This document shows positions 1-64,000 of a stretch of DNA of 64,000 nucleotides, one piece after another. This stretch comes from Roseivirga sp. Its GTDB lineage: Bacteria; Bacteroidota; Bacteroidia; Cytophagales; Cyclobacteriaceae. Below the pieces are notes generated by a model that saw nothing but the letters and a program-made list of their open reading frames with translations, had not been told where the DNA came from and did no database searches. Numbering within the stretch: position 1 is the stretch's first letter; each line of letters opens with the position of its first letter. The stretch is from positions 109,951-173,950 of the forward strand of contig JAJCYM010000070.1 in assembly GCA_029262895.1 (NCBI GenBank). Reading direction: 5' to 3'. The position numbers and the translations under genes are program-made.

Positions 1-214
1 TGTCTCCCTTATTTTCAATAAGCCTAATTCTTGAGTCTCCACTTGAATATTCGGCAATAATTTGTTCCGACCCATCTGCGCTGTGATCGTTGACAGCCAA
101 CAGTTCCCAATGCGGATATGTCTGCTCTAGAATTGAATCCAGGCACTCTCTCAGATAAGGAGCCGTGTCCTTTACGGCCATGATGATTGAGACAAGAGGA
201 GTGTAGCTGGTCAA
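1..214 (-). CDS. Glycosyltransferase family 2, N-terminal part (truncated by window edge; probable TTG start)
   Basis: Minus-strand frame not in the ORF track reads (L)TSYTPLVSIIMAVKDTAPYLRECLDSILEQTYPHWELLAVNDHSADGSEQIIAEYSSGDSRIRLIENKGD, a classic GT2 N-terminus (VSIIMxVxN/D...L..CLDSIL.Q.....E.I.VND.S.D). Confidence 0.8.
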   Translation of the reverse strand, partial: MTSYTPLVSIIMAVKDTAPYLRECLDSILEQTYPHWELLAVNDHSADGSEQIIAEYSSGDSRIRLIENKGD

Positions 215-461
215 GAGATAAATTTGAAATTCCGTGCAAGTTAATCATACCTCAGAAAAGGAAGTGATTATGCAAATGTCGTTTCCTGTGAAAACGGAAC
301 CTTGGACGACCTGAGACGTCTTACCTCGAGATTGGATCTCGACTACTTTATTCTCGAAGACCAGAAGGGTCAGTAAGCAGAGTTTTTCAATCGGATGATC
401 GACAAGCTGTTCTAAAAACAGTTCAGAACATCCTATTTCGACCTATATCAAAATATTGGTC

Positions 462-866
462 ATGAAACTCAAACTACTTATCATACTTTATGTTTCTGCT
501 TTTTTCACCACAGGTTCTTTTCAACAAGATGATCCCTTGAAATCCAGCATGGAGCGAGGTAAACTGCTATACAAAACGTGCGCGGGTTGTCATAACAAAG
601 GAGGGGAGGGCTATGCTAAAATCAGTCCACCCTTGGCCAAATCAGATTTTCTAAAGAATAATAAAACAGCCAGAATCATTCAAATCGTCAAATTTGGACT
701 CGAAGGAGAAATCAAAGTGAACGGAGAAATTTACAATGGCAAAATGCCACCTCAGAAATTCAATGATCAGCAAATTGCGGATGTCCTGAACTACGTGCGT
801 AATAGCTTTGGCAATAGTGGTGCGTATATTTCTGAACAAATGGTTTCGGCTGTGGAATCACGTTAA
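462..866 (+). CDS. Secreted c-type cytochrome (class I, CxxCH)
   Basis: Signal peptide then GKLLYKTCAGCHNKGGEGYAKISPPLAKSDFL...GKMPPQKFNDQQIADVLNYVRNSFGN. ATG at 462 is preferred over TTG at 456. Confidence 0.9.
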   Translation: MKLKLLIILYVSAFFTTGSFQQDDPLKSSMERGKLLYKTCAGCHNKGGEGYAKISPPLAKSDFLKNNKTARIIQIVKFGLEGEIKVNGEIYNGKMPPQKFNDQQIADVLNYVRNSFGNSGAYISEQMVSAVESR

Positions 867-871
867 CCTGG

Positions 872-1603
872 TTAAAGGTGTAGATAATACTCCTTTAGTA
901 AGGCAAGGAATAGCTTGCTGTAACGGCCATCGCTGTCTTTGATGACTAGTGATTTGTAGAGCGGTTCTGTTTGAGCCCTGTTAAAGAATGTGATCATTCT
1001 TATTACTTCAGAATCACTTCTGTCTTGAACAGCATATTGCAAACTTGGGTTGATGCCTGACTGGCTCATTGCTCTGGTAAATTGGTGCATTTCCCATTCG
1101 GGGTACATTATGATGGCAGTGCCTGAAGAGGTCAGCAATTGATGGATATACTGGGCGAGATCGCTAAAAGGCAAGGTATTATTGTGAACGGCCAGATTCT
1201 TCCTTTCATCACTTCCTTTGCTGTTTTCATGGAAAAATGGAGGATTGCTAATGATCAGATCAAAACAAGGCTCTGAAATTGAACTGACAAAATTTTGGGC
1301 AGCGCTGTGATGAGAAAAGAGTCGATCACTCCAAGGGGATGTGCTGAAATTAAGACTGGCCTGGGAGAAAGCATCTGCATCAATTTCAATGGCATCAATC
1401 TGGCTCTCTGTTGTGGCTTGGGCCACCATCAATGACAACAAGCCAGTGCCGGTTCCTATATCCAAAAGCCTCTTGGGTTCTTCCTGTTCTTCGATGAATT
1501 CTGCTACGATTGCCCCAAGTAGACAGCCATCAGTGGTCACTTTCATACCACAGCGATCCTGGTCAATACGGAATTGCTTGAATTGGAAAAAGGAATTAGG
1601 CAC
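872..1603 (-). CDS. trmN6: tRNA1(Val) (adenine(37)-N6)-methyltransferase / YfiC-like
   Basis: FQFKQFRIDQDRCGMKVTTDGCLLGA...LLDIGTGTGLLSLMVAQ...LIISNPPFF (NPPF motif). Confidence 0.88.
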   Translation of the reverse strand: MPNSFFQFKQFRIDQDRCGMKVTTDGCLLGAIVAEFIEEQEEPKRLLDIGTGTGLLSLMVAQATTESQIDAIEIDADAFSQASLNFSTSPWSDRLFSHHSAAQNFVSSISEPCFDLIISNPPFFHENSKGSDERKNLAVHNNTLPFSDLAQYIHQLLTSSGTAIIMYPEWEMHQFTRAMSQSGINPSLQYAVQDRSDSEVIRMITFFNRAQTEPLYKSLVIKDSDGRYSKLFLALLKEYYLHL

Positions 1604-1605
1604 TG

Positions 1606-2334
1606 CTAGTTTCGGAATATGAAATCCTTGTAAAGGTGCATATATTTTACATTCCTTTCTTTGATTTCGAATGGAATACCGGGCTGGTCTGCATCTGTTG
1701 GGATTATTCGGATTTTAACAATTTCATTTGCTCTGGGTTTGAAATGCAACATCTCCCATGACCAAAAGGCTTCTATCAATACCTTGCCATTTTCAACTCT
1801 TCTCGAAGTCATTATTGGCTTATCAGTTTCAGTATATGCCGTTCCTTGCGGCCCAAGTCTTAGCAATTGCCATTGATGTGGATTTTGATCCATAGGTGAC
1901 ATCCAATTGCCGTAATAGTAATTATCTCCTCTCTGTATTCTAAGTACAATGTTGTCTGAAAAGTACATGCCATCTCTCGCACCGTTGCCACTTGGGTGTT
2001 CCCATCTTGCTTCAGCTCGGGTACTCACTCGTCTGGTATCAATGACATCATCCCTCCATTCAATGGCCGCAAATAAGCCATCGTCATTCCAGGCTAGTTT
2101 CAGGTTTACATGAAGGTCGTTTATTCCATCAAAAGGTTTTCTTCCTTCATCAAAGACTCCGGGAGTGCTGTCATTCGAGGAGAAAACAATTCCCGGAACA
2201 TTATGCCACTCCTTAAGGTGTCCATCAATATCAGCATATGTCAGCCTCGGAATGGTCCGTTGCTGACTGAGGCTATTGAAAGATAGCAGGGTTAATAATA
2301 GGGCGGTTGCAATGGTTTTCATGAAAATCTTCAA
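1606..2334 (-). CDS. Secreted sugar/heme-binding-like protein (CBM9 / ethylbenzene dehydrogenase-type heme-binding fold)
   Basis: Signal peptide; ADIDGHLKEWHNVPGI..., LAWNDDGLFAAIEWRDDVID, GMYFSDNIVLRIQRGDNYYYGNWMSPMDQNPHQW. Confidence 0.6.
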   Translation of the reverse strand: MKIFMKTIATALLLTLLSFNSLSQQRTIPRLTYADIDGHLKEWHNVPGIVFSSNDSTPGVFDEGRKPFDGINDLHVNLKLAWNDDGLFAAIEWRDDVIDTRRVSTRAEARWEHPSGNGARDGMYFSDNIVLRIQRGDNYYYGNWMSPMDQNPHQWQLLRLGPQGTAYTETDKPIMTSRRVENGKVLIEAFWSWEMLHFKPRANEIVKIRIIPTDADQPGIPFEIKERNVKYMHLYKDFIFRN

Positions 2335-2396
2335 CGAACTGGTCTGGTTGAAGATATAAAAGTTACACAGACGGAATGGTCAGGAACAGGTCAAAT

Positions 2397-2557
2397 TATA
2401 CCAATTCAATTATGAAATGGCGCGAATAGAAATTAAATTATTATCGCTTGATTAAGGCGAAAAATGAGGGCATACATCGTTATGGCTAATTTTTTCAACG
2501 AAGAGCAAGCGGTAAGAAATGATTTGTATCCGTCATGTTATATTTGATTTGGTATTA
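2397..2557. repeat. ~160-bp long imperfect inverted repeat (MITE-like / long-hairpin intergenic element)
   Basis: Outer arms ATACCAATTCAATTATGAAATGGCGCGAATAGAAATT versus reverse complement of the other end, ATACCAAATCAAATATAACATGACGGATACAAATCATT. Inner arms also pair, with the apex near GGGCATACATCGTTATGGCT (2468-2487). Confidence 0.75.
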
Positions 2558-3013
2558 GTCGTTAATGCCGTTTTCGAAGGCAACGTCAGCGATTAAACCA
2601 CCACCGTCTGCAGCATTCACCGCCAATTCATCGCAACGCTCATTTTCCGGTACTCCGGCATGGCCTTTCACCCATTGGAAGCTAACTCTGTGCACTTTGT
2701 AAATTTCAGCGAAGCGGAGCCATAAGTCCTTGTTCTTTTTGCCTTTGAAGTCTTTCTTGATCCATCCCCAAAGCCACCCTTTCTCGACCGAGTCTATCAC
2801 ATATTTGGAATCAGAATAAACCGTTACCGGAGCATTGGGTTTCGTGATGGCTTCCAAACCCTTGATCACAGCCAAAAGCTCCATGCGATTGTTGGTGGTC
2901 TTACGAAAACCTTCAGAAAGCTCTTTGCGATGTTCTTTGTATTTCAGAACAACGCCATACCCTCCGCGCCCTGGGTTGCCTTTGGAAGAGCCATCCGTAT
3001 AGATTACAATCAT
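2555..3013 (-). CDS. rnhA: Ribonuclease HI
   Basis: MIVIYTDGSSKGNPGRGGYG...NNRMELLAVIKGLEAI...VYSDSKYVIDSV...WVKGHAGVPENERCDELA. Confidence 0.95.
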   Translation of the reverse strand: MIVIYTDGSSKGNPGRGGYGVVLKYKEHRKELSEGFRKTTNNRMELLAVIKGLEAITKPNAPVTVYSDSKYVIDSVEKGWLWGWIKKDFKGKKNKDLWLRFAEIYKVHRVSFQWVKGHAGVPENERCDELAVNAADGGGLIADVAFENGIND

Positions 3014-3582
3014 AAGGACAAGATATTATCTTTGAAGAGCTTGATCGCTATGGAGAGCAAAATGATGCCAAAGATTTTTCTCATAATGCCCATTCCTCCT
3101 GCACCCATTTTTCTTTCAAGCCATCCAGAGCCTTTGAGTGCGAGGTAAACAAAACCGAGATTTACTACGATCCCGATGAGTATGTTAAACTGATAGTATT
3201 CTGCTCTTAAGGACAGAATTGTGGTGAGGGTTCCAGCACCTGCAATAATTGGAAATGCAATTGGCACAATGGAAGAGCTTGCCGATTCTGTTGGCTCATG
3301 TTTAAAGAAGTTTCTTCCCAGGATCATTTCCATGCCAATGATAAACATAATAAGCGATCCGGCTATGGCAAAGGATCCAACGTCAATGCCAAAAAGACCT
3401 AGAAGATCGTCACCAACAAACAGGAAGGTGACCATCAGCACACCGGAAGCCAGTGTTGCCTTGCCTGATTCTATTTTACCTAATTTTTTGCGTAAATCCA
3501 GAACAACTGGTACCGATCCAGGGATATCGATTACTGAAAAAAGGATGAGTGTCACCGAGATGATTTCCGTAATGTCGAGCAT
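3010..3582 (-). CDS. MarC family (UPF0056) membrane protein
   Basis: Multi-TM; VTLILFSVIDIPGSVPVVLDLRKK...GSFAIAGSLIMFIIGMEMI...IAFPIIAGAGTLTTI. 4-bp overlap with rnhA. Confidence 0.85.
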   Translation of the reverse strand: MLDITEIISVTLILFSVIDIPGSVPVVLDLRKKLGKIESGKATLASGVLMVTFLFVGDDLLGLFGIDVGSFAIAGSLIMFIIGMEMILGRNFFKHEPTESASSSIVPIAFPIIAGAGTLTTILSLRAEYYQFNILIGIVVNLGFVYLALKGSGWLERKMGAGGMGIMRKIFGIILLSIAIKLFKDNILSL

Positions 3583-3674
3583 TGCTTAAAATTTCTGCAA
3601 ATGTAGAAGTTGTTGGTTCAAAGTTGCAAGTTCAATGGACATTAGTTTGGCTCAATCAAGGAGATTGAAAATTC

Positions 3675-3740
3675 CAAAACCCAAAACCCAAAACCCAAAT
3701 TCCAAGCATTCACCGCAACCCCTAACCCCTAAAGGGGAAG
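3675..3740. repeat. Short tandem (CCAAAAC)n followed by CCCCTAACCCCTAAAGGGG hairpin
   Basis: attccaaaacccaaaacccaaaacccaaattcc, then accccTAAccccTAAAGGGGaa read directly from sequence. Confidence 0.6.
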
Positions 3741-3849
3741 GTCAAGGCACAAATTCCAGTCTCCCGATCAACAAATCAACCAATATACTAATCACCTAAT
3801 TTATCCTCCGAAGCTTTAGCGTAGGAAGGAATTACCTAATTTCCGAATC

Positions 3850-3890
3850 AACCAATTACCCAACTTGAAACTTGAAACTTAAAACTTGCC
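3850..3890 (-). repeat. AAGTTTC tandem repeat overlapping the 3' end of aroQ
   Basis: Minus strand reads GGCAAGTTTTAAGTTTCAAGTTTCAAGTTGGG; the aroQ stop codon lies inside the repeat. Confidence 0.6.
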
Positions 3891-4301
3891 TCCCAGATAA
3901 TTCAGTGCCATATCATAGCCAGCAAGGCCAAAACCAGTAATCAAACCAACACATTCTTTAGTGATAAGACTCAGGTGCCTAAACTCTTCCCGGGCATGGA
4001 TATTTGAGATATGGACTTCAACCACTGGGGTTTTGATCGCGGCAATGGCATCAGAAATAGCCACTGAAGTGTGTGTGTAGCCCCCACCATTGAAAACTAC
4101 CCCATTATAGGAGAAACCAACTTCATGCAGCTTGTTGATTAATTCTCCTTCCACATTGGATTGATAATACTCCATTTCTAAATCAGGAAACTTTGCTTTT
4201 AGCTTGCCAAAGTAGCTGTCGAAGCTCTCGTTGCCGTAGATGTCTTTTTCTCTTGTACCAAGCAGATTAAGATTGGGGCCGTTGATGATGATGACTTTCA
4301 T
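3879..4301 (-). CDS. aroQ: 3-dehydroquinate dehydratase, type II
   Basis: MKVIIINGPNLNLLGTREKDIYG...FNGGGYTHTSVAISDAI...EVHISNIHAREEFRHLS. Confidence 0.95.
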   Translation of the reverse strand: MKVIIINGPNLNLLGTREKDIYGNESFDSYFGKLKAKFPDLEMEYYQSNVEGELINKLHEVGFSYNGVVFNGGGYTHTSVAISDAIAAIKTPVVEVHISNIHAREEFRHLSLITKECVGLITGFGLAGYDMALNYLGGKF

Positions 4302-4320
4302 TCTTTATTTATCTTTAGCC

Positions 4321-5220
4321 TTGGCTTGGGATGTTTATATACAAGAGTATGAGAACTACTTAAAACTGGAACGTTCGCTTTCTGAAAATTCAGTTGAAGC
4401 ATATGTTCATGATGTCGCAAAGCTAAAACAGTTTCTAGATATCTCCAATCTGGAACTCACCCCCTTGCAAATTGAATACCAACACCTGCAGGATTTGATC
4501 GAGTATATCAACGACCTGGGAATGACTCCACACTCTCAGGCCAGGATAATTTCCGGACTGAAGTCCTTTTTCAAATATATGGTCTATGAGGGTGAAATGG
4601 ACAAAGACCCAACCACTTTGCTGGAAGCGCCCAAATTAGGTAGGAAGTTGCCAGACACTCTTGCGGTTCATGAGATTGAATTGATTTTTGAGGCCATTGA
4701 TCATTCCAAACCTGAGGGTATGCGCAACCGAGCAATGCTGGAAACCTTGTACAGCTCAGGGCTGCGCGTAACGGAACTTATCGGATTGCGGACGGCAAAC
4801 ATTCACTTTGATATCGGCTTCGTGAGAGTGCTGGGTAAGGGAAACAAGGAACGTCTGGTGCCTATAGGTAGAGAGGCGTTGAAGTTCATCAATATTTATA
4901 GGGACGAGGTAAGAAGTCATCTGGACGTGCCAGAGGATCATAAACCATTTTTGTTTCTGAATAGGAGGGCTAAACAGCTTTCACGTCAAATGGTATTTAT
5001 GATGATTAAAGATTTGGTAGCCTTGGCAGGTCTGAAGAAGACGGTTAGCCCACACACATTCCGACATTCCTTTGCCACCCACCTTATTGAGGGAGGAGCA
5101 GACTTACGTGCGGTGCAGGAAATGTTGGGTCATGAATCCATCACAACAACCGAGATTTATACGCACCTGGACAGAGATTATCTCAAGCAAGTAATCCAGG
5201 ATTTTCACCCGAGGAGTTAG
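4321..5220 (+). CDS. xerD: Site-specific tyrosine recombinase XerD
   Basis: WDVYIQEYENYLKLERSLSENSVEAY...RNRAMLETLYSSGLRVTELIGL...HTFRHSFATHLIEGGADLRAVQEMLGHESITTTEIYTH. In-frame TTG at 4321 fits the XerD N-terminus better than 4240, which lies within aroQ. Confidence 0.93.
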   Translation: MAWDVYIQEYENYLKLERSLSENSVEAYVHDVAKLKQFLDISNLELTPLQIEYQHLQDLIEYINDLGMTPHSQARIISGLKSFFKYMVYEGEMDKDPTTLLEAPKLGRKLPDTLAVHEIELIFEAIDHSKPEGMRNRAMLETLYSSGLRVTELIGLRTANIHFDIGFVRVLGKGNKERLVPIGREALKFINIYRDEVRSHLDVPEDHKPFLFLNRRAKQLSRQMVFMMIKDLVALAGLKKTVSPHTFRHSFATHLIEGGADLRAVQEMLGHESITTTEIYTHLDRDYLKQVIQDFHPRS

Positions 5221-5303
5221 GCAATTCATGAATGTCAAGATTTGGATATTGCTCAATGATGTATTGTCAATTTGATGTCTTATTTTTGTCAAAAATTCAC
5301 CCC

Positions 5304-6368
5304 TTGTATAAACTTCTGATCCGGCCCTTTCTATTTTTAAAATCACCGGAAAACGCGCATCATTTCACCTTTAATATGGTGAAAAATCTATTCAAATTAC
5401 CTGGTGTGTCAGGATTTATAAAATCAATATATACTGTTAAAAATCAGTCACTTGAAACCAGGTTATTTGGGTTAAACTTTAAGAACCCTGTTGGGCTTGC
5501 TGCTGGCTTTGATAAAGACGCTAAACTGTTCGATGAACTGGGTGCTTTTGGCTTTGGGTTCATTGAGATAGGTACCCTGACTCCTAAAGCTCAGGAAGGC
5601 AATCCTAAACCAAGGTTGTTCAGGTTACCAGAGGATGGTAGTTTGATTAATCGAATGGGCTTCAATAACCAGGGAGTGGAGGCCGCTGTTGTCAGGTTGA
5701 AAAATAGAAAATCCGGGGTGCTTATCGGGGGCAATATTGGAAAGAATAAAGTGACTCCAAATGATGAGGCGGCCAAAGATTATGAACTCTGCTTCGATGC
5801 TCTTTTTGATTATGTAGATTATTTCGTGGTCAACGTTAGTTCTCCAAATACACCCAACCTTAGGGAACTTCAAGAAAAGGAACCACTTAAGGATTTGCTC
5901 AATGCGGTTCAGCAAAAGAATAAATCCAAAGAAAGCCCCAAGCCAATGCTTTTGAAAATTGCCCCGGACCTTACTGATTCGCAATTGGACGATATTCTTG
6001 AGATTGTTGCAGAGACCGGCATCGATGGAGTCATAGCAACGAATACCACAATTTCGAGGGACAACCTTAAAACAGACAAGCAAAGGATTGAACAGATAGG
6101 AGCCGGGGGATTGAGTGGTAAGGTCGTGCGCGGCAGGTCTACTGAGGTCATTAGATACTTGAATGAAAAGTCTAATGGAGAACTACCCATCATAGGAGTA
6201 GGGGGCATTAATACTGCTGCAGATGCTATCGAAAAACTTGAAGCGGGGGCTTCACTGGTTCAGGTATATACCGGTTTTATTTATGAAGGCCCGGGCATGG
6301 TCAAAAGAATCAATAAGGGAATAATGAAATGGAGGGAAGAAAGGGCGTCACTAGCTTCAATCAAATAA
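5304..6368 (+). CDS. pyrD: Dihydroorotate dehydrogenase (quinone), class 2
   Basis: [29 protein letters not shown]...[15 protein letters not shown]...[15 protein letters not shown]...[33 protein letters not shown]. Probable TTG start at 5304. Confidence 0.93.
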
Positions 6369-6436
6369 TATAATTCCCACCACAGGATTAATAAAATTCA
6401 GTTATTTTCGTAATTAAAGGGATCACAACTTTTTCG

Positions 6437-8947
6437 ATGACCAAAAACACCTACAAGTCCAATACTTTTAAGAAGACTACTCCCAAAAGCAAGAAACAAA
6501 GGCCCCGACTGAATTTGGCTGATAAATTCGAATTCCTGAAAGACCGCAGATTGCAGCTTACGGTAGGTTTCTTTCTGCTTGTTCTCGCTGTTTTTCTCTT
6601 TCTTTCCAGTGCTAGCTACCTCTTTACGGGCAAAGCCGATCAAAGCGTGGTAGAGTCCATTGGCCAGTCCGGCTTAATGGAATCAGGTGCTGAAGCCACC
6701 AACTGGATGAAACTCTGGGGTGCTGTGGTGTCCCATTATTTGATTTTTAAATGGTTTGGCATCTCTGCATTCTTAATTCCTCCCTTGCTTTTTGTCTTGG
6801 GTTACAAGATTGTTTTTGGTAAGGAATTGATCAGAATTCCCAGAGCATTGGGCTTCGTAAGCTTCTTTTTGATTTGGATTAGCCTGTTGATGGGCTCGAT
6901 GATAAAGGGCGAAGGTGTTTCGGAGTGGAGCTTTTACAGTGGGGGCTTAGGCTATGAATTGGCGGTCATTTTTGACAACCTGATGGGGTTTGGCACCCTG
7001 TTATTTTTGATTTTCACCTTTCTGGTTTTTGTAATCTTCTTCTTTAATATAACCACCATGCTGTCTTTAAAGAAGGCCGCAGAGACTGAAGTTGTTGTGG
7101 AACCTCAAAACGAAGAAGCTGATGGCGGCTTTGTAGAACAATCCGATTTTGACCCTAATGTGGAGGAACCTGCGGACCTTGACAAGAACGAAGAAGACTT
7201 AAAAGATTGGGTAGTTTCACTTAAAGAAGAGAAGGAGAAGCAAGCAGAGAATATTGAGGAGGAAGCAGACAGTCAACCAGAGTCATTGGAACTGGAAATT
7301 GAGAATGAGACAATCAGTGAAATTGATCTCGAACCTGAACCCATAAAAGAAAGTAGCACAGAGTTCAAAGATAAAGAGCCAGCTTTTGAAGTTGAAATCA
7401 ATGAGGCTGCGGACAAAATAGTGGAGAAGGCCGGGCATTACGATCCGACACTGGATTTGGCCAAGTACCAATTCCCAAAGACCAATTTGCTACAGGAATA
7501 TTCAACTGGAAAAATCCAGGTAACGAAGGAAGAACTCCAGCAGAACAAAGACAAGATTGTAGAGACCCTAACCAATTTTAAAATTGGAATTTCCAGTATT
7601 AAGGCTACTATCGGGCCAACTATCACACTTTATGAAATCATACCAGATGCTGGAGTCAAAATCTCGAAGATTAAGAATCTCGAAGATGATATTGCCTTGA
7701 GTCTGGCTGCTTTGGGAATAAGGATCATTGCCCCAATTCCCGGAAAGGGCACCATTGGAATAGAGGTGCCGAATAAGAACAAGGAAATGGTATCCATGCG
7801 GTCAGTTATTTCTACAGACAAATTCATGAATAGCGACATGGCCTTACCTGTTGCCTTGGGGAAAACGATTTCCAATGACGTTTTCGTAGCGGATTTGGCC
7901 AAGATGCCACACCTTTTAATGGCAGGGGCCACAGGTCAGGGTAAGTCTGTTGGGCTTAATGTAATCCTGACTAGTCTCTTATACAAGAAACATCCTTCTC
8001 AGCTAAAGTTTGTACTGGTTGACCCTAAGAAGGTAGAACTCACCTTGTTTAACAAGATAGAAAGACACTACCTGGCCAAGCTCCCTGACAATGAGGATCC
8101 GATCATCACAGATACCAAAAAGGTTATTTATACTTTGAATTCTCTTTGCATAGAGATGGATCAGCGCTACGACTTGATGAAGGATGCAGCTTGTAGAAAC
8201 ATCAAGGAGTACAATGAGAAATTCGTTGGCAGGAAACTAAACCCAGAAAAGGGGCATAAGTTTTTACCATACATTGTTTTGGTGATTGATGAATTAGCCG
8301 ATCTGATGATGACGGCTGGCAAGGAGGTTGAAACTCCAATTGCAAGACTCGCACAACTGGCAAGAGCTATAGGGATTCATTTGGTCGTGGCCACACAGAG
8401 GCCATCCGTAAATGTGATTACCGGTATCATTAAGGCCAACTTCCCGGCACGCCTTTCGTTTAGAGTGACATCAAAGGTAGACTCAAGAACCATCTTAGAC
8501 GCTGGTGGAGCAGATCAGCTTATTGGGCAGGGTGATATGCTACTTTCAATGGGCTCTGATATCATCAGATTGCAGTGTGCTTTTGTAGATACGCCAGAAG
8601 TTGACTTAATTTGCGACTTTATTGGTTCGCAGAAAGGCTATGATTCAGCCTATCTGTTGCCTGAATACTCTGGGGATGAGGGAGATGGAAGTGGTTTAGA
8701 TATCGATCTTTCTGATAGAGATGTCTTATTTGAAGATGCCGCAAAGCTAATTGTTGCGCATCAGCAGGGAAGTACTTCTTTGATCCAGAGAAAGCTCAAA
8801 TTGGGTTACAACCGAGCAGGAAGATTGATTGATCAACTTGAAGCAGCAGGAATAGTAGGACCCTTTGAAGGAAGTAAGGCCAGAGAGGTTTTAATACCGG
8901 ATGAATACAGTTTGGAACAGTTATTGAATACGTTGAATGATAATTGA
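6437..8947 (+). CDS. ftsK: FtsK/SpoIIIE DNA translocase
   Basis: Four N-terminal TM segments, acidic linker, MPHLLMAGATGQGKSVGLN (Walker A), VLVIDELADLMM, C-terminal gamma winged helix (LIQRKLKLGYNRAGRLIDQLEAAGIVGPFEGSKAREVLI). Confidence 0.96.
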   Translation: MTKNTYKSNTFKKTTPKSKKQRPRLNLADKFEFLKDRRLQLTVGFFLLVLAVFLFLSSASYLFTGKADQSVVESIGQSGLMESGAEATNWMKLWGAVVSHYLIFKWFGISAFLIPPLLFVLGYKIVFGKELIRIPRALGFVSFFLIWISLLMGSMIKGEGVSEWSFYSGGLGYELAVIFDNLMGFGTLLFLIFTFLVFVIFFFNITTMLSLKKAAETEVVVEPQNEEADGGFVEQSDFDPNVEEPADLDKNEEDLKDWVVSLKEEKEKQAENIEEEADSQPESLELEIENETISEIDLEPEPIKESSTEFKDKEPAFEVEINEAADKIVEKAGHYDPTLDLAKYQFPKTNLLQEYSTGKIQVTKEELQQNKDKIVETLTNFKIGISSIKATIGPTITLYEIIPDAGVKISKIKNLEDDIALSLAALGIRIIAPIPGKGTIGIEVPNKNKEMVSMRSVISTDKFMNSDMALPVALGKTISNDVFVADLAKMPHLLMAGATGQGKSVGLNVILTSLLYKKHPSQLKFVLVDPKKVELTLFNKIERHYLAKLPDNEDPIITDTKKVIYTLNSLCIEMDQRYDLMKDAACRNIKEYNEKFVGRKLNPEKGHKFLPYIVLVIDELADLMMTAGKEVETPIARLAQLARAIGIHLVVATQRPSVNVITGIIKANFPARLSFRVTSKVDSRTILDAGGADQLIGQGDMLLSMGSDIIRLQCAFVDTPEVDLICDFIGSQKGYDSAYLLPEYSGDEGDGSGLDIDLSDRDVLFEDAAKLIVAHQQGSTSLIQRKLKLGYNRAGRLIDQLEAAGIVGPFEGSKAREVLIPDEYSLEQLLNTLNDN

Positions 8948-8971
8948 TTCGAAAAAAATTAGAGTAAGAAG

Positions 8972-9616
8972 ATGAGAAGATTTGTTGGCTTTATTTTGGT
9001 GATGTTGGTAATGAGCTTCAGCGTGCTCTATGGACAAAATACTGATCCAAAGAGCATCCTGGATAAAATGAGTGAAACCTATAAAGCCATGCCTGGCTTC
9101 GAGGTTTCATTTGAGCAGAAAGTGATGAATGAATCTGAGGTGTCAGATGCCTTTGCCGGTGTTGCCTCAGTGTCCAAAGAGAAGTTTTTACTAAAACTTA
9201 GCAGCCAGCATATTTACTCCAACGGACCTATTCTATGGACTTATCTTGTTGATGCACAGGAATTGACTATAGCCAATTTTGATCCGGAAGATGGATTCAT
9301 TAACCCGGCAAATGTTTATGATATTTATAAGGAAGGCTTTGATTACAAGCTTATACGCTCTGAAAACCTGGGAGGTGAAATCGTTAATGTGGTTGAACTG
9401 ATATCTACTGATGAGGATAGCGAATACACCAAGGTGGTGATGTACATAGGGCAAAAAGACAACTACCTAAAGGCCTGGGATATGGTGGATTACGATGACA
9501 TCACAACAGCTTTCGTAGTTTCGGCATTCAAGCCAGATATTAACTTTCCAGAAAACTACTTCGAGTTTGACGAGACCAAAAATGTAGTCAAACACAAAGA
9601 AGATCTAAGAAATTAA
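8972..9616 (+). CDS. LolA-like outer-membrane lipoprotein carrier protein
   Basis: Signal peptide; DPKSILDKMSETYKAMPGFEVSFEQKVMNE...FLLKLSSQHIYSNGPILWTYLVDAQELTIANFDPEDG. Confidence 0.78.
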   Translation: MRRFVGFILVMLVMSFSVLYGQNTDPKSILDKMSETYKAMPGFEVSFEQKVMNESEVSDAFAGVASVSKEKFLLKLSSQHIYSNGPILWTYLVDAQELTIANFDPEDGFINPANVYDIYKEGFDYKLIRSENLGGEIVNVVELISTDEDSEYTKVVMYIGQKDNYLKAWDMVDYDDITTAFVVSAFKPDINFPENYFEFDETKNVVKHKEDLRN

Positions 9617-10432
9617 ATGACCAAGTCCGAGTTATTCGAGCAAATCAAGAGAAAAGGCTCATACCTCTGTGTAGGTTTAGACACAGACATCAACAAAATT
9701 CCAGAACATTTATTGAAACAAGAAGACCCGATCTTCGAGTTCAATAAACAGATTATAGATGCCACGGCAGACTATGCGGTGGCTTACAAGCCAAATATTG
9801 CGTTTTATGAGGCTCATGGTGTCAAAGGTTGGGAAAGCCTTCAGAAGACGATAGAATACATTCCTGAAGACATATTTACTATTGCAGACGCAAAGAGGGG
9901 AGACATAGGCAATACCTCAAAAATGTATGCCCGTGCTTTTTTTGAGAACATGCAGTTTGATTCGGTTACGGTGGCACCCTATATGGGTGTTGATTCTGTG
10001 AGCCCGTTTCTTGAGTTTGATAACAAGTGGGTGATCTTGTTAGGCCTTACTTCTAATGCAGGTGGAAAAGACTTTCAAAACCTAAAGTTGGAAAAGGGTG
10101 GAGAACTTTATGAAGAAGTGCTGAGAAAAAGTGCGGAATGGGCCGGTGCCGACCAAATGATGTATGTGGTTGGAGCGACAAGGGCCGAGGCACTTCAAAG
10201 CATCCGAAAAATTATTCCCGATCATTTTCTATTAGTTCCTGGAGTCGGAGCGCAGGGCGGTAGCCTGGCCGAAGTATCTAAGTACGGAATGAACGACCAG
10301 TGCGGCTTACTTGTCAATTCCTCAAGAGGCATAATATACGCAAGCAGTGGCGAGAACTTTGCTGAAGTGGCCGCTGAAAAGGCGCAAGAATTGCAATCAG
10401 AAATGAGTAACTTTTTGAACCAGTATTTGTAA
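9617..10432 (+). CDS. pyrF: Orotidine-5'-phosphate decarboxylase, type 2
   Basis: [16 protein letters not shown]...[12 protein letters not shown]...[22 protein letters not shown]...[12 protein letters not shown]. Confidence 0.95.
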
Positions 10433-10459
10433 TTTAGGAAGGCATAACCTTTTTCCTAA

Positions 10460-11746
10460 ATGTTCAAAGAGTCTTTCATCCACTTTATTTGGCAATACCA
10501 GTATTTCAATACAGCCAACTTGAGAGATTCGTCCGGGCAGTCTCTAAATGTCCTTAAACCGGGGTTTCATAATTTGCATGAAGGACCTGACTTCAAAGAG
10601 GCCAAAATACAGATCGAGGGTATTGAATGGAATGGGAGTGTAGAAATACACCGATATGCTTCAGATTGGTATAAACATCAGCATGAGACTGACACCAATT
10701 ACAACAATGTGATCTTGCACGTGGTTTGGGAAAATGACCAGGAGGTCAAAACAAAAGATGGCTATACCATCCCGACCTTAGAATTGAAGGGCAGGATTAA
10801 ACCAGGAGTGATCAGGCGATACAAAGAGATCATAGAAGCGACCGATGATATTCCTTGTCAATCGTTTTTTCAACAAGTTAAACCCATCACAAAGCTGGGT
10901 GTTTTAGAAAGGGCGTTGACAGAGCGATTGGAAACAAAATCACTGACCTTGCTGAATTTGCTTGAACAAAACGGCAGAGACTGGGAAGAGACGGCATATC
11001 AGTGGCTCGCATCTGGTTTTGGGTTCAAGACGAATGCTGCACCATTTAAGGAATTGGCCCAGCGAGTCCCCTTGAAAGTGATTAGAAAACATGCTAACAA
11101 CCCAGAACAGATAGAGGCGCTCTTGTTTGGTCAGGCAGGATTTCTGGTGGATACCCCAGATGACCCCTATTTCAAAGGCCTGAAAAGGGAATTCGACTTT
11201 CTAAAGAACAAGTATGACCTGAAAAAAGAGATGTACAGGGCTGAATGGACATTTGGAAGGGTGAGACCTCCAAATTATCCTACAATCAGAATAAGTCAGT
11301 TGGCTGCCCTGTTATCCATACATTCTAATATATTTTCCTTCTTCTCTGAGGCACAGAGCTTTGAAAGCCTGCGCCAGCTTTTTGAGCTGCGGCAATCGGC
11401 CTATTGGATGGCTCACTACACCATTGGTAAAGAATCAAAAAAACCGATTGGCGGAATGACAAAGTCAGCCATCGAAAACCTAATGATGAACGTGACAGTT
11501 CCCTTACTGGTAGCCCTTTGGAGCGATCGCGAAGACCAACGTTATTTACAGCAAGCCCAGGAAATTCTAATGCACCTGGGTGCGGAGAAAAATCACATCA
11601 CCGAGAAATGGAAAAAAGCGGGCTGGAATGTGTCCAATGCTTTTGACAGTCAAGGGCTAATTCATTTATATAAGGAGTATTGTTCACAAAAGAGGTGTAT
11701 CCATTGTGGTATAGGCGTTGAGTTGATTAGAAAACCAAGCCAATAG
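10460..11746 (+). CDS. DUF2851 family protein
   Basis: ESFIHFIWQYQYFNTANLRDSSGQSLNVLKPGFHNLHEGPDFKEAKIQIEGIEWNGSVEIHRYASDWYKHQH...RCIHCGIG. Confidence 0.85.
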   Translation: MFKESFIHFIWQYQYFNTANLRDSSGQSLNVLKPGFHNLHEGPDFKEAKIQIEGIEWNGSVEIHRYASDWYKHQHETDTNYNNVILHVVWENDQEVKTKDGYTIPTLELKGRIKPGVIRRYKEIIEATDDIPCQSFFQQVKPITKLGVLERALTERLETKSLTLLNLLEQNGRDWEETAYQWLASGFGFKTNAAPFKELAQRVPLKVIRKHANNPEQIEALLFGQAGFLVDTPDDPYFKGLKREFDFLKNKYDLKKEMYRAEWTFGRVRPPNYPTIRISQLAALLSIHSNIFSFFSEAQSFESLRQLFELRQSAYWMAHYTIGKESKKPIGGMTKSAIENLMMNVTVPLLVALWSDREDQRYLQQAQEILMHLGAEKNHITEKWKKAGWNVSNAFDSQGLIHLYKEYCSQKRCIHCGIGVELIRKPSQ

Positions 11747-11784
11747 ATCTTTCGATAGAGGTTTAAATCATGGCTTGAATCCAT

Positions 11785-11792
11785 TATCTTTG
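11785..11792 (+). promoter_or_regulatory. Bacteroidota -7-like box (TANNTTTG)
   Basis: TATCTTTG 19 nt upstream of ATG 11811; matches the sigma-ABfr -7 consensus TAnnTTTG. Confidence 0.5.
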
Positions 11793-11810
11793 CACTCCTA
11801 AATTTAGAGT

Positions 11811-12443
11811 ATGGATAATCCGGTGATCATTTTTGGTGCCAATAGTCTTGGGCAAGCTGCCATGGAGATTTTTGAGAGTAACAAGATTGTTGTTTATGGC
11901 TTTCTTGATGACAACAAAGAGCTGCATGGGACAGAACTCAATGAGATTTCGGTGCTGGGAAAAACAGATGATGATGGCTTTTTGAAGCTGATAGGAAAGA
12001 AGTGTGAGGGGTTTATTGCGGAGGATGATCGTGCTTTGAGAAAAGGAATAGTCAACCTGATGATGAAGCGCAGGAAGAAGATGCCTGTTAATGCTATTCA
12101 CAATAGTGCCGAAATTGCACCTTCAGCACATATTGGACATGGCAATTTTATCAATAGTGGGGTTGTAATTGGCGCAAACGCCAAGGTGAGTAACCATTGT
12201 CTGGTCAACACCAATGCAACCATTGACTACAGTGCTCAATTGGAGGATTTGGTTCAGGTAGGTGCAGGATCTGTAGTTGGAAGTGGTGCTGTGGTGGAAG
12301 AAAACGTATTTATCGGGGCTGGTGTCACCATTGTGTCTGGCGTGAAGATTGGAAAAAATGCTCGTGTAGGAGCGGGTTCTGTAGTAATTGCTGATGTAAA
12401 AGCTGGTAAAACTGTCTTCGGCAATCCGGCTAAGGAAGTTTAA
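11811..12443 (+). CDS. NeuD-like sugar O-acyltransferase (left-handed beta-helix hexapeptide)
   Basis: PVIIFGANSLGQAAMEIFESN... N-domain; hexapeptide repeats IGHGNFINSGVVIGANAKVSNHCLVNTNATIDYSAQLEDLVQVGAGSVVGSGAVVEENVFIGAGVTIVSGVKIGKNARVGAGSVV. Confidence 0.88.
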   Translation: MDNPVIIFGANSLGQAAMEIFESNKIVVYGFLDDNKELHGTELNEISVLGKTDDDGFLKLIGKKCEGFIAEDDRALRKGIVNLMMKRRKKMPVNAIHNSAEIAPSAHIGHGNFINSGVVIGANAKVSNHCLVNTNATIDYSAQLEDLVQVGAGSVVGSGAVVEENVFIGAGVTIVSGVKIGKNARVGAGSVVIADVKAGKTVFGNPAKEV

Positions 12444-12510
12444 GCAAGTTTCAAGTTTAAAGTTCCATGTTTGGGAACTTGGAACGTAGAACATAAAACT
12501 TGTAAACATA
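12441..12510 (+). repeat. CAAGTTTCAAGTTTA repeat plus GTTCC...GGAAC hairpin directly after stop codon
   Basis: taagcaagtttcaagtttaaagttccatgtttgggaacttggaacgtagaacataaaacttg; similar to 3850-3890. Confidence 0.55.
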
Positions 12511-12543
12511 TTAATAGCACCCCATTTACACTGGGGCAGGGTT

Positions 12544-13509
12544 ATGGAAAAGAAATATTCAATTTTACTTTATTACTGCTATGCGGATATTGAAGATCCG
12601 GACGCTTATCGAGAAGAACACCATCTCAAATGTCTGGAATTCAATCTACGCGGGCGCATTATAATCTCACCGGAGGGCTTAAACGGCACGGTATCAGGTT
12701 CTATAGCGGATTGTGAGAAATACATGCAATACGTTCTGTCCGACAGCCGCTTTGCGCACACCGAGTTTAAAGTGGAGGCGCACGAGTCCGTAGCCTTTGC
12801 AAAACTGCACGTCAGGGTCAAGCCAGAAATTGTGCACTCCAGCCTAAGACATATTAACCCAACTGAAAAGACAGGTACTTATGTGGAGCCCGAAGAGTTC
12901 AAGGAAATTTTGAAGAATCAACCTGAAGACACGGTAATCCTTGATGTCAGAAGCAACTATGAACACCATGTAGGAAGGTTCAAGAATGCTGTCACACTGG
13001 ACATAGATAACTTTCGTGACTTTCCGGAAAAAGTGGCAGAATTGGAGGGTTTGAAGGATAAAAGAGTAGTCACCTATTGCACAGGTGGGATCAAATGTGA
13101 AAAAGCAAGCGCCTACCTATTGGACCAAGGTTTTGAGAATGTGTATCAACTTCATGGTGGCATTATCAAATATGGTATTGAAGAAGGAGGAGAAGACTTT
13201 GAAGGTAAATGCTACGTGTTTGACAATCGTATTGTTGCCGATGTCAACCACGTAAACCCATCCATAATTGCTAAGTGCCATATTACGGGTGTGGCTACCG
13301 ACAGAATGGTGAATTGTGCCAACCCTGTCTGCAATGCGCACGTCCCCATGTCAGAAGAAGGAGGGTGGCTTATGGATGGTTGCTGTTCTGATGAATGTAG
13401 GGCCCATCCTGACAGAAGAGCCTATGACGGCACGGGTTACTATCAAAAGAAAACGAATCACTATAACCCATATAAGGGAGTGATGAGGGAACCAGCTAAA
13501 CTGGACTGA
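12544..13509 (+). CDS. trhO: tRNA uridine(34) hydroxylase, rhodanese family
   Basis: GRIIISPEGLNGTVSG...VILDVRSNYEHHVGRFKNA...VVTYCTGGIKCEKASAYL...CANPVCNAH. Confidence 0.93.
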   Translation: MEKKYSILLYYCYADIEDPDAYREEHHLKCLEFNLRGRIIISPEGLNGTVSGSIADCEKYMQYVLSDSRFAHTEFKVEAHESVAFAKLHVRVKPEIVHSSLRHINPTEKTGTYVEPEEFKEILKNQPEDTVILDVRSNYEHHVGRFKNAVTLDIDNFRDFPEKVAELEGLKDKRVVTYCTGGIKCEKASAYLLDQGFENVYQLHGGIIKYGIEEGGEDFEGKCYVFDNRIVADVNHVNPSIIAKCHITGVATDRMVNCANPVCNAHVPMSEEGGWLMDGCCSDECRAHPDRRAYDGTGYYQKKTNHYNPYKGVMREPAKLD

Positions 13510-14370
13510 ATGCTCAATCGAAGAATACCAGAGTCTGAGTTAATCCTGATTGATGGGAGAGTGTACCATCTCAATTTGAGACCGGACCAGGTTGCTCATA
13601 CCATCATCATGGTTGGTGACCCTGATCGTGTAGCTAAAGTCAGCGTCTATTTCGATAAAATTGAACACCAAGTCAGTAGCCGGGAGTTGGTAACCCATAC
13701 AGGTACTGTTGGGGGTAAAAGAGTATCGGTAGTCAGCTCAGGGATGGGCACCGATAATGTGGAGTTGGTCATGACAGAGCTGGACGCCCTGGTCAATATT
13801 GATTTTGAAAGCCGAACAATTAAAGATCAACTCACCTCATTAGAAATAATCAGAATAGGAACTTCTGGCTGTCTGCAAGCCGATATTGGCCTTGATACTT
13901 TCCTGGTTTCGGAAAGCGCCTTAGGCCTCGATACCCTAATGAATTTTTATCAATGGGAGAACTCTGCATCTGGGCAAGAACTCATTGATCAGGTTAGGAA
14001 AGAACTGGAATTGTCTTTCACTCCCTATCATGCAGAAGCAGATACCGCGTTGTTGGAGAAGTTTGGAGAAGGCCTTGAAAGGGGGACTACCATCACGGCT
14101 CCGGGATTCTACGCCCCTCAAGGCAGAGAGGTCAGACTCAAAACGAAGACTCCTGATTTTGTAGATAAACTGACTGCTCTGAAATTTCTCAGCAGCAGAT
14201 TCACCAACCTTGAAATGGAAACTGCCGGTTATTATGCCATGGCCAAATTACTTGGACACAGAATGATTAGCTTAAATGCGCTTATTGCAAATCGTGCCAG
14301 ACGGGAGTTTTCCAAAGACCCGGAGAAGGCCATTGATGATCTAATTCGGATCGTTCTCAGAAGACTGTGA
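13510..14370 (+). CDS. Nucleoside phosphorylase (uridine phosphorylase-like)
   Basis: IIMVGDPDRVAKVSVYFDKIEHQVSSRELVTHTGTVGGKRVSVVSSGMGTDNVE...IRIGTSGCLQADI...NLEMETAGYYAMAKLLGH. Confidence 0.9.
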   Translation: MLNRRIPESELILIDGRVYHLNLRPDQVAHTIIMVGDPDRVAKVSVYFDKIEHQVSSRELVTHTGTVGGKRVSVVSSGMGTDNVELVMTELDALVNIDFESRTIKDQLTSLEIIRIGTSGCLQADIGLDTFLVSESALGLDTLMNFYQWENSASGQELIDQVRKELELSFTPYHAEADTALLEKFGEGLERGTTITAPGFYAPQGREVRLKTKTPDFVDKLTALKFLSSRFTNLEMETAGYYAMAKLLGHRMISLNALIANRARREFSKDPEKAIDDLIRIVLRRL

Positions 14371-15045
14371 ACCACCCATCTCCAATTCTATGAGGTCAGC
14401 TGTTTCTTTTGCCAACCGGCTTGAGCTGTGATATAGATTATTCAATTGATTGGTTTGGTTCACTGCAAAGCCAATAAAATTCGTGCATTTGGTACTACGG
14501 AAGTACGCAGGATCGGTGACCTGATCCAGGATCATGTCGTAGCTCTCATACAGTGTAGGAAAAAAATTATCATCAAGTGCTTGAATCAAATTGTCTTGTT
14601 CATTTTTGATTAGCATATAAGACTGGTAAAGGCTAATCAACTTTTTCTTCAACTCCTGATCCTTGATAATTTTTAAATCCCCACTTTGTTGTAGGGTCAG
14701 GTAAGAATTGTTGGTTGGATAAAAGAAGTTATAGTTGCCCACCCTAAGGGCATATTTAGCAATAGTGTCAGCAGATGCCATTCTTCTGGGTTGACTTTGA
14801 AGGTAACCTATTCCTTTACTGAGATCCTCAATCTTATTGTCATTGTATACGATACCCCGTTTGAAGCCATTAATATCCATTGTGAGGTCTTCCATAAGCT
14901 GTTGAAGATACAATTGCTCAAGTCGATTCTCCGTCCTTTTCTCTCCTAAATTGGAAAGCCAAAAGGCTATGGTAATGCCCAACAACACAATGATAAATTC
15001 CAGAATGTAATCTACAAATCGTCTCTTAGTAACCTTTGGTAGCAT
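14341..15045 (-). CDS. DUF6090-like membrane-anchored protein
   Basis: DYILEFIIVLLGITIAFWLSNLGEKRTENRLEQLYLQQLMEDLTMDINGFKRGI; single N-terminal TM; resembles 51252-52061. Confidence 0.7.
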   Translation of the reverse strand: MLPKVTKRRFVDYILEFIIVLLGITIAFWLSNLGEKRTENRLEQLYLQQLMEDLTMDINGFKRGIVYNDNKIEDLSKGIGYLQSQPRRMASADTIAKYALRVGNYNFFYPTNNSYLTLQQSGDLKIIKDQELKKKLISLYQSYMLIKNEQDNLIQALDDNFFPTLYESYDMILDQVTDPAYFRSTKCTNFIGFAVNQTNQLNNLYHSSSRLAKETADLIELEMGGSQSSENDPN

Positions 15046-15194
15046 AACTTATATTTTCAAAAAGACTTTCAATATAGGAGAAAAGCTGCCTCAGTGGTTG
15101 ATTATTTATCAGTCGTTGGTACTTGAATTAGTAATTTAATCCGGTAGATGAAGTCGAAGTCGTTTGACAGCGCAAATAGTAACATGAGGATATT

Positions 15195-15300
15195 TGGCTC
15201 TGAAAGCATCCCGCTAGTGGGATATTCAAAGGAAAAACAAAGCGTAACAATAGACCTTCCGGCTACTGATTATACCAGACCTTTCAGGAGGTCAGTTTAG
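15195..15300. repeat. Hairpin-rich intergenic segment (ATCCCGCTAGTGGGAT; GACCTTTCAGGAGGTC)
   Basis: Two short near-palindromes read directly; core resembles hairpins at 52085-52265. Confidence 0.4.
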
Positions 15301-15318
15301 GTAACTCATAAACACAGA

Positions 15319-15909
15319 TCAATTGTTTTTCGCCTTCAGATTTCCCTGAATCAAAAGATTGAATTCCTGGCAGGTGAGTCTACCTCCTGTAGAGTAGGGA
15401 CAAGTTCTATAAAGCTTTTGCCCTAAAACATCCAGGGTCACAATTACGTCATCCCCTTTACATACCGGGCAAATCACGTGAGTGCCGTTTTCACAGTCAA
15501 CTGTATTTCGATAGAAAAATTTAGTCTCTATAATTCCAGAAGAGGATTTAGAGCGGTCTTGGCGATAAGCCTCTTCTGCCTTTGCCACAAGAGTAAAAAC
15601 TTCCTTTGAGTATTGGCCTTGAGAACCTTTAAGCTCTAGGTACTTATTCAACCAATCTATACTCTGCTTATGTTTTTCCAGCAATAATGAGTTTTTACCA
15701 AAGTAGTAGCAAAAATCTGGAGATAGCACTTCAATCTGATCGAGGGCTTTCATAAAATAGGAGTCAGCTTCCTTATACTTTTCCACATCCATAAGGTTGA
15801 CAGCGGTATCGATATATCTTCTTGGGTCCAGAAGAGAAGTAGATGTTTGGGCTTGCGAGAGCTCTATGCAGCTTGCGAAGCAGATGAGAATGAGTAGAAA
15901 TTTCTTCAT
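15319..15909 (-). CDS. Secreted TPR-like protein with C-terminal cysteine-rich region
   Basis: Signal peptide; tetratricopeptide-like helices; C-terminal CENGTHVICPVCKGDDVIVTLDVLGQKLYRTCPYSTGGRLTCQEF. Confidence 0.55.
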   Translation of the reverse strand: MKKFLLILICFASCIELSQAQTSTSLLDPRRYIDTAVNLMDVEKYKEADSYFMKALDQIEVLSPDFCYYFGKNSLLLEKHKQSIDWLNKYLELKGSQGQYSKEVFTLVAKAEEAYRQDRSKSSSGIIETKFFYRNTVDCENGTHVICPVCKGDDVIVTLDVLGQKLYRTCPYSTGGRLTCQEFNLLIQGNLKAKNN

Positions 15910-16397
15910 GGGCTCAAATGATGGGGCTAAGATAAGCCGAGTATTCTAATAATTTTTAGGCTGGTTGTTAAAAGACATTAAAAAGGAGCGGAAATCGTAT
16001 CCTAGTGATGTGAAATTGATAATGATCAGAGTAAAATGTGTCCAATTTCTCCGACTGTATACAAGAATGCTTGTTTTTATCCCCACCTCATTTTCTGCTG
16101 TAAAGCGTTAAACATATCGCATAATCATAGCTTTTAATTCAAGCCAATTGTCAGTAGTGAGTTGTTATAAAAGAAAAAAAATCCCGTCTCATGTATGGGT
16201 AAATGCCGCAATGATTGTTATTGTTAAAAGTGCCAATTCCAACAAAAGGGCTGTTTGTAACGTATTAGGGGCTACAACCGTGAGTTTTTTGGTTCGTGAA
16301 ATTATTTTACTCCAGCTACCCAATAGCCTTGAAGCAATGGCGTTGATTGATATTAATAGTGAAGAGGTTATTTGAATAATTGAAATAGTGTGAAGGT

Positions 16398-16943
16398 ATG
16401 ACTAATCTTGTGGAAGCTTTGAAGAAGGGAGATGATTGGGCTTTGGAAGCACTCTTCGAAAGCTATCACATTAAAGTATATAACTTCTGCTATAGCTACT
16501 TAAAATCCAGAGAAGAGACCGAAGAATTGGTCCAGGATGTCTTCGTAAAACTCTGGTCCTATCGCGGCCAGATAGACAGCGAACTTTCGATAAACGGATT
16601 GATTTTTAAAATAGCTAAGAACCTAACACTAAACAGGCTACGAGATAATCAGAACCTCAGAAGTGAGATTAATATTGAGGACATTATCAGCCCCACCAAT
16701 TGTACAGAAGAGGCCATTATGTTCAGGGAACTGGAACAGCAACTGATGAAAGTCGTTGAAACTCTTCCACCTAAGAGGAAACAGGTTTTCAAGCTAAGCC
16801 GGTTTAGTGGACTGTCCAATAAGGAAATTTCTAAGGAAATGAACATTTCCGTCAATACTGTGGAGGGTCAGATGAGAAAGGCCATTAAGTACCTGCATGA
16901 AAATCTGGATTGCGCTGTAGTATTGATTCTACTAATATTTTGA
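16398..16943 (+). CDS. ECF sigma-70 factor (Bacteroidota SusC-associated type)
   Basis: ALFESYHIKVYNFCYSYLKSREETEELVQDVFVKLW...LPPKRKQVFKLSRFSGLSNKEISKEMNISVNTVEGQMRKAIKYL. Confidence 0.93.
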   Translation: MTNLVEALKKGDDWALEALFESYHIKVYNFCYSYLKSREETEELVQDVFVKLWSYRGQIDSELSINGLIFKIAKNLTLNRLRDNQNLRSEINIEDIISPTNCTEEAIMFRELEQQLMKVVETLPPKRKQVFKLSRFSGLSNKEISKEMNISVNTVEGQMRKAIKYLHENLDCAVVLILLIF

Positions 16944-17111
16944 AAAAGAACTAACACCGTCACCTCTGAGCCTAATCCCATAGGTTTCAAAAAGGGACAC
17001 TTTAGAGTGTGTTTCTACCGTCCTTCAATTATTTTTTTCTGAAAATCCTCTTTTAGGAGTAACGGCAGGACGAGTTTTCTGTGTACTTAATAAGTAACAA
17101 TCGAATATTAA

Positions 17112-18173
17112 GTGGAAAAATTAGAAAAAGAAGAACTGATCAGAGCATTTCTGAAAGGAGAGTGTTCGAATCAGGAATTAACCGAATTGCGCTCATGGCT
17201 CCTTCTGCCTGAGAATCAGGAAAAAGCTGAATCCCTTTTTAAGATGACGTGGAAAGAAATCTCAGAAGACGAACTAATTATGGACTTTGATAAAGGTGCT
17301 GCACTGGATGGTATCAAGGCCAAAATAGATGAGATCAACCCACCTCAGCGCAGGCAAAAAAGAATTTTGGATCGTCCGCCCTATAGCGATCAAAAGAAAG
17401 GTAGAATCCCGCGTTTGGTAAAAAGCATGGCTGCCTTGGTCCTGATTATTTTGGTTGGTTATCTGATCATACCAAGTAACAAGGTGCCAGTGCCCGAACA
17501 AATAGTTGAGATGACGCGTGAGGCTCCAAGGGGCTTTAGGAATACAGTTACACTCTCCGATGGTTCTGTGGCAACCCTTAATTCTGAGAGCAGTATTCGT
17601 TACGCCAAGAATTTTGGAGTGAATGATAGGGTTATTTATCTAACGGGAGAGGCGTTTTTCGAAGTTGTTCGAGATGAGACCAAGCCTTTTGTTGTAATCT
17701 CCAATGATCTGAAGACAACCGCACTTGGTACTTCATTCAATGTTAATGCCTACAAAGGAAACGCTGAGGCTATTTCATTGTCTACAGGAAAGGTCAAAGT
17801 GGAATTGACCAACCCGACATCTGATGCAGCCACCAAAGCAGAAATGATACTTACTCCCGGAGAGCAGGCACTCTGGAATGAGTCTAAGGAACAATTGACC
17901 AAAAAGAAATTTGACCCTGAGACCACGCTGTCTTGGAAGAGTAATGTGATTTTCTTCAAAAATACTGATTTGAAGAGCATGATTGATGTGCTCGAGAAAT
18001 GGTACAACGTGGAGATCACTGTTAACGGGGAAGCAAACAAACTGAAACAAACCGGTAATGGCACATTTAAGAACGAGAGTCTCGAAAATGTGCTGAATTT
18101 ATTGGGCTACTCAATGGGCTTTGAGCATGAAATTAATGAGGAGAAAATAATTATTAATCTAAACAAAGAATGA
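17112..18173 (+). CDS. FecR-family anti-sigma factor
   Basis: TM at LVLIILVGYLII; APRGFRNTVTLSDGSVATLNSESSIRYAKNFGVNDRVIYLTGEAFFEVVRDETKPFVVISNDLKTTALGTSFNVNAY. GTG start. Confidence 0.93.
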   Translation: MEKLEKEELIRAFLKGECSNQELTELRSWLLLPENQEKAESLFKMTWKEISEDELIMDFDKGAALDGIKAKIDEINPPQRRQKRILDRPPYSDQKKGRIPRLVKSMAALVLIILVGYLIIPSNKVPVPEQIVEMTREAPRGFRNTVTLSDGSVATLNSESSIRYAKNFGVNDRVIYLTGEAFFEVVRDETKPFVVISNDLKTTALGTSFNVNAYKGNAEAISLSTGKVKVELTNPTSDAATKAEMILTPGEQALWNESKEQLTKKKFDPETTLSWKSNVIFFKNTDLKSMIDVLEKWYNVEITVNGEANKLKQTGNGTFKNESLENVLNLLGYSMGFEHEINEEKIIINLNKE

Positions 18174-18211
18174 TATGAAAAACGAAAGCTGACAGACTAC
18201 CAAAAAAAATG

Positions 18212-18244
18212 CCTGGGTTACTACCGCTAAATAGACCGCCCAGG
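18212..18244 (+). promoter_or_regulatory. Leader inverted repeat upstream of susC-like gene
   Basis: CCTGGG-N21-CCCAGG in the 5' leader between fecR and susC homologs. Confidence 0.35.
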
Positions 18245-18250
18245 ACTTAA

Positions 18251-21200
18251 GTGTTAATGTTTAAAAAAACGTGTGAATATATGAAAAATAACTACAAACG
18301 AGTACTCTTACGGAGTACGAAGCTATCTATATATGGTATAATATTTCAAATTTTCTTATTGTCCTCAGCCATGGGGAACGCTCAGAGTGTAAAGGATTTC
18401 CAAATCCTTATTTCACTTTCTAACTCTTCTGTTACAGAGACATTTGATCTCATCGAGAAGAGTTCCGACTTCAAGTTTATATTCAAGAATGAAGACATAG
18501 ACCAAAGCATTCGTCTCAACCTGATTAAGGGTCGATACAGTGTGGCTGAAGTACTCGAATTGATATCGAAAGAAGCCAATCTTAAATTCAGGCAAATCAA
18601 TGAAAACATTTCTACTACTCGCCTGGTTCGGTCAGACAAGCAGGCAGCAGGTTTTCAGCGGGTTGAGGGATTTGTGCCATTGGTCATCACTGGTCGAATC
18701 ATATCAGACTCGGATAAGCAAGGGCTTCCTTCAGCTACTGTTCTGTTAAAGGGCACCACCAATGGGGTACTCACAGACGCAAATGGCGATTACAGAATTA
18801 CCGTCCCAGAAGATGGTGGTACATTGGTTTTTAGCTTTCTAGGTTTCCAGACACAGGAAATTGTGATAAACAATCAAACCATTATCAATGTTACCCTTGT
18901 TGAAGACGCAATTAGTCTGGGAGAATTTGTGGTAACATCTCAAGGTATTGCTCGAGAGAAAAAAGCGTTGGGTTTTGCCTTGTCTGAGGTAAAATCTGAA
19001 CTTCTTCAGGGTCGACCTGAGACAGATGCGGCTAGAATTTTAAGAGGCAAGATCCCGGGTGTTCAGATTACTGCCACTGGTGGCATGCTCGGTAGCAGAA
19101 CGGACGTTGTAATCAGAGGTGTTTCCTCTATCAATGGAGATAACCAACCACTGTATATCGTGGATGGTGTTTTCTATGAAGGCAACCGATTTGTTGATCT
19201 GGACCCGAACAACATAGAAGACATCAAAGTACTGAAAGGCCTTGCCGCATCCTCGTTGTATGGTCAGGAAGGTAGAAATGGGGTGATTCTTATCACTACT
19301 AAAACAGCTGCCGGTAATACTGCTGGAAATTTATCAATTTCTCTATCACAGCAAGCCTATCTCAATCAAATAACAGGCCTGCCAGACTTTCAAAACACCT
19401 ATGGACAGGGATCACAAAACACGCCAAATACAGGTTTTGTTGGAAATTGGGGAGGTAGATTTGATGACGACTATACCGTGAACAATCACTTTGCTCAAGG
19501 CAGGTTTGCAACAACCTTTCCTGACCTCCAGGGTACGGTACCTTACCAAGCTTTTCCCAATAACATCAAAGATTTTTTTCAGGATGGCACCGGAACAAAT
19601 ACTTCATTGGTGGCAAATGCCAAAATCGGAGAAGCTAGTGTGGGTTTTAGTGTGGGTCACAACCAAGAGGAGGGTTATTTATCTTCCAATACCCTTAGAA
19701 AGTTGAATCTTGCATTAAGTGTCAATACAAAGATTGCTGATAAGCTGAAGTTGGAATCGACATTTCAGTTCAATAATACGGTGATTCGAGAACCACCAAA
19801 TGACATTTTTAGTCGAACGCTCTTTTTGCCAAGGAACTACGATCTCCTGGGGTTGCCATGGGAAGATCCATTCACTGGAGCGAGTACATGGTATAGAACT
19901 GACCGTGACAATCCTATTTGGCAGAATAACAATCATCAGATAGGGAGTGACAATAACAGAATCTTCATGAAAATCGGTTTGACTTATGATGTCACGGATT
20001 TCTTGAAACTTAGCTACCGAGTAGGCTATGACCAATATGTCACAGAGAATTTTCAACGTGAAAACAAAGGAGGGGTAAGATTTAGTCAGGGATTGGGCTT
20101 TTTCAATCAATCATCATTCACCAGAGCCAACTTTGATCACAACATTTTGCTCAACTCAACAGAGATAGCGTTGGATGAAGATTTTTCCATTACAAGCCAA
20201 ATAGGTTTCAACGCCAGAAGTGTCAATACCAGAAGCTTCGGTTTGGAAAGTACTCAGCAATTGGTTTTTGGGTTTTTCAGACATAGTAATTTTCTAAACT
20301 ATCAACCACAAACTGGTGGTAATGGTGTACCAAACGATACCAGGAACAGAACCAATGTATTGGGCTTGTATGCTCAAACCGAGGTTTCATTCAGAGACTA
20401 TGCTTACCTAACACTAAGTGGAAGAAATGACTGGGGCTCTCAGTTGGAAGCAGAAAACAATTCGCTGTTCTATCCAAGTGCTTCAATGTCTTTCATACCT
20501 AGTACGTTATGGGAGAATTCTATGCCTCCCTTCGTTAGCTTTCTGAAACTGAGGTTTGGTTATGGCTCTTCAGCCGGATTCCCTTCGGCTTTCAGAACGA
20601 GACCCATACTTAATTTAGATCCGATTGCTATCATATTGGAGAACGGCCAGAATATTACCACCAACTCCATCAGTGCCGTGAAGCCGAATCCAAACCTTAA
20701 GCCGGAAAGGCAACGAGAATTTGAATTTGGTGCTGAGGCTACCTTGTTCAATGGTGCGGTTGATCTGGATATCAGTTGGTATAAGAGAATCAGCGAAGAT
20801 CAGGTGTTTTCATCACAGCTAGCACCAGCAACCGGGTTTACAAGTACCTCAATTAATGCAGGTAGAATAGACACCAAAGGCCTGGAGTTGGGATTGACTG
20901 TGTTTCCAGTAAGGAATAGCAATTTCACTTATTCCATCACAAACAATTTCACTGCATATGAAACAACAGTAATTGAATTGCCAGAAGAATTCGTAGAGTA
21001 TTCTGGGAATAATACGGCTTTTGTAGGGCAGCCACTAGGTGTTTTCAGAACTACCTATATCATCAGGGACGATGAAGGCAATGCCGTTATAAATCCGAAT
21101 GATGGTACTTTCTTAACGAGTGGCGATGTTGGCTTAGATCAGAGAATTACAGGTGATCCAAACCCTGATTTTCGGTATTCCATGATCCATGGAATTACCT

Positions 21201-21724
21201 ATAAAAACTTCAATCTCACAGTTCAACTGGAATACACTCATGGGGGGGATGTTCTATCCACCTATGTGAGAAGTATTTATGAAAGAGGAGTTTCCACTGA
21301 TACGGAAGATCGAGAAGGTACTTTCTTTTTGCCTGGTGTTTTGGGTGATGTGAATACAGGCGAACCGCTTTTGGATGAAAATGGAAATAAGATTCCTAAC
21401 CGAATTCAAATGACGCTGAATGACATTGTCTTTGGTAATTCATTCGCCTCTTTCGAAAACAATCTTTTTGATGGATCAGTATTCAGAATTCGTGAAATCA
21501 ATATGAACTATTCTTTGCCTACCTCTTGGGTGGAGAAAATTGGTTTCAAGGGCGCGACAATCTCTGGCAATATTCAGAATGTTTTTTGGTATGCCCCTCA
21601 CTTTCCTAAAGGAATCCGATTAGACCCCGAAGCAAATACTTCAGGAGAAAATGGGTTTGGAGAGCAGGGAATTGCTGACCCTTCTATCAGAAAATTCTCA
21701 GTGGGACTTAGGTTACAATTTTAA
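18251..21724 (+). CDS. SusC/RagA-family TonB-linked outer-membrane protein with N-terminal STN domain
   Basis: STN region (LSNSSVTETFDLIEKSSDFKFIFKNEDID), carboxypeptidase-like domain, VVTSQGIAREKKALGFALSEV, plug and beta-barrel, C-terminal aromatic. ATG at 18281 is an alternative start. Confidence 0.95.
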   Translation: MLMFKKTCEYMKNNYKRVLLRSTKLSIYGIIFQIFLLSSAMGNAQSVKDFQILISLSNSSVTETFDLIEKSSDFKFIFKNEDIDQSIRLNLIKGRYSVAEVLELISKEANLKFRQINENISTTRLVRSDKQAAGFQRVEGFVPLVITGRIISDSDKQGLPSATVLLKGTTNGVLTDANGDYRITVPEDGGTLVFSFLGFQTQEIVINNQTIINVTLVEDAISLGEFVVTSQGIAREKKALGFALSEVKSELLQGRPETDAARILRGKIPGVQITATGGMLGSRTDVVIRGVSSINGDNQPLYIVDGVFYEGNRFVDLDPNNIEDIKVLKGLAASSLYGQEGRNGVILITTKTAAGNTAGNLSISLSQQAYLNQITGLPDFQNTYGQGSQNTPNTGFVGNWGGRFDDDYTVNNHFAQGRFATTFPDLQGTVPYQAFPNNIKDFFQDGTGTNTSLVANAKIGEASVGFSVGHNQEEGYLSSNTLRKLNLALSVNTKIADKLKLESTFQFNNTVIREPPNDIFSRTLFLPRNYDLLGLPWEDPFTGASTWYRTDRDNPIWQNNNHQIGSDNNRIFMKIGLTYDVTDFLKLSYRVGYDQYVTENFQRENKGGVRFSQGLGFFNQSSFTRANFDHNILLNSTEIALDEDFSITSQIGFNARSVNTRSFGLESTQQLVFGFFRHSNFLNYQPQTGGNGVPNDTRNRTNVLGLYAQTEVSFRDYAYLTLSGRNDWGSQLEAENNSLFYPSASMSFIPSTLWENSMPPFVSFLKLRFGYGSSAGFPSAFRTRPILNLDPIAIILENGQNITTNSISAVKPNPNLKPERQREFEFGAEATLFNGAVDLDISWYKRISEDQVFSSQLAPATGFTSTSINAGRIDTKGLELGLTVFPVRNSNFTYSITNNFTAYETTVIELPEEFVEYSGNNTAFVGQPLGVFRTTYIIRDDEGNAVINPNDGTFLTSGDVGLDQRITGDPNPDFRYSMIHGITYKNFNLTVQLEYTHGGDVLSTYVRSIYERGVSTDTEDREGTFFLPGVLGDVNTGEPLLDENGNKIPNRIQMTLNDIVFGNSFASFENNLFDGSVFRIREINMNYSLPTSWVEKIGFKGATISGNIQNVFWYAPHFPKGIRLDPEANTSGENGFGEQGIADPSIRKFSVGLRLQF

Positions 21725-21735
21725 AAGAAGCTAAG

Positions 21736-23319
21736 ATGAAGAAAGTATATATAAAATCAATTGTCCTTTTCTCTGTCATATTTGCATTAATCTCGTGCGA
21801 GACAGTGGAATTGAGACCGCTTATTGAGAACCCTAACCAGTTGGGTGTGGGTTCTGCAGATCCTAATTTCATTCTGAATGCCATGCAATTGAATTTGCGG
21901 GATCAGAGTGAAGATATGTCAGCAACAGTCGATCAGGCCGTTAGACTGGCCGTTACTGGTGCCACATACAATTCACAGGCTTCTCCTCCAACGCTTAATG
22001 GCGAATGGTCAAGGCTATATGGCTTTAATCAGGACTTTATAGCACTGAGTGAACTGGCTGCTGAAAATTCAGACTTGGACGTGCATTTGGGTATTGCTCA
22101 GATAATGAAGGCATGTATGTTCACATACATGGTTGATTTGACGGGTGACGCAATTTTTTCGGAAGCGAATGACCCTGACATCAACAATCCGAATATCGAT
22201 CCAGGTGAATCCATTTACGAAGCCATGTATGCGCTATTTGACGAAGGTATTGCTACCCTCGAAAATACTACTGGCCCTGCGCCCACCAACGATCTGTTTT
22301 TTGGGGGTGATAAGAACGGTTGGATAAAGTTTGCGAACAGTTTCAAAATTAAAATGAGACTTACAACCAGACTTGTAAGTGCATCAGAATCCGCTGCTGC
22401 TATCAACGCGATCATAGCCGATGGCAATTTTATCGATAACAACAGCGAAGACATGCAATTTAAGTATGGGATTTCAGGACCTCCTTTTGAAAGTAGACAC
22501 CCATTTTTCACGGGTAGCTACATTACCGGAGCGGCTGTTTACATGCCGAATAATTTGATGTCTTACATGAGAGATTCCTCCGTAGTTCAAGACCCTAGAA
22601 TGCATTATTATTTCTATCGTCAAACTACCCGTGACCCTTCGAATGCTGCCGAACTCCCATGTGAAGGAGATACCAGGTATACATTTTGCAATATTGGACA
22701 AGGCTATTGGGGTAGGGATCATGGTGATCCTAATTCAATACCAAATGACAGAAACCTGAGAACCACTTTTGGGGTCTATCCGGCTGCAGGTGCTTTTGAC
22801 AATCAATTTGTTGATGTTGTCGCTTCCAGTAATCTGGGTGGTAATGGCATACATCCGGTAATGTTGTCGGCTTGGGTGCAATTCATGCTTGCAGAATCTG
22901 CGCTCACATTGGGAACAACAGGTGATCCTGCTACTTATCTGGAAACGGGAATCCGTCAGCACATTGCCAAGGTGATTGGCTTCTTTCCAACTGGAAGTCC
23001 AGCCGGGGCTGATATTGACGCTTATGTCAATGATGTGTTGACCGACTATGCTGCCGCTGACGATAGTGGCAAGTTGGATATCATTGCTCGCGAGTGGTAC
23101 ATTTCTTCATGGGGCAATGCAATAGAGCCATTTAACACGTACAGGCGTACGGGCTTTCCATCAATCATTATGGACCCGGTCTTTGACTTAGGGCCTGTAA
23201 TGAGGTCATTCTTGTTTCCTGAGAATGAAAGAACCACAAACACCAATCCTCTTTTTGAACAAAGGAATAATCAGGATCAGGTGTTTTGGGATACAAACCC
23301 AGTTGGATTTATAAACTAG
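21736..23319 (+). CDS. SusD/RagB-like outer-membrane lipoprotein
   Basis: Lipobox ALISCETVEL; follows SusC; WSRLYGFNQDFIALSELA..., C-terminal EWYISSWGNAIEPFNTYRRTGFP. Confidence 0.9.
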   Translation: MKKVYIKSIVLFSVIFALISCETVELRPLIENPNQLGVGSADPNFILNAMQLNLRDQSEDMSATVDQAVRLAVTGATYNSQASPPTLNGEWSRLYGFNQDFIALSELAAENSDLDVHLGIAQIMKACMFTYMVDLTGDAIFSEANDPDINNPNIDPGESIYEAMYALFDEGIATLENTTGPAPTNDLFFGGDKNGWIKFANSFKIKMRLTTRLVSASESAAAINAIIADGNFIDNNSEDMQFKYGISGPPFESRHPFFTGSYITGAAVYMPNNLMSYMRDSSVVQDPRMHYYFYRQTTRDPSNAAELPCEGDTRYTFCNIGQGYWGRDHGDPNSIPNDRNLRTTFGVYPAAGAFDNQFVDVVASSNLGGNGIHPVMLSAWVQFMLAESALTLGTTGDPATYLETGIRQHIAKVIGFFPTGSPAGADIDAYVNDVLTDYAAADDSGKLDIIAREWYISSWGNAIEPFNTYRRTGFPSIIMDPVFDLGPVMRSFLFPENERTTNTNPLFEQRNNQDQVFWDTNPVGFIN

Positions 23320-23326
23320 AATAGAG

Positions 23327-24265
23327 ATGAAAAAGAATAAAACACATATTAGTTTATTGCTCTCATTGGGATTGATGTTGGCAATGGTTTTTGGATGCAG
23401 CGACCCTAGTGATTTTAAAAAGGTACGCAACGAGGCCCTAACCAACCTGCAAAGGGGAGGGATGATACAGTTTGACAATGTTCGGGAAAGGATGGTTATC
23501 AAAGGGGTTGATCCTAATACAGGAACCTTTGAGGCTCCAGTAGTTGATCCGAATAACACAGCCATTTCCTATACGGTTGGTTTGATCACGGCTACGGACA
23601 CAATTCAAATAGGAGATGCCGTTACGAGTTTTCCTTCGAATTTAGTAGTTCAGGCAGCTGACATTAGGACGGCTCTGGGAAGAGATCTTGAGTTTGGAGA
23701 ATCCTTTAACTTTTTTGGAGAGGTAACTACAGCTGATGGCACAGTTTACAATGCCAATGCGCTTGATGTTTCTTCAGATGGGGGAATAACCACGGTGACT
23801 GGTGGTAATACCAGGTTCGAAATTTTCCAGCCAGCCAACACCGGTTTGAAGCAAGCTTTTCTTTTTCAATTGACGGTGGCTTGTCCGGATCCGGCAGTGC
23901 TTGCCTCCGAAATTGTTGGTACTTGGGTGATTACAACTGATAACAATTACCCAAGCGCAACGACTCCTAGAATAGAGGATAGAATAGTGACGATTATAGC
24001 GGGCCCGGAAGAAAACCAATTCACAATTGAAGATTGGTGGGTTGATGGTCGGGACTATATAGTGACTCACGATCCAGAGACAGACGCTTTGACATCTGCA
24101 CGGCAAGAGACATGGACTCACCCCACTTTTGGACTGATCCTGCCTCAGATCACTAGCGGATCGGCTTTTGGTTGCGCAGGTTTGCTCAAAATGACTACGA
24201 GGCATTTTCTGGCTGATGGACGTGCCTTTGGCAGAAGACCAGTCATGACCTTGACTAAACAATAA
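23327..24265 (+). CDS. Lipoprotein of Sus-like locus (unassigned)
   Basis: Lipobox MVFGCSDPSDF; position directly after the SusD homolog, tight spacing. Confidence 0.6.
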   Translation: MKKNKTHISLLLSLGLMLAMVFGCSDPSDFKKVRNEALTNLQRGGMIQFDNVRERMVIKGVDPNTGTFEAPVVDPNNTAISYTVGLITATDTIQIGDAVTSFPSNLVVQAADIRTALGRDLEFGESFNFFGEVTTADGTVYNANALDVSSDGGITTVTGGNTRFEIFQPANTGLKQAFLFQLTVACPDPAVLASEIVGTWVITTDNNYPSATTPRIEDRIVTIIAGPEENQFTIEDWWVDGRDYIVTHDPETDALTSARQETWTHPTFGLILPQITSGSAFGCAGLLKMTTRHFLADGRAFGRRPVMTLTKQ

Positions 24266-24268
24266 ATG

Positions 24269-24305
24269 AAGGGCCATAGCCTTCAGTGTGAAGGCTATGG
24301 CCCTT
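24269..24305. terminator. Perfect 17-bp stem / 3-nt loop hairpin (terminator or attenuator without U-tract)
   Basis: AAGGGCCATAGCCTTCA-gtg-TGAAGGCTATGGCCCTT, perfect inverted repeat. Confidence 0.75.
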
Positions 24306-24319
24306 ATAACCTATTAGCC

Positions 24320-24739
24320 ATGAAAAAAACGACAAGTTCCTTCTTCTTGATAGGTCTTTCGATGATCATCATTTCCTGTGGTGCAACAGCAAATCAGACT
24401 AGGTCCAACCCTCAGAACCTCAAGGACTATTCTCAATACAATAATATGATTGAGGTAATGCAAAGTGTAAGAGGTTTGGTTAGGGCAGGTTCGGGGGCTG
24501 ATGCAAAGGTATATATGAGTGGTTACAATAGTGTAAACGCTACCAACAAGGAACCGCTATTCGTGGTGGACGGAGTAGTAGCAGGGAGCTCTTTATCACA
24601 ATTGAACCTGATTCTAACTCCCGTACAAGTGAAGACTGTTCGGACTATCAGAGGAACCCAGGCAACTTCCAGATATGGAGATCAGGGTTTATTTGGAGTT
24701 GTAATGATTACTACGATTACGTCTGATAAGAAAAAATGA
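24320..24739 (+). CDS. Orphan TonB-receptor plug-domain lipoprotein
   Basis: MKKTTSSFFLIGLSMIIISCGATANQ lipoprotein signal, then plug-like EPLFVVDGVVAGSSLSQLNLILTPVQVKTVRTIRGTQATSRYGDQGLFGVVMITT. Confidence 0.78.
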   Translation: MKKTTSSFFLIGLSMIIISCGATANQTRSNPQNLKDYSQYNNMIEVMQSVRGLVRAGSGADAKVYMSGYNSVNATNKEPLFVVDGVVAGSSLSQLNLILTPVQVKTVRTIRGTQATSRYGDQGLFGVVMITTITSDKKK

Positions 24740-24916
24740 GTCTGCTCATTTTAGACATGAAATTCAAATGAGGGAGAAGCCCTTATTGTGAACTGAATTT
24801 TGTAAAGGTTGTGTTGACAATGCTATAAACCATGGATTTATGATTTATAGTCAAAGTCCGTAACCTGAAGAAATTCACTTTTATACTATGTAGTTAGTAG
24901 TTTTAGTAAAAGATGG

Positions 24917-24950
24917 GCTGCCAATGCAAATTGGCAGCTTATTTTTTTTA
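24917..24950 (+). terminator. Intrinsic terminator
   Basis: GCTGCCAAT-gcaa-ATTGGCAGC followed by TTATTTTTTTTA. Confidence 0.85.
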
Positions 24951-24965
24951 TAACTAAGAGACGCT

Positions 24966-24990
24966 AAAAAGCCCCGGAAAAACCGAGGCT
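24966..24990 (-). terminator. Intrinsic terminator for the 39-aa microprotein gene
   Basis: Minus strand AGCCTCGG-TTTTT-CCGGGGCT then TTTTT. Confidence 0.75.
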
Positions 24991-25038
24991 ATTGATCTAT
25001 AATTGACAACCCGAGGGTTGGAAGTACCAATGTGGTAT

Positions 25039-25158
25039 TTACTTAGTCGCTCTCTTTCTCTTCGGCAGGCTGATCTTTTTGCCTCCGGCCAAGCTGTAAA
25101 TACCTATACCTGTGGCGGCAAGAACAGCGGCAGTTATAAATAATGTTTTCCTTTTCAT
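25039..25158 (-). CDS. 39-aa membrane microprotein (absent from ORF track)
   Basis: ATG...TAA reads MKRKTLFITAAVLAATGIGIYSLAGGKKISLPKRKRATK; own downstream terminator; hydrophobic segment with basic C-tail. Confidence 0.7.
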   Translation of the reverse strand: MKRKTLFITAAVLAATGIGIYSLAGGKKISLPKRKRATK

Positions 25159-25630
25159 GATAGTTGTTTCTTAACCTTTCTCTCTTATACGACAATGATT
25201 GTACCAAGTTGGTTCCAATCGCAAAAAATTATCCTTAAATCTTTGAATAATCTCTATTTACTTAACAAATCAAATCGCTAAAACCCTTATGTTAAAAACA
25301 CTTTTATCTAATATTCTTTGTATCAATTAAGCAGCTCAATTGCGCCCTTGACCACATTGATGCAAAATACCAGGAGAGTCTCAATTCAACTCGAATTACA
25401 ATTTGATTAACGTTCTCAATTATTAGACAATTCAAAAGGCCTGAATGTTACATGTAGGTACAAATTTTCTTTTTAAGACTGTTGTTTTAGAGCCTATTGG
25501 AATGAGATAGGCTCAGTTTGGGACAAAATAGTCGCAGAGAGGACATTCAAGCCAGAAAGAAATAGGGACACATCACCCTGGTAGCGTTCCCTTTACCTCG
25601 AATGTGGTTACATTAATTAAACATGGACGA

Positions 25631-26263
25631 ATGCGTACAATACAAAAATCCTTTACTCTGGTTTTATTGATGGTTTCGTTGATTACCATTTCAAGTTGCG
25701 GTGGTGATGATTCCTCTGAGCCTGTTGAAAGCAACCTGCCAGAAATTATAACAAATGTAGTTTTGACTTTTACTCCGACTGATGGAGGGAATCCCGTAAT
25801 AACCACTGCAGAGACATCAAATCAGGTAGGGTTTCGAGGCGATTTTCCTGCTTCAAAGCAAATAGATTTGATGGCAAATACTACTTACACATTGACCATC
25901 GATTTTACAAATTCTTTGGACCCCAACAATATCATCAATATAAAAGATGAAGTGCTGGCAGAAGCTACAGAGCATAAACTACTATTTATTTGGCTTGGAG
26001 ATTTGTTTGTTAATCCGACTGGCAATGGCAATGCTGATAATCCCCTGGACATCATTAATTACAATGATCAAGACAGTGATGGTTTACCCCTGGGACTTTC
26101 TACAGGATGGACAACTGGTTCCTCGACTACAGGAGAGCCCCTCTTTCGCGTACTATTGATGCATCAGCCCGAAACAAATGGGCAAGCCTTGAAATCTGTT
26201 AGCAGTGGAATTAACAATGGAAATCGGGATTTCAATATAGTCTGGAGAATGAACATCAATTGA
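25631..26263 (+). CDS. Secreted lipoprotein (type 1 periplasmic-binding-fold-superfamily-like annotation family)
   Basis: Lipobox SLITISSCGGDDSS; EIITNVVLTFTPTDGGNPVITT...LGLSTGWTTGSSTTGEPLFRVLLMHQP. Confidence 0.6.
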   Translation: MRTIQKSFTLVLLMVSLITISSCGGDDSSEPVESNLPEIITNVVLTFTPTDGGNPVITTAETSNQVGFRGDFPASKQIDLMANTTYTLTIDFTNSLDPNNIINIKDEVLAEATEHKLLFIWLGDLFVNPTGNGNADNPLDIINYNDQDSDGLPLGLSTGWTTGSSTTGEPLFRVLLMHQPETNGQALKSVSSGINNGNRDFNIVWRMNIN

Positions 26264-26446
26264 GAGCTGATAGATCAAATTTCTCAGCCTAGGGTGGCCA
26301 TTGACCAATAATCGAATTAGAAAGAGATTGGGTAAGATTGGTTTAGGGTAATTTGAATGGGAGCGATAGCCACCAGTCATTTTTCTATTCTTTGGGCTGG
26401 AATAGTTTCCTATATTTCAGTCAATTGTATCAACCCAAACAGAACC

Positions 26447-27835
26447 ATGCCACTCAGAAATAAGACTACGCTCGCAGGGCTAATATTATTCTCCCTTGTT
26501 TTTATTACCAGTAATTCTTTTGCCCAGGAAGCGGCACCGCCTCAACTGGACAAACGGATTTATGAGATTATTCAAAATTCATCTGCCGATAGGATAGAAA
26601 CTGATATTCGGACTTTAGCCAATTTTGGTACCAGGAATACCTTTTCGGATACCGTTTCTAATACAAGAGGCATCGGGGCAGCCCGGAGATGGATCAAATC
26701 AGAATTCGAAAAGATATCAAAGGACTGTGGAGGATGTCTGGAGGTGTTTTATCAAAGGGATTTTGTTGAAAAGAGAGAGGGGAGTCGCATCCCTCATAGT
26801 GCCTGGATTGTGAATGTGGTTGCGGTGATTAGAGGAACCGACTACCCTAATTCTTATGTGATGATGTCCGGAGACATTGATTCGAGGGCATCAAACACCA
26901 TGAATTTTGAAATAGATGCTCCAGGAGCCAATGACAACGCATCAGGTATGGCAGGTACCATTGAGGCGGCCAGAGTACTTTCCAAGTACAGATTCAAGCA
27001 CAGTGTAGCTTTTGTCGGCCTTTCAGGTGAAGAACAAGGGTTATTTGGAGGAAGAGGTCTTGCCAAGCATGCTCAGGACAACGGTTGGGAGATGATCGGC
27101 ATTTTGAACAATGATATGATTGGAAATATCGAAGGGGTAGATGGTGTAATTGACAACAGAACCTTCCGAATTTTTTCTGAACCCGTACCAGCCAATGAGA
27201 CTGACAGGCAACGAGGGGCGAGGAGATTTTCCGGAGGAGAAGTTGATGGAATTTCTCGACAGCTGGCCAGGTTTATCCATAGGCAAGTGAAAGATTACAT
27301 GCCTGAAATGAATCCTATGATGATTTATCGCCTCGATCGTTTTGGTAGGGGTGGACACCATAGGCCTTTTAATGACCTAGGTTTTGCCGGTGTTCGAATT
27401 ATGGAAGCGCATGAGAACTACAATCGTCAACATCAGAACATTCGTGAGGAAAACGGAATTAAGTACGGAGATGTAGTAGAGGGGGTGAACTTTCAATATG
27501 CTAAAAAATTGACTGCCGTAAATGCCATTTCATTAGCCGGTTTGGCCTGGGCTCCTCCAAAGCCAACTGATGTAAGAATTGGTGGGGCCGTCAGGCCATC
27601 TACTGTATTGCAATGGGCGGAGACAAATGATAAGAATATTGCAGGCTATAAGATTTATTGGAGACTTACCACGTCACCAACTTGGGACAATTCTGTCTAT
27701 GTGTCGGGAGTCAATACACATACACTTGAGGGTATCGTAATTGATAATTACTACTTCGGTGTGGCTGCAGTTGGCAAGGATGGCAATGAATCACCAGTGG
27801 TATTTCCGTATCAGCAGATTAGAAGGAGAAGATAA
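26447..27835 (+). CDS. Secreted M28-family metallopeptidase with C-terminal fibronectin-like domain
   Basis: ATG at 26447 gives a signal peptide; MMSGDIDSRAS, APGANDNASGMAGTIEAARVL, VGLSGEEQGLFGGRGLAKHA, ILNNDMIGN. Confidence 0.88.
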   Translation: MPLRNKTTLAGLILFSLVFITSNSFAQEAAPPQLDKRIYEIIQNSSADRIETDIRTLANFGTRNTFSDTVSNTRGIGAARRWIKSEFEKISKDCGGCLEVFYQRDFVEKREGSRIPHSAWIVNVVAVIRGTDYPNSYVMMSGDIDSRASNTMNFEIDAPGANDNASGMAGTIEAARVLSKYRFKHSVAFVGLSGEEQGLFGGRGLAKHAQDNGWEMIGILNNDMIGNIEGVDGVIDNRTFRIFSEPVPANETDRQRGARRFSGGEVDGISRQLARFIHRQVKDYMPEMNPMMIYRLDRFGRGGHHRPFNDLGFAGVRIMEAHENYNRQHQNIREENGIKYGDVVEGVNFQYAKKLTAVNAISLAGLAWAPPKPTDVRIGGAVRPSTVLQWAETNDKNIAGYKIYWRLTTSPTWDNSVYVSGVNTHTLEGIVIDNYYFGVAAVGKDGNESPVVFPYQQIRRRR

Positions 27836-27862
27836 GAGAGATTAGAAATTCAAGAAAGTAAA

Positions 27863-27885
27863 AGAGCGGCCTGGCCGCTCTTTTT
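27863..27885. terminator. Bidirectional intrinsic terminator between convergent genes
   Basis: AAAGAGCGGCC-TGGCCGCTCTTTTT; T-tracts on both strands. Confidence 0.8.
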
Positions 27886-37771: not shown

Positions 37772-38230
37772 TTACTTGGCTCTTTCAAAAGCCATTTCTC
37801 CGGTTATCACGTCTTTGGATTCGGGACCATAACCAACGAACTTGCCCTTAAGCGCTTGGTTAGATTCCACGCGAATGATACCCGATCCAAAATGTGAAAT
37901 TTCCGAATTGGAATTGACATAGGTGAACTGAAGATGGCCATTTATAATTTCACCTTTGACTTTTAAAGTTTGAATGTTGCTTTGGAGGACTTTTCTTGGG
38001 ACCGATTCGATTTTGTCCATTTCCATTACCATTTCTCCAGTTACGCGATTCTTCTTTTGTTTGAAGACGCACTTGACCTTGTAAGTTGACTCGGTATTGT
38101 CGAATTCTTGTTTCACCGATACGGTCCAGTTACCAGTAATATCAATATCGTCTTGTTTGGCCGTATTGAAACTGCTAGACGTTAACAGTAGGACACAAAG
38201 GAGTGAGCTGAGAATATAGAGTTTCTTCAT
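37772..38230 (-). CDS. Secreted hypothetical protein
   Basis: Signal peptide MKKLYILSSLLCVLLLTSSSFNTA; small beta-rich domain. Confidence 0.6.
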   Translation of the reverse strand: MKKLYILSSLLCVLLLTSSSFNTAKQDDIDITGNWTVSVKQEFDNTESTYKVKCVFKQKKNRVTGEMVMEMDKIESVPRKVLQSNIQTLKVKGEIINGHLQFTYVNSNSEISHFGSGIIRVESNQALKGKFVGYGPESKDVITGEMAFERAK

Positions 38231-38303
38231 AACTATGATTTATGTTATAATAAATATACGAATTATGAAGATTGATTACTCAGTAATCTCAGAATCGACA
38301 AAA

Positions 38304-38777
38304 TTAAAACTTCAATAGCATCTTCTCAAAGTCGATTACTTTAGGTGCCTTTTTTCCCTTGCCAGGTTCAATACTATGTCCTTCAGATTCGAGCAGCGCT
38401 ATTTGATTTTCCGCACCACCAGGCAGTTTAATGTTGATTGATCCATCTGGTTTAAGCACCCGCCAATAGGGGGTAACCCGATCCTTTTTCACTGGCCTTT
38501 CTTCTTCTGCAGCCAAGGCGATGTACTTCAGGTAAATGCCAGTAGGGGTTGCGGCAGTAGTAAGAACGCCCTTTTCTTTTGCCAATCGTTCACGTATAAG
38601 GTCGTTGGTCAATAGTTCACCTGATTTAGTTTCAAGGATAAGTCTCTCTATATCTGTGGCACTTGGAATCAAAATTTTCCCTTTACCCAATTTGGGCTCC
38701 CATTCAGGCGTGATTGTATGAATCTTCTCCTCGAATTCTTCGAACTTCTCCCTTGTGCTTTTCTTGGACTTCGCCAT
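38304..38777 (-). CDS. MGMT/alkyltransferase-like family protein
   Basis: GVLTTAATPTGIYLKYIALAAEEE...TPYWRVLKPDGSINIKLPGGAENQIALLESEGH, like the C-terminal MGMT DNA-binding domain. Confidence 0.7.
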   Translation of the reverse strand: MAKSKKSTREKFEEFEEKIHTITPEWEPKLGKGKILIPSATDIERLILETKSGELLTNDLIRERLAKEKGVLTTAATPTGIYLKYIALAAEEERPVKKDRVTPYWRVLKPDGSINIKLPGGAENQIALLESEGHSIEPGKGKKAPKVIDFEKMLLKF

Positions 38778-38784
38778 TATTTCT

Positions 38785-39270
38785 CTATTTGCTTTTTAAA
38801 ATGCTGCTGCTAACCAAGTTAATAATCATACCTATTAAAAATACCATAAGAAACATAACGACACCCTGAAACAGGGGAGTCCCTATAAAATCCGGCATTT
38901 CAGCTGCTTGCATTCGAGCTTGCTGCACCTGGGTTTCTGTCATTCCGCTTTCCTTCCATGCGTCAAAACTGTCTCCAGCGAAAACAAAAAACAACATGCC
39001 ATAAAAGAACATAACGACTGCGGTGACCAAGGTAATCCCAGTACCTATTTTGATGGCTTGACTGAAGGAAACTACTCCGGAGTTCAATTTATCCTTGAAG
39101 TATTTAATTCCCAATGGCACGCACAAAAGTGAAGTAATAATTGAGAGATAACCCACAAGTTGTGATGGCCCAGAACCAAGGGTTTTGGCGATCAAAAACC
39201 AATTGATCATAGCCAGAGCAATGGAGATACTTCCAGCAATAAGCCCGTATCTTAATATGTAACGTTTCAT
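38785..39270 (-). CDS. DUF4199 family membrane protein
   Basis: MKRYILRYGLIAGSISIALAMINWFL...GIKYFKDKLNSGVVSFSQAIKIGTGITLVTAVVMFFYGMLF. Confidence 0.8.
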   Translation of the reverse strand: MKRYILRYGLIAGSISIALAMINWFLIAKTLGSGPSQLVGYLSIITSLLCVPLGIKYFKDKLNSGVVSFSQAIKIGTGITLVTAVVMFFYGMLFFVFAGDSFDAWKESGMTETQVQQARMQAAEMPDFIGTPLFQGVVMFLMVFLIGMIINLVSSSILKSK

Positions 39271-39398
39271 GATTTTAAATTTTGTTTAAAGACCATCAAT
39301 GTTAAATCATTGCTTTTCCAAAAACGTCCATCGAAAGTATGATTTTAGGATTTCCACCCTATTTACAACTAAAGTATTATTGCCTGCAAAGGGGTTGT

Positions 39399-39812
39399 TT
39401 AGATGATTTGTAAGTCTCTTCCAATCTTGACTGCTTCAGTTCTTCTTTTGGCATTGAGCTTACCCAAAATTCTAGATACATGAGTTTTGACAGTGCTTTC
39501 CGCTATAAACAAACGTTCGGCTATTTCAATATTTGATAGGCCATCAGACATCAAGGAAAGGACCTTATATTCCTGTTTACTCAATTGGGTTTTGTTCAAT
39601 TGCTGCTGATCCGGCACAAGGCGCATCTCTTTTTTGCTTCCTTGGTTAAAAAAGCGGTTGATTAAGAATCCTATTGCGATAAAAAGTAAGCCCGAGATAA
39701 TAATAAAGATGTCTCCGGAATCTGGTCCATTAGTCAGTGAGAATTTGCTTAATTGGAAAAGAAGAAGAATGGCGATTGAAAGCCCCCCGAAAATCAACAT
39801 GGTCTGTTTCAT
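39399..39812 (-). CDS. Membrane-anchored LuxR-type HTH regulator
   Basis: Two N-terminal TM helices, then LSKQEYKVLSLMSDGLSNIEIAERLFIAESTVKTHVSRILGKLNAKRRTEAV. Confidence 0.88.
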   Translation of the reverse strand: MKQTMLIFGGLSIAILLLFQLSKFSLTNGPDSGDIFIIISGLLFIAIGFLINRFFNQGSKKEMRLVPDQQQLNKTQLSKQEYKVLSLMSDGLSNIEIAERLFIAESTVKTHVSRILGKLNAKRRTEAVKIGRDLQII

Positions 39813-39909
39813 ATCCAGTAATTCAGCCTATTGGTATTCTGCGAAAATAGCACGTTCCTAATTGGGAGTCTGCCATGTTTCTTCACTCAAATTAAGGAAT
39901 ATCCCATTT

Positions 39910-40599
39910 CTACTTATCCAGTGCCCTTTCTATGGCCTTTTTGGCCAAAGGTCCCATTATATCATATCCGGCCTTATTTGGATGCACACCATCAGACCCC
40001 AACTCTGGTTTAAGCCCGTTCCGATTGTCGGCCATAGCAGAGAAATAGTCAAGGTAGACCATTTCGTTTTTGTTGGCATAGGCCTTCATCATTGCATTTA
40101 GCCTCACAATTTTCTCTGCCGGTTTGAGACCTGGCTTCCAGGGATAATCATAGACTGGGAGTACTGAGCTCAGCACAACTTTGATATTATGAGCTTTTGC
40201 TAATTCAGCCATGGACATCATATTGTCTGCTATCATTTCCACGGTCGAAGGCCCAGTATTACCGGCAAGATCGTTGGTGCCAGCTAAAATCACAACCACA
40301 GCAGGATGAAGATCGATTACATCTGCCCTGAACCTAACCAGCATTTGTGGAGTAGTTTGGCCACTGATGCCCCGATTGATATAGGGGTTGTCAGTAAAAA
40401 AATCAGGATCAAAATTCGACCATCCTTCGGTAATGGAGTTACCCATAAAAACCACTCTCTGTTCTCCTGAAGCCTGAGGAGTCAGCTTTTCGTTTTCTGT
40501 TTTGTACCGATTTAAGTTTGCCCAGTCTTGGGCCTCAGTAGTTTCTACCATAAGGCATATCAACGAGATGATGTAAAAAATAACTTTTGGGACTTTCAT
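39910..40599 (-). CDS. Secreted SGNH/GDSL hydrolase
   Basis: VVFMGNSITEGW (block I), GISGQTTPQMLVRF, VVILAGTNDLAGN, SDGVHPNKAGYDIM (block V). Confidence 0.92.
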   Translation of the reverse strand: MKVPKVIFYIISLICLMVETTEAQDWANLNRYKTENEKLTPQASGEQRVVFMGNSITEGWSNFDPDFFTDNPYINRGISGQTTPQMLVRFRADVIDLHPAVVVILAGTNDLAGNTGPSTVEMIADNMMSMAELAKAHNIKVVLSSVLPVYDYPWKPGLKPAEKIVRLNAMMKAYANKNEMVYLDYFSAMADNRNGLKPELGSDGVHPNKAGYDIMGPLAKKAIERALDK

Positions 40600-40822
40600 T
40601 TTATGTATGAGTTCAGTTTTAGCACAAAGAGGTTTGGACTTCTTCGGTAGAGCTAACCACCTCCTTAAAGATGTTGAATTTTCCCCACAAATCTTTGGTT
40701 GACTGAAATCTCAATGATGTTGTTGATGAAATGCAGGGTCCTGAATAAACTATGGGTTTGGGGTAGAAGAGAATTGCGGTATAGGTTCTGATAAATGATT
40801 TATAAATATTAAAATTTGATTT

Positions 40823-40888
40823 TAAATAATCTAATACGAGTAATTATTAATTATTTAATAATTTAATTGTATTTAATTAGATTATTTA
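40823..40888. repeat. Nested AT-rich inverted repeats upstream of lipase gene
   Basis: Outer TAAATAATCTAAT...ATTAGATTATTTA (13 bp); inner AATTATTAA-TTAT-TTAATAATT (9 bp, 40842-40863). Confidence 0.65.
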
Positions 40889-40953
40889 TCTTATTTAATA
40901 CTGCATCGAATTACGAATGTCAGACTTCATTTATTGAACTAATAATTATCATC

Positions 40954-42237
40954 ATGGCCGGATCTTACAGTAACTCTCAAATCATTCATAGTTTTTCATT
41001 TTCTTCCAACTCACCTGGTGGATTAACCTTTTCGGGTAGCGGGGGGCAATCGGCATTTCAAGAGATGCAGGCCTACGTTACAAAGGTCTCAAAGGATATT
41101 CTAGCCAACACCACTATTCAGGGTTATATCGGGTCTGACTGGGTTCCTGTATGGGGGCCTGTTGTCTGGGCTAATGAGCGGGATAACACCACGGCTCACG
41201 CTGATAATACAATGGGTGCTTACTATAGTCCTTCCTTAAAACTGTTTATAATTGCCATTGCAGGTACCAACCCCAATTCACCTTACGGATGGATCGATGA
41301 AGATTTCGATGTAGCTACTACCGTAACATGGGAGAGCATTACCGGGGTAAGCGGTGGATCCGTTTCTCAGGGAACTGCTACTGGTCTGAATATTCTATTG
41401 ACAATGGAGGACCCGAATAATAGTAATGTGACACTCTTAAATGCACTCAAGAACTATATTTCGACCAACTCGATTACCAGCGCAGAGTTAGCCGTGGCCG
41501 GCCATAGTTTGGGTGGAGCACTATCTCCAACCCTGGCTTTATACCTGTCAGACATGCGTTCTTCCTGGGATCCATCCGGTGTAGTATCACTTTCAACCTA
41601 TCCAACAGCCGGACCTACACCAGGAAACTCGACTTTTGTGAAGCACTATGAAAAGGAAATTGCCGACAATAAAATAGCCTACACCAGCTTGTACAATCCT
41701 ATAGATTCTGTTCCGCAGGCTTGGGAATTGGATACATTAGCCAATATTCCAACACTATATGAATCAGATATACCTGCCACAGAAAACCCGGTGATTGGAA
41801 CTGTTTCTGCAGGATTAGGGCTGCTTTCTTTAAAGGGGAGCGGTTTTTTAGCACTTTATCCATACAAACAAATATGTCCTTGGACCTCCTTGACTGGCTC
41901 TGCTTTTAATACCACCGTAGATGATAGTGTTACAAAGGTGCTTAAGCCCATATACAAATATGCTTTACCAAAAAGTCTCCAGGCTTATTACGACAATCTG
42001 GTAAATGTTGCCCGCTTTGCCGCACAAGCAGCTGCTCAGCACACCATTGCTTATAGCCCGTTATTGGACATTACCGATTTTATGACCGAGTACGATGCTA
42101 TACTTGCCAACAATAAGCCAACAACGGCCACTTCTGTAGATCTAATAAATGAAGCCGTGAAAAATGCTTCAGGTGTAGATTTGGAGACCTTTGATGTAGA
42201 GGCAATGGAGGAACTTTCTAAATCGGCAACTTCTTAG
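40954..42237 (+). CDS. Class 3-type lipase (alpha/beta hydrolase), no obvious signal peptide
   Basis: LFIIAIAGTNPNSPYGWIDEDFDV; nucleophile elbow AVAGHSLGGALSPTLALYLSD. ATG 40954 preferred; the 40867 start lies within the AT-rich inverted repeat. Confidence 0.85.
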   Translation: MAGSYSNSQIIHSFSFSSNSPGGLTFSGSGGQSAFQEMQAYVTKVSKDILANTTIQGYIGSDWVPVWGPVVWANERDNTTAHADNTMGAYYSPSLKLFIIAIAGTNPNSPYGWIDEDFDVATTVTWESITGVSGGSVSQGTATGLNILLTMEDPNNSNVTLLNALKNYISTNSITSAELAVAGHSLGGALSPTLALYLSDMRSSWDPSGVVSLSTYPTAGPTPGNSTFVKHYEKEIADNKIAYTSLYNPIDSVPQAWELDTLANIPTLYESDIPATENPVIGTVSAGLGLLSLKGSGFLALYPYKQICPWTSLTGSAFNTTVDDSVTKVLKPIYKYALPKSLQAYYDNLVNVARFAAQAAAQHTIAYSPLLDITDFMTEYDAILANNKPTTATSVDLINEAVKNASGVDLETFDVEAMEELSKSATS

Positions 42238-42309
42238 GCTCTATTAAAGCAGGTTCAACTTTCAGGACTGTATGCTTCAAATGTTTTGCGGTTTAAGGGC
42301 ATACTGTCC

Positions 42310-44868
42310 CTATCGGGCCGTTGCCCCACTAATGACCTGACCAAAAAAGATGCTGTTCATAAAGAGCTTATTAGTGCCATACCAGAAGGCTCTAAAATTC
42401 GGATTGTCAGTAAAATTGATCGTCATTCCTTGTCCGACAGCCTTCACGACAATAGCCGCTGAATTATCAATCAATGGCAGCTTCTCTTCAGGTACATAAC
42501 CACTCCAAAGTGAGTTTGAGCTATACACTAAAGGATTGGCGTAAGGGTTATTCGATTTATTCATAATCATCACGCCTCTTTTGAATACTGGTACTTCAGC
42601 ATTGTAAAACCCCCAACCCAAAGGATGACTAAGGTCTATTTGTGCTTTGAAAATACTTCCTCCAATAACCTGAGCACCAAATTGATTCCGGAAATCACTA
42701 TACCTCGGAGTCTTCTGTTGAGGATTGGGCGCTCGTACAAAGGTGATATTAGTGATTTTGGAATTCGCTAACCATCGCGAACCACCTTTGGTGGCGACAA
42801 CTACGCCACCCTTTGATATCCATGTTCTTAATTTCTCAAGGCCACGGCTTGAAACACCACTGTAGTTGCCATCAAGAAGAATTATAGTGTTGTACTTATC
42901 GAGATTGATGGAATTGAATCTACTCATGGACACAAGAGAAGGGCGCATTTTAAAACGTGTATCTAGTAAATGCCAGGTTTCACCAACATCATTTCCTGAT
43001 ATTCCTCCTTCGGATAAAATGAGAATTTCTGGCTTTTCAAGTAGGTCGAATGATCCACTCCCAAGATCGGGTCCCGAACTTGAGGCACCATTATTAAAGC
43101 TGTAAACGTTTATGGCATCTTCCTGGGTAATCGTTTCCACCAGGGCATGAATTACACTCGGATTCACACTTTGATTGCTCATGGGAATTAGAATGGAGCC
43201 CTCTGAAAACGATTGAGCATTCATGGTGAACTTTTGGCTGCCAACCTTCACCCGGACTCCTGCTTCCATGAGTCGATTGATTGCGCGATAAGCATAGTAG
43301 CCATGTACTTCGAACACATAAGCATAATCACTTCTGCCACCAATCACTTGACCTTTTGGAAATGATTCCATGGCAAACGCATTGCCTAGAAGATTTCGGT
43401 TATACTCTCTACCAGACATCGCTTTGAATTCAAGATTGAAGGCCAATGGCATGGTCCAGGCGGATACATCATAAAATAGACTGTCGGTAAAGCTATTTCT
43501 GATTTCGAAGAGTCCATGAATCAAGCGGTATTGTTCCTGATCAAGGGGCACGACATAACTGGAACCCGGTTTATAGGTATTATTCCCGGACCGAACTTCT
43601 CGTTGCAGGTTGTAGATATCGATATCGTGCCGCTTTACAATTTCGGCCAGGCGGAATGCTTTGGCTGGGTCCTTTTCGGAACCGAATACATAAGCTTTGA
43701 CCGGGTCATTGCTAGCCAGTTTTAGCGCTTCTTCATAGTATCTCTTTTGATAATCGAGTAGTTCAACCCTCAATTCGTGCGCAGCCTTCACAGAAGCTAA
43801 AGCTGCGCGATGCTGATTTCTGATAGCAAACGGAAAAGTAAGCACCCCATTTTCGCTGTCTTGAGCATGGCCTCGTGAACTGCCTTGTTCAAAAAGTACA
43901 GCCATGCCACCATTGAAATCGACATAGGTCGGTCCACGACCAGGGTAGTAGTCATCATAATTTTCCTGAGAAAAGTAGTAGGACTTTATTTCATCCATAC
44001 CCTTCTGAAAGTACTTGGATATTTTTTCAGTGATGGAATAGTTCTCTTTGGGTATCAATGGATGTACTCGGCTTGGTACGCCTGGTTGAAAAAAGAAGGT
44101 GGAATTCGTACCCATTTCATGATGGTCAGTATACAGGTTTGGTTTCCACTCATGGATTTTAGCAATTCTACCTTGGGATTCGGGCAATTGTACCGGTATA
44201 TAATCCCTGTTTAGGTCAAACCAATAGTGATTGGTTCTACCCCTTGGCCAGGTTTCGTTTTGCTCCAGATTATTAGGGTCCGTCACCAGGTTTTGGCTTT
44301 TGTGAGAATTCACCCAACTGGCAAATCGATTCAGCCCATCAGGATTGATGGAAGGGTCTATCAGGATTATAGTCTCGTTTAGCAATTTGTCGATGTCGGC
44401 ACCCTGAGCCGCAGCATAATGATAAAGAGTAAGCGGAGAGGAATTGGACCCACTGGCTTCATTGCCATGAACACTATGGCCTAACCACACTACAGCAGGT
44501 TGGTTTTGGATATCCACTTGACTGGCCTGCCCGTTGCTGAGCTTAAGATGATCGCTCTTGATTTGATCAATTCGTTGGTGATTTTGAGGCGAAGTGATGG
44601 TTAGTAGCAGGAGAGGCCTATTCTCATAAGTGCGTGCATATTCAGTTATCGTGACCCGATCCGAGGCGTTGGCTACGGCATACATGTAGTTCACCAACTT
44701 ATCATGAGTGACATGCCATTCTCCGACCTCATGACCAAATATGGCATGTGGAGTGGGTATGCTCGAGTTATAGGAAGCACCTTCAGGCAAATAGTAGGAT
44801 AGATCGACTTGGGCCTTCGCGGCAATAGCAATAAAGGAAAGTAGATATATGGAGAGAATCTTCTTCAT
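42310..44868 (-). CDS. M14-family zinc carboxypeptidase
   Basis: Signal peptide; VVWLGHSVHGNEASGSNSS, ILIDPSINPDGLNRF, LYTDHHEMGTNSTFFFQPG. Confidence 0.88.
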   Translation of the reverse strand: MKKILSIYLLSFIAIAAKAQVDLSYYLPEGASYNSSIPTPHAIFGHEVGEWHVTHDKLVNYMYAVANASDRVTITEYARTYENRPLLLLTITSPQNHQRIDQIKSDHLKLSNGQASQVDIQNQPAVVWLGHSVHGNEASGSNSSPLTLYHYAAAQGADIDKLLNETIILIDPSINPDGLNRFASWVNSHKSQNLVTDPNNLEQNETWPRGRTNHYWFDLNRDYIPVQLPESQGRIAKIHEWKPNLYTDHHEMGTNSTFFFQPGVPSRVHPLIPKENYSITEKISKYFQKGMDEIKSYYFSQENYDDYYPGRGPTYVDFNGGMAVLFEQGSSRGHAQDSENGVLTFPFAIRNQHRAALASVKAAHELRVELLDYQKRYYEEALKLASNDPVKAYVFGSEKDPAKAFRLAEIVKRHDIDIYNLQREVRSGNNTYKPGSSYVVPLDQEQYRLIHGLFEIRNSFTDSLFYDVSAWTMPLAFNLEFKAMSGREYNRNLLGNAFAMESFPKGQVIGGRSDYAYVFEVHGYYAYRAINRLMEAGVRVKVGSQKFTMNAQSFSEGSILIPMSNQSVNPSVIHALVETITQEDAINVYSFNNGASSSGPDLGSGSFDLLEKPEILILSEGGISGNDVGETWHLLDTRFKMRPSLVSMSRFNSINLDKYNTIILLDGNYSGVSSRGLEKLRTWISKGGVVVATKGGSRWLANSKITNITFVRAPNPQQKTPRYSDFRNQFGAQVIGGSIFKAQIDLSHPLGWGFYNAEVPVFKRGVMIMNKSNNPYANPLVYSSNSLWSGYVPEEKLPLIDNSAAIVVKAVGQGMTINFTDNPNFRAFWYGTNKLFMNSIFFGQVISGATAR

Positions 44869-45086
44869 GGTCTTTCGGTTGAATTTCGGTTGTACTAAAT
44901 AACCGAAATATAAATAGAAGTATGAAGTTTGATTTGACCGATGGTACGATTGGGTCGTCTAGTTTTTCTTTTGACTAAACATCCAGTCCAGCATTTCCAG
45001 AACATCAATAAGAGGGCCTGAAAAGACATGGCCTTCTGATTCATGCCGGATTTTGATTTCCTTTTTTGTTTTCGGACTTTGGCTTG

Positions 45087-46496
45087 ATGAAAACCTTAAG
45101 AACCACCTCATTACTATTCACCTTTCTTCTGGCCTTGATCAGTTCAATAGGCGAAGCCCAGGTTGATCAAAAACTAACCAGAGCCATTTTCAAAGAATTA
45201 GTAGAAATTAATACTACCCATTCTACCGGAAGCACTACCGATGCAGCGGAGGCCATGGCCGTTAGACTAAGAGCAGCAGGGATACCGGATAAAGACATTT
45301 TTATCGGTGGGCCTCATCCCAAAAAAGGTAATCTAGTGGTTAGATATAGGGGTTCAGGTGCTCAAAAACCGGTGTTACTGATGGCACATATTGATGTGGT
45401 GGAGGCAGACATTAAAGATTGGACCCATGATCCTTTCAAGTTCAGAGAGGAGAATGGATTTTATTATGCCAGGGGTGTGGCGGATGACAAGGCCATGTCG
45501 GCTATTTTTATTGCGAACCTGATCAGAATGAAGAAAGAAGGGTTTATTCCTGATCGCGACATTATTATAGCGCTCACTGCTGATGAAGAAGGTGGAGATC
45601 ACAATGGCATTACCTGGTTACTCGACAACCATAGAGACCTGGTGGATGCAGAGTTTGCCATCAATGAAGGCGGTGGCGGAATGATCAAAAAGGGAGAAAA
45701 GATACTCAATGGGGTACAGCTGAGTGAAAAAGTATATCAGAGTTTTCAATTGGAGGTAAAGAATCCTGGAGGACATAGTTCCAGGCCTAAGAAAGATAAC
45801 GCTATATATGATTTGGCCAGAGCCATCTTGAATCTTGAAGGTTTTAGCTTTCCACTCAATCTGAACGATGGCACTCGTACCTACTTTGAACGGTCTGCGA
45901 ATTTGGAAAAAGGTCAATTGGCAAAAGATATGATCGGTATTACGCAAAACCCACCTGCGGCTGGAGCCGAGGAAAGACTCTCCGAAAATCCTTATTACAA
46001 TGCCTTATTACATACTACCTGTGTAGCCACCATGCTTGATGCAGGGCATGCCGAAAATGCGCTGCCACAATCTGCAAAAGCAGTGGTAAACTGCCGAATT
46101 TTGCCAGGTGAAGATCCAGCTAAAGTGAGAGATAAATTGATGGAGATTTTTGATAATGAAGACTTGACTGTGACCCCAATGAATGAGACTACCCAAAGTC
46201 AACCAACCTCGCTTGACCCTGTTGTTATGGGGCCTATTGAGGCCATCACCGAGAAAATGTGGCCAGGTACTCCCGTAATCCCAACCATGTCGACAGGAGC
46301 TACAGATGGATACAGAACACGAAACGGGGGGATTCCTACATTTGGTGTTTCTGGAATCTTCTATGATGAGAGAGGCAGTAATGCACATGGTCTTAATGAG
46401 CGAATTATGGTGTCTGCCTTTAATGAAGGACAGGAGTTCTTATATCAGTTGGTAAAGGAGTTGACTAAGCCTACTTCTGTAAGTCCGAAGCGATGA
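45087..46496 (+). CDS. Secreted M20-family metallopeptidase
   Basis: Signal peptide from MKTLRTT; VLLMAHIDVVEAD, YYARGVADDKAMSAI, ALTADEEGGDHNGI. Confidence 0.9.
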   Translation: MKTLRTTSLLFTFLLALISSIGEAQVDQKLTRAIFKELVEINTTHSTGSTTDAAEAMAVRLRAAGIPDKDIFIGGPHPKKGNLVVRYRGSGAQKPVLLMAHIDVVEADIKDWTHDPFKFREENGFYYARGVADDKAMSAIFIANLIRMKKEGFIPDRDIIIALTADEEGGDHNGITWLLDNHRDLVDAEFAINEGGGGMIKKGEKILNGVQLSEKVYQSFQLEVKNPGGHSSRPKKDNAIYDLARAILNLEGFSFPLNLNDGTRTYFERSANLEKGQLAKDMIGITQNPPAAGAEERLSENPYYNALLHTTCVATMLDAGHAENALPQSAKAVVNCRILPGEDPAKVRDKLMEIFDNEDLTVTPMNETTQSQPTSLDPVVMGPIEAITEKMWPGTPVIPTMSTGATDGYRTRNGGIPTFGVSGIFYDERGSNAHGLNERIMVSAFNEGQEFLYQLVKELTKPTSVSPKR

Positions 46497-46576
46497 TATT
46501 TAGACCAGAATGGTCTTAGCACCTCGCTGAGATCAGCTAGAAATCTGCAAGGAATCCCGCTCAAAATGTTTGCCTT

Positions 46577-48007
46577 ATGACCCAATATATAAGTATCACA
46601 GGAGGAGCCTCGCCAGTTGATTTCGAAACAGCCATTTTAAGTGGACGTGCCCCTGATAATGGGCTGTATGTAGCTGAACAGCTACCGAAAATCTCCATTG
46701 ATCAACTCATCGCCTGGAAGTCGATGACCTATACAGAATTAACCTTTGAAATACTCTCCCTTTTCATTGATCGCTCAGTAATTTCGGAGCAGGATTTAAG
46801 GGAACTCATCGAGAATAGCTTCAAATCCTTTAGTCACCCCGATGTCGTACCTGTTGATGCTCTAGGGTCCAATGGAGATATTTTTATTCAGGAACTGTTT
46901 CATGGTCCGACTTTATCCTTCAAAGATGTGGCGATGGGCTTTGTGGTGAACCTCTTTAACTTCTTTTTGAAAAGGAAGGGAGAGCGAATGACAATTATGG
47001 CCGCTACCTCTGGTGATACAGGTCCGGCAGCAGCTAATGCCTGTATTGGCAAAGAAACCCTGGATGCTTGGATTCTATATCCCCCAGAATTGATTACCGA
47101 AGAGCAGGTTCGCCAAATGACGTGCATTACTGCTCCAAATGTGCATGCCGTAAGTGTAGCAGGATGCCCGGATGGCTCGGATGATCTGGAACAATTGGTA
47201 GCTGACTTGTTTGCGGACAAGAAATTTAAGGCGGAGCTAAATCTATCCAGCGTAAATTCAATTAACTGGGCTAGGGTGATGATGCAAACCGTGCATTATT
47301 TCTATGGCTATTTCAGAACAGTTGATCAGGTAGGAGAGCAACTAGATTTTGCTGTGCCTTGTGGTGCATTTGGTAATTTATGCGCTGGCTCCATGGCTAG
47401 AAAAATGGGTTTGCCGGTTGGTAAATTCATTGTGGCCACAAATGAGAATGTTTGCCTTCAGCGTGTTTTTGAAGAGGGTGTATTCGCGAAACTGCCTATT
47501 GTCAAAACACCATCCTCAGCCATTGATATCACCATTCCACTCAATTTTTGGCGGCATTTGTATTATGCCACAGGGGAGAATCCTGAGAAAATGAAGCAAT
47601 GGATTGGTGATTTTGACAAGAACGGAAAGGTGGTTTTTGATTCCGAAACGCACCAGGCACTGAGAGATGGATTTGTAAGCACCTCTATTTCCAATGAAGA
47701 AACGCTTGCCACGATCAAGCAGGTCTATGAAGTGGAAGATTATCTTCTTGATCCTCATGCTGCGGTAGCAGTCAGAGCAGCGAAACGACTGAAATCAGAG
47801 CCAGATAAAGTGAAGACACTTTGTCTGGCCACAGCCCATCCTGCTAAATTTCCGGATGTCATAGCTGAGGCCTTAGGCTTTATTCCTGACAAGGGAAGGC
47901 ACGCGTCTATAGAAGCTGCAAAGCAGCTCAAGGAAAGAATTTATTCATTCGATTTTGAGGATATGCATAAAGGTGTACGTCAGGTCATGCGGAACCCAGC
48001 TAATTAA
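46577..48007 (+). CDS. thrC: Threonine synthase
   Basis: FHGPTLSFKDVAMGF, MAATSGDTGPAAANAC, SVNSINWARVMMQTVHYFYGYF, VPCGAFGNLCAGSMARKMGLP. Confidence 0.95.
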   Translation: MTQYISITGGASPVDFETAILSGRAPDNGLYVAEQLPKISIDQLIAWKSMTYTELTFEILSLFIDRSVISEQDLRELIENSFKSFSHPDVVPVDALGSNGDIFIQELFHGPTLSFKDVAMGFVVNLFNFFLKRKGERMTIMAATSGDTGPAAANACIGKETLDAWILYPPELITEEQVRQMTCITAPNVHAVSVAGCPDGSDDLEQLVADLFADKKFKAELNLSSVNSINWARVMMQTVHYFYGYFRTVDQVGEQLDFAVPCGAFGNLCAGSMARKMGLPVGKFIVATNENVCLQRVFEEGVFAKLPIVKTPSSAIDITIPLNFWRHLYYATGENPEKMKQWIGDFDKNGKVVFDSETHQALRDGFVSTSISNEETLATIKQVYEVEDYLLDPHAAVAVRAAKRLKSEPDKVKTLCLATAHPAKFPDVIAEALGFIPDKGRHASIEAAKQLKERIYSFDFEDMHKGVRQVMRNPAN

Positions 48008-48034
48008 TGCTCGTCATCAATTCGCTGATCTAGC

Positions 48035-49162
48035 TCAATCGTTTTTCACGAACTCACCAGTTTCTATATATCCATTATTTTTGACTTTGACCGAGGTGCT
48101 GCCCATCACTTTATAGTAATCAGAAAAGTACACGGGAAGACCCGCACTATTAAATAGATTTTTTGAGTCGCTAATTTGATAATGCAAGTGGGGCTTAAAG
48201 GAATCTCCAGAGTTACCCACCTGTGCTATAAGCTGTCCTTTCTTGACCTTATCGCCTATGGCCACCTGAACACTACCTTTTTTCAAATGGAAGAACTGGC
48301 TGAAAGTATTGTCTTGGTGTTGAATCACAATATAATTGCCGCCCATGATTTTCACATTTCCAGGCACATCAGTCTGGTAGTTAAATGCCAGGGTTCCAAT
48401 ACGAGGGTCCACAGCTCCATCTACCGCATCTACCACAGTACCTGCCGCAGTGGCATAGACATTTTGACCGAAACAGTACCAGTCGCTAAGCTCCTTTCCG
48501 TCATTTTTATACAACTGTCCGTCCTCTTTAACTGTTTGAAAGTCATAACCGTACCGGTTCGATTGTTCATCCATCGCCAGAATTTTGGCTGCGATATGGG
48601 TAAAGTCGAATCGTCTATGGTGTGAATAATAGTCGTTGCCATCGGCTATGAAGGAAAGACCCTTTAGCGGTAAGCTGTGTGAAATTGTTTGCTGATATTC
48701 CTTTACAGGGATAGTGACAGATTCCACAAATGTCTTAGTCCAAACATCCGTCAAGATGATTTCAAACTTGATATGATCTATTGGAATGTCTTTGGAAAAG
48801 CTATAAAACGGATTAAAAATGAGCAATGTTTTGGCTGCATTGACTGTGCGATTAGGAATGGTTAGTATTCCCGGGCTTACCCCTTCATGAGAGAGACGCT
48901 TGGATATTATTAGCTTATCGTTTTTATCAAAAACCTTGATCTTAAACTCGCTAACATTCAATATTCCATTGGTTTTGTTTTCAATATATAAATCGACATT
49001 AATGAGCTTTTCATAGTCCGTGTTCAATGCATAAATATCTTCAGGGAAGGTGCTAATGCTAATTTTGTCTTGTCCACGAACCGAGAAGCCGATAAAAACT
49101 AATAAGATGGCCGTACCTAAAATAAGTTTTGAACTGGCCTTCATTGATTTTGATTTTTTCAT
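48035..49162 (-). CDS. M23-family metallopeptidase
   Basis: QNVYATAAGTVVDAVDG...NYIVIQHQDNTFSQFFHLKKGSVQVAIGDKVKKGQLIAQVGNSGDSFKPHLHYQI (HLH). Confidence 0.88.
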   Translation of the reverse strand: MKKSKSMKASSKLILGTAILLVFIGFSVRGQDKISISTFPEDIYALNTDYEKLINVDLYIENKTNGILNVSEFKIKVFDKNDKLIISKRLSHEGVSPGILTIPNRTVNAAKTLLIFNPFYSFSKDIPIDHIKFEIILTDVWTKTFVESVTIPVKEYQQTISHSLPLKGLSFIADGNDYYSHHRRFDFTHIAAKILAMDEQSNRYGYDFQTVKEDGQLYKNDGKELSDWYCFGQNVYATAAGTVVDAVDGAVDPRIGTLAFNYQTDVPGNVKIMGGNYIVIQHQDNTFSQFFHLKKGSVQVAIGDKVKKGQLIAQVGNSGDSFKPHLHYQISDSKNLFNSAGLPVYFSDYYKVMGSTSVKVKNNGYIETGEFVKND

Positions 49163-49321
49163 GTTGTCTTGATTTTTTGAGTAAACCAATCAACGGAGTT
49201 ATTATGGTAATGGAGACACTTTTTTATGATCCTTTTGTGAATTCTTGTGGATTGGATTCATAAGTCATAATAAAGATTGTTATGCTCGTTGCAAATCCGT
49301 GTAGACCATAATTGAGGCAAT

Positions 49322-49343
49322 AAAAAAGCCCCAAGAGGGGCTT
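49322..49343 (-). terminator. Intrinsic terminator
   Basis: Minus strand AAGCCCC-tctt-GGGGCTT followed by TTTTA; directly downstream of the SRPBCC gene. Confidence 0.8.
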
Positions 49344-49368
49344 GTAACGTAGTCTTGATAAAAAAACC

Positions 49369-49791
49369 TCAATTGCTGCTTTTCACTAGGTTTTCAAGGC
49401 TGTCAATAATTACGTTATAAAAGCCTTCGAAAAGATCTTTCATATCAGCTTCCGCTTCTTCACTTACCTCATATTGAGCTGTCCAGGAGATGCTACAGCT
49501 ATTTCCATCGATTGCGCTGATCGCAACGGTGCTCACATATCCTTCCACAGGGAATGGGCCTTCTGTGATGCTGTACTGAAATTCCATCGCTGCAGAATCC
49601 ACTTTGTCTAGTGTTTCATAAATGGCAGCACCATCAGGCATGTAGCAAGTTCTGGTGGCGCCAGCGCCTTCGCCTACTACTTCTGATCTTTCAATGGGTG
49701 AAATGTTCTCAATGCCTCTGAATGAGGACAAATTGTTCCAAGCTTTGTCAGCAGAAATTTGAATCGTTTTAGTTACGTTTACTTCAGTCAT
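49369..49791 (-). CDS. SRPBCC-family protein
   Basis: VTKTIQISADKAWNNLSSFRGIENISPIERSEVVGEGAGATRTCYMPDGAAIYETLDKVD. Confidence 0.85.
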   Translation of the reverse strand: MTEVNVTKTIQISADKAWNNLSSFRGIENISPIERSEVVGEGAGATRTCYMPDGAAIYETLDKVDSAAMEFQYSITEGPFPVEGYVSTVAISAIDGNSCSISWTAQYEVSEEAEADMKDLFEGFYNVIIDSLENLVKSSN

Positions 49792-49852
49792 GTCTATAAA
49801 TTTTTTAGTTGTTTAAATCTTATATGACAAATCTATAACCGACTCCGGAGTG

Positions 49853-49872
49853 AATAAAAAATAGCGTTCAGA
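49853..49872 (-). promoter_or_regulatory. 20-bp shared upstream motif, copy A
   Basis: TCTGAACGCTATTTTTTATT (minus), identical to 51178-51197. Confidence 0.7.
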
Positions 49873-49922
49873 TACTGGTTTGATTAACGTGAAGAGTCTT
49901 CTTGGTAGCATGAGGGACTTAG

Positions 49923-49943
49923 ATCCTGAAACAAGTTCAGGAT
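49923..49943. repeat. Short interspersed stem-loop
   Basis: ATCCTGAA-acaag-TTCAGGAT, perfect 8-bp stem. Confidence 0.55.
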
Positions 49944-49992
49944 GACGTACTAAAGAGTGAGGTTAATCCTCAAAATACCGTCTATCAGGAAG

Positions 49993-50568
49993 TCATTTAA
50001 TAAAGGCCAGTTGCTCGTCAACAAACTGCCTTAATTCATCAGGTTCATTAATTTTGAAGAGAATACTTAAACTGAAAATAACTCCTAACAGGAATTGAGA
50101 ATACTCATCTCTTTTCTCAGGATGTTTGATCTCACCCACTTCGATTGCTTTGTCCAAGACAACATTGTAACTGGTCACCAGATTATCAAAATACTGATCG
50201 TAAAGTTTTACCACATCCGGGTTCTCATTTCTTAGTTCAACTACAGTATTGACCATCAAACAACTTCTTGGAAAGGATTTGTCCAATAATGCATCGATCA
50301 GTGCATAGAAAAACTGGCGTAGTGACTCGATTCCATCGGTATTGTCTCTCAACCCTTTAAGGAAGGGATCAGAGCAGGTCTGATTATAATAGATCAGAGA
50401 ATCAAGGAAAAGCATTTCCTTGGAGTACTTATTGTAAATGGTGGAAGTACTGACATCAAGGTGTTCTGCCAAATCTTTTACACTGGCTCCTTTATAACCT
50501 TTAACCCAGAATAATTCTTGTGCTTTTTGCACAAGCTCTTCATATGAACTATTCAGTACTTGAGGCAT
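49993..50568 (-). CDS. TetR/AcrR-family regulator
   Basis: ELVQKAQELFWVKGYKGASVKDLAEHLDVSTSTIYNKYSKEMLFLDSLIYY. Confidence 0.92.
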   Translation of the reverse strand: MPQVLNSSYEELVQKAQELFWVKGYKGASVKDLAEHLDVSTSTIYNKYSKEMLFLDSLIYYNQTCSDPFLKGLRDNTDGIESLRQFFYALIDALLDKSFPRSCLMVNTVVELRNENPDVVKLYDQYFDNLVTSYNVVLDKAIEVGEIKHPEKRDEYSQFLLGVIFSLSILFKINEPDELRQFVDEQLAFIK

Positions 50569-51133
50569 GTTTTTGATGTTTGCTGGTGATGATTTTGATA
50601 CTATTGGTAATATGATCCAGACGTTCTTTTTCTGAATGAATCAGGCAAAAACTCATGGAAGTACAGAACAATCCAACCAAGTGTTTTGCATAGATTTTGT
50701 GATGATCCGCTAGTTCAGGATCTGTTTGGAGCAACCCTGAAATGAGTGTTTCGATATCGCTGAGGTATTTCTTGAGTTTGGCCTTGACCACAGGGTCTGT
50801 GTCGGCTAGCTCAGTTCCAATATGAATGATAAAGCAGCCTTCGTATTTATAATTGGGGTTAAGAAAACTCAGATAGAAATTCGTTAGAACTTCCAAAGTT
50901 GCGCCTGATTCCTTGAGCAACGCTAGTTTTGCATTGCTATACCTTTCTCTATATAAATCAATGACAGCCTGGAGAATGCCCTCTTTATTGTCAAACTCCT
51001 CATAGAGAGAAAATCGATTGACATTGGTGGCTTCTACAATATCACTGATTGCCACACCACCTGAGCCATGTTGCCAAAACAACGACAGGCAAATTTCCAG
51101 TACTCTATTTCGGTTAAACTCTTTGTAGCGCAT
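50549..51133 (-). CDS. TetR/AcrR-family regulator
   Basis: RVLEICLSLFWQHGSGGVAISDIVEATNVNRFSLYEEFDNKEGILQAVIDLY; overlaps the next TetR by 20 bp. Confidence 0.92.
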   Translation of the reverse strand: MRYKEFNRNRVLEICLSLFWQHGSGGVAISDIVEATNVNRFSLYEEFDNKEGILQAVIDLYRERYSNAKLALLKESGATLEVLTNFYLSFLNPNYKYEGCFIIHIGTELADTDPVVKAKLKKYLSDIETLISGLLQTDPELADHHKIYAKHLVGLFCTSMSFCLIHSEKERLDHITNSIKIITSKHQKHASSTE

Positions 51134-51143
51134 TGATATCCTG

Positions 51144-51163
51144 AATTATCAGTAATGATAATT
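51144..51163. promoter_or_regulatory. Candidate TetR operator
   Basis: AATTATCA-gtaa-TGATAATT, perfect inverted repeat 11-30 bp upstream of the TetR start. Confidence 0.65.
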
Positions 51164-51177
51164 GAAGTACAGAAGGT

Positions 51178-51197
51178 AATAAAAAATAGCGTTCAGA
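51178..51197 (-). promoter_or_regulatory. 20-bp shared upstream motif, copy B
   Basis: TCTGAACGCTATTTTTTATT (minus), identical to 49853-49872. Confidence 0.7.
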
Positions 51198-51251
51198 AAA
51201 GAGTTCGATTGGTTGTTTGCTGGTGAACAACACCAACAATGGCAAATACCC

Positions 51252-52061
51252 CTAATTCTTGTTAAGCTCTTCTCTGATCTCAGTTTCTACCATCTCAATG
51301 TCAACCTTTCTTTGGGAAGACCATCTCAAAAGATCCAAATTTGTTTTCATAATGTATTGAATGACAGTCTTGAATCGAGGATCTCTATTGTTGATTGATT
51401 GTATTTCCTGTAAGCTTTGTTTGCTAAATGGGGGGATCGCTAAATCCCTAAGGAGATTATCAAAATAAGTGATCGAAGGCGCCACCCTCACGGCATTATA
51501 GTCCTCATGTGCGGACATAACTCCGTAATAATATTGAATATTTGAGCGTAAGGCTTTATTCCTGATGACCTCCATTTTACCATTAGAGGTCAAGTCATTG
51601 ATGGTGACGGTGGTTACATCAAAGGCTCTGCTCAATCGGAGCTTGGTGATAGCATCTCCAAACGAACTAAAGGAGATGATTGAGCTTCCATAACGGATCG
51701 CATTTTTCTCCATGTTCGATTCAGAGATTACATGAATAAAAAGTGAATCGGAAAGGTATTCTTTATCAATACGGACATCCAACTTTTCCAATACATGGGT
51801 CGACAATTTAATGTTGATGGCAGCTTTCTCTATTACGATAAGAAGATCTTCAGAATCAGTTTCCAAGTCCAGAATAAACCGATTGAGGTACTCTTTTTCT
51901 AGTTTTCTGTTTTGAATACCCTGGTTCCAGGTATTTAATTGAAGCGCAATCAAAATTCCAATGACTACCAAGAAAACCTCACCGATGGCATATTTCAAGT
52001 ACTGAGCTGTTTTGTTCTGTGCCATAAGTTGCTTTCGGATTTGTCGGAAAAATTTGATCAT
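51252..52061 (-). CDS. DUF6090-like membrane-anchored protein
   Basis: MIKFFRQIRKQLMAQNKTAQYLKYAIGEVFLVVIGILIALQLNTWNQGIQNRKLEKEYL. Confidence 0.85.
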   Translation of the reverse strand: MIKFFRQIRKQLMAQNKTAQYLKYAIGEVFLVVIGILIALQLNTWNQGIQNRKLEKEYLNRFILDLETDSEDLLIVIEKAAINIKLSTHVLEKLDVRIDKEYLSDSLFIHVISESNMEKNAIRYGSSIISFSSFGDAITKLRLSRAFDVTTVTINDLTSNGKMEVIRNKALRSNIQYYYGVMSAHEDYNAVRVAPSITYFDNLLRDLAIPPFSKQSLQEIQSINNRDPRFKTVIQYIMKTNLDLLRWSSQRKVDIEMVETEIREELNKN

Positions 52062-52084
52062 AACTGAGGTGGATGGTCTCAAGT

Positions 52085-52265
52085 CCCATCAGGGACAGAC
52101 TGTGGGGTAGGGATTACGCATAAGGTCGATTGTGCCGTAGGTACAATATATGGTTTTTCCTGCGTACAGCCATCCAATTCCTTGTTCCGTACCTGACGGC
52201 ACGGTATGGCCTAGCCTTCGAGTATTACTGAGATGTTGTCCCTAGCGGGACAGCTAGCTAGGTTT
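52085..52265. repeat. Multi-hairpin intergenic element (at least 4 stem-loops)
   Basis: GTCCC-atca-GGGAC; TTGTGCC-gta-GGTACAA; CCGTACC-tgac-GGCACGG; TGTCCC-tagc-GGGACA. Confidence 0.7.
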
Positions 52266-52288
52266 GTCAAATGAGTTGAGTTAGTATG

Positions 52289-52654
52289 TTATTTGGAACG
52301 ATCAACAGAATTCCATTCGATTGGGCTCACATCATCATGATTTAATACCCTGGTTGATTCGCGATCTATGCGCATGACCAATTTGCATTCAGGATCAGGA
52401 CATACCACTCTGGCATCGGTTTCCATCCAATCGGCAGGGTGGTTTTTGCGCTGCTTAGCAGGTAAGAGAGGAAGGGTAGACTGAAGCGCATAAACACAGA
52501 AGTTTTTGCCTTCCGGCATAGATAGTTTACCACCTTTCAGGTGAAAACAATCGCCAATAGCCATTTCACAAGTACAATTGCCATCAATTTTTTCAACTAC
52601 AACTGTTAAGTCGTATAATTCGAATTGATCGTCTCTTAGTCCTTTGTTACTCAT
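52289..52654 (-). CDS. TIGR04076-like protein
   Basis: YDLTVVVEKIDGNCTCEMAIGDCFHLKGGKLSMPEGKNFCVYALQSTLPLLPAKQR...DARVVCPDPECKLVMRIDR. Confidence 0.75.
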   Translation of the reverse strand: MSNKGLRDDQFELYDLTVVVEKIDGNCTCEMAIGDCFHLKGGKLSMPEGKNFCVYALQSTLPLLPAKQRKNHPADWMETDARVVCPDPECKLVMRIDRESTRVLNHDDVSPIEWNSVDRSK

Positions 52655-54050
52655 TACTGGCTTTTACTTTGCGTCCGAGTCCGAATATAACCACTAAGAT
52701 CACCATCACCAATAATGCCCAAGACACAAAATTGTGAAGACCGATATCCAAAGGAGACACGGAGGGAATACCAAATTCTTCCCCGGAATGACTCATATTG
52801 GTCATTAGGATCACAGGAATAAAGTAGGGCAGGAGAAACGGAAAAGTGCAGGCGACCAAACTCAGAAGATTCGCCCTTCTGATCTTGCTGATGCCCATTT
52901 TGTCACCTGTTTTATTGGCAAACTCGGAGACCATCAAAATGGCTACAGCACTATGCGTGGTAAGCAAAACTGCAGCGCTGATGGTACTGGAGATCCACAG
53001 TTCTGCATGCCGTTTAGTGTGACTTCTAACCGAGGCGAAATCTACCAATCGCTTAATCAAGCCACTCGCTTTTAAGGTGGCTACCAACCCCATTAAAAGT
53101 ATAGTGAAGAAGCTGATGCCAACAGCGCGGTTAATGCCATCAATGATAAAACTCTTGGCGGTGAAGTTCTCCAAGTCCAATGAAATGAGCTTGTCCATGG
53201 GCAAGAGACCCAATGCCAAACCGAGGGCAATTCCAAACATCAAACCTGTTAACAGCCCGACAAAAAGGTGCTTGCCTTTGAGAAACATAAAAAGAATCAA
53301 GGCAGGCACCAGGAGCATAGGGAGTCCTTTGACGCTGCCTTCGAGGGTTGCCCCAGCTACATTGCTGCCTCCTGATAGACTGGCACTTATACCAAAGCCA
53401 ACTAAGGCTAACAATGCGGCAGGAATGATGTATTTGATCCGACTCTTGACGGTTGGCCCTATTTCAACCTTTTGACTTAATGCACTGACGATAGTAGTGT
53501 CTGAGATTGGTGCGATAAAATCTCCGACTGTAGCCCCTCCGATAATGGCTCCGGCTAGAGTTGGCAAATGAGCACCGAGCTGTCCGCCAGCAGGGTAGAG
53601 TAGTGGACTACAGATTAAGATGGTTGCAAAACTGGAACCAGTGGAAAGAGAAACTATACAGCAAATGAGAAAAGTGGCAATCACAAAACCGATTCCATCC
53701 AGATTGAGTTGAGCAGAAGTCCAGATCAATGCATCGACAAAGCCGGTAATTTGCATCAGAATACCGATGGTAGAGGCCAGAATCCAGGCGGTGATCATAA
53801 TCATCACGATCTTATTGGACATGCCCTCAATTACGGTCTCGGAAAACTCTTTTCGGTCTTTTGCCATAAGAAGACCCACTGCCAGGGCCACAATCAATAC
53901 AGGCCAGAAGCCACGTTCATCAGGTGCTCCTGATAAGGCAATGGTAATTACACCGCCAACAAACACCATAAAGGGTAGGAGTGCGCCAAAAACTCCTCCA
54001 TAGAAGCTTATTGATCGTTTGCTGTCCGTTTCTTGAATGTCTAGGTCCAT
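52647..54050 (-). CDS. NhaC-family Na+/H+ antiporter-like transporter
   Basis: Multi-TM; IVSLSTGSSFATILICSPLLYPAGGQLGAHLPTLAGAIIGGATVGDFIAPISDTTIVSALSQ. Confidence 0.85.
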   Translation of the reverse strand: MDLDIQETDSKRSISFYGGVFGALLPFMVFVGGVITIALSGAPDERGFWPVLIVALAVGLLMAKDRKEFSETVIEGMSNKIVMIMITAWILASTIGILMQITGFVDALIWTSAQLNLDGIGFVIATFLICCIVSLSTGSSFATILICSPLLYPAGGQLGAHLPTLAGAIIGGATVGDFIAPISDTTIVSALSQKVEIGPTVKSRIKYIIPAALLALVGFGISASLSGGSNVAGATLEGSVKGLPMLLVPALILFMFLKGKHLFVGLLTGLMFGIALGLALGLLPMDKLISLDLENFTAKSFIIDGINRAVGISFFTILLMGLVATLKASGLIKRLVDFASVRSHTKRHAELWISSTISAAVLLTTHSAVAILMVSEFANKTGDKMGISKIRRANLLSLVACTFPFLLPYFIPVILMTNMSHSGEEFGIPSVSPLDIGLHNFVSWALLVMVILVVIFGLGRKVKASNE

Positions 54051-55100
54051 CTAAATACTCGGTTCATTGAGATTGTATTTCATAATGATACCGTGTTTGC
54101 CTTCTCTATCTCGCTCCAATTCAAAGACAGGTCCCTTTGGTCCATCAGCTTTTGTCACAACAGCACGAATGGCGTCCATGTCTTCATCCTCTAATTGAAA
54201 ATCACTTATTTTTTGAAGACTTGCCAGGTGTTTGAGGTTTCGGGTGCCAACTATAACTCCCCCAACCATTGGTTTTTGCAGAATATATCGACAGGCTACT
54301 TCTGCAATATCTACATGGTATTTGTCGGCAATGCTTCTGAGTATCTGTAGTGCTTCCTGGAACAGGTCATACCCGCCAAACTCATCAATAATCAATCTAT
54401 ATTTTACCAAAGACCTGTTTTCCAATGGTTTCTTGGGGTCTTCAACATTTAAGTAGCGATTGCTAAGGAAACCACCTGCCACTGTGCCATAGCACAGGAA
54501 TGGAATATGAAACTTTTCTGCTAAGGCCTGCATATCATACTCAGGTCTGTTGTCCAACACGGAGTATTGCACTTGATTTGCAGCAATAGTCACCCCTGCC
54601 TCAACCAATTCACTTATGCGTTTTGAATCAAAATTTGTAACACCAATGTGCCGAATTTTGCCTTGTCTCTGTAAGTCGACAAGGTGAAGGGCCGTTTCTA
54701 CATAGTTAGGAATATTATAGTCCCACCAGGAAAACTGAACAAGATCGAGCCTTTCCACACCCAGACGCTGAAGGGATCTGTTAATAATGCGCTCGGTATC
54801 CACTTGACTGACAGTAGATAGTGCTTTATGATCAGGAACATACTTTGTGTGGATTTGTACATTTCCCAAATCACCAGCCGCTATTTCGTCTTTATGCTTG
54901 CGGATGAACTTGCCAATCAACTCTTCAACACCAGTATATATATCCGCACAGTCAAATGTGGTAATGCCCGCTTGCACGAATTGACGCATATCTTCAATAG
55001 CCGTTTGCTCATCAACATGGCCATGTCCTCCGGCTAGCTGCCATCCTCCTTTAATTACTCGTGAAATGGAATAGCCTGGCTGAATTTCGATTCGTTCCAC
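54051..55100 (-). CDS. Aldo/keto reductase
   Basis: ISRVIKGGWQLAGGHGHVDEQTAIEDMRQFVQAGITTFDCADIYTGVEELIGKFI...IRHIGVTNFD...VGGVIVGTRNLKHL. Confidence 0.92.
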   Translation of the reverse strand: MERIEIQPGYSISRVIKGGWQLAGGHGHVDEQTAIEDMRQFVQAGITTFDCADIYTGVEELIGKFIRKHKDEIAAGDLGNVQIHTKYVPDHKALSTVSQVDTERIINRSLQRLGVERLDLVQFSWWDYNIPNYVETALHLVDLQRQGKIRHIGVTNFDSKRISELVEAGVTIAANQVQYSVLDNRPEYDMQALAEKFHIPFLCYGTVAGGFLSNRYLNVEDPKKPLENRSLVKYRLIIDEFGGYDLFQEALQILRSIADKYHVDIAEVACRYILQKPMVGGVIVGTRNLKHLASLQKISDFQLEDEDMDAIRAVVTKADGPKGPVFELERDREGKHGIIMKYNLNEPSI

Positions 55101-55377
55101 TTTTTGACTATTTAGAAATGGTTTGACTAAAGATTTTCTTGAATTCTTGAACTGGTACGTAGACTAATCGCATGTAGTAGTTAGGGTTGAGTGTTGGTCC
55201 TTGTCTTAATCTAGAAAGATAAGTATTAATGAAAAGAGGCCAAGTCTTAAGGCTGAGTTTTGCTCTCTTCACTCTTGTAGCATTGATAAATTGATTTTAA
55301 TAAAGACTCAAGCTTTCATAAAACCTCCATACTTCCATGAAGGGCAATGATGTCCTTAGGTAGTTGGGAAGTCTTGA

Positions 55378-56097
55378 TTAGAACTTAACAATGATCTCCC
55401 TTTCAGAATTCTTTCGAATTATGGTAAGCGTTAAGTTCTCACTTGTGTCAGCTGCGCCAATAAACATAATGGCCTGGTCTGCATCTTTGACCTCCAAACC
55501 ATTGACTTTTATCAGGATATCACCTGGGATAACATTGGCTTCAAAAGCTGGAGAATCATCCACAACATTGATAATATACGCCCCTTTATTGCGCTCTATA
55601 TCCTGACGTTCTTCTATAGTCAAATTTCTCAATTCGACTCCGATTTTGGGTGAGTCACTTGAATTTGCAGTTGTACTTGGCGCTGCTGTTTCAGCAGGTT
55701 GCTCAACTACTTCCACGGGTGGAGGGTTCTTTTGCAAGACATAAAAATCGGTACCTATAAAGGTTGCACTGCTAAACAGGACAGAGGCTCCGACTTTTTT
55801 GGCTTCTTTGATTGCCCTTTTTTTGTTTGCCGAATTTTTGAAAGTTGGATGACCGATCCACGTGCCAATTTTTAGATAGCCTTTGTCTTTAAGCAATTGC
55901 ACTTGTTGAGTGTACGTATCACCATCGGTATAGAGCACGATTTGAGGCTCTTCCTTTTTAGCCAAGGTGATCAGGTTGTCGTCTGTCTTGGGGTCGGCAA
56001 ACTCAAAATACTTGAAATATTGTGGTTTCTGTGCGTTGGCCTGAATGGAAAAACCAAGCATCAAAAGGAGAAAGAATGTGCGAATACGAATACTCAT
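55378..56097 (-). CDS. Secreted PDZ-domain protein
   Basis: Signal peptide; AYIINVVDDSPAFEANVIPGDILIKVNGLEVKDADQAIMFI. Confidence 0.8.
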   Translation of the reverse strand: MSIRIRTFFLLLMLGFSIQANAQKPQYFKYFEFADPKTDDNLITLAKKEEPQIVLYTDGDTYTQQVQLLKDKGYLKIGTWIGHPTFKNSANKKRAIKEAKKVGASVLFSSATFIGTDFYVLQKNPPPVEVVEQPAETAAPSTTANSSDSPKIGVELRNLTIEERQDIERNKGAYIINVVDDSPAFEANVIPGDILIKVNGLEVKDADQAIMFIGAADTSENLTLTIIRKNSEREIIVKF

Positions 56098-56422
56098 GAC
56101 TGGTTCTTTAAATGATTAGGGTTGGTAAAACCCTATGGTTGTCATCGATGGCAGCCCTTATAAATAAAGCGCTGATATTCCTTAAGACTAAACATAGTTA
56201 CAGATTCTTAAGGAGATGGAATGTTAGGTAGACAACAATACTCAATCTTATCTGAAGACTGGGTGCAGGTTTTATGATTATATCTATTGAATTATAAGTA
56301 TCGTTTTTCCATATCATTCTTTCAGCGTAGCCCTTCACTTTAACTCTTCTTTTTCCCCAGATACGCAAATTCATTAGTTCTTTTTATATTTTGATACTGG
56401 TGTTTTAATCACCGAAACCAAT

Positions 56423-56776
56423 ATGTACCCGAAGGTTTATTTGTACAAGCGCATCAAGGATGCTAAAATCCTGATCGACAGACATTATTCAGAGCCAATA
56501 GACCTTGCTCATATTTCCGAAAAAGTGTATTTGTCTAAGTATCATTTCTTAAGACTTTTCAAGGAGGCCTATGGTATTACACCCTATCAATATTTAAAAA
56601 AGAAACGAATTGAAAAGGCCAAGGAACTTCTCAGCCAGGGGTTATCAGTCAATGAGGTTTGTGGGTTGGTCAGTTTCGAAAGTGTACAATCTTTTTCAAA
56701 CCTTTTTAAAAAGGAAACTTCATTTCGGCCTTCGGAATTTCGAAAGCACCAGCGAACGAATAGCAACTTTCGATAA
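56423..56776 (+). CDS. AraC-family regulator (stand-alone HTH domain)
   Basis: IDLAHISEKVYLSKYHFLRLFKEAYGITPYQYLKKKRIEKAKELLSQGLSVNEVCGLVSFESVQSFSNLFKKETSFRPSEFR. Confidence 0.92.
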   Translation: MYPKVYLYKRIKDAKILIDRHYSEPIDLAHISEKVYLSKYHFLRLFKEAYGITPYQYLKKKRIEKAKELLSQGLSVNEVCGLVSFESVQSFSNLFKKETSFRPSEFRKHQRTNSNFR

Positions 56777-56815
56777 GTTTCTTTAATCGAGAGCGCGCAT
56801 GTTTGTAAAAAAGCG

Positions 56816-57166
56816 ATGAAAGTTCTTTACAAAATCAACTGGATACTCCTTATCCTGTTGAGTATCTCCACAGGAGTTTTTAAGGTATTACAACAAGAGG
56901 CAGATGTTGAACTTTTTGAGGCATTGGGTATGAACGCCACACTTACAGCTCTTCTTGGCTTGATTCAGTTAGCCGGAGGGATAATGTTGATTCCGGGAAA
57001 AACCAGAAGGTTGGGTGCCATAATTATGGTTCCGGCTTTCGTTATAGCTTCGATAGCGGTTTTCATGAATAACATGATGATTTTTGGAGCAGTATCCGTT
57101 ATTTTCATTTTGATGCCGATTTGGGTGATTGCTGTTGAAAGTGAAAAAGTTAAACCAACCAATTGA
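56816..57166 (+). CDS. Small membrane protein (DoxX-like)
   Basis: Four predicted TM helices; IQLAGGIMLIPGKTRRLGAIIMVPAFVIASIAVFMNN. Confidence 0.65.
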   Translation: MKVLYKINWILLILLSISTGVFKVLQQEADVELFEALGMNATLTALLGLIQLAGGIMLIPGKTRRLGAIIMVPAFVIASIAVFMNNMMIFGAVSVIFILMPIWVIAVESEKVKPTN

Positions 57167-57168
57167 TT

Positions 57169-64000: not shown

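Follow-up and report, generated by a model that had tools for sequence, protein, structure and literature searches.

A mobile fold-back element with a conserved core at the rnhA stop codon of Roseivirga sp.

The 64,000-nucleotide stretch of the Roseivirga sp. genome analysed here (the window, from the genome labelled G000) carries a 156-bp mobile hairpin element with TACC...GGTA ends at positions 2399–2554 of the + strand, next to the stop codon of rnhA. The family to which it belongs displays an unusual arrangement in which the inner core is conserved and the ends are variable. Taken together, the evidence makes it probable that this is a non-autonomous fold-back element that would insert at TNA, served in trans by an IS5-type enzyme, and whose core would be kept as a single folded strand.

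Position, ends and fold of the element at rnhA

The window copy corresponds to positions 112349–112504 of contig C70. Its exact ends are defined by comparison with the other copies and lie slightly inside the interval 2397–2557 given in the preliminary description. The element is bordered by the triplet TTA on both sides (2396–2398 and 2555–2557), the right-hand triplet being complementary to TAA, the stop codon of rnhA. The rnhA gene (RNase H, 152 aa; PF00075, E = 3.6e-40) occupies 2555–3013 on the - strand and its frame ends within the duplicated TTA, so that the insertion leaves the protein unchanged. The stop codon, previously read as one end of the element, belongs to the TTA/TTA target-site duplication and lies outside it. 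The left terminus, TACCAATTCAATTATGAAATGGCG (2399–2422, + strand), is established by copy alignment A1 and a pattern scan of the genome, and the right terminus reads inward as TACCAAATCAAATATAACATGA (2533–2554, - strand; A1). Between them lies the conserved core (2449–2509, + strand), which core model R2 scores at 59.5 bits (E = 2.8e-12) and which is its only match in the 64-kb window. Within the core, AAGGC at 2454–2458 (+) and AACG at 2497–2500 (+) form, respectively, the left and right sides of the conserved internal loops; in alignment A4, columns G8, G9 and C10 of the former are at least 90% conserved, and of the latter A50 and A51 are invariant and C52 and G53 at least 90% conserved. The apex stem-loop at 2470–2485 (+) reads GCATACATCGTTATGG in the window copy and GCATAGCATCGCTATGG in most copies (A1, A4); the loss of one apex base makes the window copy 156 bp long instead of 157 bp.

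The + strand of 2385–2570 folds into one long imperfect hairpin of -51.1 kcal/mol against -34.9 +/- 3.9 kcal/mol for shuffled sequences (z = -4.1; equalled by 0 of 200 shuffles). This confirms the long hairpin of the preliminary description, although the arms, whose outer parts were there called near-identical, are really imperfect: 54 of 71 aligned arm positions pair in the G000 consensus, and a repeat search with a 9-bp seed returned no inverted repeat at the window element. The - strand folds more weakly (-26.2 kcal/mol, z = -1.9). The well-folding strand is antisense to rnhA (-51 versus -26 kcal/mol), which disfavours the earlier suggestion of a structured 3' RNA of rnhA at this site.

Copies, target sites and gene context

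The region has 42 BLASTN matches in its own genome, 35 of them near full length (84–98% identity) and found in both orientations. Comparison of the oriented copies sets the ends at TACC...GGTA, with a length of 157 bp in most. Identical triplets flank 25 of 34 copies (TTA 19, TAA 4, TCA 1, TGA 1, all of the form TNA), and a perfect duplication is missing in the other 9; where both flanking triplets are TNA, their middle bases coincide more often than chance predicts (Fisher P = 9e-5). Identical TNA flanks also occur in 14 of 17 copies in genome G062, where TTA and TAA are about equally frequent, and in 8 of 8 in genome G091. As read from these sequences, the flanking triplets are 3-bp target-site duplications at TNA. 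With its short length (156–157 bp), multiple dispersed copies, sharp ends, lack of coding capacity, terminal inverted repeats and target-site duplications, the element bears out the earlier reading as a MITE-like non-autonomous transposon, and the many copies and the strong covariation described below are clearly the opposite of a single copy lacking covariation, the outcome that would have spoken against it.

Joining the flanks of the 34 copies places the insertion sites between genes or at gene ends, and none lies deep within an open reading frame of ordinary size, though coding sequence makes up about 89% of the window. In six of the 34 the insertion point coincides precisely with a stop codon, where about 6% would be expected (P ~0.015–0.02). 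Stop-codon targeting as such was rejected on this weak excess, which is attributed to TNA targeting and selection; insertion at TNA also accounts for how a copy may come to lie on a stop codon with the protein intact. In 22 of 34 copies the left neighbouring gene reads towards the element; orientations are mixed. A pair of element ends 2.8 kb apart on contig C62 was rejected, as it encloses ordinary genes. Separately, short derivatives, about 24–71 bp long and with both ends retained, occur at L046 (4757–4784), L047 (~4528–4551), L048 (~1797–1825), L052 (1701–1756), L037 (1501–1570) and L039 (1501–1571), and are probably internal deletions through the hairpin.

Conserved core, distribution and strand asymmetry

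Thirty copies from three genomes share a 53-pair hairpin in which 20 pairs show compensatory changes, and 0 of 500 shuffles match it in any of five measures. The covariance model built from these copies (R1) detects hairpins in 18 of 150 relatives, spanning 15 genera; its matches were inspected one by one since R1 alone would also score unrelated long hairpins. Despite very different termini, nearly all R1 matches carry a central motif composed of AAGGC, an A-tract, a short stem, the apex ATAGCANCGCTAT, a T-tract and AACG (locus L070 was excepted by eye). In core alignment A4, comprising 48 representatives of distinct subfamilies, the segments AGGC, TAGC and AACG are nearly invariant. The core consensus structure contains 14 pairs, 13 of them with double-sided changes, and 95.8% of cells are paired; its covariation score is 0.418 versus 0.116 for shuffles and no more than 0.090 with the partners slid. 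In two alignment rows C-G replaces G-C between two conserved loops while the flanking unpaired bases are kept.

A scan of named genomes with the core pattern gives at least 113 matches in at least 111 stretches, and the matches listed include Saprospiraceae, Cyclobacteriaceae, Flavobacteriaceae, Bacteroidales, Microscilla, Aureispira and Chlorobiota, together with Microbulbifer, Comamonadaceae and Mariprofundus. The statement in the preliminary description that similar elements occur in other Bacteroidota was thus right and too modest, as the family extends beyond that phylum. Nearly all of 31 inspected core-pattern loci are long hairpins of the same kind with unrelated arms, dozens of differing arms and termini surround the same core, and the hairpins measure 153–162 bp where both ends can be fixed. 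A strict test requiring paired ends and identical TNA flanks is passed by 27 of 98 copies found from the pattern only, again at 153–162 bp. Among 399 genomes of the phylum surveyed with R2 under strict filters, five besides G000 have matches at E <= 1e-6, three of them with at least 10 matches each; these genomes, G462, G404 and G498 among them, were found through the core model itself. Distribution among related genomes is patchy and copy number high, and one complete genome, G404, by itself holds several subfamilies with different ends. In the 7.1-Mb genome G062 about 1363 terminus-pattern matches compare with 191 for the reversed control, which suggests several hundred hairpin copies.

A second long-hairpin family in G000 (L222–L241, 20 loci) has ends AACCCGG...CCGGGTT, apex GCATAGCACCGCTATGG and weak R2 scores of 17–26 bits. 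At L041 in genome G008, a second hairpin with the same apex motif as the element sits in the right arm of a hairpin copy.

A palindrome that counted solely in its double-stranded DNA form would be expected to show as many G-T as A-C mismatches between its arms on the core strand. With orientation set by the core sequence and cluster means summed over 318 copies in 63 arm clusters, the arm mismatches comprise 225 G-U versus 88 A-C (51 clusters versus 8, P = 9e-9). Loci found from the core pattern alone give 69.5 versus 22.2 in 21 clusters (18 versus 2, P = 4e-4). Inside the core pairs of the 48-row alignment, G-U and A-C changes are near equal (~13 versus ~12), which locates the G-U bias in the arms. 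A first count of mismatch types, 26 G-U versus 5 A-C, was discarded as biased by pairs that RNAalifold had chosen; pairs chosen regardless of strand give 20 versus 8 types (P = 0.036). The predominance of G-U among the arm mismatches, read on the core strand, suggests that the hairpin is maintained as one strand and supports a constraint that would act on a folded single strand of RNA or ssDNA. We infer from these sequence patterns that the core would function in a single-strand working form of either kind. Given this constraint across the family, the element may itself act as RNA or ssDNA.

The compensatory changes, the one-strand G-U bias, the A-tract and T-tract flanking the apex and the excess of copies on stop codons would also suit a host structured RNA or bidirectional transcription terminator that was spread by transposition and retained because it acts on nearby transcripts. 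We consider this unlikely: a simple scan found no terminator-like site, the orientation to neighbours is mixed (22/34) with the folding strand antisense at rnhA, and the patchy presence in related genomes fits a mobile parasite better. Nor does an Rfam family correspond, with 0 matches over 14 loci and only chance-level hits, below the gathering score, in window positions 2000–3000. The strand asymmetry and the conserved unpaired bases beside helices are likewise what an ssDNA transposon of the IS200/IS605 or REP/RAYT kind, with the folded strand recognised during replication, could leave behind. For IS200/IS605, REP/RAYT and REPIN elements, however, target-site duplication is not expected, and the hairpins are flanked by matching 3-bp duplications, with TAA/TAA, TCA/TCA and TGA/TGA among them. 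In addition, ten copies in G404 are split 7 versus 3 with no clear replichore preference by sampled GC skew, so that the lagging-strand insertion bias sought there was not seen, and such a transposon appears very unlikely.

Candidate transposases, related systems and meaning

The IS1031 group of the IS5 family inserts at TNA with a 3-bp repeat (PMC12016507), and the TNA target and 3-bp duplication of the hairpins in G000, in other genomes and among the pattern-only copies follow the same rule. In G498, an IS5-family insertion sequence (L393, 1401–2258) and the resident hairpins share GAGCCTGTTTAAATTTTATT, identical at 20 of 20 bases. Similarly, an insertion sequence of 864–867 bp in genome G139, with TNA duplications and a transposase assigned to NF033580 transpos_IS5_3 (NCBIfam, E = 1.6e-44), has ends GAGCATGTTTAAA that resemble the hairpin ends GAGCATGTTTAAATTT of Saprospiraceae MAG-151. 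Relatives of the G139 transposase were found in none of G000, G462, G404, G458 and G662, the last four of which also contain hairpins, and no transposase enclosed by paired TACCAAWTC or TACCAAWTCAA ends was found in G000. Draft assemblies collapse repeated insertion sequences. Mobilisation of the TACC-ended window subfamily by an IS5-type transposase is thus a deduction from other genomes, since no TACC-ended partner was found in G000.

The joint reading would run as follows. A fold-back DNA of about 157 bp would insert at TNA and duplicate 3 bp; at rnhA, insertion into the TAA stop codon would have been followed by restoration of the stop through the duplication. An IS5-type DDE transposase, IS1031-like and with a TNA target, would act in trans on the terminal repeats, and the ends of each subfamily would fit a transposase resident now or formerly. 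At some step the element would operate as one folded strand of RNA or ssDNA, which would explain why the core and the full-length pairing persist.

An ordinary MITE would be simpler, arising by internal deletion of one insertion sequence, with the hairpin as its joined inverted ends and the core as a chance leftover of the parent. The short length, absence of open reading frames, terminal repeats, TNA duplications and high copy number agree with it, and G062 at first seemed such a case. The terminal repeats, however, are wholly different between subfamilies even in one genome, and it is the interior that shows conservation between phyla together with covariation, whereas a leftover interior should decay first. 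The apparent autonomous parent in G062 (L150) was also rejected: its flanks match the hairpin, but what they enclose is an IS4-family insertion sequence inserted in the hairpin apex, with its own ends CCATAGCC...GGCTATGG as shown by comparison with relatives. We therefore give little credence to an ordinary MITE. Ends of the type TACCAAATC paired 1–2 kb apart, also considered, proved to be two separate copies.

IS4-family insertion sequences lie between inverted flanks at L150 (882–2561), L146/L212, L199, L205, L207, L208, L209, L216 and L220. These have the inner ends CCATAGCCGTCAGxxTAAG, two are assigned to NCBIfam transpos_IS4_1, and they are placed as if they targeted hairpin loops. At L159 in G062 (~1266–2475) a GGCACC...ACCGCTATGGTG apex is split in two by an insertion sequence, so that the hairpin apex seems to act as a hotspot for insertions of more than one insertion sequence.

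Among known systems, the IS1031 group of IS5 is alike in its TNA target and 3-bp duplication, and the hairpin ends match the G498 insertion sequence end; unlike it, the hairpins are 153–162 bp long, transposase-free and provided with a conserved core. The enterobacterial ERIC (127 bp) and YPAL/RU-2 (~167 bp) elements are likewise short, multi-copy, intergenic, gene-free long hairpins but duplicate TA (PMC2759123), and by eye the YPAL sequence printed there has a different apex. ERIC contains motifs resembling AAGGC and AACGCAG; membership, considered on that account, was rejected, as the best R2 score at an E. coli ERIC locus (L362) is 4.0 bits (E = 2.6). REPINs and RAYT-linked REP sequences are also mobile palindromes with single-strand structure, although the available part of PMC3733652 gives REP units of 20–40 bp, against 157 bp with 3-bp duplications here. 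A Cardinium MITE shares the host phylum Bacteroidota and has an identifiable parent insertion sequence, but the parent belongs to the IS982 family and a conserved core is not mentioned in the available part of PMC9769881. Phage, plasmid and viral-contig collections contain no match to the element or core, and open-access papers searched for several of these features gave no description of the hairpin family. This is thus a large multi-phylum family absent from the databases and literature searched, which may have been described earlier.

MITEs are usually recognised by conserved ends around a disposable middle. Here the pattern is reversed, the middle being conserved across phyla with strong covariation while the ends are interchangeable. 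Going further, and tentatively, the family could be a distinct class of mobile elements whose hallmark is a core folded as a single strand, either RNA or ssDNA. Such elements would have reached several phyla by repeatedly adopting the terminal repeats of different resident insertion sequences, and some factor would recognise the core. The reversed pattern suggests a parasite of insertion sequences for which a change of host means a change of transposase, and the conserved core points to some directly testable function.
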